DNA of 64,000 nucleotides from Psychrobacillus soli (lineage in GTDB: Bacteria > Bacillota > Bacilli > Bacillales_A > Planococcaceae): positions 168 to 64,167 of the forward strand of contig NZ_VDGG01000012.1 in NCBI RefSeq assembly GCF_006861775.1. The letters are read 5' to 3'. Shown in pieces: positions 1 to 64,000 of this stretch (its first letter is position 1; the number at the start of each line of letters is the position of its first letter). Below the pieces are notes generated by a model that saw only the letters and a program-made list of their open reading frames with translations, had not been told where the DNA came from and searched no databases. The position numbers and the translations under genes are program-made.

Positions 1-79
1 GATGAGGTAGATAGGTTCGGGGTGGAAGCGTGGCGACACGTGCAGCTGACGAATACTAATCGATCGAGGACTTAACCAA
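1..79 (+). rRNA. 23S ribosomal RNA, 3' end (partial)
   Basis: The first bases match the conserved 3' terminus of bacillar 23S rRNA, including the GACGAATACTAATCGATCGA stretch and the final GGACTTAACC. The rest of the gene lies upstream of the window. It is followed after about 60 bp by a 5S gene in the normal rrn order. The exact 3' end is uncertain by a few bases. Confidence 0.95.
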
Positions 80-138
80 ATGTATTTATCTGTTGAAAAT
101 GTCGTTTATCCAGTTTTGAGTGAACAAGCACTCAATTA

Positions 139-255
<117 letters not shown>

Positions 256-261
256 ACTAAT

Positions 262-304
262 AAAGAAGTCGTTATCGAGTAATCGGTAACGACTTCTTTT
301 TTAT
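262..304 (+). terminator. rrn operon terminator
   Basis: Long inverted repeat (AAGAAGTCGTTATCGA / TCGGTAACGACTTCTT) followed by a T run, directly after 5S. It is a typical Rho-independent terminator and suggests the tRNA cluster downstream has its own promoter. Confidence 0.9.
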
Positions 305-673
305 TTGAAAAGACAATCTTCCTATTTATAAGTGAAATAAAAGTGAGGGAGTGACGAGTAAATGGAATAGAAGGCCAAATGCCTCTCCTCTTAAGTAATT
401 AACAAATTAAAACCGACTTTAATAGGTGAAATTAGTCGATTTTATGGAGTAGCTTAGTAGTGATCTATTTCAAGTCTATAGCTAGTTTTCTAATCGGAAT
501 ATCGACATCATGTAAAAGCTATAACACTTTGCTTATTTGATAACTTTCTAGTTAGAAAATAGTTCTCATAATGTTCTTCCGTTTTTCAAAGGTTAGTTAT
601 CTCATTCTGAAACTCAAACAATAACTAAAGTATGATTTAGCTAATAATCTTTTAAAAATATGTAGAAAAAGAC
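305..673. other. Gene-free spacer between rrn terminator and tRNA cluster
   Basis: About 370 bp, AT-rich, with no ORF of useful length on either strand and no RNA gene I can recognise. Only its right end carries a clear signal, the promoter of the tRNA cluster. Confidence 0.6.
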
Positions 674-701
674 TTGAAATATAAAAAAAAATTGTTATAA
701 T
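674..701 (+). promoter_or_regulatory. SigA promoter of tRNA cluster
   Basis: TTGAAA (674-679), 16-bp AT-rich spacer, and a consensus TATAAT (696-701), about 30 bp upstream of tRNA-Asn. Separation from the rRNA operon by a terminator supports independent transcription of the tRNAs. Confidence 0.75.
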
Positions 702-730
702 TATATTTGTACTTTAAATATATACATTGT

Positions 731-805
731 TCCGAAGTAGCTCAGTGGTAGAGCAATCGGCTGTTAACCGATCGGTCGTAGGTTCGAGTCCTACCTTCGG
801 AGCCA
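731..805 (+). tRNA. tRNA-Asn (GTT)
   Basis: Full cloverleaf with acceptor TCCGAAG / CTTCGGA, anticodon loop CTGTTAA giving GTT, T loop GGTTCGAGTCC, and an encoded CCA. First gene of a six-tRNA cluster. Confidence 0.97.
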
Positions 806-818
806 TTTTTTTGTCTGT

Positions 819-891
819 GCTTCCATAGCTCAGCAGGTAGAGTGCTTCCATGGTAAGGAAGAGGTCAGCGGTTCGAATCCGCTTGGAAGCT
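819..891 (+). tRNA. tRNA-Thr (GGT)
   Basis: Cloverleaf with acceptor GCTTCCA / TGGAAGC and anticodon GGT in loop ATGGTAA. The CCA tail is not encoded (T discriminator followed by TAC), unlike the Asn, Val, Tyr and Gln genes of this cluster. Confidence 0.95.
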
Positions 892-1015
892 TACATTTTG
901 AATATTAAATGTAAATAAACCTAAACAACTACTTGCCTAAGAGTAACAAATATGTTATTATAGTTCTTGTCCGATTCATACATAGTTACATGTTAATCGT
1001 GATATTTATAACCCA

Positions 1016-1091
1016 GGAGGATTAGCTCAGCTGGGAGAGCATCTGCCTTACAAGCAGAGGGTCGGCGGTTCGAGCCCGTCATCCTCCACCA
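1016..1091 (+). tRNA. tRNA-Val (TAC)
   Basis: Cloverleaf with acceptor GGAGGAT / ATCCTCC, D arm TAGCTCAGCTGGGAGAGCA, anticodon TAC in loop CTTACAA, and an encoded CCA. It lies about 124 bp after tRNA-Thr, the largest gap within the cluster. Confidence 0.97.
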
Positions 1092-1112
1092 TTTATTTTT
1101 ATACTTAGCTTT

Positions 1113-1196
1113 GGAGGGGTAGCGAAGTGGCTAAACGCGGCGGACTGTAAATCCGCTCCTTAGGGTTCGGCGGTTCGAATCCGTCCCCCTCCACCA
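1113..1196 (+). tRNA. tRNA-Tyr (GTA)
   Basis: An 84-nt class II tRNA with a long variable arm, acceptor GGAGGGG / CCCCTCC, anticodon GTA in ACTGTAAAT, and an encoded CCA. Confidence 0.97.
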
Positions 1197-1202
1197 GTTT
1201 AT

Positions 1203-1277
1203 TGGGGTATAGCCAAGCGGTAAGGCAACGGATTTTGATTCCGTCATGCCCTGGTTCGAATCCAGGTACCCCAGCCA
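1203..1277 (+). tRNA. tRNA-Gln (TTG)
   Basis: Acceptor TGGGGTA / TACCCCA, anticodon TTG in loop TTTTGAT, T loop GGTTCGAATCC, and an encoded CCA. Starts 6 bp after tRNA-Tyr. Confidence 0.97.
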
Positions 1278-1301
1278 CAAACTTTCAAAATTCAATTTTA
1301 C

Positions 1302-1374
1302 GGGGCCTTAGCTCAGCTGGGAGAGCGCCTGCCTTGCACGCAGGAGGTCAGCGGTTCGATCCCGCTAGGCTCCA
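1302..1374 (+). tRNA. tRNA-Ala (TGC)
   Basis: Acceptor GGGGCCT / AGGCTCC with one G·U pair, anticodon TGC in loop CTTGCAC, T loop GGTTCGATCCC, no encoded CCA. Last gene of the tRNA cluster. Confidence 0.96.
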
Positions 1375-1395
1375 TAAATCTTATATTTATAAAGT

Positions 1396-1430
1396 AAACC
1401 TTTCCATATTAATTGGAGAGGTTTTTTTGT
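1396..1430 (+). terminator. tRNA cluster terminator
   Basis: AACCTTTCCA / TGGAGAGGTT stem with a T7 run, 20 bp after tRNA-Ala. Confidence 0.85.
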
Positions 1431-1487
1431 GGTTTCCTAGAAAATAATGAAAATTTAGACATGTGAGTAACTTCCTACAAGAATTTC

Positions 1488-1656
1488 TATGTCCAGGCTC
1501 CAGCGCAGAGTTCGTCGTAAACAAAAGCGTTTGTAGTGGCTGGAGAGCTGATCTCCTAGACCTGTACAATGCGGGTCATGCAGCCATTGCGACACGATGT
1601 CGTGAACGAACTCAGATTGTTTTCCTCTAACACAGCACCTTGCGCTTTTGTTCATA
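1488..1656. repeat. Probable interspersed non-coding repeat element
   Basis: A GC-richer island starting near GTCCAGGCTCCAGCGC and ending near GCGCTTTTGTTCAT. It contains a perfect hairpin CGACA-CGA-TGTCG (1590-1602) and a long-range inverted pair AACAAAAGCG (1520-1529) / CGCTTTTGTT (1643-1652). No credible ORF. The composition and the CCAGGCTCCAGCGC start resemble short dispersed elements I know from Planococcaceae-type genomes. Only one copy is in this window, so repetition is an inference. Confidence 0.45.
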
Positions 1657-1789
1657 AAAATAAAATTCCTCTTCTATCGTCAGGAGAATTTTGCTATTAA
1701 TAATTTTCATAGTTTCTGAGATAAAAAACTTTCCAATGCACCCTTCTATCTATTATGATGAAATAAAAATAAAAAGTGAGGTGTTGAGT

Positions 1790-2371
1790 TTGGCTGAAAC
1801 AATCGTTTATGGAGATGTGACATTACGACCGTTGAAAGAGTGTGATATTCCATTTTTGTGGGAGCTGTATAATCCGGTAATATTTGAATTTATGTTGAAT
1901 AAAATAGAAAACAAAGAACAACTTAATAATTGGCTACAAACTGGCATTTATCAAATGGATACGGAAAAAACCGCACTTTCATTTGTAGTGGAGAATACCG
2001 AAACACATGAAATAATGGGCACGACCCGTATTTATGGGATGGATCAAACCAATCATGCTTGTGAAATCGGTTCCACTTTTTATGGTAAACAGTTTCAGCG
2101 AACACATGTGAATACAACATGTAAATACTTACTCTTAAAACACTGCTTTGAACAGTTAGGAATGATTCGTGTCCAGTTTAAGACAGATGAGTTGAATGTT
2201 ACTTCGCAAAGGGCGATTGAACGAATAGGTGGTATAAAAGAAGGAGTTCTTCGTAATGAACGAATTCGCTCAAATGGAACGGTGAGAAATGCGGTTGTTT
2301 ACTCGATCATTGAGAGTGAATGGCCGGAAGTGAAAAATCACCTCGTTCAGTTAATGAATAAATATTCATAA
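1790..2371 (+). CDS. GNAT family N-acetyltransferase (RimJ/RimL type)
   Basis: 193-residue protein with the RimJ/RimL-type GNAT pattern: an N-terminal GDVTLRPLKECD strand, central GSTFYGKQFQRTHVNTTCKY (acetyl-CoA loop region) and the C-terminal SQRAIERIGGIKEGVLRNERI segment that closes the fold. Such enzymes acetylate an amine of a small molecule or a protein N terminus. The substrate here cannot be read. An upstream TTG at 1691 keeps the frame open, but the TTG at 1790 follows a Shine-Dalgarno-like GTGAGGTG and gives the usual family start, so I chose it. It sits alone between the tRNA cluster and rocF. Confidence 0.8.
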   Translation: MAETIVYGDVTLRPLKECDIPFLWELYNPVIFEFMLNKIENKEQLNNWLQTGIYQMDTEKTALSFVVENTETHEIMGTTRIYGMDQTNHACEIGSTFYGKQFQRTHVNTTCKYLLLKHCFEQLGMIRVQFKTDELNVTSQRAIERIGGIKEGVLRNERIRSNGTVRNAVVYSIIESEWPEVKNHLVQLMNKYS

Positions 2372-2441
2372 AAATGCTGAGTTGAGCCAACTCCCCTTTA
2401 GGATTTACAATAGATGTAAGAATAGAAGGGGGTATAGGATT

Positions 2442-3347
2442 ATGAATAAGCTAAGCATTTCAATAATTGGTGTACCAATGGATCTTGGACAAAATAGACG
2501 TGGAGTCGATATGGGGCCAAGTGCTATCCGTTACGCTGGGGTTGTAGAACGTCTGCAGAATCTTGGTCATTCTGTAAAAGACGAGGGAGATATAGCCATT
2601 AGTCATACTCGTAAAGAACAATCTCCAAATACACATTTACGCAATTTGGAGGATGTGATAGAAGGAAATACAAATTTAGCGAACAAAGTGCATGAAGTAC
2701 TATCTGAAGGAAAGTATCCCCTAGTACTTGGTGGTGATCATAGTATAGCAATCGGAACACTTGCGGGTCTTGCGGATCGCTATGAAAATTTAGGAGTTAT
2801 TTGGTACGATGCGCATGCAGATTTAAATACAGCAGAAACTTCACCTTCTGGGAATATTCATGGAATGCCACTAGCAGCTAGTCTTGGCCTTGGCCATGAG
2901 GACTTAGTGAATATACGTTCTTACGCTCCAAAGATTAAACCTGAAAATGTGGTGATTATCGGTGCACGCTCTGTAGATCCAGGAGAACGCGAGTTAATTA
3001 AAGAAAAGGGTATTAAAGTTTTTTCCATGCATGAAATCGATAAGCACGGGATGACGGAAGTAATGAACCAAACAATTTCCTATTTCCATGAACGTAAAGT
3101 GGATGGCGTTCATTTATCGCTCGATTTAGATGGTTTAGATCCTCTTTATACGCCGGGTGTTGGTACACCGGTTCCTGGTGGGATCAGTTATCGTGAAAGC
3201 CATTTAGCGATGGAAATGCTGTATTCGTCCAATCTAATTACATCGGCTGAATTTGTAGAAGTAAATCCAATACTAGATGAAAAAAATAAGACAGCGGATG
3301 TTGCTGTTGGATTAATGGGCTCCCTATTTGGCGAAAGTCTAATATAA
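2442..3347 (+). CDS. rocF: Arginase
   Basis: 301-residue ureohydrolase that hydrolyses L-arginine to ornithine and urea in the cytosol. All Mn-binding motifs are present: GGDHS at residues 97-101, DAHAD at 123-127 and DLDGLDP from 228. The catalytic region continues with GTPVPGG. Length equals bacillar RocF. The frame is open upstream, but ATG 2442 lies 9 bp after AGAAGGGGG, so the earlier start was rejected. In Bacillus relatives rocF also precedes sigW, so position supports the call. It is followed by its own terminator and looks monocistronic. Confidence 0.94.
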
Positions 3348-3362
3348 TACGAATCGATTGGG

Positions 3363-3391
3363 AAGCAGGCGTATAGTCTGCTTTTCTTTTT
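3363..3391 (+). terminator. rocF terminator
   Basis: AAGCAG / CTGCTT stem with a T-rich tail, 16 bp after the rocF stop. Confidence 0.7.
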
Positions 3392-3445
3392 TATTATCAA
3401 CACAATGCATGGAATATTTGGTAAAATAAATATAATATAAAAAAA

Positions 3446-3472
3446 TGAAACCTGTTTATACCTTAATCCGTA
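3446..3472 (+). promoter_or_regulatory. SigW (ECF) autoregulatory promoter
   Basis: TGAAAC (3446-3451), a 17-bp spacer and CGTA (3469-3472), which is the textbook SigW consensus. It lies 40 bp before sigW, so SigW is expected to drive its own operon. Confidence 0.88.
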
Positions 3473-3511
3473 TAGGTAAGACAGCCGCACGAGGCGGAGG
3501 GGAAAATCACG

Positions 3512-4087
3512 ATGGATGCGTTAGTAAATAAACGAATAAAACAAGTGTTAAAAGGCGATAAAGACGCATTCGCGGAGATTGTCGACCTGTATCAGCATAG
3601 GCTATTTCAAGTGTGTTTTAGGATGCTAGGAAATCGCCATGAAGCGGAGGATATTGCACAAGAAGCATTTGTGCGAGCCTTTATCAACATACACACATTT
3701 GATCAAAAAAGAAAATTCTCTACTTGGCTATACCGTATTGCGACGAATTTATGTATCGATCGTATCAGGAAAAAGAAGCCGGATTATTATTTAGATGCAG
3801 AAGTAAAAGGTACAGAAGGACTTGATATGTACTCTCAAATCGCAGCAGAAGATGAACTACCGGAAGAAGAACTCATGAAGCTTGAGTTGCAAGATAGAAT
3901 ACAGTATGAGATTAGTCGTCTACCGGATAAATATCGATCGGCTATTGTATTAAAGTATATGGAAGAATTATCTTTACAAGAGATTAGTGAGATATTAGAA
4001 TTACCACTTGGAACAGTTAAAACAAGAATTCACAGAGGCCGGGAAGCACTTAGAAAACAATTAAGTAGACAGCCTAACTTTTTATAG
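3512..4087 (+). CDS. sigW: ECF sigma factor SigW
   Basis: 191-residue ECF sigma factor. Region 2 (about residues 15-90) includes AEDIAQEAFVRAF and the RKFSTWLYRIATNLCIDRIR -10 recognition helix. Region 4 (about 125-185) ends with LPLGTVKTRIHRGREALRKQL. It directs transcription of cell-envelope stress and antimicrobial-resistance genes. ATG 3512 follows GGCGGAGGGG. A SigW-type promoter precedes it and the anti-sigma gene follows after 12 bp. Gene order sigW-rsiW-cdaA-cdaR-glmM matches Bacillus, which separates it from other ECF factors. Confidence 0.95.
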   Translation: MDALVNKRIKQVLKGDKDAFAEIVDLYQHRLFQVCFRMLGNRHEAEDIAQEAFVRAFINIHTFDQKRKFSTWLYRIATNLCIDRIRKKKPDYYLDAEVKGTEGLDMYSQIAAEDELPEEELMKLELQDRIQYEISRLPDKYRSAIVLKYMEELSLQEISEILELPLGTVKTRIHRGREALRKQLSRQPNFL

Positions 4088-4099
4088 GAGGGAATCACG

Positions 4100-4729
4100 A
4101 TGAATGCGTGTCCAGAGCGAATTGTTCACTATATGCATGAATATCTAGATGGTGAGATTAGCCGTGAACATGAGCTTGAACTAAAATCTCATTTGCAGTC
4201 ATGCGTGGATTGTCAGGCGCATATGCATGAGTTAAGCGATGTTGTTGCTTTTGTAAAAGGGGCAGCTCATGTAGAGGCACCAACTAATTTTAGTAATGCC
4301 GTTATGGCGAGACTTCCAAAAGAAAAATCACATGCTGGTGTTAGTAGATGGTTGCGGCGTCATCCCATTCTCACTGCAGCAGCTTTATTCTTTTTATTTA
4401 TGAGCAGTGCATTATTCACCAATTTCAACGAACAGCAACAGTTCTCTTTTACTAAGCAAGAAAATGTTGTAGTGGAAGGTGAAACGGTTATTATCCCCGA
4501 AGGACAAGTCGTAAAGGGGGATTTGGTTGTACGAAACGGTGATGTTCGAATTGATGGAGAGCTAGACGGCAATTTAACCGTCATTAACGGTTCGAAGTAT
4601 ATGGCTTCTACAGCGGTTATTACTGGTAAAACAGAAGAGATTAACGAGGTATTTGACTGGCTTTGGTTTCACATAAAAGATGGTGCAAAAGAAGTTGTGT
4701 CATTTTTTGGAAAAGAAGAAACAAAATAA
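4100..4729 (+). CDS. rsiW: Anti-sigma-W factor RsiW
   Basis: 209-residue membrane anti-sigma factor that holds SigW inactive until proteolysed under envelope stress. The N-terminal zinc-binding anti-sigma domain has the HxxxCxxC signature HLQSCVDC near residues 31-38. A single membrane span follows at about residues 93-110 (ILTAAALFFLFMSSALF), with an extracytoplasmic C-terminal domain. RBS GGAGGGAA precedes ATG 4100. Cotranscribed with sigW and closed by a terminator, so cdaA is only partly coupled. Confidence 0.93.
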   Translation: MNACPERIVHYMHEYLDGEISREHELELKSHLQSCVDCQAHMHELSDVVAFVKGAAHVEAPTNFSNAVMARLPKEKSHAGVSRWLRRHPILTAAALFFLFMSSALFTNFNEQQQFSFTKQENVVVEGETVIIPEGQVVKGDLVVRNGDVRIDGELDGNLTVINGSKYMASTAVITGKTEEINEVFDWLWFHIKDGAKEVVSFFGKEETK

Positions 4730-4734
4730 TGGGG

Positions 4735-4766
4735 AGTCTATCCAGCAAGTTGGATAGACTTTTTTG
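4735..4766 (+). terminator. sigW-rsiW terminator
   Basis: Perfect AGTCTATCCA / TGGATAGACT stem with a T6 tail directly after rsiW. Confidence 0.9.
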
Positions 4767-4843
4767 CTCGAAAATGTAGAGAATTGAGCAACTATGTTAT
4801 ACTTACATTGTATGGATTTGTGATGAAAAGTGGGGGATGCCAC

Positions 4844-5683
4844 ATGTCGTTTATGGAGCAATTTACAAATTTTATGCCAGTAAACGTTATTGTAAACATA
4901 TTAGATGTTTTAGTTGTATGGTTTGTTATATATAAATTAATAACCTTGATAAAAGGAACGAAAGCAGTTCAATTATTAAAAGGAATATTCGTTATTATCA
5001 TTGCTCGAGTAGTGACTGACTTTTTAGGTATGGATACGCTTGGTTGGTTGCTTGAAAATGTAATTAGTATTGGATTTTTTGCCATTATCGTTATATTCCA
5101 ACCTGAAATAAGAAGAGCACTCGAACAAATTGGTAGGGGTAAGCTCTTTGCTAGAAGTTCATCGATGCAAGAAGAAGAAGAGAAGAATCGTTTAATAGAG
5201 GCTATGACCAAATCTGTAAGCTATATGGCGAAACGTCGAATTGGAGCATTGATCTCCATTGAAAGAGAAACGGGTTTAACGGAATACATTGAAACGGGAA
5301 TTCAGTTAAATGCGCATCTTACTGCGGAGCTTATGATTAACATCTTTATACCAAATACACCTTTACATGATGGTGCGGTAATTGTACAAAAAAATAATAT
5401 CGTATCCGCCGCTTGTTATTTGCCATTATCTGAAAGTCCTTTCATTTCCAAAGAGCTTGGAACACGGCACCGTGCAGCAATTGGTTTAAGTGAAGTAACG
5501 GATGCGATTACCATTGTTGTATCAGAAGAAACAGGTGCGGTAAGTTTAACGTCTAACGGAGATCTCCATCGAAATTTATCCATGGAAGAGTTTGAAAATC
5601 ACTTGAAACGCCTTTGGTTTGGACCAACAGAGGAACAAGTAACTTCTTCTAAATGGTTGTGGAGGGGGAAACAGAATGGATAA
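4844..5683 (+). CDS. cdaA: Diadenylate cyclase CdaA
   Basis: 279-residue membrane-bound c-di-AMP synthase that makes the dinucleotide from two ATP. Three N-terminal hydrophobic segments (about residues 15-90) anchor a cytosolic DAC domain with the catalytic DGA (176-178) and RHR (208-210) motifs. c-di-AMP controls potassium and osmolyte transport and is tied to wall synthesis. ATG 4844 follows GTGGGGGA; the frame extends upstream without RBS support. Its end overlaps cdaR by 8 bp, so the two are translationally coupled, as in other Firmicutes. Confidence 0.94.
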   Translation: MSFMEQFTNFMPVNVIVNILDVLVVWFVIYKLITLIKGTKAVQLLKGIFVIIIARVVTDFLGMDTLGWLLENVISIGFFAIIVIFQPEIRRALEQIGRGKLFARSSSMQEEEEKNRLIEAMTKSVSYMAKRRIGALISIERETGLTEYIETGIQLNAHLTAELMINIFIPNTPLHDGAVIVQKNNIVSAACYLPLSESPFISKELGTRHRAAIGLSEVTDAITIVVSEETGAVSLTSNGDLHRNLSMEEFENHLKRLWFGPTEEQVTSSKWLWRGKQNG

Positions 5684-6941
5684 AATGATGGGCAACCCAT
5701 GGTTTTTACGAATAATTGCATTGGTACTCGCAATTTTACTATTCGTTTCAGTGAAGTCAGATTTGGAAAAAAATAATATGAATACAACAAGTACATCTGT
5801 GGAAGTTCTTAGAGATGTACCCGTCGAGGTATATTATGACGATGAGAATTCCGTTGTAACAGGGGTGCCAGAAACTGTTACGGTGAATATAGAAGGACCA
5901 TCACAACAAGTTTTTTCCACGAAAGTGATGAAGGATTATAAAGTATTTATTGATTTGCGAGAGGTAACGTTTGGCAAACATACAGTAGAATTTTCTACTG
6001 AAAACTTTTCGGATAAATTAAAAGTGCGGATTGACCCTGTAAATGTAGATGTGGTGATTGAAGAACGGGTTTCCCAAGAATTTAGTGTGGATTTAGATAT
6101 GAATGAAAGCTTGCTAGCAGAAAATTATATTGTCAAATCCTACGATATGGAACCGAAAAAAGTAATTGTCACAGGAGCAAAAAGCATTATAGATAGCATA
6201 GGCTATGTAAAAGCTACCATTGTCAGAGACGAAGGAATTAATAAATCGTTTGAACAAGAAGCAAGCATACGAGTGCTAGACGCAGATTTAAACAAATTAG
6301 ATGTAACCGCTGAACCGAAAACCGTCCAAGTAAAAGTATATGTAGAAGAATATAGCAAGGAAGTTCCGGTCGTATTAGCTTCAAAAGGCGTACCTAAAGA
6401 AGGGGTAACGGTCAATGGACTTTCTACAGATGTCAAAAATATTAGACTATATGGCCCACGAACAGTAATAGATAAAATAGGGCAGTTACAAGTTGATGTA
6501 GACGTGAGTAAACTAGAAGTTACCAGTAGCTTTGATTTGAAGTTAGCAATTCCAGATGGTGTGACCAGATTGTCGCTCGATAAGATTAAAATAACAGCAG
6601 ATGTCACACCAGCTCCAACACCTGATACAGAAGAAGGGCAAGAGGAAACTGTTTCAACGGTGGAAGAGAAATCATTTGAAAATGTTACGATTGCAGTGAA
6701 GGGGCTACCTTCACTGCTAGTCAGTAATTTTGAAACACCTACGGATGGCACCGTTTCTGTCGTAGCGAAGGGAACACCCGAGGCTTTGGAAAATGTTCAA
6801 CTAAACAATGTTTCCGTTTACGTAGATGCCGAGAATGCAGAAATTGGGGAAGTAACGCTTCCTATTCAAGTTGACGGCCCATCTGATATAGAATGGGGAA
6901 CGTCAGCATCCGAGGCAAAACTAACGATAAAAGAGGCTTAA
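5676..6941 (+). CDS. cdaR: YbbR-domain regulator of CdaA
   Basis: 421-residue secreted or membrane-tethered protein with one N-terminal membrane anchor (about residues 10-26, [15 protein letters not shown]). Tandem YbbR repeats face the cell exterior; I can make out about four units, each with the VTVNIEGP- or [11 protein letters not shown]-like turn. In Firmicutes it binds and modulates CdaA. RBS GGAGGGGGAAA lies inside the cdaA 3' end. A proline/glutamate-rich linker ([14 protein letters not shown]) at about residue 312 separates the last repeat. Confidence 0.92.
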
Positions 6942-6979
6942 TACGTAGGACAACAGGTTTTTTAAGGAGAGAAGAAGAA

Positions 6980-8332
6980 ATGGGAAAATATTTTGGTACA
7001 GATGGTGTTCGAGGAGTAGCAAATTCAGAATTAACACCAGAACTTGCTTTTAAATTAGGTCGTGTTGGAGGATATATTCTAACGAAAGAAGCAAAGGAAC
7101 GAGCAAAGGTGTTAATCGGTCGCGATACTCGTATATCTGGTCATATGTTGGAAGGAGCACTTGTTGCTGGACTTCTTTCCGTTGGAGTGGAAGTAATGCG
7201 TTTAGGAGTCATTAGTACACCAGGTGTTGCTTTTTTAACTAGAGTAATGAGTGCGGACGCAGGGGTAATGATTTCTGCTTCCCATAATCCTGTGGCAGAT
7301 AACGGGATTAAGTTTTTTGGACCAGATGGTTTCAAGCTTTCGGATGAACAGGAAGAGGAAATCGAGCAATTACTCGATGCAGAAGTGGATGAAATTCCAC
7401 GTCCTACTGGAGCTGGCGTTGGATCCGTATCAGATTATTTTGAAGGCGGACAAAAATACATTCAATACTTGAAACAAACAATAGATGAAGAGTTTGTAGG
7501 TATTCACGTAGCATTAGATTGTGCAAACGGTGCAACTTCTTCCCTTGGAACACATGTATTTGCGGATTTAGATGCAGATTTGTCTACTATGGGGGTATCC
7601 CCAAATGGTTTGAATATCAATGAAGGTGTAGGTTCAACGCATCCAGAAGAATTAGCTAAGTTTGTTTTAGATAAAGGAGCGGACGTAGGTCTTGCATTTG
7701 ATGGAGACGGAGACCGTTTAATCGCTGTTGATGAAAAAGGACAAATAGTTGACGGTGACCAAATCATGTATATATGTGCCAAATATTTAAATGCACATGG
7801 TCGTTTAAATAAAAGTACGGTCGTTTCCACTGTGATGAGTAATATGGGCTTCTATAAAGCATTAGAAACACATGGCATGACAAGTGTGAAAACAGCCGTT
7901 GGGGATCGCTATGTAGTAGAAGAAATGAAAAAGAACGGCTATAACCTTGGTGGGGAGCAGTCGGGACATATTGTATTCTTAGACTATAATACAACAGGTG
8001 ACGGTCTATTAACTGGTTTACAACTAGTCAATATTATGAAAGTAACAGGGAAAAAACTTTCAGAACTTGCATCTGAGATGACAATCTTTCCTCAAAAACT
8101 GGTGAATGTACGCGTAACAGACAAGCATGCAGTGACAGAAAATGCGAAAGTAGCAGCAATCATTGAAACAGTAGAAGCAGAAATGGCTGGAAATGGCCGC
8201 GTTTTAGTAAGACCTTCCGGCACAGAGCCACTTGTACGTGTCATGGTAGAAGCAGCTACAGAAGCAGATTGCGAAAACTACGTAAACCGAATCGTGGAAA
8301 TAGTAAAAGCAGAGATGGGCTTAGCAGAATAA
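6980..8332 (+). CDS. glmM: Phosphoglucosamine mutase
   Basis: 450-residue enzyme that interconverts glucosamine-6-phosphate and glucosamine-1-phosphate for UDP-GlcNAc and peptidoglycan. It starts [12 protein letters not shown]. The phosphoserine loop ISASHNP has the active Ser at about residue 101. Metal loop DGDGDR lies near 240, sugar-recognition GGEQSGH near 325, and phosphate loop RPSGTEP near 410. The frame extends upstream, but ATG 6980 sits behind AAGGAGA. Last gene of the cdaA-cdaR-glmM unit, which is known to couple c-di-AMP and GlmM activity. Confidence 0.96.
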
Positions 8333-8341
8333 TTAATAACA

Positions 8342-8370
8342 TAAAAATCCAGCCTTGTGCTGGATTTTTA
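8342..8370 (+). terminator. glmM terminator
   Basis: AAAAATCCAGC / GCTGGATTTTT hairpin 9 bp after the glmM stop; symmetric, so it could act on both strands. Confidence 0.88.
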
Positions 8371-8525
8371 TGATTCAGAAACAAAAAGTTGGTTTTGGTT
8401 GCTCTTGCAGTTAATTTGATTGCTTAGACCATACTGTTAGTTGCTCTTAGACATTTTACACCAGATTTAATACATAGCTCCTACTTACTAAAAGTCGAGT
8501 AAAAAGTTCAATTTACCTTTTACAT

Positions 8526-8551
8526 GTTTACTAAGTTAATTTAGTGGAATA
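8526..8551 (+). promoter_or_regulatory. Possible SigB-type promoter of yfkM-like gene
   Basis: GTTTAC (8526-8531), 14-bp spacer and GGAATA (8546-8551) loosely match the SigB consensus. The downstream gene resembles a SigB-dependent stress gene of B. subtilis. The -10 match is weak (4 of 6). Confidence 0.3.
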
Positions 8552-8584
8552 GTAAGAGAGAACAAACAGATAAGGAGTGAGGAT

Positions 8585-9100
8585 ATGGCTAAAGTAGCAA
8601 CAGTAATCACCAATATGTTTGAGGATGTAGAATACACAAGTCCAGCACAGGCATTAAATGATGCCGGACATGAGGTTTTTACGATTGAAAAAGAAGCAGG
8701 CAATGAAGTAACGGGTAAACAAGGCGAAACGAAAATTACAGTCGATTATGGTATTGATGATGTCAAACCGGAAGACTTTGATGCATTATTCATTCCTGGA
8801 GGATTTTCACCTGATATTTTACGAGCAGACGATCGATTCGTCGGTTTTGCGAAAGCTTTTATGGATGCAAAGAAACCAGTATTTGCAATATGTCACGGAC
8901 CACAACTTCTAATTACAGCCAAAACATTAGAAGGGCGAGACGCTACCGGATATAAGTCCATTAAAGTCGATTTAGAAAATGCCGGAGCAACTTACCATGA
9001 TGAAGAAGTATTCGTCTGTGCCAATCAACTGGTCACCAGTAGAACACCAGATGATTTGCCAGCGTTTAATAGAGAAATCGTCAAGTTATTAGAAAAATAA
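8585..9100 (+). CDS. yfkM: DJ-1/PfpI family protein (general stress protein 18-like)
   Basis: 171-residue single-domain DJ-1/PfpI protein. The nucleophile elbow AICHGPQLL carries the conserved Cys (about residue 104) followed by His, and an acidic residue in the ALFIPGGFSPD loop completes the pattern. Family members act as deglycases/glyoxalases or stress proteins; the precise activity here is not provable. Length and sequence pattern fit B. subtilis YfkM closely. RBS AAGGAGTGAGG precedes ATG 8585. Monocistronic, with its own terminator. Confidence 0.85.
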   Translation: MAKVATVITNMFEDVEYTSPAQALNDAGHEVFTIEKEAGNEVTGKQGETKITVDYGIDDVKPEDFDALFIPGGFSPDILRADDRFVGFAKAFMDAKKPVFAICHGPQLLITAKTLEGRDATGYKSIKVDLENAGATYHDEEVFVCANQLVTSRTPDDLPAFNREIVKLLEK

Positions 9101-9113
9101 CAGAAAATCACTG

Positions 9114-9142
9114 GAGCACCTTCAATAGAAGGTGTTCTTTTT
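9114..9142 (+). terminator. Terminator after yfkM-like gene
   Basis: GAGCACCTT / AAGGTGTTC stem with TTTTTC tail, 13 bp after the stop. Confidence 0.85.
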
Positions 9143-9228
9143 CGTATTTAAAAGTTGATAAAGTATTTTTACAATTTTCTGTTATTCTATAAAGAGAATG
9201 AAATAATTACGATAGAGGGGAAATCGTC

Positions 9229-10830
9229 ATGGATTACTTATACCACCCGTTTTCTGCTAAAAGACATACCGTGTTTGCAAAGAAAGGGATGGTTGCAACA
9301 TCGCAGCCACTAGCAGCACAAGCTGGATTAGACATCTTAAAACAAGGGGGAAACGCTATTGATGCAGCAATTGCAACAGCTGCAGCCCTTACAGTTGTGG
9401 AACCCACTTCAAATGGTATAGGTGGAGATGCATTTGCTTTAGTTTGGACGAAAGATAAGTTGCACGGGTTGAATGCTTCAGGTCCTGCACCACAATCCAT
9501 ATCTGCACAAAAACTAAAAGAACAAGGATATGAAAAAATACCCATCTATGGGGTCGTACCCGTAACAGTTCCAGGGGTTCCTGCAGCATGGGCAGCCCTA
9601 TCCGAACGCTTTGGCAAACTTTCGCTGAAAGAAGTGCTGCTACCTGCCATTAGTTATGCGGAAGAAGGCTACCCGTTAACACCAATCCTCGGGAAGTATT
9701 GGAAGCTAGCCTATGCAAAATTTAAAGATTCTTGTACAACGGAAGAATTTACTGCATGGTTTGAAACCTTTGCACCAAATGGAAAAGTACCTGAAATAGG
9801 GGAAATGTGGTCTTCCCCGGCTCATGCAAAAACACTTCTAGCAATTGGGGAAACGAAAGCTCGTGATTTTTATGAAGGAAAAATAGCAGGTCAAATCGAT
9901 GCTTTTATGAAAAAACACGGAGGATATTTATCCAAAAGTGATTTATCTATATATAAGGCAGAATGGGTAGAGCCTATCTCTGTCAATTATCGAGGCTATG
10001 ATGTCTGGGAAATCCCTCCGAATGGTCAAGGAATGGTAGCATTAATGGCACTAAATATATACAAAAATTTAAAGATGCCAATGTGGCAAAATGCAAATAC
10101 ATTCCATCAACAAATCGAATCGATGAAATTAGCATTTACAGATGGTAAAGCATTTATAACAGATCCAGGTACCATGTCTATTAGTGTAGAACACTTGTTA
10201 TCAGAGGAATATGCTAAATTACGAGCTGCAGCTATTAAAGAAGAAGCAAGTAATCCACAACCGTATGATTTGCCAAAAGCGGGAACTGTCTATTTAGCGA
10301 CAGCGGATGAAGAAGGCAATATGGTTTCGTACATTCAAAGCAACTACATGGGCTTTGGTTCTGGCATTGTCATTCCGAACACAGGCATTGCCTTACAAAA
10401 TAGAGGACATGATTTTTCATTAGATGAAGCACATCCAAATGTGTTGCAACCTGGCAAAAGAACATTCCATACGATTATTCCAGGATTTTTAACGAAGGAC
10501 GAAAAAGCAGTTGGACCATTTGGTGTGACGGGTGGGTATATGCAGCCGCAAGGACATCTCCAAGTTGTAACAAACACAGTAGATTATTTATTGAGTCCGC
10601 AAGCAACATTGGATATGCCGCGTTGGCAATGGATAAAAGGGAAAACTGTTCATGTCGAGCCTGAGTTCCCAAATTGTCTAGCACAAAGTTTAGAAAGAAA
10701 AGGACATCACATTCAAGTAACAGACTCAGGGAATTTTGGAAGGGGTCAAATTATTTGGAGAAACCCGGAGACAGGAGTTCTTCAGGGAGGTACGGAGTCA
10801 CGTACAGATGGGACAATAGCAGTTTGGTAG
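9229..10830 (+). CDS. Gamma-glutamyltransferase-like protein (YwrD type)
   Basis: 533-residue Ntn-hydrolase of the gamma-glutamyltransferase family. The N-terminal part has GMVATSQPLAAQAGLDILKQ and GGNAIDAAIA, the GGT family start. The autoprocessing and nucleophile Thr is expected in KAGTVYLATADEEGN (about residue 350), and the C-terminal half carries GGYMQPQGHLQVVTN. No signal peptide is visible, so unlike secreted Ggt it should be cytosolic, as for B. subtilis YwrD. RBS AGAGGGGAAA precedes ATG 9229. Substrate unknown; glutathione-like or gamma-glutamyl compounds are possible. Confidence 0.85.
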   Translation: MDYLYHPFSAKRHTVFAKKGMVATSQPLAAQAGLDILKQGGNAIDAAIATAAALTVVEPTSNGIGGDAFALVWTKDKLHGLNASGPAPQSISAQKLKEQGYEKIPIYGVVPVTVPGVPAAWAALSERFGKLSLKEVLLPAISYAEEGYPLTPILGKYWKLAYAKFKDSCTTEEFTAWFETFAPNGKVPEIGEMWSSPAHAKTLLAIGETKARDFYEGKIAGQIDAFMKKHGGYLSKSDLSIYKAEWVEPISVNYRGYDVWEIPPNGQGMVALMALNIYKNLKMPMWQNANTFHQQIESMKLAFTDGKAFITDPGTMSISVEHLLSEEYAKLRAAAIKEEASNPQPYDLPKAGTVYLATADEEGNMVSYIQSNYMGFGSGIVIPNTGIALQNRGHDFSLDEAHPNVLQPGKRTFHTIIPGFLTKDEKAVGPFGVTGGYMQPQGHLQVVTNTVDYLLSPQATLDMPRWQWIKGKTVHVEPEFPNCLAQSLERKGHHIQVTDSGNFGRGQIIWRNPETGVLQGGTESRTDGTIAVW

Positions 10831-10856
10831 AAGGGCCTCTTGAAGGGGCTCTTTTG
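10829..10856 (+). terminator. Weak terminator after gamma-glutamyltransferase gene
   Basis: An imperfect GAAGGGCCT / AGGGGCTCTT stem with a TTTTG tail overlaps the stop codon. Two G·U pairs make it marginal. Confidence 0.45.
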
Positions 10857-10886
10857 TATGAATCTATTAACCTTTATCCTACTGAA

Positions 10887-10915
10887 TTGACGTGCATATA
10901 ATGAACGTATATAAT
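10887..10915 (+). promoter_or_regulatory. SigA promoter of glmS
   Basis: TTGACG (10887-10892), 17-bp spacer, TATAAT (10910-10915). It stands about 90 bp upstream of the ribozyme core, so the leader RNA starts close to position 10922. Confidence 0.88.
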
Positions 10916-10989
10916 GAAAAAGTTACTTTAAATGTAAATTTTGAAGTAACCGCGTAGAAATGGAGGGAAGTAAAACGCGTTAAAATGAG

Positions 10990-11190
10990 GAAAACAATTA
11001 TAGCGCCAGAGCTGAAGAAATCGGACGAAATGTATCTTCAGCAGACGAGGTGGAGGTTATCGAAAATTCGGCGGATGCCTCCCGACCGTATTTGCCCGGT
11101 TGTTATTCTTTTTCAGAAACCATACGAGTGATTGTATGACAGAGGGGAAAAGAAGGCATTCTTAGCTTAATGAGCGACTGTGAAAAAACA
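10990..11190 (+). promoter_or_regulatory. glmS ribozyme/riboswitch (GlcN6P-responsive)
   Basis: The leader of glmS holds the conserved ribozyme core: AGCGCCAGAGCT at the cleavage site (scission expected between A11002 and G11003), then GACGAGGTGGAGGTTATCGA and TTCGGCGGATGCCTCCCG. Glucosamine-6-phosphate acts as cofactor for self-cleavage, after which the mRNA is degraded, so product represses GlmS synthesis. The 3' boundary (P4 helix) is approximate. Confidence 0.95.
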
Positions 11191-11232
11191 GGACGTTTAT
11201 TTTGACATGAATGTAAACGGAGGAATATGAAT

Positions 11233-13035
11233 ATGTGTGGAATTGTAGGATATATTGGAGAAGCAGATGTAAAGGAAATTTTGTTAAAAGGATTAGAAAA
11301 ATTGGAGTACCGTGGATACGATTCAGCAGGAATAGCTGTACTCAATGACGAAGGCGTAGTCGTTTTCAAAGAAAAAGGTCGAATTGCGGATTTACGTGAC
11401 GTAGTCGATGAAGACGTAGATGCAAGACTTGGCATTGGGCATACTCGCTGGGCAACGCATGGTGTACCAAACCAATTAAATGCGCACCCGCACCAAAGTA
11501 CAACCAAACGTTTTACGCTTGTGCATAATGGTGTTATTGAAAACTATCACCTAATGAAAAAAGCGTATTTATCTAATGTAGAAATGGCTTCCGACACAGA
11601 CACAGAAGTTATTGTACAGCTAATCGAAAAATTTTCACAAGACGGCTTATCGACAATAGATGCACTTAGAAAAACATTGCATCTAATCCACGGATCATAT
11701 GCACTTGCACTTCTGGATAAAGAAGATGCAGAAACAATTTATGTAGCAAAAAACAAATCACCACTTCTTGTAGGGCTTGGAGACGGCTTTAATGTGGTTG
11801 CATCTGACGCGATGGCGATGCTACAAGTGACGGAGCAGTATGTAGAGCTTCATGACCAAGAAATTGTTATTGTGCATAAGGATTCAGTTGAAATTCAAAA
11901 ACTAGATGGTTCGATTGTGGAGCGTCCTGCATATAAAGCGGAACTAGATATGAGCGATATCGAAAAAGGAACATATCCTCACTACATGCTGAAAGAAATG
12001 GATGAACAGCCAACTGTTATCCGTAAAATTATTCAAGCGTATCAAAATGAACAAGACGAGCTAACGATTGATCCAGCTATTTTAGAAGCACTTCATGATG
12101 CAGATCGTCTGTACATTATTGCTGCAGGAACGAGCTATCACGCTGGTCTTATTGGAAAACAATACTTTGAAAAAATTGCAGGTATTCCAGTAGAAGTGCA
12201 TATTTCTAGTGAGTTCGGCTACAATATACCACTTCTTTCAGCGAAGCCATTGTTTTTATTCATCACACAATCAGGTGAAACAGCAGACAGCAGACAAGTA
12301 CTTGTGAAAATTAAAGAAAAAGGGTATCCAACGATTACGATGACAAACGTACCAGGATCAACTCTTTCTCGTGAAGCAGATCATACACTTTTACTACATG
12401 CAGGCCCTGAAATCGCCGTAGCTTCTACGAAAGCATACGTTGCACAAGTTGCCGTGCTAATGGTGACAGCTGCTGTATATGCACAATCTCAAGAAAAGAC
12501 ATTAGATTTTGATGTTGTAAAAGAGTTAGGTATTGCTGCAAATGCCGTGCAAGCAATCGTCGATTCAAAAGATGAGATGGAAATAATTTCTAAAGAGTAT
12601 TTAGAGTCGACAAGAAATGCATTCTTCATTGGGCGAAACATAGACTTCTACGTAAGTTTAGAAGGTGCTTTAAAACTAAAAGAAATTTCCTATATTCAAG
12701 CAGAAGGATTTGCAGGCGGGGAATTAAAACACGGCACAATTGCTCTAATCGAAGACGGAACACCAATTTTCGCTCTAGCAACCCAACAAGCAGTGAGCCT
12801 AAACATTCGTGGTAACGTAAAAGAAGTTGTAGCACGCGGTGCAAACCCATGCATTATTGCAATGGAAGGTTTTGAAGAAGAAGGAGACCGCTTTGTACTT
12901 CCAAAAGTACATGAGTTATTTTCACCTTTAGTATCGGTAGTACCTTTACAGTTGATTAGTTATTATGCTGCGTTGCATAGAGATTGTGATGTGGATAAAC
13001 CGAGAAATTTAGCTAAGTCGGTTACGGTCGAGTAG
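11233..13035 (+). CDS. glmS: Glutamine--fructose-6-phosphate aminotransferase (isomerizing)
   Basis: 600-residue enzyme that makes glucosamine-6-phosphate from fructose-6-phosphate and glutamine, the committed step to UDP-GlcNAc. The N-terminal glutaminase begins MCGIVGYIG, with Cys exposed after Met removal; it continues GYDSAGIA and [11 protein letters not shown]. Two SIS domains follow ([29 protein letters not shown]). The C-terminus [13 protein letters not shown] matches the family. An ATG at 11227 is only 3 bp from GGAGG, while 11233 has correct spacing and leaves Cys second, so I chose 11233. Controlled by the upstream ribozyme. Confidence 0.97.
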
Positions 13036-13070
13036 TGGAATAGAAGCCGATTATTACTATTGTTCTCAAA

Positions 13071-13105
13071 TAACTCAGTCGTGACTTGTATAACTTAGTC
13101 GTGAC
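13071..13105 (+). repeat. Tandem 15-bp direct repeat in glmS 3' UTR
   Basis: TAACTCAGTCGTGAC (13071-13085) and TAACTTAGTCGTGAC (13091-13105), 14 of 15 identical with a 20-bp period, between the glmS stop and its terminator. No known function. Confidence 0.6.
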
Positions 13106-13108
13106 GTA

Positions 13109-13140
13109 AAAAACTGGTTAGATATCCTAACCAGTTTTTT
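13109..13140 (+). terminator. glmS terminator
   Basis: Perfect AAAACTGGTTA / TAACCAGTTTT stem plus T run. Confidence 0.92.
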
Positions 13141-13307
13141 ATGTTGATATTAATAAAGAACGTAAACAATTCTTTATAACAATATTAGAATAACTACTTC
13201 CTCTCATAATTATTAACTGTTCAATTTATATTTTAAAGTTATTTGGTTAAAGAATAAATATCCAAGTAATTGCCAATGAATATTGTATATTGGAGGTAAA
13301 GATAATT

Positions 13308-13511
13308 ATGATAATAAAAAGTGATGAAAAGATAATTTATTGTTACAACTGTCGAGCACTGACTCTATTTATACGCCGAGATATGCATAATAATAATAGT
13401 GGTGTAGAAAGTCATTGTAGTGAATGTTCAGATGTTTGGTTTGAATGGCAAAATCGGGCAGTGGAGAGAGAAAAAGAAAAGTGGATTGAGTATAACGAAT
13501 TAACATTCTAA
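13308..13511 (+). CDS. Small zinc-ribbon protein, function unknown
   Basis: 67-residue protein with two CxxC knuckles, CYNC (about residues 13-16) and CSEC (about 39-42), spaced as in a treble-clef or zinc-ribbon fold, followed by a charged helix rich in Glu/Lys/Trp. I do not recognise the family. ATG 13308 stands 11 bp after GGAGG; an in-frame TTG at 13290 precedes the RBS and was rejected. It has its own terminator and no operon partners. Confidence 0.6.
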   Translation: MIIKSDEKIIYCYNCRALTLFIRRDMHNNNSGVESHCSECSDVWFEWQNRAVEREKEKWIEYNELTF

Positions 13512-13526
13512 TTGTAAATAACTTTA

Positions 13527-13562
13527 AAAAACGCTTAGAGAATATTTCTCTGAGCGTTTTTT
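13527..13562 (+). terminator. Terminator of zinc-ribbon gene
   Basis: AAAAACGCTTAGAG / CTCTGAGCGTTTTT hairpin with T tail, 15 bp after the stop. Confidence 0.9.
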
Positions 13563-14095
13563 CTTTCCATCTTAAAACTAAAGTTAGTAATAGGTAAACG
13601 TTTGAAGTTATCTCCAGCTTTTCCCCTACTCCGCACGGAACGTGACAGTTTCCCGTCATTCCGCGTTCCATCTAGCGATAGTATTATTAATTATAAGTTT
13701 CAAGTTCCTCTTATTGATTTGGGTTATTTGATTATTTCTAGCTCACATTTTTCTCGATATTTATTGATTTTTTTTAACATCGATTCAGTGATGCCCAAAT
13801 TTTTTTGCTCGACAGGACAACTAGCAGCTATGATGTATACATAGGTATTTGACGTGACTTATTTGATCATCATTTCTTTTACCTCTGCCGAATTCAAAAT
13901 ACGTGCAGTAAAAGAGAATCTTATTGTTGAAGGTCCTTCTCATATCTTTACCGAGAATGATTTTTCATTTATAGTATTTTCTATTTGGTATTACGGTGGG
14001 ATTTAAATCGCTTTTTTTATTCTCTAATAAGCAATCTGTAGTTTTTTAAAAAGACTTTACCATTCAAGTGAGACCGTTTTTTTCTTTTATTATAA
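13563..14095. other. Gene-free stretch with a group II intron-like hairpin
   Basis: About 530 bp without a credible gene. At 13637-13669 a hairpin pairs GGAACG with CGTTCC and TGAC with GTCA around AGTTTCCC. Read on the reverse strand (ATGACGGGAAACTGTCAC) it resembles the conserved stem-loop that precedes the reverse-transcriptase ORF in many bacterial group II introns. No RT or maturase coding sequence is seen nearby, so at most a relic. The 80-codon ORF over it (13602-13844) has no recognisable domain and no RBS. Confidence 0.4.
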
Positions 14096-15190
14096 TTAAC
14101 TTTTTGCGTTTGAATCCGTCAAAGGCTCAATATTAAGCTGATAATCAATCTTAATGTCCATCTTCTTGAATAGTTCAATCCATTTTTTTTCATCCATTGG
14201 TTTTGAAAATGGTTTTAATGTATGAATGCCTAGCTGTAATGGATCCACATTCAATTCTTGCATCTTTTTTACTAGTACTTGTGTTTGTTTTTCAAGATTG
14301 GATTGGATTTCTTTTTTCAAATCTTCTAAATCCTTTGGGTCAAATATTTGCTTTTCTCCCCGGTATTCTTCAATTCTTGAGTCTATATTCACTGTATAGG
14401 TCATTGTAGACAAGCTTTTATTGATATCCACTTTCGTTTTAGACCTAACATGACCTAGAACAACTTCTAATTCTGGGATCGGTAAAACTGATAAGTAGTG
14501 ACCGTTGTTTAACAGCTGGAAGATGCGATCATCAAAAGTTGTTATTATTTCAACTAGTTTATCATTTTGAAACAGGGCTGTACCTTCATAGCTGATGGCG
14601 TCATTTTCTATTTTGAACACAGGTAAGAAAGGATCTGAATAAGGGGTATATAACAAATTTTTAAATTCATGCAGATTAACAATACTAATTTCGCCCTGAT
14701 TCTTTTCCTCATAATGCTTCAGCATTCGGTAAAAAGAGTAATCAAGATTTTCTTGTTTGTCCAATTGATTTTCCAAGTATTCTTCAAAATTTCCTTTTAC
14801 GATAATTAAATAGATTCTCAAAGAAATATCCGGATCATTCAATAACACATTAATAACGGACATAATCCCCTCTTTTCCGAGGTCTTCATTAATTATCAGC
14901 ATTCGCATTTGCCCAGATTTCATTTCCTGGTAGAAGTTTAAATTAAAATCCATTAATCCCTCCTTTATTAAGCTTACTTCTTGCGTCATTACACTCTTTT
15001 TTTCTTTGCTTAGAGGAGGCAATATCGTACTGATTTTTATTTTACCTTCATCCCCTTTACTAAGTGATAAAAATGTGACTGGAGCAAGCTCTTCAATAAT
15101 GTTATTTTCAGTAAAAGGGGCACATCCAGTTAACCATAATGCAATAAATATAATTGAAAATTTTTTAGCCATTTTCTTTCGGAGTCTCAT
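14096..15190 (-). CDS. Spore germination receptor C subunit (GerAC family)
   Basis: 364-residue lipoprotein, third gene of a ger operon. The signal peptide with lipobox LTGC (about residues 19-22) marks lipidation and anchoring at the outer face of the spore inner membrane. The C-terminal domain has the GerAC-type segment ending with the conserved DWxxxF-like helix (MDEKKWIELFKKMDIKIDY). It works with the A and B subunits in sensing germinants. The start at 15190 follows AAAGGGGG and overlaps the end of the B gene by 26 bp, indicating translational coupling. Ligand cannot be predicted. Confidence 0.9.
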   Translation of the reverse strand: MRLRKKMAKKFSIIFIALWLTGCAPFTENNIIEELAPVTFLSLSKGDEGKIKISTILPPLSKEKKSVMTQEVSLIKEGLMDFNLNFYQEMKSGQMRMLIINEDLGKEGIMSVINVLLNDPDISLRIYLIIVKGNFEEYLENQLDKQENLDYSFYRMLKHYEEKNQGEISIVNLHEFKNLLYTPYSDPFLPVFKIENDAISYEGTALFQNDKLVEIITTFDDRIFQLLNNGHYLSVLPIPELEVVLGHVRSKTKVDINKSLSTMTYTVNIDSRIEEYRGEKQIFDPKDLEDLKKEIQSNLEKQTQVLVKKMQELNVDPLQLGIHTLKPFSKPMDEKKWIELFKKMDIKIDYQLNIEPLTDSNAKS

Positions 15191-16307
15191 GTTTATTAAC
15201 CCCCTTTATCTTCATCGCTACGATCATAATAATTGGAACCACTAAATAACTTAAGCTTCCTGCTAAAATTTGAAGATTAAGTAATATAACCTGCTTTTCA
15301 TCTGCCTTCCAAATCCATTCATTCACAAGAATCATTCCAATTAAAATAATGAATACACTGAATAAAAAGCCTACTCGACTGGGTGGTTTATCCACTTTCC
15401 CATTAGCTATTTTAGATGCTCCATAAAACAACAGAAGAAAAATTGAACCCGCAAAGACGATGTTAAATAACTCCAAAGAAAGCATGACCATATCAATACG
15501 TTCAATTACTGGATTTTGAAAATAACGGCCCATAGTGACAATTGGAAATGGACTTTTGCTTAAATAATTGGAACCGAAATAGAATAAGGACGCCATATAT
15601 AAGGATACATATTCTATAACGGTTAGAGCATTCCCATAAGACAAATAACGAAATGTCTTATTATTTGTTTTAAACCACGGTCCCAAAAATACCAGAAATT
15701 CAGGCCCTGAAAAGGAAGATAAAATTAATAATATTCCTTTCCAGGAATCCCCACTTAATTCCATTGGAATAATCGGATACAAATCACTGAGTTGAGCTAT
15801 TGGAGGAAAGAAGAAAAAAGCAAAGAATAAGAACATCCAAAATGTACAAAAAAATGAAATTACGACAAAACGAATAGTTTTTTCAACACCCTTCCATGCT
15901 ACATACAAACAAGACAACAGTATAAAAAAGATAAGCCAATTTGAATCTGTAGCTGGAAACATAAATATTTGTACCATTTCCGAGAATCCTAACATAATCA
16001 CGAAAAGTTTAAGCAGGATAAAGAACAACCCGATGAATGAGAGGAGACGCACAAGTTTTTTACCGAATAATTGGACAAATCCGTTGTAACCGTCGCTAGA
16101 AAACCGGGTTAAAAACCATTTGGATAAAAGAAGAATGTTTAGTTGAGACAATATGCCGACCGCTATAATCACCCAAATCATATATGAATGGATTAAAAAC
16201 CTTGGCATAATCAAAAAGAAGTAAAGCATTTGGAGGCGATTCACCATCAACATGACATAGAACCCGTTATAGGTTTCATTCTTATTAAATAATTGAAGGG
16301 CTTCCAT
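15165..16307 (-). CDS. Spore germination receptor B subunit (GerAB family)
   Basis: 380-residue integral membrane protein of the amino-acid permease-like superfamily, with about ten hydrophobic helices along its whole length. It is the likely germinant-binding subunit of the receptor in the spore inner membrane. Start follows AGGAGATG, 4 bp downstream of the A gene stop. Gene order A-B-C with tight spacing is the canonical gerA operon pattern. Expression is normally under SigG, but I could not identify a convincing SigG promoter upstream of the operon. Confidence 0.92.
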   Translation of the reverse strand: MEALQLFNKNETYNGFYVMLMVNRLQMLYFFLIMPRFLIHSYMIWVIIAVGILSQLNILLLSKWFLTRFSSDGYNGFVQLFGKKLVRLLSFIGLFFILLKLFVIMLGFSEMVQIFMFPATDSNWLIFFILLSCLYVAWKGVEKTIRFVVISFFCTFWMFLFFAFFFFPPIAQLSDLYPIIPMELSGDSWKGILLILSSFSGPEFLVFLGPWFKTNNKTFRYLSYGNALTVIEYVSLYMASLFYFGSNYLSKSPFPIVTMGRYFQNPVIERIDMVMLSLELFNIVFAGSIFLLLFYGASKIANGKVDKPPSRVGFLFSVFIILIGMILVNEWIWKADEKQVILLNLQILAGSLSYLVVPIIMIVAMKIKGVNKHETPKENG

Positions 16308-16311
16308 CAGT

Positions 16312-17787
16312 TCATCTCCTAGTTTGATATCTATTCTTCTTCAGTGGTTTAAGATGTTCTGGACGCTCCTTCATTTTGTCTAAAGGACCTCGAACGAATA
16401 GGTCAAGCCAATCTTTTCCGTAGAAAGGGGCAACAGGGGATAAATATGGCTGCTTGAGTGAAGACAAGCCATTAAGGTGGGCTAAAATGATAATCATTGC
16501 CAGAACAATCCCTACTATCCCAAGAAACGAAGAAAATACAAGAAGAATGAATTGAATCAATGAATTCGCCTTTGTCACAAGGTAATTAGGAACAAGAAAG
16601 GATCCGATAGTTGAAATCCCTATCATGACAATTAACACCTTACTTGCCAAACCAGCCTCAACTGCTGCTTGACCAATTACAATGCCCCCAATAACCCCAA
16701 GCGTTTGACCAGTCTTTGTTGGCATCCTTAAACTTGCTTCTTTTATAATTTCAATAAAAATCAACATGATAAACGCTTCCCAAAAAGGAGTGAACGGAAG
16801 CTTGCTCCTTGACTCCACCAAGACGAAAAGTGTTTGTAAAGGAATCATTTGATAGTGATGAGTTGTTAATGCCACGTAGAATGGGATCAATGTGATAGAT
16901 AGAATAAAACTTACATATCGGATGATGCGCAAAAAACTGGCAACTACCCATCGATTAATATAATCCTCTGGTGATTGGAACAAATGAAAAATAGTAATTG
17001 GGGCAACTAGAGCAAAAGGTGTATTGTCTACCAGAATCGTAATTTTTCCTAATCCCAGAGAATAAGCAACAACATCAGGTCGGTCAGTTTGCTGAAACTG
17101 AGGAAAAATACTGTCTTGATTTTCCTCCATGAATGCCGCTACTTGAGAAGATTCAAAGAAGAGATCATAATTAATTTCCGTAATTTTCTTTTTGGCGGTT
17201 GAAACAAATTCTGGATTGGTCAGCCCTTCTATGTACAATAAGACCACATTTGTCTCACTTAAAGAACCAACGGTGAACTTCTCTGATTTCAGATCATGTG
17301 TTGGAAGACGTCTACGAATGAGCGTAATATTTTGTTCTAGCTGTTCACTGAAGCTGTCTTTTGCTCCTAAAAGGATGGTTTCAGTATCGGATGGTTCAAT
17401 TGCACGTCCAAGTGGATTGTTTAAAGGGATGGCGAACCAAAGGTTTGATGAAGAGTCAAATAACAAGACTGATCCTTTAAACAGCTGCTTTTTTGCCTCA
17501 TTAAAAGTGGAAATGGAGTTTATAGTTGACTGAACATTACATTCCTGAATGGATTGTTTGGAACAGTTAGATAAAGGTTTTACAATGCTTTCATTTAATC
17601 TTTCTTGGTCAATCAGGGTTCTTATGTAGATAAGATCAACATTTTGATTTTCAGAAATGTTGATCTCCACAAATTCCGCATCATCCATTTGAGCGAGGGC
17701 TTTTTTTAGAGTCTCTATTGATATTTCTGATTCTGTGTTTGATTGAGAAACAGGCTTATTTTCATTTGATTGTATTTTCCAAAACAT
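16312..17787 (-). CDS. Spore germination receptor A subunit (GerAA family)
   Basis: 491-residue GerA/SpoVAF-type protein. A hydrophilic N-terminal half (about residues 25-240) is followed by about five hydrophobic helices (about 285-450) that contain the family GRAIEPSDTETILLGAKDSF and PTKTGQTLGVIGGIVIGQAA patterns. It forms the oligomeric scaffold of the receptor in the spore inner membrane. ATG 17787 is 10 bp from GAGGTG, whereas ATG 17793 abuts the RBS. First gene of the operon. Its presence shows the organism is a spore former. Confidence 0.93.
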   Translation of the reverse strand: MFWKIQSNENKPVSQSNTESEISIETLKKALAQMDDAEFVEINISENQNVDLIYIRTLIDQERLNESIVKPLSNCSKQSIQECNVQSTINSISTFNEAKKQLFKGSVLLFDSSSNLWFAIPLNNPLGRAIEPSDTETILLGAKDSFSEQLEQNITLIRRRLPTHDLKSEKFTVGSLSETNVVLLYIEGLTNPEFVSTAKKKITEINYDLFFESSQVAAFMEENQDSIFPQFQQTDRPDVVAYSLGLGKITILVDNTPFALVAPITIFHLFQSPEDYINRWVVASFLRIIRYVSFILSITLIPFYVALTTHHYQMIPLQTLFVLVESRSKLPFTPFWEAFIMLIFIEIIKEASLRMPTKTGQTLGVIGGIVIGQAAVEAGLASKVLIVMIGISTIGSFLVPNYLVTKANSLIQFILLVFSSFLGIVGIVLAMIIILAHLNGLSSLKQPYLSPVAPFYGKDWLDLFVRGPLDKMKERPEHLKPLKKNRYQTRR

Positions 17788-17938
17788 GTACATCCCTCAC
17801 CTCTATAAAAAAAGCATTTTTGGAAGAACGGTAAAATTACGTACTAATTCCATTGTTAGCTTTTTAAGTTTAAAATATACGAAACTAAATTAAAATGATG
17901 CAGAGGCACACCCTTACCTTCTTAACAGGAGGGATTAT

Positions 17939-18490
17939 ATGTTAAAAAGGATATTGATTATTAATGGAATAATTATAGTGGGAATAGCATCATTTATCCT
18001 TTAAATAAGCATTCAGAAGTTGATACTCCCGTTGCGAATAAGGATGAACCAGAACCCTTATTATCTACTAAAGAACGAGAATTACAATTTTCTACATTGA
18101 ATACGGTAACTGAAAAAAATTATGAGAAATATGGGGATTTGGAATTTGCAGTAAGTTCGAACTCGGAGATAGAATTGAAGGTAAAAGTTAAAGAGAATAA
18201 AGAATATTTTAATTCAGTAAAAAAGGATATTGAGTCCATTGCAAAAAATGTAATTAAATCCGTTGTTGACATAGACATAAAGACGTATTTGGAAATATAA
18301 ATACTGAGTATCAAAAATCCATTACCATTCAAACTTCAATAAAAGGTTCAGATAAAGATGCACATAGTTAGCAATGGAAATTGAAGAGACAGTGAATGAA
18401 ATCCTACATTCTAAGGAACTAAATTCTGTATCTAATATTGACTCTTATGAAATTAAAGTATTGAATGCCAAAAGCAAATTAGTAAATTAG
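17939..18490 (+). pseudogene. Frameshifted small membrane-anchored protein, unknown family
   Basis: Starts well (AGGAGGG RBS, MLKRILIINGIIIVGIASFIL anchor). The reading frame then breaks after about 21 codons and resumes as HSEVDTPVANKDEPEPLLST through DIKTYLEI. It breaks again, ending as MEIEETVNEILHSKELNSVS to SKLVN. Joined, the pieces would give about a 165-180 residue extracytoplasmic protein. Codon content stays coding-like across the three frames, which supports recent decay rather than chance. I do not recognise the family with certainty. Confidence 0.6.
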
Positions 18491-18607
18491 TCAATATATT
18501 GGCTAAACAATATTGGCACGCCTTGTAACAAAGCTTTTATACCGTCTATTTTATTTCCCTATAACGAAAGAATATTTTGATACTTGGTTATTTATTAATA
18601 GGGCAGA

Positions 18608-18640
18608 AAAAAACGGAATCAAAAGACTCCGTTTTTTTTC
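18608..18640 (+). terminator. Terminator-like hairpin
   Basis: AAAACGGAATC / GACTCCGTTTT stem with a T8 run; one mismatch in the stem. Confidence 0.75.
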
Positions 18641-18661
18641 AATCTCATTATAAATCACCTC

Positions 18662-18703
18662 TGACATGTCTAATTTATTTAAATTGTCCCTTTTTATATG
18701 TCA
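18662..18703 (+). promoter_or_regulatory. 42-bp inverted-repeat box (MocR-type operator candidate), lysE copy
   Basis: TGACAT (18662-18667) and ATGTCA (18698-18703) bracket an AT-rich centre holding AATTGTCCCTTTTT. The same 42-bp arrangement, 34 of 42 identical, lies between the MocR gene and paiB at 45051-45092. It is about 77 bp upstream of the LysE-type gene, so a MocR-family regulator likely controls this gene. Confidence 0.6.
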
Positions 18704-18779
18704 ATTCTTATATTACTATGTTGATTAACCGATATCCATAAGACTTAAAAATAATCAGAAAAATATAAGGGGGGATTCG

Positions 18780-19418
18780 ATGCTAAATATTGCTGAGTTG
18801 AGCGCATTTATTCTGGTTGTCTTCGGATTATTTTTGATTCCAGGTCCTGCTGTCTTGTTAATGATCACTCGATCGGCACATGAGGGGACCAAAACAGGTA
18901 TTATAACCGGTCTAGGCATTGCAACAGGTGATTTTATTCATGTGTTATTAGCAGCTGTTGGATTTTCAGCTATTCTTATGACTTCTACGGCTGCTTTTAA
19001 TATTGTAAAAATCGTCGGAGCAGCGTATTTGTTATATATGGGTATTCGGGCATTATTGTCAAAAGCATCATCCATAAAAATGCCTGATGTTGTACAGGAG
19101 TCACTACTTAAAGTTTACAGGCAAGGAATATTGGTAGAAGCCTTGAATCCGAAAACAGCACTTTTCTTTTTAGCTTTATTTCCGCAATTTGTCAATGTAG
19201 AGAGCGGTACAATCGTAACGCAATTTTTAATTTTAGGTGTAATTTTTGTTGTATTAACTGTTATTTATACAACTATTTTAGCCGTCTTTACTGGAACAAT
19301 TGGACAATTAATCAAGCGGGGGACTGGAATAAATAGGTGGGGGCAAAAAGTTTTAGGTCTGCTTTATATCGGTTTAGGCTTACAAGTATTATTCCTAGGT
19401 CCACAATCGTTTTTCTGA
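18780..19418 (+). CDS. LysE/RhtB family amino-acid exporter
   Basis: 212-residue membrane protein with about six hydrophobic helices. The family N-terminal motif GLFLIPGPAVLLMITRSAHEG and the central EALNPKTALFFLALFPQFV signature are clear. It exports an amino acid or a toxic analogue from the cytosol; which one cannot be read. RBS AAGGGGGGAT precedes ATG 18780. A MocR-like box upstream and a decayed paiB directly downstream suggest it was once part of a MocR-controlled lysE–paiB unit. Confidence 0.9.
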   Translation: MLNIAELSAFILVVFGLFLIPGPAVLLMITRSAHEGTKTGIITGLGIATGDFIHVLLAAVGFSAILMTSTAAFNIVKIVGAAYLLYMGIRALLSKASSIKMPDVVQESLLKVYRQGILVEALNPKTALFFLALFPQFVNVESGTIVTQFLILGVIFVVLTVIYTTILAVFTGTIGQLIKRGTGINRWGQKVLGLLYIGLGLQVLFLGPQSFF

Positions 19419-19483
19419 AGATTATAAGAACTTTTCCTAAAGGTTTCAGTAAATCATTTTAAAATAAAAAGGAGCACGCTATT

Positions 19484-19733
19484 ATGTATATTCCAAAATA
19501 TTTTCAAGTCACAAATATCAATGAAATTGTAGAATTTATTGAGGGTAACTCATTTGCTACAATAGTTACAACTAAAAAAGGGAAACCCATTGCTTCCCAC
19601 CTTTGTACTTAAACTAACTCACCCTGTAGAACGTCAAGAATCAATTATTAAGCATCTAGAAAACACTTCTAATCAAGATAATCTACAAATTGCATCTCTA
19701 ATGAAGAAAAACCTTGTAAGTAAAAGTATCTAA
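19484..19733 (+). pseudogene. paiB pseudogene with large internal deletion (copy 1)
   Basis: Begins MYIPKYFQVTNINEI and GNSFATIVTTKKGKPIASHL, colinear with the intact PaiB at 45154. After about 42 codons it stops and jumps to the C-terminal part, read in another frame as KLTHPVERQESIIKHLENTS to SLMKKNLVSKSI. Roughly 120 residues of the FMN-binding barrel are missing. RBS AAAAAGGAGC is still intact. Cannot make a functional protein. Confidence 0.88.
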
Positions 19734-19889
19734 CTTTGCTTTGTTTAGCTACCGGTGATAGAGATGGAAAATGATGTTTATCGGATAATTGCTGGTAAAG
19801 TCTAATCGGTTGTAGCATACAAGAAATGATTAATCAAAAAATTGAATAAAGCAGTAGTTCCCATTTTACGATCAAAAAGGAGAATAGCT

Positions 19890-21086
19890 ATGGGGAGTGA
19901 AAAGGCAAAAAGTATATATATTATAACGGGTGTGCTTATTGCACTTGTAGCCATTTCTTTTGCAAGACTTTCTTACGGTGTGATTCTTCCTTTTATGAAG
20001 GATGGGCTCTCTATTTCTTACAAATCAGCAGGGGGTCTTGGCACGTTTACTTCATTAGGATATTTGATGACAATCATGATTGCAGGAAACTTAGCTACTA
20101 AATGGGGCGGAAAAAATACGATCCTTCTTGGATTATTTATAATATGTATAGGTTTTTTCAACTTATCAATAACAGTTACTTACTGGTACAGCTCTGTATT
20201 TATGTTTCTATTGGGGGTAGGGACTGCTTTTGTTTTTACTTCATTGATTGCAATATTGATTGAGTGGTTTCCACAAAAGAGGGGGTTTGTAATTGGATGT
20301 GTAAATAGTAGTGCGGGGATTGGGTTACTATTTGTCGGCATTCTTGTTCCGTTTCTTACGGATTTATATCCTGAAACCTCTTGGCGGCTTACTTGGAAAC
20401 TATTTTGTATAATTGGTGTCTTTGTTTTCTTTTTAACTGTACTTTTTATAAAAAATCCGGCTATGAAGGAAACTTCTATTCAGCCAACTTCTACGGCAAA
20501 TAAAATATATACAAATCGATGCGTAATCAAAGTAGGACTTATTTATGGAATTGTTGGAATGACATTTATTATTCAGTCCATTTTTATTATAAGTTTTATG
20601 TTGGATCCAGGGTTAGAACAGCAATTTGCAGGGCAAGTGATTTCTTTTAGCGGAATATTATCCATTTTTAGCTCACCGTTCTGAGGAGGAATTTCAGATC
20701 GAGTAGGCAGGCGGAATGCTTTAATTTTATTAATGGGTCTCAATTTTTTGTCTACCATTATTCCAGTCTTATTTCCAAATACAATTGGATTTACTGCAAA
20801 TTTAGTGATTCAAGGGGCAGTTGCTGTAGGTCTAATGACTCTGGTTCAAGCACTAAGTACAGAACAGGTTTCATCTCAAGATATCCCCATTGCGTTTAGC
20901 TATGTTACTTTTTATTTTGCTACTGGACAATTTATTGGACCCACTCTAGCAGGGTGGATTATTGATTATGGTGGGTTTGAAAGTGCATTTTTTTTCTCAG
21001 CTATATGTATGTGTATTGGTTTTTATATAACTATGAAAATCTCAGCAGGAAGCACGTTACAACATTCAGAATCGCCTAAGGGATAA
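19890..21086 (+). pseudogene. MFS transporter (YbfB/YjiJ type) interrupted by an in-frame TGA
   Basis: ATG 19890 follows AAAGGAGAA and gives a 398-codon MFS gene with about twelve membrane helices. At 20682-20684 a TGA interrupts the conserved loop, in the same frame: SSPF-stop-GGISDRVGRRNALIL. A Trp codon TGG would fit there, so a single G-to-A transition explains the break. Downstream reading continues cleanly to FYITMKISAGSTLQHSESPK. Other genes here use TGA as a normal stop, so recoding is unlikely. A sequencing error remains possible. Confidence 0.8.
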
Positions 21087-21127
21087 ATAATAAATAATCT
21101 CTCTTTTATTCAGGGTTTTCCGTATAA

Positions 21128-21939
<812 letters not shown>

Positions 21940-21940
<1 letters not shown>

Positions 21941-22192
21941 ATTCGTTTGGAACGCTTGTCACAACAAAAAAAAGGCAGACCAATTGCGACTCATTTGCCG
22001 TTGCAGTTGCTGCAGGAAGAAGATGCATTCTATATAACGGGGCATATGGCTTATGGGAATCCCCAGTGGCGGACATTCGAAACCACCGAAGAAATATTGG
22101 TGATGTTTCAGGGACCACACACTTACATCTCTTCCTCCTGGTATGAACAGGAAAATGTCCCGACATGGAACTACCAAGCTGTCCATGTATAA
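21940..22192 (+). pseudogene. paiB fragment fused to paiA end (copy 2)
   Basis: Directly at the paiA stop the sequence reads NSFGTLVTTKK, then continues GRPIATHLPLQLLQEEDAFY to NVPTWNYQAVHV, matching intact PaiB from about residue 21 to 115. The N-terminal 20 or so codons and the C-terminal half are absent. A +1 frameshift sits in an 8-A run (21966-21973). The right edge ends abruptly where a MocR-derived fragment on the opposite strand begins. Confidence 0.88.
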
Positions 22193-22300
22193 AGGATCCC
22201 CGTATAGAAAACTCTCCTGTAAGGTCAGTACTGAGTAAGTAATTCTTCTCCAAGCTTTTAGAGGAAAGTTTGTTTGATCTACAGGCCCTGTCCTTTTTAG
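22190..22300 (-). pseudogene. MocR/PdxR-type regulator fragment
   Basis: On the reverse strand it reads GPVDQTNFPLKAWRRITYSV and LTLQESFLYGDPL, matching residues just before the aminotransferase domain of the intact MocR protein at 43659-45038. Only about 40 codons remain. It is convergent with the paiB fragment, unlike the divergent arrangement of the intact pair, so the locus was rearranged. Confidence 0.82.
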
Positions 22301-22545
22301 TGGATTTGGATAGGTTACTACCACCAAACCATTATAAAGGATTTTTTTATGGAGAAATTATATTGCGGAAAATTCAGATTTAAATCTAGTGTTGAATTAT
22401 TTTAATGCGACGCTAGTGAGAAAATAAGTATTTAAAATAGTTCTTTCACCTCTCTAGTTTTTTGAAAGATGATTTTTTATTGAATGCTTATGTTAAAGTA
22501 ACTATATATTGCGAAGGATTTCACTTAAACTAATAAACTTATTAA

Positions 22546-22574
22546 TTGAGAATAGTTATCATTTATTGTATACT
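22546..22574 (+). promoter_or_regulatory. SigA promoter with overlapping Fur box
   Basis: -35 TTGAGA (22546-22551), 17-bp spacer, -10 TATACT (22569-22574). The 15-mer TGAGAATAGTTATCA (22547-22561) matches the 7-1-7 Fur consensus at 13 of 15 positions and covers the -35 and spacer. Iron-replete repression of the downstream flavin reductase is the direct prediction. Confidence 0.82.
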
Positions 22575-22615
22575 AGATATTAACAATACATATAACTGAG
22601 TAGGGAGAATATATA

Positions 22616-23332
22616 ATGCAAATATATTGGACTAAAATAAATAAGATTATTGAAGAAACACCTGAGGTTAAAACGTACTTGCTCGACCGTCCGGAAGGCT
22701 TTACATGGGAAGAAGGCTCCCACACCCACTTCGCACTGAAAGGTTTTAATGCTGGAGATAAACCAAACCGCAGCCTGATTCGTCACATGTCGATTTCTAC
22801 TCTACCGCAAGAAAATTCAATCGGAATCACAACACGCATCAGAGAGGTGTGCTCTGAGTTCAAAACGATTTTAAGAAATCTTGAAGTCGGCGATGAAGTT
22901 GCAATATTTAAAACTCATTCGAATGTGCCGCTAAAAAGGGAAGACAAAAATGTATACCTGTTGTCATCAGGTGTTGGCCTGGCTACTTTCAGGCCGCTTG
23001 TACTTGATTATTTCGAACGTGCTGACAACGTCAATCAAATTCATTCCTTGAACATTGATTCGTCAAAGGATTTTTTATTCACTCATATTTTTGAATCTGC
23101 ACCTGACAAGAAGTTCACATCACAGTTCATCGATAATCGTAAAGACTATTATGAAGAAGTGAAAAACCTTGCTGCAGATAAGGATGGACTCTTCTATGTT
23201 GTCGGTAGCGACGAATTCCTCGTACAGAACATTGAAGTACTGCGTGAGCAGGGCATCAAGCCGGAGCAGATTATGCTCGATAAACATGAACAAAAACTGT
23301 CTGAGTTTTTATCATTTGAATTGTCCATTTAA
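22616..23332 (+). CDS. FNR-type FAD/NAD(P) oxidoreductase, iron-regulated
   Basis: 238-residue ferredoxin-reductase-like flavoprotein. The FAD-binding segment contains RHMSISTLPQ (RxxS motif, about residues 57-66) and the NAD(P) lobe has LLSSGVGLATFRPLV. No ferredoxin domain and no membrane helix are seen, so it is a soluble single-module reductase. With the Fur box upstream, reduction of ferric siderophores or a haem-related partner is a reasonable inference, not shown. RBS AGGGAGAAT precedes ATG 22616. Monocistronic, with a terminator. Confidence 0.82.
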   Translation: MQIYWTKINKIIEETPEVKTYLLDRPEGFTWEEGSHTHFALKGFNAGDKPNRSLIRHMSISTLPQENSIGITTRIREVCSEFKTILRNLEVGDEVAIFKTHSNVPLKREDKNVYLLSSGVGLATFRPLVLDYFERADNVNQIHSLNIDSSKDFLFTHIFESAPDKKFTSQFIDNRKDYYEEVKNLAADKDGLFYVVGSDEFLVQNIEVLREQGIKPEQIMLDKHEQKLSEFLSFELSI

Positions 23333-23349
23333 ACGAGGCAAAATAGCAT

Positions 23350-23393
23350 GACCCCGTTTTGATCAATCTTTTTTCAAAACAGGGTCTTTTTAT
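23350..23393 (+). terminator. Terminator of FNR-type gene
   Basis: GACCCCGTTTTGA / TCAAAACAGGGTC hairpin followed by TTTTTA. Confidence 0.88.
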
Positions 23394-23573
23394 TTTACGT
23401 AAAATATTGGTTTTCGAGGTATTTTTAATCGAACTTTATTCCAACATAACATATATAGCTCATCACTAGTCTAAACGAAATAATCTTTTAACTGATGTAG
23501 TATTCTTCAAATAAAATAATTTATAAAGTATAATAGGTGTGTATGAATTAAAATAATTTCAAGGGGTTTAGAT

Positions 23574-24212
23574 ATGGTTTCAAACAAAGTGAATGCCCAA
23601 CAATTGGCTTATGAATACATTCAAGAACGTATGCTGGATGGAACTTATCAAGGCGGAATGAAGCTCGTAGAAGAACGTCTTGCGGATGAGGTCGGTGTTA
23701 GTCGTACACCAATTCGTGAAGCGATTAAAAGACTAGAGCAAGAAGGTTTAATTAAAAATAAGCTTATCTATAGTCCCACTGCACAAGATTTGATATACCT
23801 ATATGAGATGCGCATAGTTCTAGAAAGTTTTGCAGCAAAAAGAGCAGCGAAAAATATGACAACTGAAAAGATAATAGAACTTGAGAATACCATAAAGGAA
23901 TCTCGTAATTTGCTTATGGAAGGACAATCCAAAAAAATATACAGTGCAAACCAACGCTTTCATGAATTAATTATAAATGAATGCCAAAATCCATTAATGG
24001 TTGAAAGATTAGAAAAAGCTCAGACAATTTTCTATTTGTTTAGTCTAAGGCTTGATATATATAATCGTCCACATTTAATAGATGAGCATGAAGAAATTTA
24101 CAAAGCCATTAAGAATAAGAATGAAGAACTTGCGGGCGAACTAATGACCAAACATTTATATAAAGATATGAATTATACTCTGGAGACTATTGGTAGGAAT
24201 GGACAGTATTAG
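23574..24212 (+). CDS. GntR family regulator, FCD (FadR-like) type
   Basis: 212-residue regulator. The N-terminal winged helix carries the GntR signature LADEVGVSRTPIREAIKRLE (about residues 36-55). The C-terminal all-helical FCD domain has RIVLESFAAKRAA and the metal-ligand histidines expected in NQRFHELII and TKHL. FCD regulators sense carboxylates or sugar acids. RBS AAGGGG precedes ATG 23574; a TATAAT at 23529-23534 is the likely -10. It lies 0.9 kb upstream of the GMC dehydrogenase genes, which may be its targets. Confidence 0.88.
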   Translation: MVSNKVNAQQLAYEYIQERMLDGTYQGGMKLVEERLADEVGVSRTPIREAIKRLEQEGLIKNKLIYSPTAQDLIYLYEMRIVLESFAAKRAAKNMTTEKIIELENTIKESRNLLMEGQSKKIYSANQRFHELIINECQNPLMVERLEKAQTIFYLFSLRLDIYNRPHLIDEHEEIYKAIKNKNEELAGELMTKHLYKDMNYTLETIGRNGQY

Positions 24213-24331
24213 AGTTTTAAGCGGTTTAAACTTTAAAAAACGTTTAAAAGTATGAATCACCGTAATAATAGCCAGATGTTATATGGAATTGCTATTTACG
24301 TTCAGAATAACCTTTTAAAATTCTATCCTTC

Positions 24332-24655
24332 CTAATGAATATTATAGTTTAATGTTTCGAGGTCTTTCCGAAATTTATCATTTGATACATCTAATGTATG
24401 CCCGTTACATTACTGTATCATTGTCCAGCCAAGTAATATTTGCAGTATTTTCTCGATAATTGCAATAAATAACTCACCACGAACAGCATAAGACGTTGTA
24501 GCACCTCCATCGCATATGCTTTTACGGCGTATTTTCCATCAGTCGATGTCTCTTCTGTGAAATATTCTTCTGTCAATAACCTTCTCATATCAAAGAATGC
24601 CCAATAAACTCCATACTCGACCAATGCAATAAATAACAAACTAAAATCCCTTTAA
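24332..24655 (-). pseudogene. DUF5412-like protein, frameshifted
   Basis: Reverse-strand pieces read EYGVYWAFFDMRRLLTEEYF and ETSTDGKYAVKAY. After a frameshift comes DGGATTSYAVRGEL, and in a further frame NGHTLDVSNDKF to LETLNYNIH. These follow the pattern of DUF5412 proteins (YWxFFD near the membrane, TSPDGxYTVxAY, GGATTxYAVxGEL). At least two frameshifts prevent a full product. Function of the family is unknown. Confidence 0.7.
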
Positions 24656-25098
24656 CAATTTTCTGCAAAACCTCGTTTTTTTCTATTCACTTCTTTATAT
24701 TCTAAAAGCAGTAGCCCCCTATAAGAAAGTTTTTTTAGTCATCTTCAAAACCACTTCCTAAATTCACTATAAATATCCAGTTTTCTTTAAATGTTTTGTT
24801 CAAGAAAATGGGATTTTCATGCAAAAAAGTACAGATCCATACTCTGGAAATGCGGCTTTTAATGGAATAACTAATTCTTGTTTCACAAATTTTAAAAACG
24901 TTTCTTATTACAACCAAGTTGATGAGGAAGAAACAGTGAATAATCATATATCCTCATCTACTTAATCTTTAATGTGTACAAATAACAAAAGAATGTAGTA
25001 AAATGAAGGATGTTGTTTTGCATACAGAAAAGATGATTTTGTATGCAGAATTATCTTTTTTAATAGTTCTAATTATTGCATAAGAAAGGAGAATAAGT
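24656..25098. other. Intergenic stretch before the GMC operon
   Basis: About 440 bp without a clear gene. A 70-codon reverse-strand frame (24735-24947) has no RBS or recognisable domain and may be a relic. The right part carries the phased TTTTGCATACAG repeats listed separately. Confidence 0.5.
25017..25052 (+). promoter_or_regulatory. Two phased operator-like repeats upstream of GMC operon
   Basis: TTTTGCATACAGAAAA (25017-25032) and TTTTGTATGCAGAATT (25037-25052), a 20-bp period equal to two helical turns. The core TTGYATRCAG resembles FadR/FCD-type GntR operators (TTGTATACAA-like). A GntR/FCD regulator gene lies upstream at 23574, so it is the suspected binder. Confidence 0.45.
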
Positions 25099-25356
25099 AT
25101 GACTCAGTACAATTTAGAAGAATTGAGGATGCTCAATCAGGTGCTACTTGCCCTTTTTATCGTAGCTGATTTTGCACTTTTACTCTTTTTTCATAATAGT
25201 CCATTCCCTTGGTTTGCCCTTTTAGGTTCTGGTATTGGTTTAGCCATCATTGTTCTTTGTTGGACAGGAAGAAAATACACCATTTTTATAGCTTCATTAC
25301 TTGTTTTTTCAGCTCTTCATACGATTGTTTATAATTGGAGCTCTATTATGCATTAA
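25099..25356 (+). CDS. Small membrane protein, first gene of GMC operon
   Basis: 85-residue protein with three hydrophobic helices (about residues 12-30, 36-54 and 60-78) and no known domain. RBS AAGAAAGGAGAA precedes ATG 25099. It lies 75 bp ahead of the Tat-targeted small subunit, with no terminator between. It could act as a membrane anchor or quinone-side partner of the dehydrogenase; that is inference from position only. Confidence 0.7.
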   Translation: MTQYNLEELRMLNQVLLALFIVADFALLLFFHNSPFPWFALLGSGIGLAIIVLCWTGRKYTIFIASLLVFSALHTIVYNWSSIMH

Positions 25357-25431
25357 AAGAAGAGTAATTTTTGCGCGTTTTTTATTTAATTAGCTAAATA
25401 GTAAATTATTAATATTATGGGAGGTTTTATT

Positions 25432-26202
25432 ATGTCAGAACAAGAAAAGAAAAATTCCGTTTTAGACAAACGTTCGTCTAGACGTACATTTATCAAAAAT
25501 TCTGGTTTGACAGTAGGTGGAGTTGTCTTAGGTGGAGCTTTAGGAAGTCTTCTAGTAAAAGATGATAAATCAACAACCACTACTGATACTCACAATCACG
25601 CAGCAACGCCTACCGCTAATCCAAATGTAGCTCTAATGTTCTTCACACCAAACCAATATCAAGTTACTCAAGCAGCGGTGGAACGTATTTTCCCAGAAGA
25701 TGCAAATGGTCCTGGAGCCAAAGAACTGAACGCTGCTATATATATTGATCACCAATTGGCTAGTCCATGGGGTTCTAATGTAAAGGATTACCGTTTAGGT
25801 GCATTTTATAAAGCAGAAGAAAACCAAGGTCCACAAACGAAAATGCTTCGTAAAGATCTATTCCTAGCTGGTTTAGGTAGCTTAGACACTTATAGTAACG
25901 AACAGTTTGCAGCTAACTTTAAAGAGTTAGAAGCTACTCAACAAGATGAAGTTCTACAGGCTTTTAGTGAAGGTAAAGTTGCATTATATGGAAATGTTTC
26001 TTCTTCGCAATTTTTCGGTTTGCTACGTACATTAACTATTGAGGGTGTATATGCAGACCCAATGTATGGCGGTAACAATAAAATGCTTGGCTGGAGTATG
26101 CGTAAATATCCAGGTTCTCGTATACAATACGTGACTGAAATACAAGATGAGAAATTTATCGAACTGGAACCACAAAGTTTAAATTCTCATATGGGACATT
26201 AA
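25432..26202 (+). CDS. Gluconate 2-dehydrogenase subunit 3-like protein
   Basis: 256-residue small subunit of a flavin-dependent membrane dehydrogenase. A twin-arginine signal SSRRTFIKNSGLTVGGVVLG (about residues 15-35) directs Tat export, probably together with the folded flavoprotein. The body holds the family pattern AAVERIFPEDANGPGAKELN and YGGNNKMLGW. It stabilises or exports the catalytic subunit. ATG 25432 follows TGGGAGGT; the frame upstream lacks RBS support. The large subunit follows 23 bp downstream. Confidence 0.88.
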   Translation: MSEQEKKNSVLDKRSSRRTFIKNSGLTVGGVVLGGALGSLLVKDDKSTTTTDTHNHAATPTANPNVALMFFTPNQYQVTQAAVERIFPEDANGPGAKELNAAIYIDHQLASPWGSNVKDYRLGAFYKAEENQGPQTKMLRKDLFLAGLGSLDTYSNEQFAANFKELEATQQDEVLQAFSEGKVALYGNVSSSQFFGLLRTLTIEGVYADPMYGGNNKMLGWSMRKYPGSRIQYVTEIQDEKFIELEPQSLNSHMGH

Positions 26203-26225
26203 TAATAGAAGGGACTGACATATAA

Positions 26226-27950
26226 ATGGTTACAAAATTACCTAAAGTACCTGTCGTAGTAGTAGGGATGGGATGGGCTGGTGGAATCGTCTCAGCTGAA
26301 CTAACGAAAGCAGGAATAAATGTTGTTGGATTAGAACGGGGTAAAGACCGGACAACAGCTGATTATACAATGGGACATGATGAACTTCGTTACCAACATC
26401 GAACAGAGCTAATGCAAGACCTTTCGAAAGAAACGATTACATATCGTAATACAGTATCAGGTAAAGCTTTACCGATGCGTCACTATGGTACATTCATAGT
26501 AGGGGACGGAGTTGGTGGTGCAGGTAGTCACTGGAATGGACAAACTTATCGTTTCTTACCTTATGATTTCGAAATTCGTACGAAAACAATTGAGCGTTAC
26601 GGAATCGAAAAAATTCCTGCTTGGATGGAAGGTCTTAACGACTGGGGTCTAACTTATGATGAAATGGAACCATATTACGATACATTCGAAAAAATGGCTG
26701 GTATTTCAGGTGAAACAGTAGAACTATGGGGGAAACGTACGAATCCATATCCAACGCCTCCATTAGTGAAAACACCATTAATGAAAGAATTTGAAAAAGC
26801 AGCAACAAGCTTGGGATACAAACCTTTCGTTATACCTGCAGCCAACCTTTCTGAAAGCTATACCAATCCAGATGGCATCTCTCGTGCGGCATGCCAATAC
26901 TGTGCATATTGTGAAAACTTTGGATGTGAATATGGAGCTAAAGGGGACCCTGCTGTAACGGTAATTCCGGTTGCAAAACAAACAGGTAAGCTAGAGCTTC
27001 GTACACATTCTAATGTTGTAGAATTAACTAAAAATGGTGGTAAAGCAACCGGAGTTATTTATGTTGATATGTTAACCGGAGAAAAATTTGAGCAACCTGC
27101 AGATGTAGTTGTAGTTGCAAGTTATGTATTCAACAATGCTCGTTTACTTCTAAACTCTGGTATTGGTACTCCTTATGATCCAAAAACAGGTAAAGGGACA
27201 ATCGGTAAAAACTACTGTTATCAAATAACTGCTGGAGGTTCTCAGCTATTCTTCGAGGACAGAGAGTTTAACCTATATGGTGGTGCAGGTGCATTAGGTA
27301 TTGAGATTGCTGAATATATGGGGGACAACTTTGACCATTCTGAAGTAGACTTCATACATGGTGCTGGCGTTCGTTCAACACAATATGGTGACCGTCCAAT
27401 TGCAGTAAACCGTGTACCTGCTGGAACACCAAGCTGGGGTGTAGAGTTTAAAGAAAAATCTATTAAATACGCTAACTCAAACTTCCCAGTTAAAACACAA
27501 GGTGCTTCTTTACCACATAAAGAAAATTACCTGGATCTTGACCCAGAATTTAAAGACGAATTTGGATATCCATTATTACGTATGACATATGAATATACAG
27601 ATAATGACCGTGCGATGGGTAAATACATGTCAACTATCACGCGTAAAATTGCAGAAGAAATTGGTGCAGATATTATTGATACAAATGAAGAACAAGCTCC
27701 ATTTAACGTAAACAAAGATTCCAACACACATAACACAGGTGGTGTTATTATGGGTGCTGACCCAGCAGCATCTGCTGTAAACACATACCTACAAATGTGG
27801 GAAGCTGAAAATGTATTTGTGGTAGGTGCATCTGCATTCCCACATAATAGTTGTTTCAATCCAACTGGCACACTTGGTGCACTTTCGTATCGTGCATCTG
27901 AAGGAATTCAAAAATACCTAAAAGAAGGCGGAATATTAGTTAAAGCATAA
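26226..27950 (+). CDS. GMC-family flavoprotein dehydrogenase (gluconate 2-dehydrogenase large subunit-like)
   Basis: 574-residue FAD oxidoreductase. Rossmann motif VVVGMGWAGGIVSAELTKAG is at the N-terminus, GVGGAGSHWNG forms the second GMC loop, and SAFPHNSCFNPTGT at the C-terminus supplies the active-site His and Asn. A Cys cluster C223-x2-C226-x2-C229-x4-C234 could hold an Fe-S centre, as reported for related sugar dehydrogenases. It likely oxidises a sugar acid or polyol outside the membrane. No cytochrome c subunit is encoded nearby. The start codon follows AGAAGGGACTG. Confidence 0.88.
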   Translation: MVTKLPKVPVVVVGMGWAGGIVSAELTKAGINVVGLERGKDRTTADYTMGHDELRYQHRTELMQDLSKETITYRNTVSGKALPMRHYGTFIVGDGVGGAGSHWNGQTYRFLPYDFEIRTKTIERYGIEKIPAWMEGLNDWGLTYDEMEPYYDTFEKMAGISGETVELWGKRTNPYPTPPLVKTPLMKEFEKAATSLGYKPFVIPAANLSESYTNPDGISRAACQYCAYCENFGCEYGAKGDPAVTVIPVAKQTGKLELRTHSNVVELTKNGGKATGVIYVDMLTGEKFEQPADVVVVASYVFNNARLLLNSGIGTPYDPKTGKGTIGKNYCYQITAGGSQLFFEDREFNLYGGAGALGIEIAEYMGDNFDHSEVDFIHGAGVRSTQYGDRPIAVNRVPAGTPSWGVEFKEKSIKYANSNFPVKTQGASLPHKENYLDLDPEFKDEFGYPLLRMTYEYTDNDRAMGKYMSTITRKIAEEIGADIIDTNEEQAPFNVNKDSNTHNTGGVIMGADPAASAVNTYLQMWEAENVFVVGASAFPHNSCFNPTGTLGALSYRASEGIQKYLKEGGILVKA

Positions 27951-27973
27951 TGACAACTAAGTATTCTATAAAA

Positions 27974-28015
27974 GAGCTCTTGACCCGCATTTAATTTGCG
28001 GTCAGGAGCTTTTCT
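27974..28015 (+). terminator. GMC operon terminator
   Basis: AGCTCTTGACCCGCA / TGCGGTCAGGAGCT stem with a TTTTC tail, 24 bp after the stop. Confidence 0.85.
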
Positions 28016-28121
28016 AGCAAAATAACGTATAGGGCGAGGAGCTGCCTACTCTCAATTCCTCATTTGCCTGCTTTGACATTGAATTCAGAATTGTGCTACT
28101 ACCTGCTTCCTAACACTTTGT

Positions 28122-28672
28122 TCAAGAATATGTAGATCGCAAATGACAGGCAAGCTGGATTTTTAAGGAGTCTTCGTTGTCGCTTAGATCCAGTTGCAGT
28201 AAATGCTCAATCTTCCGGAGGCGTTGGTACAGTGTATTGATGTGAATATGAAGTTTTTTGGCCGTTTTTGTAGCAGAGCGGTTTGTTTCGAAATAGGTGA
28301 GCAGGGTTTCTTCCAACTCTGTTTTCTGTTCGTTATCAGAAGTGAGAGGCAAAAAGACTTCATCGATAAATTGTGCGATTTCCTCAGGTTGTTGGTTTAA
28401 AAAGAGTCGGTTTAGCCCAATGTCTTCGTACCGAATGACATCTAATCGATTACGTGAAGCCAAGTAAGTAAGCATTTTGTTCGCCTCATCGTATAGTTTT
28501 TTAATCGATTGCAGGCTGTTATAAGTCGCACTGATGCCGGCACGAAAAGAAGGATTACCACTCACATCCCAATCATTCTTGATGGACTGAAACTTTTGCC
28601 GAATGGGCTCAGAATGATAGGGCTTTGCTAAGGGAGCAAGAAGGATGACCCGATTATGTAAGCCCTGGCATA
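28122..28672 (-). pseudogene. C-terminal remnant of a PucR/CdaR-type regulator
   Basis: An open reverse-strand frame reads QGLHNRVILLAPLAKPYHSE through the PucR-type C-terminal helix-turn-helix, LLTYFETNRSATKTAKKLHI followed by HINTLYQRLRKIEHLL. That helix-turn-helix is the hallmark of PucR regulators of purine or sugar-diacid catabolism. The N-terminal sensor domain is gone and the open frame starts inside a different gene (lrp remnant). A start at 28565 could give a 147-residue stub with the HTH, so a residual DNA-binding product is not excluded. Confidence 0.75.
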
Positions 28673-28958
28673 GACTTTAATGCTTTCTCCAAGGCTTCTA
28701 GCAGCTCGGCTTGATGAATATTCGTACTCATAAAAATAAAAGATAATAAATCAAATCCAAGCTTTTCTTGATTTAAAATTGCAACATGATGATTAATATA
28801 TCCTACATGTTCTAGATTTTGATTCGTGCGTGAGTAGCAGGCGGAGACAGATTAACACGTTTAGCAATTTCAGAATTGCTAATCTGTGCTCCATTTTGCA
28901 GAATATTTAAGATTTGTAGATCTAGATCATTAAGTATTTTATTAACGATAGTTTCCAC
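28668..28958 (-). pseudogene. Lrp/AsnC-family regulator, truncated and frameshifted
   Basis: GTG 28958 behind AAAGGAGTG starts METIVNKILNDLDLQILNIL and SNSEIAKRVNLSPPATHARI, the AsnC-type HTH. A frameshift follows, then LEHVGYINHHVAILNQEKLG and FDLLSFIFMSTNIHQAELLE, the first part of the RAM domain. The gene then runs into the pucR remnant near 28662-28672 and stops. About half of the RAM domain is missing. Confidence 0.8.
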
Positions 28959-29114
28959 TGATTTTCACTCCTTTATAGTTCTTCACATATTCTTAAGCTA
29001 TAAATGTTGATTGATGTCCATAAAATCGTATAAAATAACCAAATAAAAGAGCTCCATGTGCAAATTAATGTTACAGTTAGTAAGAAAATTTTAAACATGA
29101 GTAGGAGAACAAAC

Positions 29115-29492
29115 ATGATTGAGGTAAAAACATCTACATTAAGTGATGGAGAATTCAATAGAGGAGTATTTGCTACATGTGACATTAAAAAAGGGCAACT
29201 TTTCCATGAAGCGCCTGTCATTGCATATCCAAATGACGAGCATCAATACATTGAGCAAACGCTACTCGGTGATTATGCTTTTGAATATGGAACAAATAAA
29301 TCGGCTATCCTTCTTGGGTATGGAATGTTGTTTAATCATTCTTATGAACCCAATGCAAATTATGAGATCAACTTTAAAAATCACACATTTGATTTCTATG
29401 CATACACGGATATAAATGCAGGAGATGAAATTCTAATCAATTATAATGGCGAGGTTGATGACAAAGATCCACTGTGGTTTAATCAGGAATAA
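29115..29492 (+). CDS. SET domain-containing protein
   Basis: 125-residue protein that is almost only a SET domain: GEFNRGVFATCDIKKGQLF at the start, LGYGMLFNHSYEPNANYEI (the NHxxxPN pseudoknot motif) in the middle, and AGDEILINYNGE near the end. SET domains transfer methyl groups from S-adenosylmethionine to lysine. The target in bacteria is usually unknown. The RBS is GTAGGAGAAC and ATG 29115 is chosen over an upstream in-frame ATG at about 29097. Alone, between regulator remnants and fra. Confidence 0.85.
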   Translation: MIEVKTSTLSDGEFNRGVFATCDIKKGQLFHEAPVIAYPNDEHQYIEQTLLGDYAFEYGTNKSAILLGYGMLFNHSYEPNANYEINFKNHTFDFYAYTDINAGDEILINYNGEVDDKDPLWFNQE

Positions 29493-29520
29493 AAGGATTT
29501 TTAATAAAGTTGCACCGGTA

Positions 29521-29557
29521 CACCCCGTTGGATATGATTATCTAACGGGGTTTTTTT
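29521..29557 (+). terminator. Terminator of SET-domain gene
   Basis: ACCCCGTT / AACGGGGT outer stem with a GATA/TATC continuation and a T7 tail. Confidence 0.88.
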
Positions 29558-29676
29558 ATGTCTAAACGAATAAGAGCATTTAAGTTGATAAGTGGATTAA
29601 TGAAGGTTGATATATAGGGATTAGCTCTCAATGACAATAAAGACGTTTAAGAGTTTATATTTTAGGGGTGAATGAT

Positions 29677-30045
29677 ATGGAAGATTTTGCAGCATATTTA
29701 GCGCGTATTGATGACCCGCAACACCGGGAGCGAACGGAAGAAGTTTTGGCATGGGTATCTGAGAAATTTCCAAGTTTAAATGAAGAAATTAAGTGGAATC
29801 AACCGATGTTTACCGATCATGGCACCTATATCATTGGCTTTAGCGTATCTAAAAATCATTTAGCGGTTGCCCCTGAACAAGCAGGGATGAATCATGTTGC
29901 TGAAGTTATTGTGAAGGCTGGTTATGATCATACTAAGGAGTTGGTACGTATTCCGTGGAATGGTTCAGTGGATTATTCATTACTTGAGAAAATGATTGAG
30001 TTTAATATTTTGGATAAGGCAGATTGTTCCACATTCTGGCGGTAA
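29677..30045 (+). CDS. fra: Iron chaperone, DUF1801 (Fra/YdhG-like)
   Basis: 122-residue frataxin-like iron chaperone. The sequence follows B. subtilis YdhG/Fra: HRERTEEVLAWVSEKFPSLN, EIKWNQPMFTDHGTYIIGFS, KNHLAVAPEQAG and a C-terminal EFNILDKADCSTFW. Fra delivers iron for Fe-S cluster and haem assembly. GTG 29668 overlaps the RBS TAGGGGTG, so ATG 29677 was chosen. Monocistronic. Confidence 0.88.
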   Translation: MEDFAAYLARIDDPQHRERTEEVLAWVSEKFPSLNEEIKWNQPMFTDHGTYIIGFSVSKNHLAVAPEQAGMNHVAEVIVKAGYDHTKELVRIPWNGSVDYSLLEKMIEFNILDKADCSTFWR

Positions 30046-30058
30046 TCAAGTATGTTTT

Positions 30059-30098
30059 GAATCCCTTCTATTGTTCATTTCCAGAAGGGGTTTTTTAG
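30059..30098 (+). terminator. fra terminator
   Basis: ATCCCTTCT / AGAAGGGGT stem with a T6 run. Confidence 0.8.
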
Positions 30099-30222
30099 AT
30101 TAAAATATACATCAACTAAAGGGTAGTTCGAGGATGAAAGAAACCCTACATATTAGTGCACAAAATGTCGGATGATTGAATTCACTTACTGGTATTCTAT
30201 GGAGGATAAGGAGGTCATTGAG

Positions 30223-31095
30223 TTGGATTTGCTCCAAAATATGAATAGTGCCATTAACTTTATTGAGGAAAATCTTACGGATGATATAGACTTTACGGAA
30301 GTCGCTAGGCGTGCTTATTGTTCTGAATATCATTTTAAAAGGATGTTTTCCTTCCTTGCAGGAGCTACACTATCTGAGTATATCCGTCGAAGAAGGCTTA
30401 CGCTTGCAGCATTTGAACTAAGAGATAACAACATTAGGGTCATTGATATAGCGATCAAGTACGGGTACAACTCACCAGATTCTTTTGCTAGAGCGTTTCA
30501 ACAATTGCATGGTATCACACCATCAGAAGCTAGAAAGAATGGTCATTCATTAAAAGCTTATCCATCAATGTCCTTCCAATTATCTATAAAAGGAGGCAGT
30601 GAAATGAACTATCGAATGGAAGAAAAAGAAGCATTTCGCATTATAGGAATTAAAAAAAGGGTTCCCATTATTTTTAATGGCGTTAATCCAGAGATTGCTT
30701 CTATGTGGCAAAGCTTAGATATGAAAATGATTAATAAACTGAAAGAACTATCTAATATCGAGCCAGTAGGACTGTTGAGTGCATCTATAAATTTCTCTGA
30801 AGGCAGGATGGAGGAAAAGGGGGAACTTGACCATTACATTGGCGTAGCAACAACAAAAGAATGTCCAGATAATTTAACCATACTTGAAGTACCAGCTGCT
30901 ACATGGGCCGTATTCGAAGCAGTTGGACCTTTTCCTGAAACACTACAAAATGTATGGGGGCGAATTTACTCAGAATGGTTTCCTTCCTCTCACTATGAAC
31001 AAATAGAAGGTCCAGAAATCCTTTGGAATGAAAGTAAAGATGTAACTTCCCCAACATTTAAAAGTGAAATATGGATTCCCGTTTGGAAGAGATGA
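30223..31095 (+). CDS. AraC family regulator with GyrI-like effector domain
   Basis: 290-residue regulator. Two AraC helix-turn-helix units lie in about residues 10-110 ([20 protein letters not shown] and [20 protein letters not shown]). A C-terminal GyrI-like small-molecule-binding domain (about 130-290) includes the [11 protein letters not shown] start and an IWIPV end. Such proteins sense lipophilic compounds and activate efflux genes; the ligand is unknown. A TTG at 30223 with AAGGAGGT seven bases upstream is the best start. An FtsX-type ABC pair follows 280 bp downstream, but with a terminator between. Confidence 0.88.
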
Positions 31096-31145
31096 GTTAT
31101 TAGTAATGATAGCTCTTATTTTTTTCTAAACTATAATATATACAT

Positions 31146-31178
31146 GAACCTTTCCATTTTAATTGAAAAGGTTTTTTG
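31146..31178 (+). terminator. Terminator of AraC/GyrI gene
   Basis: AACCTTT / AAAAGGTT stem (with TCCA/TTGA extension partly paired) and T6 run, 50 bp after the stop. Confidence 0.7.
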
Positions 31179-31375
31179 TGTTTTCTTCTTCTTATTAATC
31201 AGTCTAAAGCCTTAGGTGAAAATCAAGTAATAGACTGATAAGTAAAATTTAGTTCAATTGTATAGTTACAAGAAAGAAGACTTAATAAATGAAAGGGAGG
31301 AGAATATTTTAGGGGAGTAGTAAGTTTTATAGTTTTTGTTTTACAAGTGTCTTATCTTGAAAACAGAGGTGACTT

Positions 31376-33694
31376 ATGAATTTTAGAATAATCCGTAATG
31401 ACATATTAAAAAGCAAAGCAATCAGCTTCACAACCATGGTATTTGTTGCTGTTTCGGCTATGCTTGTTTCGCTTGCAGCAATACTCGTCGTAAATCTTTC
31501 GGGTGCGATAGATACGCTTATGACACAAGCTAAAACTCCACATTTTATGCAGATGCATTCGGGAGAAATAGATACTGCACGGCTAACATCTTTTGCAGAG
31601 CAACATACAAATGTCGAAGAGTTTCAAGTGGTTGAATTTTTAGGCATAGACGGTGCGCAAATTATGTTAGGCGATCAATCACTTGCAAATAGTGTTCAGG
31701 ACAATGGTCTTAGCGTACAAAGTGAAAAATTCGATTATCTACTTGATCTGAATGGGCATATCATCCATGTATCAGATGGTGAGATTTATGTGCCGGTAAG
31801 TTATAGGAAGAACAACGCGACAGAGGTCGGTGATAGGGCTGTCATAAGTGGGAAGGAATTTATCGTTGCGGGTTTTCTACGTGATTCAACGATGAATTCC
31901 ACACTCTCCGCATCTAAGCGATTTCTTGTAAGCAGCAATGATTATGCGGACATGAAGAACCTAGGAAGTATGGAATATCTGATCGAGTTTAGATTAAAGG
32001 ATTTCTCCGCGATCGGCGCATTTGAAACAGCTTATGCCACAGCAGGGCTTGAAGCGAACGGGCCGACAGTTACCTATACGCTTTTCAAATTGATGAATGC
32101 AATTTCCGATGGGATGATGATTGCGGTTATCCTTTTTGTAAGTGTACTTGTCGTTACTATCGCATTTATGTGCATACGTTTTACGCTACTTGCGAAAATC
32201 GAAGATGATTACCGTGAAATTGGTGTGATGAAAGCAATTGGGCTACGCCTTTCGGACATAAAGAAGATTTATCTTTCGAAATACATCACTATTGCCGCAA
32301 CAGGCAGTATATTTGGGTATATTTTATCGCTTGTGTTCCAAGGCAGACTGCTAGAAAACATACGCCTATATATGGGGGAAAGTGAAAATGCTTCTTTTGC
32401 TTACTTTTTCGGCATAATCGGCATTCTCCTTGTATTTCTTGCAATTATTCTTTATGTTAACTTCATTTTGAGAAGCTTTCGGAAAATATCCACTGCAGAA
32501 GCAATACGCTTTGGTACTTCCCAGGAAAAGAGCGCTAGTGCAAAGTATTTTAGCTTGAGCAGAAATAGATTGTTTAACACGAATACTTTTCTAGGTGCCC
32601 AAGATGTTCTCGTAAGGAAAAAGCTTTATGCCACTAGCTTAATGGTGTTGGTTCTTTCGACATTTATCATTATTGTTCCGCAAAACTTATCCAACACGAT
32701 TTCCTCCAATAGCTTTATCAGTTATATGGGAATCGGAAACTACGATATGCGCATGGACATTCAGCAGACTGACAATATCTCTGAAAAAGCGGATTATATT
32801 TTAAAGACGATGAACAGTGACAGTTCCGTTTCAAAGGCTGCTGTTTTTACAACGAAAACATTCAAAGCTAAGACAGAAGAAGGTACGGAGGAAAATATAA
32901 AAATTGAACTCGGCGATCATTCCATTTTCCCGATAAATTATTCTGAAGGTAGGGCACCGACTGAAGAAAATGAAATTGCACTTTCGACGTTGAATGCTGA
33001 TGAGCTAAGCAAAAAAGTTGGCGATGTTATTACGTTAGTGATGGAAGGGAAGGAGAAAAATCTCTCAGTAAGCGGAATATATTCTGACATTACGAACGGT
33101 GGCAAAACCGCAAAGGCTGTTTTTAATGACCATACGGCAGATGTTATGTGGAGCATTATCTCCGTGGAGTTTTCAGATAAATCTATAGTAGAGGGAAAGG
33201 TCACGCAGTATGCGAACCTGTTTAATTTCGCGAAAGTTTCAGCTATTAATGAATTTGTGTCACAGACATTCGGTTCGACAATTAATTCCGTCGAAAAGGC
33301 ATCCACTGCCTCAGTTGCCGTTGCGCTGATTATTACGGTACTGGTTACTCTATTGTTTATGAAAATGCTTGTTGTAAAGGATAGACATTCCATTGCAGTC
33401 ATGAAATCGTTTGGTTTTACAAACGCGGATATTAGGGTGCAATATATTTCACGGTCCATAATCGTACTAATAGTAGGCATAGTTGTCGGTACGCTTTTGG
33501 CAAATACGCTTGGAGAAGTACTTGCTGGCGCGATGATCTCCTTGTTTGGAGCGTCGTCGTTTACATTTGTGGTCAATCCGCTTTCAGTATACCTGCTTAG
33601 TCCACTATTAATGGTTTGTGCAGTTCTTATTGCAACGATAATTGGTACATCAAATGCTGGAAAAATAAAAATATCCGAACATATAAAGGAGTAA
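31376..33694 (+). CDS. FtsX-type ABC transporter permease
   Basis: 772-residue permease with the MacB/FtsX layout. One N-terminal span (about residues 17-40) is followed by an extracytoplasmic loop and three helices at about 245-360. A second extracytoplasmic part precedes three helices at about 640-760 containing SIAVMKSFGFTNADIRVQYI. Such pairs drive efflux of peptides or lipids or act in antimicrobial-peptide detoxification. The ATPase gene follows after 3 bp. Codon usage looks slightly more GC-rich than its neighbours. No two-component system is adjacent. Confidence 0.88.
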   Translation: MNFRIIRNDILKSKAISFTTMVFVAVSAMLVSLAAILVVNLSGAIDTLMTQAKTPHFMQMHSGEIDTARLTSFAEQHTNVEEFQVVEFLGIDGAQIMLGDQSLANSVQDNGLSVQSEKFDYLLDLNGHIIHVSDGEIYVPVSYRKNNATEVGDRAVISGKEFIVAGFLRDSTMNSTLSASKRFLVSSNDYADMKNLGSMEYLIEFRLKDFSAIGAFETAYATAGLEANGPTVTYTLFKLMNAISDGMMIAVILFVSVLVVTIAFMCIRFTLLAKIEDDYREIGVMKAIGLRLSDIKKIYLSKYITIAATGSIFGYILSLVFQGRLLENIRLYMGESENASFAYFFGIIGILLVFLAIILYVNFILRSFRKISTAEAIRFGTSQEKSASAKYFSLSRNRLFNTNTFLGAQDVLVRKKLYATSLMVLVLSTFIIIVPQNLSNTISSNSFISYMGIGNYDMRMDIQQTDNISEKADYILKTMNSDSSVSKAAVFTTKTFKAKTEEGTEENIKIELGDHSIFPINYSEGRAPTEENEIALSTLNADELSKKVGDVITLVMEGKEKNLSVSGIYSDITNGGKTAKAVFNDHTADVMWSIISVEFSDKSIVEGKVTQYANLFNFAKVSAINEFVSQTFGSTINSVEKASTASVAVALIITVLVTLLFMKMLVVKDRHSIAVMKSFGFTNADIRVQYISRSIIVLIVGIVVGTLLANTLGEVLAGAMISLFGASSFTFVVNPLSVYLLSPLLMVCAVLIATIIGTSNAGKIKISEHIKE

Positions 33695-33697
33695 AGT

Positions 33698-34456
33698 ATG
33701 AACAAGATTATTATCGGTGATCATCTCGTAAAATCTTTCGGTGAGGGCGATGAAAAGCACAATGTTCTAAGCGAAGTGACGGTTGAAATAAAAGAGGGCG
33801 AGTTCGTTGCAGTTATGGGACCATCAGGCTCGGGAAAATCGACGCTAATGTTTGCGCTTAGTGGAATGGACAGTGTTGACGGTGGAAACGTCTTTTTCGA
33901 TGGTAAGAATTTATCGGCGGTCGAAGAGAAGGAGCTTTCAGATATACGTAGAACCAAAATGGGATTTGTTTTTCAACAGCCGACGATGCTTAAAAACCTG
34001 AATATACTCGACAATATCATTTTTCCATCTATGCGTGACAACAGAAAAAACGTCGCGAATATTTTGGAAAAGGCAAGAGTGCTTATGAAAAGAGTAGGCA
34101 TTGAGGAGCTTGAAAGTCGTGATATTACACAGGTTTCGGGAGGTCAGCTTCAGCGTGCAGGAATATGCCGCGCACTTATGAACAATCCTAAAATCATTTT
34201 CGGCGACGAGCCTACGGGGGCACTAAACTCAAAATCAGCACAGGAGATAATGGACATATTTTCCGAAATCAACGCAAGCGGTACTGCGATTATGCTTGTA
34301 ACGCACGATGCGAAGGTTGCAGCACGGACGGAGCGAGTTATGTTTATGCGCGATGGAAAAATTGTGAGCGAGTTGAAGCTTCCGAAGTTTGTTGGGACGG
34401 ATATTGACGCTAGGGTCGAAGAGGTTACGGCAAAAATGCGGGAAATAGGAATCTGA
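33698..34456 (+). CDS. ABC transporter ATP-binding protein (MacB/LolD type)
   Basis: 252-residue ATPase for the preceding FtsX permease. Walker A GPSGSGKST is near residue 46, the Q-loop lies in VFQQP, the signature QVSGGQLQRAGICRAL is near 147, and Walker B is FGDEPTGAL with VTHD after it. RBS AAAGGAGT lies in the end of the permease gene and the two are tightly coupled. A terminator-like hairpin follows. Confidence 0.93.
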   Translation: MNKIIIGDHLVKSFGEGDEKHNVLSEVTVEIKEGEFVAVMGPSGSGKSTLMFALSGMDSVDGGNVFFDGKNLSAVEEKELSDIRRTKMGFVFQQPTMLKNLNILDNIIFPSMRDNRKNVANILEKARVLMKRVGIEELESRDITQVSGGQLQRAGICRALMNNPKIIFGDEPTGALNSKSAQEIMDIFSEINASGTAIMLVTHDAKVAARTERVMFMRDGKIVSELKLPKFVGTDIDARVEEVTAKMREIGI

Positions 34457-34478
34457 ATGTTGGGTTTCCCAGAGCCAA

Positions 34479-34513
34479 AACGAGACATGTACTTTTGTAT
34501 GTCGTCTCTTTTG
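34479..34513 (+). terminator. ABC pair terminator
   Basis: CGAGACATGTAC / TATGTCGTCTC imperfect stem with one bulge, followed by TTTTG. Confidence 0.55.
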
Positions 34514-34590
34514 ATTACGGTATAATATCCATGAAGTGATTGAAAAGAAACGAACAACTTTGTCCTATAAAAAAATCAGGAGGAATAACT

Positions 34591-35508
34591 ATGACCAAAA
34601 TAGTCCAAAAAATCGTTCCACATTTATGGTATGACAAAGAGGCAAAAGAAGCAGCAGAATTTTACGCTTCTATTTTCCCGCATTCTCAAATTACAGATAT
34701 CACAACACTGCGTGATACACCATCTGGTGACTGTGATCAAGTTTCTTTTGAAATTTGGGGACAAAAGTTCATGGCGATTGACGGTGGTCCATTTTTTAAG
34801 ATCAATCCATCCATTTCCTTCATGGTTAATTTTGATCCGTCGAGAGAAAAAGATGCGGAAGAGAAAATAAGGGATGTTTGGGACAAGTTGTCCGAAGGTG
34901 GTTCAGTGTTAATGCCGTTTGGTCAATATCCATTTAGTGAAAAGTATGGTTGGATCCAAGACAAATATGGTCTGTCATGGCAGTTAATGCTGACTAACCC
35001 AGAAGGTGAAGAGCGACCTGCGATAGTGCCGTCCCTTTTGTTTGTCGGTGAAAAATGTGGTAAAACGGAAGAGGCGATTCATTTTTATACGTCCATTTTT
35101 AAGGACGCAAAGCAGGGCAGTCTCGTACGTTACCCTAAAGGCATGGAACCTGACAAAGAAGGGACTGTCATGTTTGCTGATATGATGCTGGAAAACGAGT
35201 GGTTTGTCGCAATGGACAGTGCGCATGAACATAAATTCAGTTTCAACGAAGCCATCTCATTTATGGTATACTGCGACACACAAGAAGAGATTGATTACTA
35301 TTGGGAAAAGCTTTCTTTCGTTCCTAAATCGGAGCAATGTGGCTGGCTGAAAGATCCGTATGGCTTGTCTTGGCAAATCGTACCGAGCGTGATGGACGAA
35401 ATGATGCAAAACGGTACAACGGAGCAGATTGACCATGTAATGCAAGTGCTTCTGAAAATGAAAAAACTAAATTTGGCCGAGTTACAGAAATCATACACGG
35501 AGAAATAA
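34591..35508 (+). CDS. PhnB-like VOC (glyoxalase-fold) protein, two domains
   Basis: 305-residue protein made of two PhnB/3-demethylubiquinone methyltransferase-like VOC domains (about residues 5-135 and 150-275). Each carries the FYxSIF entry and an FGQYPF or YGLSWQ exit: AEFYASIFPHSQI, DKYGLSWQLM, IHFYTSIFKDAK, DPYGLSWQIVP. No catalytic activity can be assigned from sequence. ATG 34591 follows CAGGAGGA. The gene is followed by a T-box-like leader with no gene behind it. Confidence 0.85.
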   Translation: MTKIVQKIVPHLWYDKEAKEAAEFYASIFPHSQITDITTLRDTPSGDCDQVSFEIWGQKFMAIDGGPFFKINPSISFMVNFDPSREKDAEEKIRDVWDKLSEGGSVLMPFGQYPFSEKYGWIQDKYGLSWQLMLTNPEGEERPAIVPSLLFVGEKCGKTEEAIHFYTSIFKDAKQGSLVRYPKGMEPDKEGTVMFADMMLENEWFVAMDSAHEHKFSFNEAISFMVYCDTQEEIDYYWEKLSFVPKSEQCGWLKDPYGLSWQIVPSVMDEMMQNGTTEQIDHVMQVLLKMKKLNLAELQKSYTEK

Positions 35509-35518
35509 AATTTAGGTT

Positions 35519-35657
35519 ACGACGAGAATGGCACTCGTTATAACAGTAGCAGTATGAACACGTACTGGATAAGGCAAATAGTGTGAGCTATTTGCGAATT
35601 TAGGTGGTAACACGAGTCTACTCGTCCTACTCGTTTTTACGATTAGGGCGTTTTTTG
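35519..35657 (+). promoter_or_regulatory. Orphan T-box-like leader with terminator
   Basis: The T-box core TTAGGTGGTAACACGAG lies at 35599-35615 (close to AGGTGGTACCACG). Just upstream is a Stem III-like hairpin GCAAATAG / CTATTTGC (35574-35594), and downstream a terminator CGTCCTA / TAGGGCG with T6 (35623-35656). A small ACGAG / CTCGT hairpin at the 5' end may be a degenerate Stem I. T-boxes normally read uncharged tRNA to control synthetase or amino-acid genes, but the next gene is on the other strand. Confidence 0.6.
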
Positions 35658-35697
35658 CCAAAAAAAGATAAGTAAAGCTTCATAGCCTCAAAAAACG

Positions 35698-35736
35698 AAA
35701 GAGCGTGTAGAAGATTTATCCTCATACACGCTCTTT
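35698..35736. terminator. Bidirectional terminator
   Basis: AAAGAGCGTGTA / TACACGCTCTTT hairpin with A and T runs on its flanks. It serves the reverse-strand MFS gene and insulates the orphan leader. Confidence 0.85.
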
Positions 35737-35739
35737 TGA

Positions 35740-37158
35740 TTATTGATGAGTCGGCTTTTTCATGAATAAAGACAACACAATATTAATCACAGCCAATACT
35801 AAACTGATAATAAAGACTAGTGATGACCCCGCAGCTGCCGCTTGTGGTAATTCATTTGCAGTTGTTGCTAAAAAGCTAGTCTGTTTTGCAGATAAAACAG
35901 ATACCATTACCGCAATACCAATAGCTCCAGCTACTTGTTGAATAGTTTGCGTAATAGCAATCCCGTCAGGATAGTACCGTTTCGGAAGCGAATTTAATGT
36001 ATTTGTTTGTACAGAAGCAAGTACTGCCCCGATACCTAACATCATAATAATATGAGTGACTACGATCAACCACGTAGCCGTATCTGTCTCAAATTGTGTA
36101 TATAATACATAAGCAATGGCTACTAAAATAGTTCCTGGTGTAATAACTGCTTTTGGACCATATTTGTCAAATAAACGACCAATCGTTGGAGCTAATATAC
36201 AGTTTAGTAAGCTTCCTGGTAGAAGGATAAGACCTGTTGTAAAAGCAGCCATTAATAAAGCCATTTGCATATACATTGGTAAAACGACAAGCATGGACAA
36301 CATATTAAAGAACGTGATAAAACTCATAATGACGCCAAGTACGAAAAGTGGGGAATTGAATGCTCTTAAATTCAACATTGGATTCTCCATTTTCATTTGA
36401 CGGATGGCAAAAATGATAATTGCTAACACTCCAATGATGATGGATCCAAGAACAGTTCCACTTGTCCAACCAGAAACACCACTTACACTAAATCCGTATA
36501 CAATACCACCGAATCCAATTGTCGAAAGAATAACAGAAAGTGCATCAATCGAAACTTTACGGATTTCATTCACATTTCGTAAATATACAATACCGAAAAA
36601 AAGTGAAAACAGTAAGAAGGGGATTGTAGCCCAGAAAATCCAATGCCATGATAATGTATCTAAAATAAGTCCTGCAATTGTTGGACCTAGAGCTGGACCA
36701 GCTAACATAACTAAGCCCATAACCCCCATAGCAGCACCACGTTTATTAGGAGGGAAGATAGTAAAAATAACATTTTGCGTTAAAGGTAAATTAATTGCCA
36801 GTCCCGCTGCTTGAATGATACGTGCTACTAATAAAAGCTCAAAACCAGGTGCTAAAGCAGCTAAAATCGTACCGAAAATGGATAGCAATATAGAAGTCAT
36901 AAACATTTGACGTGTGGTGAATTTTTGCATTAAAATACCTGTTACTGGAACTAAAATACCTAATGTTAAAAAGTATCCTGTCGCTAGCCACTGAATCGTT
37001 GTGGGATCGACACTGAATATATGACTTAATTCTGTAAAGGCAATATTTAATGCCGTTTCACTAAACAGTCCGACAAAGCCCGCCACTAAAAGAGCAGCCA
37101 TAATCGGGCCAGTTTTGAGTTGTTGTTGATTGGGAATTGCATTGGTTTGTGTATTCAC
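35740..37158 (-). CDS. MFS transporter, DHA2/EmrB type
   Basis: 472-residue drug:H+ antiporter-like protein with about fourteen membrane helices. Motif C of antiporters can be seen as GLVMLAGPALGPTIAGLI (about residues 150-167), and motif A is degenerate around KFTTRQMF. It likely exports a toxic compound; substrate unknown. It starts 3 bp after the upstream TetR gene on the same strand, so the two form an operon under the TetR operator. Confidence 0.9.
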   Translation of the reverse strand: MNTQTNAIPNQQQLKTGPIMAALLVAGFVGLFSETALNIAFTELSHIFSVDPTTIQWLATGYFLTLGILVPVTGILMQKFTTRQMFMTSILLSIFGTILAALAPGFELLLVARIIQAAGLAINLPLTQNVIFTIFPPNKRGAAMGVMGLVMLAGPALGPTIAGLILDTLSWHWIFWATIPFLLFSLFFGIVYLRNVNEIRKVSIDALSVILSTIGFGGIVYGFSVSGVSGWTSGTVLGSIIIGVLAIIIFAIRQMKMENPMLNLRAFNSPLFVLGVIMSFITFFNMLSMLVVLPMYMQMALLMAAFTTGLILLPGSLLNCILAPTIGRLFDKYGPKAVITPGTILVAIAYVLYTQFETDTATWLIVVTHIIMMLGIGAVLASVQTNTLNSLPKRYYPDGIAITQTIQQVAGAIGIAVMVSVLSAKQTSFLATTANELPQAAAAGSSLVFIISLVLAVINIVLSLFMKKPTHQ

Positions 37159-37161
37159 TTA

Positions 37162-37722
37162 TTAAGACTCCTTCAATACATTTGGTAGTACATGCGAAAT
37201 AACTTTCAGAGGTTCACTTGTGTTATCCGTTAAACAAAGCATTATCGCACCTTCGATAGAAGCCGTTATCATTAACGCAATGGAAGCAGCCGTATCTTTC
37301 GAAAAGCCATCTTCTACTAACTTTTTAATATAAATCTCTTGGATTTTTGCGTAAAGATTTGAACATGTATTACGAACTGGTTCACTTAGGGATGCCATTT
37401 CACTAACGATACTGCTAAATGTATAACCACTAATCGTACCTTCTCGTTCAAAGTTTGCTACTAATTTTTCAATCATTGCACATAGAGCTTCTTGCGTGGT
37501 TTGATATTGTTTGAAAATTACTTCGATGTCTGTAGTAATTGCTTGATCGATTGACTCAAGACAAGTGATGAGTAGTTCTTCTTTTCCATTTGGAAAGTGA
37601 TGATAGAGCGCACCTTTTGTAATAGTGCATGCGTTTAAAATTTCACTTACTCCTACGCCCTTATATCCTTTCTGTTGAAAAAGATTTGTCGCGATGTAGA
37701 TTATCTGCGATTTAGTGTCCAT
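37162..37722 (-). CDS. TetR family regulator of the adjacent MFS gene
   Basis: 186-residue repressor. The N-terminal TetR helix-turn-helix reads GVGVSEILNACTITKGALYH and HHFPNGKEELL; the rest is an all-helical ligand domain. ATG 37722 (MDTKSQIIYIATNLFQQKG) was chosen because GAGAGGTGG precedes it; the frame is open further upstream. First gene of the tetR–MFS operon. An ACCGGT-centred palindrome upstream is the likely operator. Confidence 0.9.
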   Translation of the reverse strand: MDTKSQIIYIATNLFQQKGYKGVGVSEILNACTITKGALYHHFPNGKEELLITCLESIDQAITTDIEVIFKQYQTTQEALCAMIEKLVANFEREGTISGYTFSSIVSEMASLSEPVRNTCSNLYAKIQEIYIKKLVEDGFSKDTAASIALMITASIEGAIMLCLTDNTSEPLKVISHVLPNVLKES

Positions 37723-37745
37723 TTCCGTAGTACCACCTCTCCATA

Positions 37746-37757
37746 CCAACCGGTCTG
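37746..37757 (-). promoter_or_regulatory. Probable TetR operator
   Basis: CCAACCGGTCTG contains the 6-bp palindrome ACCGGT extended imperfectly on both sides, 25 bp upstream of the TetR start and close to a TATAGT-like -10 on the reverse strand. Typical place for autoregulation. Confidence 0.45.
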
Positions 37758-37912
37758 TTTTTAACTATAGCAAAAATAAATCATCTGATGTAAGTGTTAT
37801 TTTTGCTCTCTAAAACACGAATTCACAACTTTGACACATTTAAAGTGAGATAAGATTCAAGATTCTGTCATAGTTAGCTATATAGGATAAAGAAGCTTAG
37901 GAGGGATTAGCT

Positions 37913-38395
37913 TTGATAGAATTTAAGACTACTGATTTATGCGACGACCATGCAGATTCTCTACAAATTTGCGATATGGAGTTCCGTTCTTTCGGGAACA
38001 AGACTAGTTTTTCGGGAAAAATAGAAACGGTAAATGTATTTGAGGATAACGTGCTAGTCGTTGAAGCACTGGAAAATGTACCGGAAGGCTCTGTCATTGT
38101 GGTGGATGGATGTGGTTCCAAAGGATGTGCACTACTTGGCGACCGTCTAGCGGGCATCGCCGAGTCAAGAAAGTTAGCAGGCATTATTATTAATGGCTAT
38201 GTGAGAGATTCAGCTGAGCTTGCTAAAATGAATGTCGGCATTCTTGCATTAGGAACATATCCGCTAAAAAGTAAAAAAGCTGGTACTGGCGAACGTAATA
38301 GCGTCCTTCACTTCGGAGGAGTTGACTGGAAGCCAGGAGAATATGTGTATGCGGATGAGGACGGAGTAATTACTTCTAAACAGTCTCTGTTATAG
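37913..38395 (+). CDS. RraA-like protein (HMG/CHA aldolase or RNase E-inhibitor fold)
   Basis: 160-residue RraA/MenG family protein. Key signatures are [20 protein letters not shown]-like [19 protein letters not shown] (about residues 64-82) and [11 protein letters not shown] (about 97-107), with the Arg-Asp pair of the metal site. Members act as 4-hydroxy-4-methyl-2-oxoglutarate aldolases or as ribonuclease regulators; the role in Bacillales is not settled. TTG 37913 is placed 8 bp after TTAGGAGGGA. Single gene, with a bidirectional terminator. Confidence 0.85.
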
Positions 38396-38416
38396 GTTAT
38401 ATCATCTTGAATATTT

Positions 38417-38454
38417 AAAATGCGTTCCCCTTTTTCACACAGGGAACGCATTTT
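38417..38454. terminator. Bidirectional terminator
   Basis: Perfect 13-bp stem AAAATGCGTTCCC / GGGAACGCATTTT between convergent genes. Confidence 0.93.
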
Positions 38455-38459
38455 AGTAT

Positions 38460-39242
38460 TCACATTTTAATAGCTACACGTTTAGTCAGTTGACGAATCA
38501 TCCATAAAGTAATGACTATTAGAACGAAAATACCTATGCCAGACGCATATATGGGCAATTGCAACGATGCGAACATGTCATGGACTGGTAAGTCTAATAC
38601 AATTCTTAAAAGGATATCCTGTGCATAGATAATTATAAAAGCGATGATAATACAGATTAAGCCAAATAGAACGCCAAATCGATAAAATCCAGAGCCGATC
38701 AACCAACCGACCAAATAATAGATAAAAATATTTAAAGCAAAGACGAAAATAGCTAATAGCCAATTACTTTGGAGATCTACAAAAGGCGTTAAAATAATGG
38801 ATTGAATCATTTCTCCGATCAAACCATCTTCATTTACCGGAGCGTTCTTGCCGAGTGAGCTATCCTTTAGAATGGAAAGGTTTACTACATTGACTAAAAA
38901 GATTTGAATAACGGATACTAGACTAGCAATAATCGGAATGGTAATCGAGAGACCAACAGATGCTATAGCAGTACCTTTAAAATAATCTTTTCGTGTAACC
39001 CCATTACCCACATAGTAGGGGAGGAATCCGTAAGATGAAATAATGCCGATAACGAGCATGAAAATATTAGCTGCAATAAAAACTGCATCGAAATACTGGT
39101 TCATTTCAATTCCCTTAGTAATAGAAAGTATCGTTTTAATAATTTGAATAACGAGAAGGACACCTAAAAAACCAAGTGCCCAAAATAATTGAACCCAATA
39201 TAGATCCGTGGCGACTTTTGGATAAATTGCTTTTTGTTTCAT
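38460..39242 (-). CDS. ABC transporter permease (ABC-2 like)
   Basis: 260-residue membrane protein with about six hydrophobic helices, last gene of a GntR–ATPase–permease operon. The segment GVTRKDYFKGTAIASVGLSI resembles the coupling loop of ABC-2 permeases. It lies 1 bp after the ATPase stop. With a YtrA-type GntR regulator this resembles cell-wall-stress or bacitracin-type transporter operons; substrate unknown. Confidence 0.82.
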   Translation of the reverse strand: MKQKAIYPKVATDLYWVQLFWALGFLGVLLVIQIIKTILSITKGIEMNQYFDAVFIAANIFMLVIGIISSYGFLPYYVGNGVTRKDYFKGTAIASVGLSITIPIIASLVSVIQIFLVNVVNLSILKDSSLGKNAPVNEDGLIGEMIQSIILTPFVDLQSNWLLAIFVFALNIFIYYLVGWLIGSGFYRFGVLFGLICIIIAFIIIYAQDILLRIVLDLPVHDMFASLQLPIYASGIGIFVLIVITLWMIRQLTKRVAIKM

Positions 39243-39243
39243 C

Positions 39244-40116
39244 TTAGTTTCCCTCCTCTGTTAAGTGGATAAATAAATCCTGTAGTGAAATAGGACCGAC
39301 CTCAAGCCCGCTTTGTTGTGCATTTTTTCGTTCTCGCTCTGTCAGCTCCCCATAAATCATGACAGACTTTGTATTGCCTAGTTGTTGAACATTTAGTAGT
39401 TTCATGGAATGGACGAACTCATCGACTTCGCTTGCTGCCCCGGTAATGGACACTCCTTTTGATATAAGCGATTCATACTCTTCCTGCAAAACTAAACTTC
39501 CTTTATGCAAAATAAGCACTTCGTCAAAAAGATAATCCATTTCAGATACAAGATGTGTCGAGATAATCATTATTCTTGGATGATTTGCTTGATCTTCTAA
39601 TAATTCTTGATAAAAAATTTCCCTTGTCGGTGCATCCATGCCTAAATATGCCTCATCGAATATCGTAATTGGTGCTCGACTAGCTAATCCGATAGTGACA
39701 TTGAGAGCGGATTGCATTCCTTTTGAAAATTCTTTTACTTTTTTAGTTAGTGGCAGATTAAATTTTTGAATAAGATGCTGTGCATATTCCTTATCAAAAT
39801 ATGGACGGTATCTTTCCACCCCTTCGAGTATTTCTTTTACGTTATCTGACTCATCTTTATAATCCTTACTATATATAAAGGCTACTTGCTGCATTACATT
39901 TGGATTTTCAAATGGTGCTTCTTCATTAATCGTTAACGAACCGGACGTTTGCTCTCGAAACGAAGCTAGTATAGATAGAAGGGACGTTTTTCCCGCTCCA
40001 TTTCTCCCTAAGAATCCATAAATTTTCTTGTCACTTAATCGAAACGATAATTTTTGTAATGCATGATGACCCCCATAGGTTAAACTTAAATCCGTTGCTT
40101 CTACAGTTAATGTCAT
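39244..40116 (-). CDS. ABC transporter ATP-binding protein
   Basis: 290-residue ATPase. Walker A GRNGAGKTS is near residue 38, the signature KEFSKGMQSALNVTIGLASR (FSKGM variant of LSGGQ) near 130, and Walker B TIFDEAYLGMD near 155. The C-terminal 80 residues form an extra domain as in YtrB/CcmA-like exporters. Overlaps the GntR gene by 4 bp (ATGA-type coupling). Confidence 0.92.
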   Translation of the reverse strand: MTLTVEATDLSLTYGGHHALQKLSFRLSDKKIYGFLGRNGAGKTSLLSILASFREQTSGSLTINEEAPFENPNVMQQVAFIYSKDYKDESDNVKEILEGVERYRPYFDKEYAQHLIQKFNLPLTKKVKEFSKGMQSALNVTIGLASRAPITIFDEAYLGMDAPTREIFYQELLEDQANHPRIMIISTHLVSEMDYLFDEVLILHKGSLVLQEEYESLISKGVSITGAASEVDEFVHSMKLLNVQQLGNTKSVMIYGELTERERKNAQQSGLEVGPISLQDLFIHLTEEGN

Positions 40117-40502
40117 GCTTGTTCACTTCCTTTTATTTTTTGGATGAACTCAACGATTTCGCGCTCAGAAATCCCTAATTTTTCGGCTTCGTGCACTAAT
40201 CCAACAATATAATCATCTACAAATGCATCTTTCCGTTTTTGAATGAGCTTCTTTTTAGCCCCTTCTGCAACAAACATTCCAATCCCTCGCTTTTTAAAAA
40301 GAATTCCTTCCTCGACTAACTGATTGACACCTTTCGATACAGTGGCATGGTTGATCTTGTAGAAAGTTACTAGCTGATTCGTAGAAGGCGCCTGTTCTCC
40401 TTCTTTCAATTGATCGTTTACAATTTGATCTTCAATTTTTTCTCGAATTTGCATATAAATTGGTTTGTCATGATCAAGAAGTTTGCTCAATGGATTCACC
40501 AC
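40113..40502 (-). CDS. GntR family regulator, YtrA type
   Basis: 129-residue short GntR protein: a winged helix (about residues 15-80, QAPSTNQLVTFYKINHATVS) plus a short C-terminal dimerisation helix. YtrA-type regulators repress their own ABC operon and respond to cell-envelope antibiotics. First gene of the operon; a near-perfect palindrome over its promoter is the evident operator. Confidence 0.9.
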   Translation of the reverse strand: MVNPLSKLLDHDKPIYMQIREKIEDQIVNDQLKEGEQAPSTNQLVTFYKINHATVSKGVNQLVEEGILFKKRGIGMFVAEGAKKKLIQKRKDAFVDDYIVGLVHEAEKLGISEREIVEFIQKIKGSEQA

Positions 40503-40516
40503 TTTTCTGTTTAGCT

Positions 40517-40556
40517 ATTATACTCATATGGTTATATACTTATGTGTATAACCATA
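40517..40556 (-). promoter_or_regulatory. GntR operon promoter and operator
   Basis: Reverse-strand -10 TATAAT (40517-40522). Upstream, the palindrome TATGGTTATATAC-TTAT-GTGTATAACCATA (13-nt arms, one mismatch; about 40527-40556) covers the -35 region. Repressor binding there would block RNA polymerase. Confidence 0.75.
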
Positions 40557-40658
40557 ATACAATTTTATTTAGGTGTCAAGAAATGACTTTAAATATGAAA
40601 CAGAACATACGTGTGGTATAATTTCACTATCATAAATAGTGCAAGGAGGAAATCACAA

Positions 40659-41237
40659 ATGACTGAACGATGCGCATGGGTAGCTACAAAAGAGCCTTTG
40701 TATATGGAGTATCATGATAATGAATGGGGAGTACCTGTATATGATGATAGGCTTTTATTTGAAATGCTCTGTCTAGAAGGGGCACAAGCGGGCTTAAGTT
40801 GGTGGACGATTTTACAGAAAAGAGAAAATTACCGAAAAGCATTTGATCATTTTGAAGCAGAAAAAATTGTTCATTATACGGAAGAAAAGTTGCAGTCATT
40901 AAGAGAAGAAACTGGAATTGTGCGGAATAAGCTAAAAATTCAAAGCGTCGTAACGAATGCAAAGTCATTTTTGAGAATCCAAAAGGAATATGGTTCATTT
41001 TCAAATTATATATGGAGCTTTGTTGATAACAAACCGATCGTGAACCATTGGAAGACAGTAAAAGAAGTTCCTGTTTCAACTGAAATAAGTGATTACATGA
41101 GCAAACGATTGAAAAAAGATGGTTTTAAATTTGTAGGGGGTACTATTTGTTATTCGTATATGCAGGCGGTAGGGATGGTGAATGACCATACGTTGGAGTG
41201 TTTTTGTCACCCGTCTCATGTAAAAGTCAAAAAGTAA
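40659..41237 (+). CDS. tag: DNA-3-methyladenine glycosylase I
   Basis: 192-residue Tag enzyme that removes 3-methyladenine from alkylated DNA. RCAWVATKEPLYMEYHDNEWG at the N-terminus supplies the zinc Cys and the base-recognition residues. ALSWWTIL-like AGLSWWTILQKRENYRKAF follows. The C-terminal NDHTLECFCH holds the remaining zinc ligands. ATG 40659 follows AAGGAGGAA. Monocistronic. Confidence 0.94.
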   Translation: MTERCAWVATKEPLYMEYHDNEWGVPVYDDRLLFEMLCLEGAQAGLSWWTILQKRENYRKAFDHFEAEKIVHYTEEKLQSLREETGIVRNKLKIQSVVTNAKSFLRIQKEYGSFSNYIWSFVDNKPIVNHWKTVKEVPVSTEISDYMSKRLKKDGFKFVGGTICYSYMQAVGMVNDHTLECFCHPSHVKVKK

Positions 41238-41240
41238 ACA

Positions 41241-41273
41241 AAGTGCCAGAAACCACATAGGTTCCTGGCACTA
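41241..41273. terminator. Hairpin between tag and antiporter remnant
   Basis: AGTGCCAGAAACC / GGTTCCTGGCACT stem between convergent genes; only a weak T tract on either side. Confidence 0.6.
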
Positions 41274-41278
41274 AATTT

Positions 41279-41497
41279 CTAATCCCTGTTTCCAAAAAAT
41301 AATTTTAATAATGGAGGTGTAACAAGTGTTGTAACAATAACTACAATAATCATCGCGGTGTAATATTCTGTAGGTAATAGACTACTCTCAAGCCCCATGG
41401 CAGCTAATATTAATGCCACTTCTCCTCTTGAAATCATCCCTGCGCCAATAAACAGAGCCCCACTAATATTTCTCTTTGTTGCAAACAAATTCATCAA
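41279..41497 (-). pseudogene. C-terminal remnant of a Na+/H+ antiporter (CPA2 type)
   Basis: 72 codons read LFIGAGMISRGEVALILAAM and TEYYTAMIIVVIVTTLVTPP, the last two membrane helices of KefB/NapA-type antiporters (GAGMxxRGEVALI is diagnostic). The first 300 or so residues are gone and the DinB gene occupies the place where they should be. Not functional as a transporter. Confidence 0.8.
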
Positions 41498-41544
41498 TAG
41501 CTATGATTGGAAGAGAAACTTATTATAAAACTGGAGTGGTATAT

Positions 41545-42015
41545 ATGTATCGTAAAGTAGAGGATTTTGTAGAAGATTGGACAGTATCAGCAGCAGGAAC
41601 ATTAAGTGTGTTTAAAGCGATCACAAATGATAAATTAGACCAAGCAATAGAAGAAGGGCATAGTACACTCGGTTGGCTTGCTTGGCATTTAGTAGGTGCA
41701 GCAGGAGCATTTGGTCATTTTGCAGGTTTACAGATTCCGGCACCTGGACGCGGTGAGCCAGTACCAACAGATGTATCTGAAATTGTACAAGCTTATGAGA
41801 AGGCGGCAGATGCATTTAAAGCTGAAGTAACAAAGTTTACGGATGATATGTTACTAGAAGAAGTGACTGGATTCGTTGGACCGACCGTGCGTGGTAAACT
41901 TTTACGTGGCTTAATCGACCATCAAACACATCACCGCGGGCAAATGACTGTATTACTACGTCAAGCTGGTTTAACTGTTCCTGGCATTATGGGACCGACA
42001 AAAGAGATGCAATAA
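41545..42015 (+). CDS. DinB family protein
   Basis: 156-residue four-helix-bundle protein of the DinB/YfiT superfamily. The metal-binding histidines are in LAWHLVG (about residue 44) and DHQTHHRGQ (about 131-139). Members include thiol-dependent transferases (bacillithiol S-transferases); whether this one is active is unknown. ATG 41545 follows TGGAGTGGT. Confidence 0.85.
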   Translation: MYRKVEDFVEDWTVSAAGTLSVFKAITNDKLDQAIEEGHSTLGWLAWHLVGAAGAFGHFAGLQIPAPGRGEPVPTDVSEIVQAYEKAADAFKAEVTKFTDDMLLEEVTGFVGPTVRGKLLRGLIDHQTHHRGQMTVLLRQAGLTVPGIMGPTKEMQ

Positions 42016-42033
42016 TAACCGAGGTATTCCTTG

Positions 42034-42150
42034 ATAGTTGAAATCGCAGAAAAATTTATGGTAGAATTAAATTCACTATATGGAAATGGAGGTTTTCCTT
42101 TTGACAGCATCAATGAGACTAAGAATCCAGTTTTTGAATCGTTAAATTGA
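42034..42150 (+). pseudogene. Short coding relic, unknown
   Basis: An open 38-codon frame without start (IVEIAEKFMVELNSLYGNGG, ends ETKNPVFESLN) looks like the 3' end of a lost gene. No family recognised. The rest of the interval 42016-42366 holds only a terminator and a short promoter region. Confidence 0.3.
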
Positions 42151-42230
42151 ATACGTTCAAAAGCTCTGCTCGTGGGCAGGGTAAATGGGATTGGTCTGTC
42201 TATTTTAGGAAAACCTTTATTTTATGAATT

Positions 42231-42262
42231 AAAAAGAGGGGGACGAGTCTGCCCTCTTTTTT
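42231..42262 (+). terminator. Terminator upstream of MFS gene
   Basis: AAAAGAGGG / CCCTCTTTT stem with T6, upstream of the MFS promoter region. Confidence 0.8.
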
Positions 42263-42366
42263 GCTGTCTTTAAACATAAAAATACGACAGTTATTTCCAG
42301 TTAAAATAGACCTACTCCATTTACTTTTAAGTAAAAACTATATATATAGAAAAGGTCGTGAATAAG

Positions 42367-43605
42367 ATGAATTCAACTTATGATAATTGGAAAAGGAATA
42401 TTATTATCTTTTTAAGTAGCCAGACAATATCGCTTTTTGGATCTTCCTTAGTCCAATATGCAATTATGTGGCATATTACGCTTACTACACAGTCGGGTAT
42501 GATGATGACGCTGTTTATCCTTTGTGGTTTTATCCCCACTTTTATATTATCGCCAGTAGCTGGGGTATGGGCCGATCGTTATAATCGTAAGCTACTCATT
42601 ATTGTATCGGATGGTTTGATTGCGACAGCAACACTTATTCTCGCTATTGTATTTTTGATGGGATATGACCCAATTTGGTTACTATTCGTTATGGCTGCAA
42701 TTCGGGCAGTTGGAACGGGTATTCAAACACCTGCTGTTGGGGCTATTCTGCCTCAAATTGTTCCGGAAGACAAACTGACCAAAGTGAATGGAATAAATGG
42801 GAGTATCCAAGCAATCATTATGTTCGTGTCCCCAATGGTCAGTGCGGCGTTACTAACAATGGCTTCGCTTGAAGTGATTTTCTTTATCGATGTCGTCACT
42901 GCAGCAATAGCGATTATAACGTTATTGGCATTTTTGAAAATTGCGGTGCATGAAAAGGCATCTGAAAAACAAACAACGAGTTATTTCACTGATTTTAAAG
43001 AAGGGCTAGTATATATTAAACAGCATGCTTTTCTGAAGAAGTTCTTTCTATTTTTCGCTTTTTTCTTTGTATTGATGGCACCTGCTGCCTTTTTAACTCC
43101 ACTCCAAGTGGCGCGTAGCTTCGGTGATGATGTATGGCGCTTAACGGCCATCGAGATTGCTTTTTCGATTGGAATGATGGTTGGTGGAGGGATTATTGCT
43201 TCCTGGGGAGGCTTTTCCAATAGGGTATACACGATGACATTCGCCAGTATATTAATGGGTATTTGTACGTTTGCTCTAGGGATTATTCCTGTATTTTGGA
43301 TTTACTTAGCCTTTATGGGTATATTCGGAGTTGCGATGCCAATTTTCAATACACCAACGATGGTTTTAGTCCAAGAGAAAGTGGAAAGCAATTATCTTGG
43401 TAGGGTATTTGGCGTGTTTGGGATGATTTCTACATCCATGATGCCTATTGGAATGCTCATTTTTGGACCGATATCAGATGTTGTAAAAATCGAATGGTTA
43501 CTCGTAGGAACTGGGATACTAATTTTAATAGTAGGTGTTTTCTTAGGTAGAAGTAAAGTGTTGCTAGAGGCGGGAAAACCGACAGTGAAGGAAGTTACTG
43601 AGTAG
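42367..43605 (+). CDS. MFS transporter, macrolide/enterobactin-exporter type (MFS_3)
   Basis: 412-residue transporter with about twelve helices. The MFS_3 N-terminal pattern FLSSQTISLFGSSLVQYAIM and loop motif A GVWADRYNRKLLI are clear. Related proteins export macrolides or siderophores; the substrate is not known. ATG 42367 is preferred over GTG 42358, which sits too close to AAAGGT. Monocistronic. Confidence 0.88.
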   Translation: MNSTYDNWKRNIIIFLSSQTISLFGSSLVQYAIMWHITLTTQSGMMMTLFILCGFIPTFILSPVAGVWADRYNRKLLIIVSDGLIATATLILAIVFLMGYDPIWLLFVMAAIRAVGTGIQTPAVGAILPQIVPEDKLTKVNGINGSIQAIIMFVSPMVSAALLTMASLEVIFFIDVVTAAIAIITLLAFLKIAVHEKASEKQTTSYFTDFKEGLVYIKQHAFLKKFFLFFAFFFVLMAPAAFLTPLQVARSFGDDVWRLTAIEIAFSIGMMVGGGIIASWGGFSNRVYTMTFASILMGICTFALGIIPVFWIYLAFMGIFGVAMPIFNTPTMVLVQEKVESNYLGRVFGVFGMISTSMMPIGMLIFGPISDVVKIEWLLVGTGILILIVGVFLGRSKVLLEAGKPTVKEVTE

Positions 43606-43621
43606 AATATCTATTGTGTTT

Positions 43622-43658
43622 GACCGCTTGATGCGTTAGCATTAGGCGGTCTCTTTTT
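43622..43658. terminator. Terminator between convergent MFS and MocR genes
   Basis: GACCGCTT / AGGCGGTC stem with T7 on the plus strand. Confidence 0.75.
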
Positions 43659-45038
43659 TTATAACCAAGCTTTACTTAAAAGCTCTACACCATGCTCTAT
43701 TTCATCATAAGAAAGATTACTAAAACCAAGTTTAATAATTGGTTCAGCAGTATTGTTGTTAATGAAGTAGAGCGAGGTAGGATACACTTTCACTCCGGAT
43801 AAGGAAGCGCGCTCGATTAGCTCTTCTTCCGAATACTTCAAGTGTACTTTTACTAATATGTATAAACCAGATTGCTCGCCAATAATAGATACATGCTTTT
43901 CAAGTTGTTCTTTTAATGCTGATACTATGTGCCGCATTTTTCGTTTATACACAAGACGCATACGTTTAATATGGCGATTCCATTCTCCTTCTTCCATAAA
44001 TTTAGCCATGGTGAGTTGGCTAAGAAGGGAAGAGGTACTCTCAAAGTGATGAAACTGCTGTTTATAACGTTTTAAAAGTGACGGTGGCAACACCATATAG
44101 CTTAATCGGATTCCTGGAAGAAAGGACTTAGAAAAGTTTCCTAGATAAATGACTCTTGTCGAATCAATGGAAGCGAGAGCTGGAAATGGTTGCTGTGTAT
44201 AGCGAAACTCACTATCGTAATCGTCTTCGATAATATATCCATTTATCTTGTTCGCCCAATGGATAAGTATTTGTCGTTGTTGAATGGACATACTGACACC
44301 GATTGGACTGTGATGCGAAGGTGTTACATAGATGACTTGTGATTTCATCTGTTCTATTCTTGAAAAATCAGCTCCTGTTTCATAAACAGGTAAAGTTTCA
44401 AGTGTGAAGCGATGAAATTGAAAAGCTTCTCTAGCACCATCATAGCCAGGATCTTCGACGATAACGCTTGGGAAATCATCCTTTAGTATATGCCCAAGAT
44501 GGATGAGCATTTGTTGAGTACTACTACCGATAATGATGGCATTTGCGTCCGTTTTCACCCCACGAGATTGGAGTAAGTATGTAGCAATTTGCTCACGTAG
44601 GCACACTTCACCAAAGGGGTCCCCATATAGAAAGCTTTCCTGTAACGTTAATGCTTGATTGGAGATTCTCCGCCAAATTTTTAAAGGGAAATTTGCCTTA
44701 TCCACTGCCCCTGCTCGAAAGTCAATGTGGACAGGTGTTATTGACTCTGTTTGCTTTATATTAGGAGCGATTAGTGCTTCTTGGAATAAAATCGGCTCTA
44801 TTTCATTTACAAAATAACCTCTTCTCCCTTCTCCGCGAATATAGCCTTCTGCTACAAGTAAATCATAAGCTGTTAATGTCGTATTGCGACTTACATGGAG
44901 GGATTCTGCAAGCTGTCTAATAGATGGTAATTGCTCATCAGGCAGTATGTCGCCTCGCTCGATAAGTATTTTAAGTTGCTCGTAGATTTGTTTATATTTG
45001 GTGGAGTCTTCGTTAAATGCAAAAATGATGTTCTTCAT
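43659..45038 (-). CDS. MocR/PdxR-type regulator (GntR HTH plus aminotransferase domain)
   Basis: 459-residue regulator. An N-terminal GntR winged helix (LPSIRQLAESLHVSRNTTLT, about residues 35-55) is joined to a PLP aminotransferase-fold domain (about 105-459), with the PLP lysine in LGNFSKSFLPGIRLSY. MocR proteins bind PLP or amino-acid derivatives and often act on a divergent gene. ATG 45038 follows AAAGGAGA. Divergent from paiB, with the 42-bp box between them. A fragment of a close relative lies at 22190-22300. Confidence 0.92.
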   Translation of the reverse strand: MKNIIFAFNEDSTKYKQIYEQLKILIERGDILPDEQLPSIRQLAESLHVSRNTTLTAYDLLVAEGYIRGEGRRGYFVNEIEPILFQEALIAPNIKQTESITPVHIDFRAGAVDKANFPLKIWRRISNQALTLQESFLYGDPFGEVCLREQIATYLLQSRGVKTDANAIIIGSSTQQMLIHLGHILKDDFPSVIVEDPGYDGAREAFQFHRFTLETLPVYETGADFSRIEQMKSQVIYVTPSHHSPIGVSMSIQQRQILIHWANKINGYIIEDDYDSEFRYTQQPFPALASIDSTRVIYLGNFSKSFLPGIRLSYMVLPPSLLKRYKQQFHHFESTSSLLSQLTMAKFMEEGEWNRHIKRMRLVYKRKMRHIVSALKEQLEKHVSIIGEQSGLYILVKVHLKYSEEELIERASLSGVKVYPTSLYFINNNTAEPIIKLGFSNLSYDEIEHGVELLSKAWL

Positions 45039-45050
45039 GAAAATCTCCTT

Positions 45051-45092
45051 TGACATGTTTGATTATTTATAATTGTACCTTTTTAAATGTCA
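45051..45092. promoter_or_regulatory. 42-bp inverted-repeat box (MocR-type operator candidate), paiB copy
   Basis: TGACAT (45051-45056) and ATGTCA (45087-45092) flank AATTGTACCTTTTT, with the same total length as the box upstream of the lysE-type gene. It lies between the divergent MocR and paiB starts, as expected for MocR control of both. Confidence 0.65.
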
Positions 45093-45153
45093 GCTTGTAT
45101 CATACTATTGACTTAGATTGTATAAGCTATTACAAATCAAGGGGGAGTCATTC

Positions 45154-45765
45154 ATGTATATACCTAAGTATTATAAAATAACAGATTTTAATGAAATGAA
45201 AGAATTTGTTCAAAAAAACTCATTTGGAACGATTGTTACAACCAAAAAAGGTAAACCAATCGCTACTCATCTACCTCTGGGATTAAGTGAAAAAGATGGG
45301 GACAACTTTTTAACTGGGCATATGGCTTATGGCAACCCACAATGGAGAACATTCGAAACGAGTGAGGATGTTCTCGTTATGTTCCAAGGACCGCATGCTT
45401 ACATTTCGTCTTCATGGTACGAGCATGAAAATGTTCCAACATGGAATTATCAGGCTGTTCATGTATATGGAACAGCTAGCATTTTGAATGAAGAAGAGTT
45501 AAAACAAGAACTAACAGCAATGCTACACAAATATGAAAAACATCGTGAAAATCCAGTATTATGGGAAAAACTTTCTCCGCAAGTTTTAGAAAAAGAACTA
45601 AAAGGCATCGTTGGTTTTAAAATTAAAATACAAGAAGTTCAAGCTGCCTATAAATTAAGTCAAAATCGTAATGAGAAGGACTATCTTAATATCGTTCATA
45701 AACTCCAGGAGGAAGAAGATGTAAGTTCTCAACAAATGGCAAAAGTGATGAAAGGGAGAGTGTAA
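45154..45765 (+). CDS. paiB: FMN-binding negative transcriptional regulator PaiB
   Basis: 203-residue PaiB/Pai2-type split-barrel flavin protein: MYIPKYYKITDFNEMKEFVQ start, FGTIVTTKKGKPIATHLPLG and YISSSWYEHENVPTWNYQAV signatures, helical C-terminus. In B. subtilis PaiB with PaiA reduces sporulation and protease expression; its biochemical role is uncertain. ATG 45154 follows AAGGGGGAG. Intact here, while two other copies in the window are broken. Divergent from a MocR gene rather than beside paiA. Confidence 0.92.
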   Translation: MYIPKYYKITDFNEMKEFVQKNSFGTIVTTKKGKPIATHLPLGLSEKDGDNFLTGHMAYGNPQWRTFETSEDVLVMFQGPHAYISSSWYEHENVPTWNYQAVHVYGTASILNEEELKQELTAMLHKYEKHRENPVLWEKLSPQVLEKELKGIVGFKIKIQEVQAAYKLSQNRNEKDYLNIVHKLQEEEDVSSQQMAKVMKGRV

Positions 45766-45941
45766 CGTCCTGTGTCGCAAAAAATTCAATACAGGATAGT
45801 ATTAACCATTTTGCTATAGGAGTTTGTCTCCCTTGAATAGTTAACTTTCAATAGTCGAAATATTCAAATGTTTACCTCGTTTATATGGTAAAATGATTGA
45901 AGTAAATGATACGGGAAGTTAGTGAAAAAGGAGAGATGAAA

Positions 45942-46319
45942 ATGGGATTTTTAGATGGTTTAATGGGAAATGCATCAGAGGTAGAACTGGATAAAGTCGA
46001 AAAAGAGTTAAAGGATTTACTAGTTTCTACTGAAAAAGTAGAACATGCGTATAAGCTTATTCGAGATTTATTTGTTTTCACAGATAAACGACTATTGCTC
46101 ATCGACAAGCAAGGAATGACTGGTAAGAAAGTAGAATATCACTCCATTCCATACAAAAGTGTCGTCCATTTTTCGATTGAAACAGCGGGAACTTTAGACT
46201 TAGATGCTGAATTGAAAATTTGGTTATCTGGAAGTGCGATACCGATTCAAAAGAAATTCAACAAATCATTGAATATTTATAAAGTGCAAAGTGTATTAGC
46301 GGCATATGTTTTGAAATAA
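45942..46319 (+). CDS. PH domain-containing protein (bPH type, YvlB/YyaB-like)
   Basis: 125-residue protein with a bacterial PH-like fold: GFLDGLMGNASEVELDKVEK start, LFVFTDKRLLLIDKQGMTGK core strand-turn-strand, KVEYHSIPYKSVVHFSIE and the C-terminal helix. No catalytic residues; function unknown. ATG 45942 is placed behind AAAGGAGAG; an ATG at 45936 is too close to it. Monocistronic, followed by a GC-rich hairpin. Confidence 0.82.
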   Translation: MGFLDGLMGNASEVELDKVEKELKDLLVSTEKVEHAYKLIRDLFVFTDKRLLLIDKQGMTGKKVEYHSIPYKSVVHFSIETAGTLDLDAELKIWLSGSAIPIQKKFNKSLNIYKVQSVLAAYVLK

Positions 46320-46351
46320 GTACGTAGGTAAAAAGACAAATAAGAAGGCTC

Positions 46352-46378
46352 GGCGTTCGCCCGTAAGAAGCGAACGCC
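46352..46378. terminator. GC-rich hairpin between convergent genes
   Basis: GGCGTTCGC / GCGAACGCC perfect 9-bp stem, without a strong T tract on either side. Terminator role is likely by position but not certain. Confidence 0.5.
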
Positions 46379-46409
46379 AATGTACTAAATAGTAACGGTA
46401 CAGTAAGCT

Positions 46410-47171
46410 TCAAACAAACACATGAATATCATGCTTCTCATACTTTTCAAGTACCGGCTGACTAATATTTGAGTCAGTAATGATGCCATCTACACTTTTC
46501 AAGTCTCCGATTTTAAGCATTGCCACAGAGTCAAATTTTGTATGATCTGCTACGACGAACACTTTTCTAGCATTCCGATACATTGCCATTTTTACCTCGT
46601 ATTCGCCATCCCCATAATCAGTTAATCCTTTTTCTAAAGAAATTCCACTCACACTCATGAAAAAAGTATCGATATTAAACTTTTCGATATAAGAAACGCA
46701 AGAACCTCCTACGATACATAGCTCAGAATTCCTAATTTTCCCACTTGGTAAATACACATTAAAATTTGGATTTTCACATAAAATCGTTGCAATAATAATA
46801 GAGTTTGTAATGATCGACAAAGAGTGGAAGCTTTGTACAAGCTCCTTGGCGATTTCTGTATTCGTTGTACTGACATCTAATGCTACGAAGTTTCCTTCTT
46901 TTACAAATTGTACAGCGTGGCTAGCAATCAGTTTTTTCTCTTCGATATTGACAGCTTCTCGAATAGTGAAATTCGTTTCTTCTATAATAGTATGTTTTAA
47001 AATGGCACCCCCGTGGACTCGTTCGATTTCTCCTAACTGTTCTAAATGCTCCAAATCACGTCTAATTGTTTCCTGGGTCACATCTAGCAAACTACTTAAA
47101 TACACTACTTTTACTGATTTCTTTTCATTTAAATAATTTAATATGTGTTGATAGCGCTCGTTTTTCAACAT
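46410..47171 (-). CDS. DeoR family regulator of the ABC/PHP/HAD operon
   Basis: 253-residue regulator. The N-terminal DeoR helix-turn-helix contains VVYLSSLLDVTQETIRRDLE (about residues 22-41) followed by LGEIERVHGGA. The C-terminal sugar-phosphate-isomerase-like sensor has ALDVSTTNTEIAKEL and FVVADHTKFD. DeoR sensors bind phosphorylated sugars. Divergent from the uptake operon, so it most likely controls it through the repeats in between. Confidence 0.92.
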   Translation of the reverse strand: MLKNERYQHILNYLNEKKSVKVVYLSSLLDVTQETIRRDLEHLEQLGEIERVHGGAILKHTIIEETNFTIREAVNIEEKKLIASHAVQFVKEGNFVALDVSTTNTEIAKELVQSFHSLSIITNSIIIATILCENPNFNVYLPSGKIRNSELCIVGGSCVSYIEKFNIDTFFMSVSGISLEKGLTDYGDGEYEVKMAMYRNARKVFVVADHTKFDSVAMLKIGDLKSVDGIITDSNISQPVLEKYEKHDIHVFV

Positions 47172-47231
47172 ATAATCCCTCGATTCTTCTAAAGCAATTA
47201 TCTATTACTATAAACAAATATCAAATAAATA

Positions 47232-47358
47232 AAAAGAATAAACAACAAATCAAATGATTATTTACACTATATTTACAATAAATCTTTAATTGTATTTACA
47301 ATTGTTCTGTATTATTTGATTTGAGAGATGAAAACGAAGAAAAACAAAAGAATAAACA
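47232..47358. promoter_or_regulatory. Repeat-rich operator region between deoR and ABC operon
   Basis: TATTTACA occurs three times in the same orientation at 47259, 47270 and 47293 (spacings 11 and 23 bp, about one and two helical turns). A 14-mer AAAAGAATAAACAA brackets the region at about 47232 and 47345. DeoR proteins bind phased direct repeats of this kind. Confidence 0.5.
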
Positions 47359-47387
47359 AATAAATTCAAAAGCAGGTGCGAGCAATT

Positions 47388-48476
47388 GTGAAGAAAATTT
47401 CATTGAAAAATATCACTAAGCAATATGATACCAATCAAGAAAAGATTCTAGAAAACTTTAATCTAGATATTTATGATAAGGAATTTATCGTCTTAGTTGG
47501 ACCTTCAGGATGTGGGAAATCAACCACTTTACGAATGATTGCCGGATTAGAAAGCATCACTTCCGGAGAACTATCGATCAATGAGCAAGTGATGAATGAT
47601 GTACCTTCTAAGGATCGCGGCATTGCAATGGTATTTCAAAACTACGCACTTTTCCCGCATTTAACGGTGTTTGATAATATTGCATTCGGTTTGAAAATTA
47701 GAAAAGAAGATAAAAAAGTCATAAAGGAAAGAGTAGAGGAGACGGCTGCGAAGCTAGGGCTCACAAATTATTTAAAACGAAAACCTAAAGATTTATCTGG
47801 AGGACAAAGACAGCGTGTTGCCTTAGGAAGAGCGATCGTGCGTAATACGAATATTTTCTTAATGGATGAGCCGCTATCAAATTTAGATGCAAAGCTTCGT
47901 ATTCAAATGCGAGAGGAGATTATTCAACTACATAACCAATTAGGTACAACAACTGTTTACGTAACGCATGATCAAACGGAAGCAATGACGATGGCGTCTC
48001 GCATTGTTGTACTAAAAGATGGAGCAATTCAACAAGTTGGAACGCCACATGAAGTATATATGCATCCTGCCAATATGTTTGTAGCGAGTTTTATAGGTTC
48101 ACCAACTATAAACTTTTTAACAGTTAAAGTAACTTCTCACGCATTAAAGATAGATGAGCAGAAAATTGTCGAAATGCCACTTGATAACAGTACGCCAAAT
48201 GAAATTATTATTGGTGTTCGACCGGAGGATATCGAACTTGTGAGTGAACCAGATGCGATTAAATTGACTATTCATCGTGTAGAAATGATGGGAGCAGATA
48301 AATATGTGTACGGAGAAATAATGGGGCAAAAGTTGACAGTTCGTGTGCATAACGAATTGGATATTCAATCCAAGCAACATTTGCACATTAAACTAAACCC
48401 TCGAAAAGTACATCTGTTTGAAAAAGAAACAGGTAAGGCTATCGAAACGTTTGTTAAAGATACGGTGGTGGTATAA
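47388..48476 (+). CDS. ABC transporter ATP-binding protein (UgpC/MalK type)
   Basis: 362-residue sugar-type ATPase. Walker A GPSGCGKSTT is near residue 38, signature DLSGGQRQRVALGRAI near 131, Walker B FLMDEPLSNLDAKLR near 154, and a C-terminal TOBE/MalK regulatory domain (about 235-362, IIGVRPEDIEL). It energises the two permeases downstream. GTG 47388 has AGGTG nine bases upstream; GTG 47376 overlaps it and was rejected. Confidence 0.93.
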   Translation: MKKISLKNITKQYDTNQEKILENFNLDIYDKEFIVLVGPSGCGKSTTLRMIAGLESITSGELSINEQVMNDVPSKDRGIAMVFQNYALFPHLTVFDNIAFGLKIRKEDKKVIKERVEETAAKLGLTNYLKRKPKDLSGGQRQRVALGRAIVRNTNIFLMDEPLSNLDAKLRIQMREEIIQLHNQLGTTTVYVTHDQTEAMTMASRIVVLKDGAIQQVGTPHEVYMHPANMFVASFIGSPTINFLTVKVTSHALKIDEQKIVEMPLDNSTPNEIIIGVRPEDIELVSEPDAIKLTIHRVEMMGADKYVYGEIMGQKLTVRVHNELDIQSKQHLHIKLNPRKVHLFEKETGKAIETFVKDTVVV

Positions 48477-48478
48477 CG

Positions 48479-49351
48479 GTGGACCGTTTAAAAGGTTATG
48501 GCAAAATACTTTTCTTTGTAGGGATTCCGTTAGTTCCATTACTTGCATTTTGGTTCATCCCGATGTTCGTATCTCTTTGGTTAAGTACAACTGACTGGGA
48601 TTATATTAGCCCTGAGTTTAATCACGTTATGCTAGAAAACTATCAAACGATATTAACGAGCGGAAATTTCTATGCCGCATTAAAAAACACTGCATTCTTC
48701 AGTGTCATGACAGTGATCCCGACGATTATTTTCGGTCTTGTATTTGCAGCTTTACTGAAAAAAGTGATGAAAGGATCCACTCTATTTAAGTCATTGTTAT
48801 TCTCGCCGTGGATTACACCAATGGTTGCGATGTCGATTGTGTGGACGTGGATTTTTCAGCCGGATGTTGGTTTATTGAACCAAATACTTGGTTGGTTTCA
48901 TTTGCCTCAGCCCTCTTGGTTAACTGATTCGAATACGGCTATGTGGGCAATTATTATCGTCACTATTTGGAAGAATGCTGGATGGGCAATGCTTTTCTAT
49001 GCAGATGCATTGTCTAAAATTCCGAATGAACTGTATGAAGTAGGGAAAATGGAAGGAACTTCATGGTGGCAAAATAGTAAGTATATAACCATTCCTTTAG
49101 TTTCGCCTACGACTTTATTTTTAGTTATTATTTCGCTTATTGACGCGATACAAGCTTACGATCAAATTCAAGTGATGACACAAGGTGGTCCAGCAGGTAG
49201 TACGAGAACGCTGTTGTACTTGTATTACCAAATGGCATTTGAGCAGTTTAATATGGGACAGGCTACAGCCTTATCCACCATTATCGTTATATTAACTGGT
49301 GTACTTGCTTTTTTACTGTTCTATACGTCGAAAAAATGGGTTCATTATTAA
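48479..49351 (+). CDS. ABC transporter permease (UgpA/MalF type)
   Basis: 290-residue permease with six hydrophobic helices and the inner-membrane EAA loop in YEVGKMEGTSWWQNSKYITI followed by PL. It pairs with the next gene as the transmembrane dimer of a sugar or glycerol-phosphate uptake system. GTG start 2 bp after the ATPase stop, translationally coupled. Confidence 0.92.
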   Translation: MDRLKGYGKILFFVGIPLVPLLAFWFIPMFVSLWLSTTDWDYISPEFNHVMLENYQTILTSGNFYAALKNTAFFSVMTVIPTIIFGLVFAALLKKVMKGSTLFKSLLFSPWITPMVAMSIVWTWIFQPDVGLLNQILGWFHLPQPSWLTDSNTAMWAIIIVTIWKNAGWAMLFYADALSKIPNELYEVGKMEGTSWWQNSKYITIPLVSPTTLFLVIISLIDAIQAYDQIQVMTQGGPAGSTRTLLYLYYQMAFEQFNMGQATALSTIIVILTGVLAFLLFYTSKKWVHY

Positions 49352-49365
49352 AGGGGGCGAAGGGT

Positions 49366-50205
49366 ATGCAACAAACTTTTAATAGATCCAAATCGGTATT
49401 TCGGTATGCCTTCCTCATTGTTTTCAGCTTAATGATGGTATTTCCACTTATATGGATGATATTAAGTTCGTTAAAAACGACGGAAGAAATTTTTGCTGTA
49501 CCTATTACGCTTTTCCCGGAAACGCTACAATGGGGTAATTTCTCTGGTGCATTAGAGATGGCACCTTTTTGGTTGTATATGTTCAATAGTGCGTTTACTT
49601 CGATTTGTATCGTTATTCTTCAAGTAGTTTTGTCTAGCATGATTGCTTATGCATTAACGCAGTTGAAGTTTAAAGGAAAGTCGTTATTATTCAACTCTAT
49701 TCTCATCACATATATGCTGCCAGCAGCGGCTACGTATGTTCCGAGTTATATATTGCTCTCTAAAATGGGTTTACTAGATTCATTGACAGGAATTGTTGTT
49801 TCCAACGTCGCAAGTGTCTTTACGATTTTCTTACTGCGGCAAGCTTTTATGCAAGTGCCGAAAGAGATGATTGAGGCGGCTCGTTCAGAAGGTGCAAACG
49901 ACTTTGCAGTTTTAACTAAAGTGATGATCCCAATGTGTAAATCAACTATTTTTATTGCTGGTTTAATAGGGTTTGTATCGATGTATAACAATTACTTATG
50001 GCCATCTTTAATCGTAAAAAGTGAGGATAAGTATTTAATCACTGTTGGGCTTAACCGATTTTTCACAAACGTAGGATCTTTCGCCGATACATGGCCTTTC
50101 ATAATGGCAGCAAATGTTTTAACTGTCGTACCACTTTTACTATTATTTGTACTTCTAAACAAGTGGTTTATAAAAGGTATTAGTGATAGCGGCTTAAAAG
50201 GATAA
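49366..50205 (+). CDS. ABC transporter permease (UgpE/MalG type)
   Basis: 279-residue permease with six helices and the EAA loop EMIEAARSEGANDFAVLTKV followed by MIPM. ATG 49366 follows AAAGGGGGCGAAGGG; the upstream frame has no RBS. Partner of the preceding permease. Confidence 0.92.
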   Translation: MQQTFNRSKSVFRYAFLIVFSLMMVFPLIWMILSSLKTTEEIFAVPITLFPETLQWGNFSGALEMAPFWLYMFNSAFTSICIVILQVVLSSMIAYALTQLKFKGKSLLFNSILITYMLPAAATYVPSYILLSKMGLLDSLTGIVVSNVASVFTIFLLRQAFMQVPKEMIEAARSEGANDFAVLTKVMIPMCKSTIFIAGLIGFVSMYNNYLWPSLIVKSEDKYLITVGLNRFFTNVGSFADTWPFIMAANVLTVVPLLLLFVLLNKWFIKGISDSGLKG

Positions 50206-50227
50206 AAAACAAAAAGGAGTGTTTCAA

Positions 50228-51535
50228 ATGAAGAAGAATCTATTATTTGCTATTATCGTGTCGGCATTATTGATGATATTAGCAGCGTGTTCAAGTAAAA
50301 GCGAGGAAGGCAGTACAGGAACAGCAAGTGAATCATCTGGTCCAACTACCATTGAGTTTTGGTATGGTCTTGGTAGTGAAGCAGATCTAAAAATGAAAGA
50401 AATTATCGATGGGTTTAATAAATCCCAAGATGAAGTAATCGTGAAAGCAGTGCCTCAAGCAAGCTATTCGGAAACATATCAAAAGCTACAAGCAGCAATT
50501 GCAGCGAAGGATGCACCGGGTTTATTCATCACAGGGTCTAGTTCACTTGTAGATTTAGCGAGTAAATCAGCATTAGCACCGTTAAATAAGTATGCAAGTG
50601 AAGATAGCATTTACGATAAAGAAGATTTCTTAGATGTATTTATCGATGCTGCTTATATTGGTGACGAGTTATATGCATTACCAGCTTATGGGTCAACACA
50701 AGTGATGTATTTTAGAAAAGATATTTATGAACAAGCAGGGATGGATCCAAAAGAAGTATTTGCGTCTTGGGAAAACGTAGCAGAAGCATCTAAAAAGTTA
50801 CAAGCACAAGGTGTAGTAGAGTATGGTCATTTACCGATGTGGGGTAGCGGAAACTTAATAGATATCGCTTTGAGTAATGGCGGAGAAATTATTAGTGAAG
50901 ATGGAAAAGAAGTATTAATTGATAGCGATGCATGGGTGGATGCTTGGGAATTTATTCGTAAGCAAATTCACGAAGAAAAAACGATGAAAGTTAACTCTGG
51001 TGGACAGGGCTGGGAATATTGGTATAAAACAATCGACGAAGTATTGGCAGGTAAAGCAGCTGGATACACTGGTTCATCAGGAGATAAAGGTGATCTCGAC
51101 TTTACGGTTATTGACTCCATCCCACAACCAGGTTTAAACGGTAATGCAGCAGCCCCTACCGTAGGTGCATTGTTTATGGCTGTTCCAGCGGTTAATAGCG
51201 ATGAAGAAATTGCAGCGGCATATAAATTTATGAGCTATTTCTCGAGTAGCGAAGTGAATGTGGATTGGGCTGAACATATTGGGTATATTCCAGTTCGTGA
51301 ATCTGCAATGGAAGTACCTGAATATGCAGCGTTTATCGAGGAAAACCCTTATGCAGGAATACCATATAAACAAGCATTGACTGGTTCACCAGATTTCGTA
51401 GATCCAACTGGCGGTAAAATTGTTGATGCAATCTCCATTGCAGCAGACAAAGTAGAACTTCAAAATGTTTCCGTAGAAGAAGCATTAAAAGAAGCGAAGA
51501 AAGTAGCGCAAGAAGCGTTAGATGAACTGAACTAA
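50228..51535 (+). CDS. Extracellular solute-binding lipoprotein (family 1)
   Basis: 435-residue lipoprotein with signal peptide ending in lipobox LAAC (about residues 21-24), then a serine/glycine/glutamate-rich linker and a type I binding fold (STIEFWYG-like TTIEFWYGLGSEADLKMKEI and ALPAYGSTQVMYFRKDIYEQ). It captures the ligand outside the membrane for the two permeases. Resembles UgpB-type glycerol-3-phosphate binders, but no ligand residues can be assigned. RBS AAAGGAGTG. Confidence 0.92.
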   Translation: MKKNLLFAIIVSALLMILAACSSKSEEGSTGTASESSGPTTIEFWYGLGSEADLKMKEIIDGFNKSQDEVIVKAVPQASYSETYQKLQAAIAAKDAPGLFITGSSSLVDLASKSALAPLNKYASEDSIYDKEDFLDVFIDAAYIGDELYALPAYGSTQVMYFRKDIYEQAGMDPKEVFASWENVAEASKKLQAQGVVEYGHLPMWGSGNLIDIALSNGGEIISEDGKEVLIDSDAWVDAWEFIRKQIHEEKTMKVNSGGQGWEYWYKTIDEVLAGKAAGYTGSSGDKGDLDFTVIDSIPQPGLNGNAAAPTVGALFMAVPAVNSDEEIAAAYKFMSYFSSSEVNVDWAEHIGYIPVRESAMEVPEYAAFIEENPYAGIPYKQALTGSPDFVDPTGGKIVDAISIAADKVELQNVSVEEALKEAKKVAQEALDELN

Positions 51536-51556
51536 AAAATAGGGCAGGGTGAGTGC

Positions 51557-52975
51557 ATGATACAAAATACGATCAAGCTGGAACTAATGGATGATACAAG
51601 CGAAAGAGTGATTCATAATACATTTACATTCGATGTTTCAGAGAATATACAATCTATCGGTCTACAACTATATCATCGAGAAAGTATTTGGGGCACTTAT
51701 TTAGTATACGATCCGACCGGGCAATTACGCGCACAATATGTTACAGGTAAAACACCACAACCAATTGTTATTCATGAACAAATGGAAGGGACAAGTCCTT
51801 ATACAACGGCCGGATCTATTTCAGTAGGTACATGGACAATCGAAGTAATTGCTACTGTTGCTAATAAGGAAAATATAGAAAAACCTTTTATAGAGGTGCA
51901 ATTCGATACGGAAAGAACAGATCGATCGACAAATGAGTTGTATTGGAATGAAATGGCTGGTAATCCAGAGCGAATCGTACAGAACGAGGCTAGATGGTAC
52001 AAAGGTGATTTTCATACGCATACCATTTATTCGGACGGTCAAATGACGAGAGAAGAAAATATGGCAAGTGCGAAAAACCAACAATTAGATTTCTTTGTTG
52101 CGACCGATCACAATATCGTGCCAACTTCTTGGGTAAATGATACATCAGTGCTGGTATTACCGGGGATAGAAGTAACTGCACCATTAGGGCATTTCAATAT
52201 TTTGAATACAAATTGTTCCCCGTTCGAGGATTGTCATCTAGGGGATATGCTGACAGAACAAGGCATGAATAATATTATTGCTGGGCAATATGGAAACGCG
52301 CTAATTTCGATTAATCATCCATTTTTAACGGAATGGAAATGGCTGTTTAACGATACGCCATTAAATAAAGTAGATACGTTAGAAGTTTGGAATGATCCGA
52401 CGTATGGATACAATCCACAGGCGACGGAATGGGCATTAATTGCTTGGGACATGCTGTTAAAAGACGGTCATCGTATTACCGGAATTGGTGGTTCAGATTC
52501 ACATTTGAAACCTGAAGAACGCTATGAAGGTAGTGAAGAAGCTTCTCTTATCGGTGATCCTGGCACATTCGTATACTGTGAAGGGCTGTCTGTTACGAAT
52601 CTTATAACAGCAGTGAAACAGGGACATGTTGTCGTTTCAAGAGGTGAAAAAATTAGCTGCCAACTGGAACAATTCATAGCTGGCGATCAATGTGATAGGT
52701 CGACAGGTGAAATAAAAGTAAGTATCGATACAAATGAAGCCATTGAAATAGAATGGGTTGTGGATGGTGAGGTTGTATCGAAAATAATGGATAATCACGC
52801 GAGCTATCTATTCAATTGGAGCGACGATGCTTACCATTATATTCGAGTGAATGTACGAAGAGCAGACGGTACACTTTATGGGTTTACAAATCCAATTTAC
52901 TTTAACGATAAGAACCCATCCCTTCATACATGGGGACAACTTCTAGAGCTTATGAAGGAGCATGTGCATGATTAA
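51557..52975 (+). CDS. PHP domain hydrolase (CehA/McbA family)
   Basis: 472-residue protein. An N-terminal beta-rich domain (about residues 1-145) precedes a PHP-type metal-dependent phosphoesterase domain. Metal ligands are visible in GDFHTHTIYSDGQ (H153, H155), FFVATDHN, GIEVTAP and ISINHPF, with GGSDSH further on. Such enzymes cleave phosphoesters or carbamates. No signal peptide, so cytosolic. It sits between the binding protein and a HAD phosphatase, suggesting it processes the imported compound. RBS AGGGTGAG. Confidence 0.85.
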   Translation: MIQNTIKLELMDDTSERVIHNTFTFDVSENIQSIGLQLYHRESIWGTYLVYDPTGQLRAQYVTGKTPQPIVIHEQMEGTSPYTTAGSISVGTWTIEVIATVANKENIEKPFIEVQFDTERTDRSTNELYWNEMAGNPERIVQNEARWYKGDFHTHTIYSDGQMTREENMASAKNQQLDFFVATDHNIVPTSWVNDTSVLVLPGIEVTAPLGHFNILNTNCSPFEDCHLGDMLTEQGMNNIIAGQYGNALISINHPFLTEWKWLFNDTPLNKVDTLEVWNDPTYGYNPQATEWALIAWDMLLKDGHRITGIGGSDSHLKPEERYEGSEEASLIGDPGTFVYCEGLSVTNLITAVKQGHVVVSRGEKISCQLEQFIAGDQCDRSTGEIKVSIDTNEAIEIEWVVDGEVVSKIMDNHASYLFNWSDDAYHYIRVNVRRADGTLYGFTNPIYFNDKNPSLHTWGQLLELMKEHVHD

Positions 52976-53678
52976 AGGTATTTTGTTTGATAAAGATGGG
53001 ACATTAATCGAGTTCAATAGCTTATGGATTGAGTCCACTTACGAATTTTTAGAAAGTATTACCCGAATTCATAACCAGGAAGAAAAATTAGAGGAACTTG
53101 CCTACAAAGTAGGATTAGAAGGCAAAACAGTTCGCGAAGACAGCGCGCTTGCTGGAAAAACATCAGTCGATTTAGCGGAAATTATTAGTGATATGTTAAA
53201 GGTAGATTGTGAAGAAATCTTAAAAGAATTGGATCGCTTTTACTATGAGAAGGTAAAAGAAAAACCTGAAAACATCAAACCTGTTTGTGATTTACAACAG
53301 CTATTTGCGCAGTTAAAATCAAACGGCTTAAAAATTGGTATTGTGACTGCTGATAACTATGATGTGACAAAATTTATTCTCGACATGCTTAAGCTAACGG
53401 AGCAAGTGGATTTTATTGCGACGGCTGATCTATATGATAAAAAACCAAATATAGAAGCACTGCAAGTGTTTTGTGACGAACAAAATTTGCAACTAGATGA
53501 AGTGATTCATATTGGAGATACATCGATTGACATGGAATTTTCCAAGCATTGTTGTTATGGAGTTGGTGTCCTCACAGGCATAGGCACGAAACCAGCATTA
53601 TTAAAATATACTCCCTATGTGTTGAATAATGTTGCGGAATTAATTAATCAAGACGGAGAGTTATCACTTCCGGCTTGA
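52968..53678 (+). CDS. HAD-superfamily phosphatase
   Basis: 236-residue HAD hydrolase of the phosphoglycolate-phosphatase type. Motif I FDKDGTLIEF, motif II GIVTADN, motif III lysine in DKKPN, motif IV HIGDTSIDMEF are all present. It removes phosphate from a small molecule. ATG 52968 follows AAGGAG inside the PHP gene; the genes overlap by 8 bp. Last gene of the operon, before a perfect terminator. Confidence 0.9.
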   Translation: MIKGILFDKDGTLIEFNSLWIESTYEFLESITRIHNQEEKLEELAYKVGLEGKTVREDSALAGKTSVDLAEIISDMLKVDCEEILKELDRFYYEKVKEKPENIKPVCDLQQLFAQLKSNGLKIGIVTADNYDVTKFILDMLKLTEQVDFIATADLYDKKPNIEALQVFCDEQNLQLDEVIHIGDTSIDMEFSKHCCYGVGVLTGIGTKPALLKYTPYVLNNVAELINQDGELSLPA

Positions 53679-53682
53679 ATGA

Positions 53683-53718
53683 AAGCTGTTAAACCTAGCT
53701 AGGTTTAACAGCTTTTTA
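53683..53718 (+). terminator. ABC/PHP/HAD operon terminator
   Basis: Perfect 15-bp stem AAAGCTGTTAAACCT / AGGTTTAACAGCTTT with T tail, right after the HAD stop. Confidence 0.93.
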
Positions 53719-53862
53719 TGTTCTTTTGTGTCACACAAAGTTAGAAGCGATTCAAAATAGTGGTGACTGAGTTGCTGTGCGTAAATCAAGGGACACTTAT
53801 CTTTTTTGTCTATGGAATATGCTATAAACAATAGAAGATAAGGAGAGTCGTATAGTGAGGTT

Positions 53863-54297
53863 ATGAAGCGTCGCAGGTCTCGACAGCAGGATGGTAACGA
53901 TACATCCGTCTATGTTATGGGAGCGGTAAGGCAAAAACAAAAGTTGAACCAACATGAAAATAAAAAGGAAAAAGAAACTTACCAACAGATAGGTGTTGGA
54001 AAATATTTCCGTCAATCCAGTCGTTACATTTTGAATTATCGATTACTCGGCTATCAGTTTTTTCAGCCTTATTATGATAAAAGCTATGATGAAATTAACC
54101 TTCCACCGTCCTGATTTAATACACCAGAAAATATGATCCTCAATTATTTCAGCATTTTACGGGAAGCTGAAAACCTAACAAGCCAACTTACTGGAGGTTG
54201 CGGTACAGTCGGAGAGGCTAGGATCCAGGTTTTAACCTTATTCTTACAGTTGAAGGAGGGCGAAGGACAGACAAACGCCATAAGATTATCGAAAAAA
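53863..54297 (+). pseudogene. Unknown gene with an in-frame TGA
   Basis: A basic, Gln/Lys-rich start (MKRRRSRQQDGNDTSVYVMG) leads to QIGVGKYFRQSSRYILNYRL and YYDKSYDEINLPPS. A TGA (54112-54114) follows, and the same frame continues FNTPENMILNYFSILREAEN, then LTSQLTGGCGTVGEARIQ. A TGG Trp codon would make it continuous. No start RBS is convincing and no family recognised. The 3' end blurs near the hairpin at 54298. Decayed gene is the likely explanation. Confidence 0.5.
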
Positions 54298-54335
54298 GAG
54301 AGGTTGGTCGTGACGTCAGTCATGACCAGCCTCTC
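54298..54335. other. Strong 17-bp hairpin
   Basis: GAGAGGTTGGTCGTGAC / GTCATGACCAGCCTCTC with loop GTCA; two G·U pairs, no T tract. Could be a structured RNA, a terminator without tail, or a protein-binding palindrome. It overlaps the distal part of a relic ORF. Confidence 0.55.
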
Positions 54336-54760
54336 TCCGAAATCACTCGGTAATGATATAGCATCAAGTTTGTCCAAAGCCCTCCGAAAATGATGGAAAC
54401 AGGTTTTGAACTTAAATGGCGCTTAAGCTTTTCTTATAATAATTTTTGTTCAGGTGATTTTATAAGCGTAGCTGTTTCTATTATTGGAATCTCTCCATTC
54501 ATGCGTTCTCCTGATATTTCCTCAAGAATCGTGTGAAAGTTATACAAATGCTACTTCATGAGTCCCCTTTCTCCGAAGTTTTCCCCAACTTACTCACAAA
54601 TTATTATTCTGGACTATTTATCCACTCAGTTGTCGAAAAAAATCACATAACTTATACACTGCTTATCCCCAATTCATGTATAACTATAGCGTAATGTTTA
54701 TCCTCATCATTTAAGGGAAATTACTTGATAAGCAAATGCTAAAAGGAGAGGGTATGTTTT
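54336..54760. other. Gene-poor stretch before pyruvate-oxidase-like gene
   Basis: About 425 bp without ORFs of interest. The right half carries the DnaA-box-like cluster (separate entry) and the RBS AAAAGGAGAGGG of the next gene. Confidence 0.6.
54540..54706 (+). promoter_or_regulatory. Cluster of DnaA-box-like 9-mers
   Basis: Same-orientation matches to TTATCCACA: TTATCCACT (54618), TTATACACT (54652), TTATCCCCA (54663), TTATCCTCA (54698), plus TTATACAAA (54540). Start spacings 34, 11 and 35 bp suggest helical phasing. It resembles chromosomal DnaA-box clusters that bind DnaA outside oriC. No dnaA or rep gene is nearby. Confidence 0.45.
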
Positions 54761-56368
54761 ATGGATAAAACTGTTGCTGAAGTAATACTGGATCAATTGT
54801 CACTTTTAGGAGTCAAGCGTATTTACGGCGTCGTTGGAGATGCAATTATAGGGCTGTTGGATGCAATGGCCAAACAGGACAGGATTGAGTTTATTCCTGT
54901 GAAACATGAATCTGTCGCAGCATTCATGGCTTCTGCTGAGGCTAAGTTGACGGGGAAGCTTGCGGTATGCACAGCTACAATGGGACCAGGAGCAGCTAAT
55001 CTACTAAATGGTCTTGGAGATGCTTATTCAGATAAAGCTCCTGTCCTAGCGATTACCGGTCAGGCACCACGCAATAAAATAGGCACAGATTATCAACAGT
55101 ATGTGGATCAACAGGAACTTTTCAAGCCATTTGCTACTTACTCAGCAAATCTTGCAAGTGAGGATGCTATAGTGGATCTACTTCAAAAGGCTGCTCAAAC
55201 ATCGCTTCAGCAGCGTGCCGTCACACATCTGTCTATACCAAAAGATTTGTTCCAGGTAAAGACAGATGCGAAAGCTCGTGCACTGCCGACAGTAATAGAA
55301 GGAACAGCCTCTTTTCAAACGGAAGATTTAAAAGAAGTGGCGGCAGTGATGAAAACAGCAAAAAAACCAATTATTCTTGCCGGAGCAGGAGCGAAAAAGG
55401 CAGCTTCTTCTGTGGAAGAACTCGCTGAAACCTGGGGAGCGGGTATTCTCACCAGCTTGGGTGGCAAAGGACTGTTTCAAGAATCTACGTCATCTCTTCT
55501 TCAAGGAATTGGAGAAGGGGGAAATCCTCATGCAGCCGAAGTTTTTAAACAAGCTGATGTTGTCCTTCTTGTGGGAGTGACTTGGTGGCCAGAGGGGTAC
55601 GTGCCTAATAATGCTCGAATTATTCAAATTGACACCCACTTCGCAACTGCCCATAAAGGAATTCCAACGGAGCTTGGGGTCAATGGTAAAGCAGAGCAAG
55701 TGGTCCCACTTTTGCTACAAAGTTTAGAAGGTCATCAAAAGAATGCTGCATGGAACACTCAAATAGAGGAAGCAAAAGTAAAATGGGCTGCCCAAAATGA
55801 GGAGGAAGGTCAGATTACTGGTTCGCCTATCCATCCATCTCGTATAGTTCGAGCAATTGAACGAACGGTCGCAGAAGATGCGGTACTTACATTGGATACA
55901 GGAGATATAACGGTATGGATGAACCGCAATTTTCGTCAAATTCAGCAGTCTGTTCTATTTTCAGGTTATTGGCGCTCGATGGGTTTCGGCCTTCCAGCGG
56001 CTATCGCGGCAAAGCTTGTGCAGCCTGAAAAACAAGTCATCGCCATAGTTGGAGATGGAGGGCTTCAGATGACGCTTGCCGATCTCTTAACTGCAACTCG
56101 CTATAACCTAGACATTACGGTTCTGGTTTTTAATAACGGGTCCCTACAAATGGAAAGTGACAAAATCCAAGCGGCCGGAGATAGGGAACTGGGAACGCAA
56201 TTGACTAACCCAGATTTTGTACAAGTAGCTGAAGCATGTGGATGGACAGGATTCCGCGCCGATACGGATAGTGAATTAGAATCGATTCTCGAAGATGCTA
56301 TCCGAACTACTGGTCCAGTATTAGTCGATATCTACACAGCACAGGCATTTTTTCCAGAAACAGAGTGA
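54761..56368 (+). CDS. Pyruvate oxidase-like TPP-dependent enzyme
   Basis: 535-residue thiamine-diphosphate enzyme of the POX/AHAS family. The N-terminal Pyr domain has the activating Glu in VKHESVAAFMASAEAKLTGK. Middle FAD-type domain covers about residues 190-320. The C-terminal PP domain shows the GDG...N motif in IVGDGGLQMTLADLLTATRY then VLVFNN. It probably decarboxylates pyruvate or another 2-oxoacid. Pyruvate oxidase (PoxB-like) is favoured over acetolactate synthase because no small subunit is present. The ATG at 54761 follows AAAAGGAGAGGG. Confidence 0.85.
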   Translation: MDKTVAEVILDQLSLLGVKRIYGVVGDAIIGLLDAMAKQDRIEFIPVKHESVAAFMASAEAKLTGKLAVCTATMGPGAANLLNGLGDAYSDKAPVLAITGQAPRNKIGTDYQQYVDQQELFKPFATYSANLASEDAIVDLLQKAAQTSLQQRAVTHLSIPKDLFQVKTDAKARALPTVIEGTASFQTEDLKEVAAVMKTAKKPIILAGAGAKKAASSVEELAETWGAGILTSLGGKGLFQESTSSLLQGIGEGGNPHAAEVFKQADVVLLVGVTWWPEGYVPNNARIIQIDTHFATAHKGIPTELGVNGKAEQVVPLLLQSLEGHQKNAAWNTQIEEAKVKWAAQNEEEGQITGSPIHPSRIVRAIERTVAEDAVLTLDTGDITVWMNRNFRQIQQSVLFSGYWRSMGFGLPAAIAAKLVQPEKQVIAIVGDGGLQMTLADLLTATRYNLDITVLVFNNGSLQMESDKIQAAGDRELGTQLTNPDFVQVAEACGWTGFRADTDSELESILEDAIRTTGPVLVDIYTAQAFFPETE

Positions 56369-56382
56369 TTATATACTTATAA

Positions 56383-56417
56383 AAAAAGGCAGAATGCTAA
56401 ATACATTCTGCCTTTTA
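56383..56417. terminator. Bidirectional terminator
   Basis: AAAAGGCAGAATG / CATTCTGCCTTTT perfect stem between convergent genes. Confidence 0.92.
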
Positions 56418-56421
56418 CTAT

Positions 56422-57255
56422 CTAAAAATTAAAGTAACTGCGAAGTAAATAAGAAATCCATTTGCAATGGGGATGATTGCGAATGTTTTCTAATAACCCT
56501 TTGACAATAGCAGGACTTAAACTTGGTTCTAGCACTTGCTGCTTTAGTAGGATAAGCGATTCTTTTTCAATAGACTCCTCCAACTCATCCGTTTTTTGTG
56601 TAATCATTTCCAGTAGTTGTTCTTTCGTTACCTCCCCTAAAGCAGGTTGTTCCATCGACTGAATAAAATCTTCTGATATAAATGCAATAGTCGCATGATT
56701 AGCAAGTAGATTTGTTTTTTCCACAAGTGATTCAGATAGCAATTTCAAATCGAGTGAAGCATTCGAAAACAGCATGAGCTTTGAATAATTACCCATCAAT
56801 CCTTTAATACAATAAACTAGATCATATTTTGTTTTGTTGACTTCCTCCCCATATAAACGTTCAATCATGGATAAGGTAACCTTATCTAATAATCTATCGT
56901 ATAAATGCATTTTTTCAATTAGTTCTTTATTATGAAGTGTTTGAGCTTGTTCTTTCATAAGAACTTTGGCAAAATCTGAATGTTGAAAGAAGGTTTGAAA
57001 AGACGTGTAGAAATATGTGAACAAAAGTTCTTCATTCTGCGCATTTTTGACCTTGTAGTCAATGTCTGAAATAAGTTGGGTCATAAAGTAGTCAATCAAT
57101 GAAAAAATCAATTCATCTTTTGACTTGAAAGACAAGTAAAATGCCCCTTTAGATATACCACAATGATCGGTGATCTGTTGAACGGAAGTAGCTTCAAAAC
57201 CTTGTTTCGCAAACAGTTCTAATGCTCTTTCCATTATTAGTTGTTTTTTACTCAT
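56422..57255 (-). CDS. yerO: TetR family repressor of swrC
   Basis: 277-residue TetR-family protein with HTH TSVQQITDHCGISKGAFYLS (about residues 24-43) and an unusually long helical C-terminal region. It is divergent from swrC exactly as yerO is in B. subtilis, where it represses the pump. A palindrome in the swrC promoter spacer is its likely operator. Confidence 0.88.
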   Translation of the reverse strand: MSKKQLIMERALELFAKQGFEATSVQQITDHCGISKGAFYLSFKSKDELIFSLIDYFMTQLISDIDYKVKNAQNEELLFTYFYTSFQTFFQHSDFAKVLMKEQAQTLHNKELIEKMHLYDRLLDKVTLSMIERLYGEEVNKTKYDLVYCIKGLMGNYSKLMLFSNASLDLKLLSESLVEKTNLLANHATIAFISEDFIQSMEQPALGEVTKEQLLEMITQKTDELEESIEKESLILLKQQVLEPSLSPAIVKGLLENIRNHPHCKWISYLLRSYFNF

Positions 57256-57284
57256 ACTTTTTATATCGCTCCTAGGGTATATTG

Positions 57285-57313
57285 TTGACAGTTGACCGAT
57301 TAGTCATTATTAT
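57285..57313 (+). promoter_or_regulatory. swrC promoter with TetR operator
   Basis: -35 TTGACA (57285-57290), 17-bp spacer, -10 TATTAT (57308-57313). The spacer holds TGACCGATTAGTCA (57293-57306), an inverted repeat TGAC/GTCA. Repressor binding would exclude RNA polymerase. Confidence 0.82.
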
Positions 57314-57355
57314 AAGTAACGGAGCTAGATAAGTCAATTTAGGGTAGGTGTAATA

Positions 57356-60300
57356 GTGAAAGGTTTAGTTAACTTTGTATTAAAGAATAAACTAGCAGTA
57401 TGGTTACTTACGATTATTATAACAGCATCGGGTATTTATTCGGGTACACAAATGAAAACGGAGACGATTCCGGATATTTCGATTCCTTATTTAATGGTTA
57501 TGGGAGTATATCCAGGGGCAACTCCTGAGCAAGTAATGGAAGATATATCGATGCCGTTAGAAAAAGCGGTGGAGAACTTAGAAGATGTGAAATCCGTTTA
57601 TTCTAATTCATACTCGAATATGGCAAATGTTCAAGTAGAGTACGAGTATGGGATAGACATGGATGAAGCGAAGCGTGCTTTGCAATCTGCATTAGATACA
57701 TTGGATTTACCAGAAGGAGCACAAGCGCCAACAATTACTGCGATTAGTATGAATATGATGCCTGTTGTGGCGTTAAGTGTAAGTAGTACTACAGAGGATA
57801 TCGTTGACTTGACATCAACAGTAGAAGATTTATTACTTCCAAAAATAGAGAAAATTGATGGGGTTGCATCTGCTACTATTACAGGTCAACATATTGAAGA
57901 AGTTCAGCTTACGTATGACGAAGAAAAAATGACTGAACTCGGTATAACAGAAGATGATGTAAAACAAATGATTCAAGCGAGTGATTTAGCTGTTTCACTA
58001 GGTTTATATGAGTTTGAAGAAGGTGAACAAGCAGTTGCGGTAGATGGTAAGTTTATGACAGCCGATGAGTTAAAAGAAATGCTTATCCCTGTTACGCCAA
58101 CAGCCGAAAATCAGTCTCCATTCGTAAAACTTAGCGACATTGCTACGATTGAAGTAGTAGGTAAAGTACAATCTGTTTCACGCACAAATGGTGAAAATGC
58201 GATTGCTATTCAAATAGTCAAAGGACAACAAGCAAACACAGTAGATGTAGTAAATGCTGTGAAGGAGTTAGTTGAAGAGGAAAAGGCAGCTATCGATGGA
58301 ATTGTCATCGATATATCATTGGACCAAGGTGCGCCAATTGAAGCTTCCATTAGCACGATGATTGAAAAAGCGTTATTTGGTGGTTTGATTGCAGTATTGA
58401 TCATTCTATTATTCCTACGTGATTTCAAATCTACTATTATTTCAATCGTTTCTATTCCAGTTTCGATTTTCATGGCCTTACTGCTATTAAACTGGATGGA
58501 TATTACGTTAAATATGATGACGCTAGGTGCGATTACTGTTGCAATCGGTCGTGTAATCGATGACTCGATCGTCGTAGTAGAGAATATTTATCGTCGTCTG
58601 CATTTGAAGTCAGAAAAGTTAACAGGTCGAGCGCTTGTACGTGAAGCGACAATTGAAATGTTCAAACCAATTATGTCCTCTACATTAGTAACAGTAGCGG
58701 TATTCGCACCACTTATTTTCGTTGGTGGTATGGTTGGTGAGTTGTTTATGCCTTTCGCATTAACGATGACATTTGCACTTGTAGCATCATTACTTGTAGC
58801 AATTACAATAGTTCCTGCTTTATCTCATTTCTTATTTAAGAAAAAGTTATATGGTGAAAAAACAGAAAGTAGCCATAAAGAAGCAGGCAAAATGGCGAAC
58901 AGCTACAAAGGTATTCTTAACTGGAGTTTAAATCATAAAATAATTACTTCTCTCATTGCGATTGTTCTATTAGCTGGTAGTGTGGCATTAACGCCATTAA
59001 TCGGTTTTAGTTTCATGGGTAGTGAAGAAGAAAAAGTAATGTACTTAACGTATACGCCAGAAGCGGGCGAGTTGAAAGACGAAACTTTAGAAAACGTTGG
59101 GGTAGTGGAAGAAGAATTATTAAAACGTGGTGATATTGATATCGTCCAACTATCTATAACGGAGAGTAGCGATCAGATGGCAGCGATGATGGGTGGAGGA
59201 GGAGGCGGTGCATTAATGTACCTAATCTTTGACCCTGACATGAAAGACTTCCCCGGAGCGCGAACGGAGATTGAAGAGTATGTATTTAACATTGGCCAAA
59301 CAGGCGAATGGAAGAGCCAAAACTTTACTTCTATGTCGATGTCTACAAACGAAGTTAGCTATACATTCTACAGTGAAGATTTAGATAAACTGAATGAAGC
59401 AGTAAAAATGGTAGAAGGCGTTATGAGTGAAAACAAAGGCTTAGAGGACGTTTCTTCTAGTGCAGAGGATGCATATGTAGAATATACGTTCAATGTAGAG
59501 CAAGACGAACTTCTGCAATATGGCTTAACAACTGGTCAAATTGTCATGATGTTGAATCCGAATAAAACACAAGATGTTTTAACGACGGTTGAAAAAGATG
59601 GAGACACATTACAAGTGATTGTTCAGCAAGAACAAGCTGCACAACCTAAATCTGTCGATGATATTTTAGCAACGGAAGTACCGACAGCACTTGGTACGAC
59701 GATGAAACTTTCAGAGCTTGTAACGGTTGAGGAAGGTACGACATTAAATACACTTGCACGTAGTAAAGGGGAATATTACGCAACAGTTTCAGGTACGATT
59801 CTAGGAGCGGACATTTCCAAAGCTACATCAGAAGTTGATAAGGCAATTGATAAATTAGACTTGCCTAAAGGTGTTACAATCGGGGTTGCTGGTGCGGCTG
59901 CAGATATGACGGAAACGTTTACGCAACTGATTGTTGCAATGCTTGCGGCGATTGCAATCGTGTACTTTATCCTTGTTGTTACATTCCGTGAAGGTGTCGC
60001 ACCGTTTGCGATTCTATTCTCGTTACCATTTGCAGTAATTGGGTCATTTGTTGGGTTATTAATGGCAGGTGAAACAATTTCTGTATCTGTTATGATGGGT
60101 CTATTAATGTTAATCGGTATCGTTGTAACGAATGCAATTGTTTTAGTGGACCGTATTGTGCATATGGAACGTGATGGTATGACAATGCGTGAAGCGATTT
60201 TAGAAGCAGGTGGCACACGTCTACGTCCAATCTTAATGACGGCGATTGCAACAATCGGCGCATTAGTTCCGTTAGCGCTTGGATCTGGCGGTGGAGGCGG

Positions 60301-60442
60301 TCTAATCTCCAAAGGATTAGGTATTACGGTAATTGGTGGTTTAGTAAGTTCCACTTTATTAACATTAATCATTGTACCAATCGTTTATGAAATACTATCG
60401 AAGCTATTTAAGAAAAGCCGTAAAGAAATAGAAGAGAACTAA
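57356..60442 (+). CDS. swrC: RND efflux pump SwrC
   Basis: 1028-residue HAE1/MMPL-type RND transporter with twelve membrane helices in the 1+5+1+5 layout and two large extracytoplasmic loops. The proton-relay aspartates lie in GAITVAIGRVIDDSIVVVEN (helix 4). A glycine-rich MGGGGGGALM segment sits in the second loop (about residue 620). B. subtilis SwrC exports surfactin and is needed for swarming; here the substrate is inferred only by homology. GTG 57356 follows AGGGTAGGTG. No periplasmic adaptor gene is adjacent, as expected in a Gram-positive. Confidence 0.94.
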   Translation: MKGLVNFVLKNKLAVWLLTIIITASGIYSGTQMKTETIPDISIPYLMVMGVYPGATPEQVMEDISMPLEKAVENLEDVKSVYSNSYSNMANVQVEYEYGIDMDEAKRALQSALDTLDLPEGAQAPTITAISMNMMPVVALSVSSTTEDIVDLTSTVEDLLLPKIEKIDGVASATITGQHIEEVQLTYDEEKMTELGITEDDVKQMIQASDLAVSLGLYEFEEGEQAVAVDGKFMTADELKEMLIPVTPTAENQSPFVKLSDIATIEVVGKVQSVSRTNGENAIAIQIVKGQQANTVDVVNAVKELVEEEKAAIDGIVIDISLDQGAPIEASISTMIEKALFGGLIAVLIILLFLRDFKSTIISIVSIPVSIFMALLLLNWMDITLNMMTLGAITVAIGRVIDDSIVVVENIYRRLHLKSEKLTGRALVREATIEMFKPIMSSTLVTVAVFAPLIFVGGMVGELFMPFALTMTFALVASLLVAITIVPALSHFLFKKKLYGEKTESSHKEAGKMANSYKGILNWSLNHKIITSLIAIVLLAGSVALTPLIGFSFMGSEEEKVMYLTYTPEAGELKDETLENVGVVEEELLKRGDIDIVQLSITESSDQMAAMMGGGGGGALMYLIFDPDMKDFPGARTEIEEYVFNIGQTGEWKSQNFTSMSMSTNEVSYTFYSEDLDKLNEAVKMVEGVMSENKGLEDVSSSAEDAYVEYTFNVEQDELLQYGLTTGQIVMMLNPNKTQDVLTTVEKDGDTLQVIVQQEQAAQPKSVDDILATEVPTALGTTMKLSELVTVEEGTTLNTLARSKGEYYATVSGTILGADISKATSEVDKAIDKLDLPKGVTIGVAGAAADMTETFTQLIVAMLAAIAIVYFILVVTFREGVAPFAILFSLPFAVIGSFVGLLMAGETISVSVMMGLLMLIGIVVTNAIVLVDRIVHMERDGMTMREAILEAGGTRLRPILMTAIATIGALVPLALGSGGGGGLISKGLGITVIGGLVSSTLLTLIIVPIVYEILSKLFKKSRKEIEEN

Positions 60443-60446
60443 TGGA

Positions 60447-60487
60447 AAATCCCTACAAGATGATACGTTATCTTGTAGGGATTTTTT
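60447..60487 (+). terminator. swrC terminator
   Basis: AAATCCCTACAAGA / TCTTGTAGGGATTT stem with T6, shortly after the stop. Confidence 0.93.
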
Positions 60488-60510
60488 CTATCTAACTTGA
60501 GGTCATATTC

Positions 60511-61569
60511 TTACTTCTTTGCTGTATATTTTTTAATCGCTGGTAAAATTTCTGCCCCGATTAGCTCTATATTTTTCATTAATTTATCAAATGGCACACC
60601 ACCAAAATCCGTTTGTGCGATATAACGCTGATGACCAAACAGCTCATGCTGATAGAGAATTTTTTCGATTATTTGCTGAGGACTACCGATATTCATCACA
60701 TCGTGCGTATCAGTTCCTTGTGTAAAGTGCTGTTTCGGATAGCTTCTTCCGTTGATCAGCTCCATCCCCTTGTTTACATGCGGATACGCTTCCCTCAACG
60801 CCTGTTGGGTCGTTTCAGCCGCGTAGAAAAACCCTGCTGTTGCAACTGGAAGGGTAGCTGGATCAAACCCACTCTGCTCGGCAGCTTCCCGATATGCATC
60901 GATAGAAATTTTAAAGCTAGTAGCTGGTCCACCCAATGTAGCGAGCATCATCGGAACACCAGCATAACCAGCCTTAATCGCACTTGCGGGTGGGCCTCCA
61001 ACCGCACGCCAAATTGGTAGCGAACCATTTTGGGGACGTGGAATAACGCTTGCATTTTTTAATGGAGCACGGAATTGACCGCTCCAATTGACGACTTCTT
61101 CTTCATTAATCTTCAATAATAGTTCGAATTTCTCTTCGAACAATTCTTCATAATCCCGCACATTATAGCCTAATAATTCGAAAAGTCCTACTCGTGAAGC
61201 ACGACCAGCAATGATTTCGGCACGTCCCTTAGAAATTAAATCAATCGTAGCAAAATCCTCATATACCCGCACAGGATCCGATGTGCTAATAATGGTAGAG
61301 GAACTGGCGATTTTCAGTTTACTAGTTGCCTGCGCAATTGCTGCAAGCACAACAGAATGTGCTTGCGTTGTAAAATATTCTTGATGACTTTCCCCAACAC
61401 TAAAAAAATCAATGCCTGCTTGCTCCGCTAGCTTCGCTAATTCAATGATTTCGTGAATACGCTGACTAGCAGAAACACGTTCTCCTGTATGCGGATTTGG
61501 TATATGATCACCTAGTGTATAAAGTCCGAATTCTAAACCCTTACTTTGATCAATACGATATTTTTCCAT
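60511..61569 (-). CDS. Luciferase-like monooxygenase (LLM family)
   Basis: 352-residue flavin-dependent TIM-barrel monooxygenase or FMN oxidoreductase. Diagnostic segments: LEFGLYTLGDHIPNPHTGER, AEQAGIDFFSVGESHQEYF, LKIASSSTIISTSDPVRVYE, ISKGRAEIIAGRAS. It uses FMNH2 and oxygen, substrate unknown. Divergent from an HxlR-type redox or electrophile sensor that is likely its regulator. Confidence 0.9.
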   Translation of the reverse strand: MEKYRIDQSKGLEFGLYTLGDHIPNPHTGERVSASQRIHEIIELAKLAEQAGIDFFSVGESHQEYFTTQAHSVVLAAIAQATSKLKIASSSTIISTSDPVRVYEDFATIDLISKGRAEIIAGRASRVGLFELLGYNVRDYEELFEEKFELLLKINEEEVVNWSGQFRAPLKNASVIPRPQNGSLPIWRAVGGPPASAIKAGYAGVPMMLATLGGPATSFKISIDAYREAAEQSGFDPATLPVATAGFFYAAETTQQALREAYPHVNKGMELINGRSYPKQHFTQGTDTHDVMNIGSPQQIIEKILYQHELFGHQRYIAQTDFGGVPFDKLMKNIELIGAEILPAIKKYTAKK

Positions 61570-61625
61570 GTATTTTAGCTCCTCTTTGATGCTTAAATAT
61601 GTGTACTTAGTATAAACTTCAACCT

Positions 61626-61640
61626 TACTTAATATAAGTA
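61626..61640. promoter_or_regulatory. Palindrome between LLM and HxlR genes
   Basis: TACTTAATATAAGTA, inverted repeat ACTTA / TAAGT with centre ATA, with related half-sites TACTTAG at about 61597 and CACTTAG at about 61643. HxlR/YodB-type regulators bind such short palindromes. Confidence 0.6.
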
Positions 61641-61692
61641 CGCACTTAGAAGTGGTATAGTATACAAAAAGATACTACGGAGGAATGGAAGA

Positions 61693-62046
61693 ATGGAAAT
61701 GCAACCAGAATTATGTCGTGTGGAAGATGCTTTAAGTATATTAGTTGGTAAATGGAAACCGATTATATTACTAACCTTACTGAAAGGAGGTACTCTAAGA
61801 TTTAGTGAGTTAAAACGAAGAGTGCCTGGAATCACGCAGAAAATGTTAACGAATCAGCTACGTGAACTAGAGGAAGAGGATATTATCGCACGGAAAGTAT
61901 ACCCACAAGTGCCACCTAAAGTAGAGTATTCAATTACGGAATATGGTAAGAGTTTAGAACCGATTTTAGTAGCTATGCATGAATGGGGAACATCGCATAC
62001 ATTGCATAAAATGCAAAAAGGGAACAGAACAATATGCGAAAAATGA
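61693..62046 (+). CDS. HxlR family transcriptional regulator
   Basis: 117-residue winged-helix regulator. The HxlR signature LVGKWKPIILLTLLKGGTLR (about residues 18-37) and RFSELKRRVPGITQKMLTNQ (recognition helix) are present. One Cys near the N-terminus (LCRVEDAL, residue 8) is positioned like the redox-sensing Cys of YodB/HypR. It may sense electrophiles or oxidants and control the divergent LLM gene. RBS GGAGGAATGG; ATG 61693. Confidence 0.9.
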   Translation: MEMQPELCRVEDALSILVGKWKPIILLTLLKGGTLRFSELKRRVPGITQKMLTNQLRELEEEDIIARKVYPQVPPKVEYSITEYGKSLEPILVAMHEWGTSHTLHKMQKGNRTICEK

Positions 62047-62077
62047 AGAATCCGCTATAATGGGGGATTCTTTTTTG
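62047..62077 (+). terminator. HxlR gene terminator
   Basis: AGAATCC / GGATTCT stem, loop of about 12 nt, T6 tail. Confidence 0.75.
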
Positions 62078-62183
62078 TGCTAAAAATATTCCTCGGGAAA
62101 TAATTTTGTCTAAAATATAAGAATAATCTGTCAATTTAATTTGCAATATAGTTAATTTTATTAGAAAAAGAAGGGGCAAGGTT

Positions 62184-62360
62184 TTGAAACGTATTCATTA
62201 CAGCTAGATTATTTTTAATCGTGTCGTTTTTTGCTGTTTTTGTGGTGAAATTGTACACTCATCATCTGGTGTTATTGTTCTAGCAGGTGGTTTCTGTGCA
62301 TTAGGAAGTTTATTTATTGTTTTTATAAAGAAACATAACCCTAGAGAAGAGCTTACTTAA
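62184..62360 (+). pseudogene. Decayed small membrane protein
   Basis: TTG 62184 behind AAGGGGCAA begins LKRIHYS and stops. Other frames supply LFLIVSFFAVFVVKLYTHHL and VIVLAGGFCALGSLFIVFIK with the end KKHNPREELT. Together they resemble a two-helix membrane protein broken by two frame changes. Family not recognised. The remaining part of the 62078-62506 interval holds only the MarR promoter. Confidence 0.4.
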
Positions 62361-62436
62361 GGAATTTTGAAAACCTTGCCTGTCATATGAAAAGGTGTTT
62401 ACGATCAAATCTGCTAAAATACATGTCGCGTTGGGA

Positions 62437-62492
62437 TAGACAATTGCATCATAAATATTGTATACTATTAATTAGTTTCACTAACTAATTAA
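62437..62492 (+). promoter_or_regulatory. Promoter and MarR operator of marR–MFS operon
   Basis: -35 TAGACA (62437-62442), 18-bp spacer, -10 TATACT (62461-62466). Immediately downstream is a perfect inverted repeat TTAATTAGTT-TCACT-AACTAATTAA (62468-62492). It covers the transcription start, so the MarR protein should repress its own operon. Confidence 0.85.
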
Positions 62493-62506
62493 AAGAAGGT
62501 GTTTAC

Positions 62507-62935
62507 ATGGAATCGTATAAGGAACTTTTTAATGAATATATAAAAATGTACCGGCCATATATTAATCAATTGAATGCACTGCTAGTAGAATTTAATCTAA
62601 CTACTGCCCAATGGTCTATTATGAATTTTGTTTTCAGAGAAGGAGCAAAGACCATTGGTGACATTTCCCTTTATCAAAACGTGGAAAAACCGACCACGAC
62701 GAAACTGGTGCAAAAACTAATCGAGCTTGGTTATGTAGAAATTTACGCTGGAGATGATAAAAGAGTGAAATTTGTCCAATTATCGAATGAGGGACTGGCA
62801 GTGTATAGCAAAGTACGGAGAAAGATTGATCATTTTCAAAATAGCTTACTAGAAGGTATATCGGAGGATGACCGACTAATCGTGGTCCGAATTTTAAAAG
62901 GTATTTCCGATAAAATAGAAACTTATAAGGGGTGA
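62507..62935 (+). CDS. MarR family regulator (YwoH-like)
   Basis: 142-residue MarR winged-helix repressor. DNA-binding helices read TIGDISLYQNVEKPTTTKLV (about residues 48-67), the wing GDDKRVKFVQLSNEG (about 82-96). RBS AAGAAGGTG precedes ATG 62507. It stands 5 bp ahead of the MFS gene, mirroring ywoH–ywoG of B. subtilis. A 25-bp perfect palindrome over the promoter is its probable operator. Confidence 0.9.
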   Translation: MESYKELFNEYIKMYRPYINQLNALLVEFNLTTAQWSIMNFVFREGAKTIGDISLYQNVEKPTTTKLVQKLIELGYVEIYAGDDKRVKFVQLSNEGLAVYSKVRRKIDHFQNSLLEGISEDDRLIVVRILKGISDKIETYKG

Positions 62936-62940
62936 GATGG

Positions 62941-64000
62941 ATGGAAAAAGAAAAATTGTGGACGAAGGATTTTCTTTCAATATCAATTGTCAACTTCGTT
63001 ATGATGTTGTCGATGTATTTGCTATTGGTGACGATGGCAACGTATACAACGGAGACATATGGTGCCTCAGCTAGTACTGCTGGATTAGTTGCTAGTATTT
63101 TTATCATCGGTTCATTAATAGGAAGATTATTTGGTGGTAAACAGATTGCGAAAATGGGCAGTAAGAAAATGCTGATAACCGGGATTATTATATTTAGTAT
63201 TGTGACGATATTTTATTTTATCCCTACTAATATTTATGTCTTAGTGCTTATTCGCCTTTTACATGGGGTCGGAGTAGGTCTCGCTACTACTGCAACGGGA
63301 ACAATCGTATCGCAGATTATACCATCCAGTAGAAGTGGTGAAGGAATTAGTTATTTCAGTTTAAGTGTGGTATTATCGACGGCTATTGGACCGCTGATCG
63401 GGCTTGCTTTCATCGGCTCTTTTGGTTATACGAGTATTTTTATATTTTCGTTAGTAATGGGGATTATTAGTTTAATCATTGCACTTCCTGTTAAGGCACC
63501 AAAAATAAAGCATGTGGCCAAAGATGAAAATACAGGATTTAAGTTCGCAAGCTTTTTCGAATCAAAAGCGATGCCGGTTTCCATTGCAATGTTTGTGATG
63601 GCTTTTGCTTATTCAAGTATCTTATCTTTTATTACCTCATATGCTGCTGAAATTGATTTGGTGAAAGCGGGAAGTTTCTATTTTCTCGTATATGCAGTCA
63701 TTATCTTAATTTCCCGACCGTTTACAGGGAAACTATTGGATATTAGAGGCGGTAATAGCATTGCTTATCCAGGATTAGTGCTATTTGCAATTGGGATGTT
63801 ATTACTTAGCCAGACACAAACTAGTTTCCTTTTCTTACTAGCAGCTGCGTTTATTGGATTAGGTTATGGTAATTTTCAATCTACTACGCAGGCACTCGCT
63901 ATAAAAGTGACACCTCCTCATCGAATGGGGTTAGCAAACTCAACGTATTTTATCTTCCTAGATTTGGGTCTTGGATTAGGGCCTTTCTTATTAGGTTACT
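62941..64000 (+). CDS. MFS transporter (YwoG-like), 3' end beyond window
   Basis: At least 353 residues, open to the window edge, so the C-terminus (about 40-50 residues, one or two helices) is missing. About eleven membrane helices are visible. Loop motif A reads GRLFGGKQIAKMGSKKMLIT and the antiporter-like segment is VVLSTAIGPLIGLAF. ATG 62941 follows AAGGGGTGAG, which overlaps the MarR stop. Likely exports a toxic compound under control of the upstream MarR protein. Confidence 0.9.
   Translation, partial: MEKEKLWTKDFLSISIVNFVMMLSMYLLLVTMATYTTETYGASASTAGLVASIFIIGSLIGRLFGGKQIAKMGSKKMLITGIIIFSIVTIFYFIPTNIYVLVLIRLLHGVGVGLATTATGTIVSQIIPSSRSGEGISYFSLSVVLSTAIGPLIGLAFIGSFGYTSIFIFSLVMGIISLIIALPVKAPKIKHVAKDENTGFKFASFFESKAMPVSIAMFVMAFAYSSILSFITSYAAEIDLVKAGSFYFLVYAVIILISRPFTGKLLDIRGGNSIAYPGLVLFAIGMLLLSQTQTSFLFLLAAAFIGLGYGNFQSTTQALAIKVTPPHRMGLANSTYFIFLDLGLGLGPFLLGY

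Follow-up and report, generated by a model that had tools for sequence, protein, structure and literature searches.

An operon in a 64,000-nucleotide stretch of Psychrobacillus soli DNA (the window) is suggested here to import a choline phosphodiester, most likely glycerophosphocholine (GPC), which would be dismantled in the cytosol by a PHP hydrolase and a HAD phosphatase. We lean towards this reading with a confidence just above an even balance. The gene set is widespread and apparently uncharacterised; no paper on the operon was found in the open-access literature, which is weak evidence of novelty since subscription papers mostly lie outside it.

A DeoR gene is divergent from six closely packed plus-strand genes encoding a UgpC-type ATPase, two permeases, a lipoprotein, a CehA/McbA-type PHP hydrolase and a HAD phosphatase, and the gene positions are as originally claimed:

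46410..47171, minus strand: DeoR-family repressor (PF00455 161 bits, PF08220 57.7 bits)
47227..47245, plus strand: first copy of a two-copy, 19-nt direct repeat, candidate DeoR operator
47341..47359, plus strand: second copy of the same 19-nt repeat, candidate DeoR operator
47376..48476, plus strand: UgpC-type ABC ATPase (NF008653 485.8 bits, cut-off 432; ABC_tran and TOBE_2)
48479..49351, plus strand: ABC permease, UgpA-like (PF00528, BPD_transp_1; UgpA equivalog 114.3 bits, cut-off 335 missed)
49336..50205, plus strand: ABC permease, UgpE-like (PF00528, BPD_transp_1; UgpE equivalog 146.6 bits, cut-off 297 missed)
50219..51535, plus strand: substrate-binding protein (SBP), a lipoprotein (SBP_bac_8/1; putative lipid-anchor Cys24)
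51557..52975, plus strand: CehA/McbA-type PHP hydrolase, proposed phosphodiesterase (NF038032 193 bits, cut-off 80)
52962..53678, plus strand: HAD phosphatase, proposed phosphomonoesterase (PF13419, HAD_2, 81.7 bits, over cut-off)
53681..53716, plus strand: intrinsic terminator, operon end (16-pair stem, 5 G-C, T-rich tail)

Judged by eye, several genes probably start 6–30 bases further downstream than the mechanical ORF calls have it (ATPase GTG 47388; UgpE-like permease 49366; lipoprotein 50228; HAD 52968). The overlap claimed for the PHP and HAD genes is present, with 14 bases as called and about 8 if HAD begins at the ATG of its relatives, and the terminator is indeed single: no other terminator-like site was listed on the plus strand between 45500 and 54500. 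Promoter-like matches were not above shuffles (31 found vs 31.9 expected) and no promoter is claimed.

The gene set exceeds a chance association because the same gene order recurs across Bacillota. In a census seeded with the PHP protein, genes were called mechanically with a minimum of 90 aa and given labels according to their BLAST matches to window or seed proteins. Among the best 80 of 234 PHP relatives, the same transporter, represented by its SBP, was found at 72 loci, which makes common a pairing that had been regarded as unusual. Seen from the PHP side the enzymes are conserved with the transporter, as transporter and HAD are both present at 66 of these 80 loci, with HAD directly 3' of PHP in 63. 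Six SBP loci have no labelled HAD nearby (L011, L034, L039, L045, L080 and L090); in L011 the HAD gene sits at the 5' end of the locus. SBP and PHP distances correlate with r 0.89 over 62 loci, compared to 0.81 for SBP and PermA, figures that stand without an outside-gene control.

Seen from the SBP side the picture is divided. The SBP is present in 38 of 398 Bacilli genomes and PHP lies beside it in only 8 of these 38 (E<=1e-30). The 30 carriers without an adjoining PHP comprise 25 in the Paenibacillaceae-type group f3 and 5 in group f22, and 13 of their loci were opened (11/25 and 2/5, respectively) and rechecked by tblastn, as mechanical calling overlooks split or GC-rich genes. All 11 f3 loci encode a calcineurin-like phosphoesterase and a HAD protein and none encodes PHP, while both f22 loci encode an alkaline-phosphatase-superfamily (PF01663) phosphodiesterase and a phosphonatase-like HAD, again with PHP in 0/2. 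Pfam confirmed PF00149 in 9/11 f3 loci and PF01663 in 2/2 f22 loci. Thus conservation fails for PHP itself but seemingly holds for a phosphoesterase with HAD, the HAD-superfamily gene being retained in 13/13 replaced loci. Ten of the f3 rows form a starred subclade of the SBP tree, whose sister is L047, a locus with PHP and CudC. Because the 13 opened loci without PHP carry a different phosphoesterase together with HAD, PHP is exchangeable and its activity seemingly is not; and because these unrelated phosphoesterases replace it beside the same transporter, with HAD kept, PHP is probably the phosphodiesterase of the operon. Substrates could not be named for the replacement enzymes from their weak PDB matches (ENPP1/ENPP2 for PF01663, Rv0805/Icc for PF00149), and the TetR upstream of the f22 operon, a weak match to BetI (78.5 bits vs cut-off 201.3), was given no weight.

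The PHP protein has the marks of the CehA/McbA family, with NF038032 over cut-off, a PHP fold and an invariant candidate metal-ligand set (H153, H155, D160, H185, E205, H254, D314 and H316, in 52 rows), the ligand roles being presumed from other PHP enzymes. The gene gave no Pfam match at 1e-3, and a search with the single protein sequence hit no PDB chain at E<=0.01; a profile search gave PHP-core matches. The structure model (pLDDT 94.1) predicts three domains in place of the two originally proposed, and its core matches 3e38 (Z 19.7) and 2anu (Z 18.8). A PHP-domain protein that is a proven phosphodiesterase, and is considered to precede a separate monoesterase, is Sb-PDE of Sphingobium TCM1 (PMC5460133). 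It bears a signal peptide and has haloalkyl phosphate diesters as substrates; in the window protein a signal peptide was not seen by eye. The CehA/McbA name and the NF038032 match would also suit hydrolysis of a carbamate or aryl ester, yet this model is only of the broad 'domain' type, phosphoesterases replace PHP and the HAD partner is recurrent, which makes such an activity extremely improbable. A pattern search found HAD motif I (DxDGT) in 58/62 relatives and motif IV (GD) in 62/62. Matches to specific HAD families were generic only; the PpaX and phosphoglycolate-phosphatase models were the best, both below their cut-offs.

For each transporter subunit the best NCBIfam row is a Ugp model. 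The ATPase is a member of UgpC by its cut-off; the UgpB cut-off is missed by the SBP (86.4 bits vs 411), as are those of UgpA and UgpE by the permeases. Lipoprotein C24 is invariant in 52 aligned rows. The AlphaFold2 model of the lipoprotein (pLDDT 92.5) has as its top structural row 6r1b, the GPC-bound UgpB of M. tuberculosis (Z 42.6, rmsd 2.7 over 383 residues, 22% identity), but oligosaccharide-binding proteins tie with it, with Z within 1; a comparison of the predicted fold cannot tell phosphodiester binders from sugar binders. M. tuberculosis UgpABCE is not known to have a PHP or HAD partner. This tie of a CUT1-type SBP with oligosaccharide binders, together with the 8 of the 80 best PHP relatives (of 234) that lack the transporter, some of them, by eye, near sulfatase-like or glycosidase-like genes, would fit a sugar importer in which the substrate of the two enzymes is a carbohydrate ester or a sugar phosphate. 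We consider this very unlikely, as PF00149 and PF01663 enzymes swap for PHP with the transporter retained and as choline-type regulators accompany related operons.

According to the account in PMC12718374, phosphate in UgpB is coordinated by Tyr/Ser/Ser/Tyr, and in an alignment made without a sugar-binder control these positions are kept in the SBP family (Y83, S286 and Y356 each in 86/86 rows; S/T159 in 86/86, with Ser in the window and Thr in 81/86). The original proposal is partly supported as a whole; its core, that a phosphorylated or phosphodiester compound is imported and stripped in two steps by PHP and HAD, is supported by this site and by the replacement of PHP in place by two unrelated phosphoesterase folds. 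The glycerol-contacting residues E89, G307 and R397 of E. coli UgpB are not kept, being G106, A317 and S406 (A317 is Ala in 72/86 rows; the alignment near R397 is uncertain), and of the UgpB Trp pair W208 is retained and its partner is S210. These apparent losses speak against a UgpB-like hold on glycerol. The SBP also has an aromatic stretch, W265-E-Y267-W268-Y269 (W265 and W268 in 86/86 rows, Y267 and Y269 in 84/86), that is mostly missing from E. coli UgpB.

One possible option is a general scavenger of glycerophosphodiesters or glycerol phosphate, similar to E. coli ugpBAECQ, with PHP replacing UgpQ and choline as one head group among several. Both systems are CUT1 ABC importers with the same subunit types, retained UgpB phosphate-site residues and a phosphodiesterase gene in the operon (the GDPD UgpQ in E. 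coli), and the UgpC score and Ugp-like subunits agree with this option. Moreover, M. tuberculosis UgpB binds glycerophosphodiesters other than GPC, as reported in PMC8603345. The window operon differs from ugpBAECQ in having PHP for GDPD, an additional HAD, DeoR control, missed SBP, UgpA and UgpE cut-offs and a lost glycerol site. This loss and the CudC linkage described below, which indicates quaternary amines, speak against general scavenging, which we regard as unlikely. The loss of the glycerol site beside a retained phosphate site, the conserved aromatic stretch and the choline-linked neighbours may also point to a glycerol-free choline phosphodiester, such as a phosphocholine-decorated sugar or teichoic-acid fragment. 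Against this, the conserved set has no glycan-processing gene among its labelled genes, and GPC in free form is common among soluble choline phosphodiesters; such a substrate seems quite unlikely.

The preference for a choline compound draws on the gene neighbours of related operons; the original prediction gave no head group, and the neighbours point to choline. The CudC model NF047500 (cut-off 218) is matched by genes directly 3' of PHP in L011 (253.6 bits), L015 (266.3) and L016 (248.4), which together with the window and six DeoR operons make up a starred ten-row clade. With one tree label per locus and CudC given precedence over DeoR, the starred branches require at least two changes of the CudC label, one inside the window's clade; choline-type GbsR/CudC repressors have joined related operons at least twice. 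CudC lies beside only 6/72 PHP-type operons. A CudC/GbsR-type regulator lies beside 16 of the related operons, with L106 as a seventeenth by tblastn, and the aromatic stretch of choline-responsive regulators, part of the cage described in PMC6207618, is retained in 16/16 of those aligned. Three scored regulators beside Paenibacillus operons reach 164–188 bits, under the CudC cut-off. Two CudC-like matches are listed for 25/25 f3 genomes with the SBP; each of the 11 remaining f3 genomes among the matches listed has one. In the Bacillus GbsR/OpuAR systems of PMC6207618 such a regulator controls gbsAB or Opu importers, whereas the window uses DeoR; family members elsewhere respond to glycine betaine or even sulfate, and 'ugp' occurs 0 times in the main text of that paper.

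Pumps show a similar linkage. Over 72 loci, with relatedness ignored, SMR genes are 15/138 of immediate neighbours vs 2/601 of genes further out, MATE genes 12/138 vs 2/601, and CudC 6/138 vs 0/601. The MATE-flanked rows are one clade in the SBP tree, and both pump families have broad substrate ranges. The window operon has neither CudC, SMR nor MATE alongside, and the sole CudC-like match of its genome (1e-30) adjoins, by eye, an apparent OpuA-type importer. We infer that the window operon takes the same substrate as its CudC-linked sisters.

The DeoR protein has both the HTH_DeoR and the DeoRC sensor domains (Pfam) and is below cut-off for all 10 NCBIfam models listed. The divergent DeoR genes of L093 and L094 are 83% and 80% identical to it. 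The repeat core AAAAGAATAAACAA occurs exactly at 47232 and 47346 and with one mismatch at 4711, where 0.19 matches at <=1 mismatch are expected by chance; it stays a candidate operator because a search of the L093/L094 intergenic regions did not find the repeat.

A mechanism that fits these data is that the lipoprotein captures a choline phosphodiester at the outer face of the cell for import by the UgpABCE-like transporter. In the cytosol the metal-dependent PHP enzyme would cleave it and HAD would take phosphate off the resulting monoester, for which we favour phosphocholine, giving choline, glycerol and Pi overall. DeoR may hold the operon repressed until a phosphorylated product builds up; in relatives, a GbsR/CudC repressor would detect the choline product and an SMR or MATE pump would expel surplus quaternary amine. 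A wider model, which we hold only tentatively and consider on balance doubtful, is a Bacillota-wide choline-phosphodiester mining cycle in which one transporter clade imports GPC or its kin, PHP, calcineurin-like and alkaline-phosphatase-like enzymes of three unrelated folds have come to occupy the phosphodiesterase slot, phosphate and glycerol are kept, choline is sensed by GbsR-type repressors in some lineages and its surplus leaves via dedicated SMR/MATE pumps.

GPC arises when choline phospholipids are broken down and is a common leftover of membrane lipids. The operon is present in gut-type Lachnospiraceae, Peptoniphilus, many bacilli and three Streptococcus records (none mitis-group by name), and is therefore a concrete candidate for GPC scavenging by soil and gut bacteria. 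In mitis-group streptococci GPC is described as entering via 'unidentified transporters' (PMC6805115), and the account of gut-bacterial GPC conversion in PMC13209640 does not name a bacterial importer for it. If true, our reading would explain what a large group of CehA/McbA PHP proteins does and suggest what the adjoining SMR pumps may do physiologically. Relatives of the PHP protein are also found on Vibrio and Haladaptatus plasmids.

A draft genome of 4.2 Mb carries the operon at 46410-53718, and its gene set agrees with the original prediction by gene calls, the terminator listing and Pfam and NCBIfam searches: a divergent DeoR gene, then a UgpC-type ATPase, two permeases, a substrate-binding lipoprotein (SBP), a CehA/McbA-type PHP hydrolase and a HAD phosphatase. 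The PHP protein scores 193 bits against the CehA/McbA domain model (cut-off 80), and no Pfam model matched it at 1e-3. It was described there as a two-domain protein, but its confidently predicted fold (pLDDT 94.1) consists instead of:

about residues 1-135, N-terminal beta-sandwich, best structural row 9ues_B (Z 9.7 over 95 residues)
about residues 146-362, PHP catalytic domain, Z 19.7 to 3e38 and 18.8 to 2anu
about residues 364-450, fibronectin-III-like domain, Z 8.7 to 3pdg

The candidate metal ligands show no variation across 52 aligned rows. From what is known of its family, the DeoR repressor would sense a phosphorylated product. Two exact copies of AAAAGAATAAACAA lie in the divergent region between the DeoR gene and the operon (0.19 matches expected window-wide at up to one mismatch) and are candidate DeoR operators.

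One of the questions is whether the enzymes belong with the transporter, and the answer depends on which gene is followed. GTDB species genomes were scanned with alignment-derived patterns, giving 234 PHP relatives; among the best 80 of these, the same SBP lies within three genes of the PHP in 72 and a HAD is also near in 66, directly after the PHP in 63 of them. The hosts include Bacillaceae, Paenibacillaceae, Clostridium, Lachnospiraceae, Peptoniphilus, Streptococcus and Periweissella. Over 62 loci, between-locus distances of the SBP track those of the PHP (r 0.89) and of one permease, PermA (0.81), and PHP distances track those of the HAD (0.86), a comparison among operon genes only. Seeded from the PHP, transporter and enzymes are conserved together (66/80 with SBP and HAD); seeded from the SBP, the PHP itself often is not: a close SBP (1e-60) was found in 38 of 398 sampled Bacilli genomes and the PHP adjoins it in only 8. 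PHP relatives occur in 9 of 261 genomes of the window's family at 1e-10, its own genome counted, and in 10 of the 398 Bacilli genomes at 1e-30, a patchy pattern that horizontal spread or loss would be expected to give. Single loci deviate, with the PHP in two pieces or copies (L085), the SBP spread over two reading frames (L020) or the PHP ahead of the permeases (L073). Eight of the 80 relatives have no SBP-type transporter (L017, L025, L035, L040, L042, L057, L066, L078); by eye, some adjoin sulfatase-like or GH2-like genes, and L025 has a GDPD-like gene below its model's cut-off. The roles of the PHP family seem broader than the SBP-type operon.

The remaining 30 SBP carriers belong to a family of Paenibacillus-like genomes (f3, 25) and to a second family (f22, 5), of which 11 and 2 loci were opened. 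With census-wide queries, tblastn at 1e-5 found no PHP in any of these 13. In its place, all 11 f3 loci encode a calcineurin-like phosphoesterase homologous to that of L103, together with a HAD and a choline-type repressor (CudC), and all but L104 an SMR efflux gene (tblastn). A Pfam search verified PF00149 for nine of these enzymes (L103, L099, L100, L102, L104, L105, L107, L110, L111), and L101 and L106 are assigned by 58-68% identity. In the two f22 loci, a PF01663 type I phosphodiesterase is encoded between ATPase and permease, accompanied by a phosphonatase-like HAD. In the SBP tree ten f3 rows (L106, missed by the gene caller, is absent) group as a starred subclade, whose sister L047 has PHP and CudC; the enclosing starred clade of 15 adds the PHP-bearing loci L043, L046, L071 and L075. 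One transporter clade has been served by three unrelated hydrolase folds, whose simplest common activity is phosphodiester hydrolysis. Of all the evidence, this exchange speaks most strongly for the two-step scheme of phosphodiesterase followed by HAD. A second, distant cluster of the window's own genome (L092:2821-13228, G000:C70) brings PHP and a calcineurin-like enzyme together. In one run it combines a PHP relative (25% identical) and a PF00149 phosphoesterase with a UgpC-like ATPase, UgpA/E-like permeases, a binding protein of 563 aa, a MATE-like efflux pump and a DeoR-like regulator; similar runs are seen in L095, L096 and partly L097.

The phosphate site of the binding protein is in keeping with a phosphodiester or phosphorylated ligand. 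At the phosphate-coordinating positions of UgpB, taken from PMC12718374 and transferred by us from Phaeobacter to E. coli numbering, Tyr, Ser/Thr, Ser and Tyr are each kept in 86/86 rows. In the same alignment, the Glu, Gly and Arg that contact glycerol in UgpB are not retained and one member of the Trp pair remains (Trp 72/86, Tyr 14/86). W265-E-Y267-W268-Y269, a candidate choline box, is conserved in the family and mostly lacking in UgpB. The top structural row for the SBP model is M. tuberculosis UgpB with glycerophosphocholine (GPC; Z 42.6, rmsd 2.7, 383 residues) and the second a dinucleotide-binding protein; sugar binders lie within 1 Z of the top, so the fold comparison is consistent with a phosphodiester ligand and does not discriminate. 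Because the UgpB, UgpA and UgpE cut-offs were missed and the glycerol site is not kept, we do not assign the operon to UgpABCE.

A choline moiety is suggested by the regulators. GbsR/CudC-type repressors adjoin PermA in the f3 operons, L047, L071 and L075, and lie 3' of the PHP in L011, L015 and L016. The latter pass the CudC cut-off of 218 (253.6, 266.3 and 248.4), which the regulators of L103 (172.5), L047 (164) and L071 (187.6) miss. An aromatic cluster distinguishes choline/betaine-associated GbsR members from other GbsR groups in PMC6207618; the pattern [DN]-[FY]-[FY]-x-x-F-x-x-[FY]-[FY], matched by eye to the published cage, is kept in 16/16 aligned operon-linked regulators. On the SBP tree the CudC label must have changed at least twice, and L011, L015 and L016 fall within a starred ten-row clade holding the window and six DeoR operons. 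All 25 f3 SBP carriers have two CudC-like matches, against one in each of the 11 further f3 genomes for which a match is listed. Against a choline link, CudC accompanies just 6 of the 72 PHP-type operons and is absent from the window's own. The only CudC/GbsR-like match of the window's genome (L112:9435-12315, G000:C2) is divergent from what looks by eye like an OpuA-type glycine betaine importer, as in the OpuAR arrangement described in PMC6207618.

Efflux genes are enriched next to the operons. SMR genes make up 15/138 immediate neighbours of SBP-type operons versus 2/601 genes at least three places off, MATE 12/138 versus 2/601, and CudC 6/138 versus 0/601; the MATE rows form a single clade, so independent events are fewer than the count suggests. 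SMR genes flank operons of Bacillus-type genera, Paenibacillus, Streptococcus and Lachnospiraceae at varying ends, and the window's closest relatives (L093, L094) have a tandem pair after the HAD; no SMR or MATE gene adjoins the window operon. Four scored SMRs have Qac, EmrE or Ebr as best models, below every cut-off. Glycine betaine export is reported for EmrE (Bay and Turner 2012, as cited in PMC13300293).

Taken together, the substrate is probably a phosphodiester, and we lean towards one that carries choline; GPC in particular is the leading, though tentative, candidate. The phosphodiester would be cut to phosphocholine, from which the HAD would free choline. Phosphocholine is favoured because the recurrent HAD would then be required, while glycerol-3-phosphate would enter metabolism directly. 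The operon is proposed to work like ugp with ugpQ of E. coli. Our search of mainly open-access literature found no description of this operon, though one may exist elsewhere.

Other features of the window are:

140-1374, 5S rRNA and six tRNAs
10991-11163, glmS ribozyme (111 bits)
13584-13668, minus strand, group II intron match (50.2 bits)
43659-45765, divergent MocR/GntR-type regulator and PaiB-like protein (by eye)
53863-54393, two short ORFs between the operon terminator and the gene at 54761

The gene at 54761 reads as a pyruvate oxidase-like enzyme, and an imperfect inverted repeat was seen by eye near 54300-54340, between it and the operon terminator.
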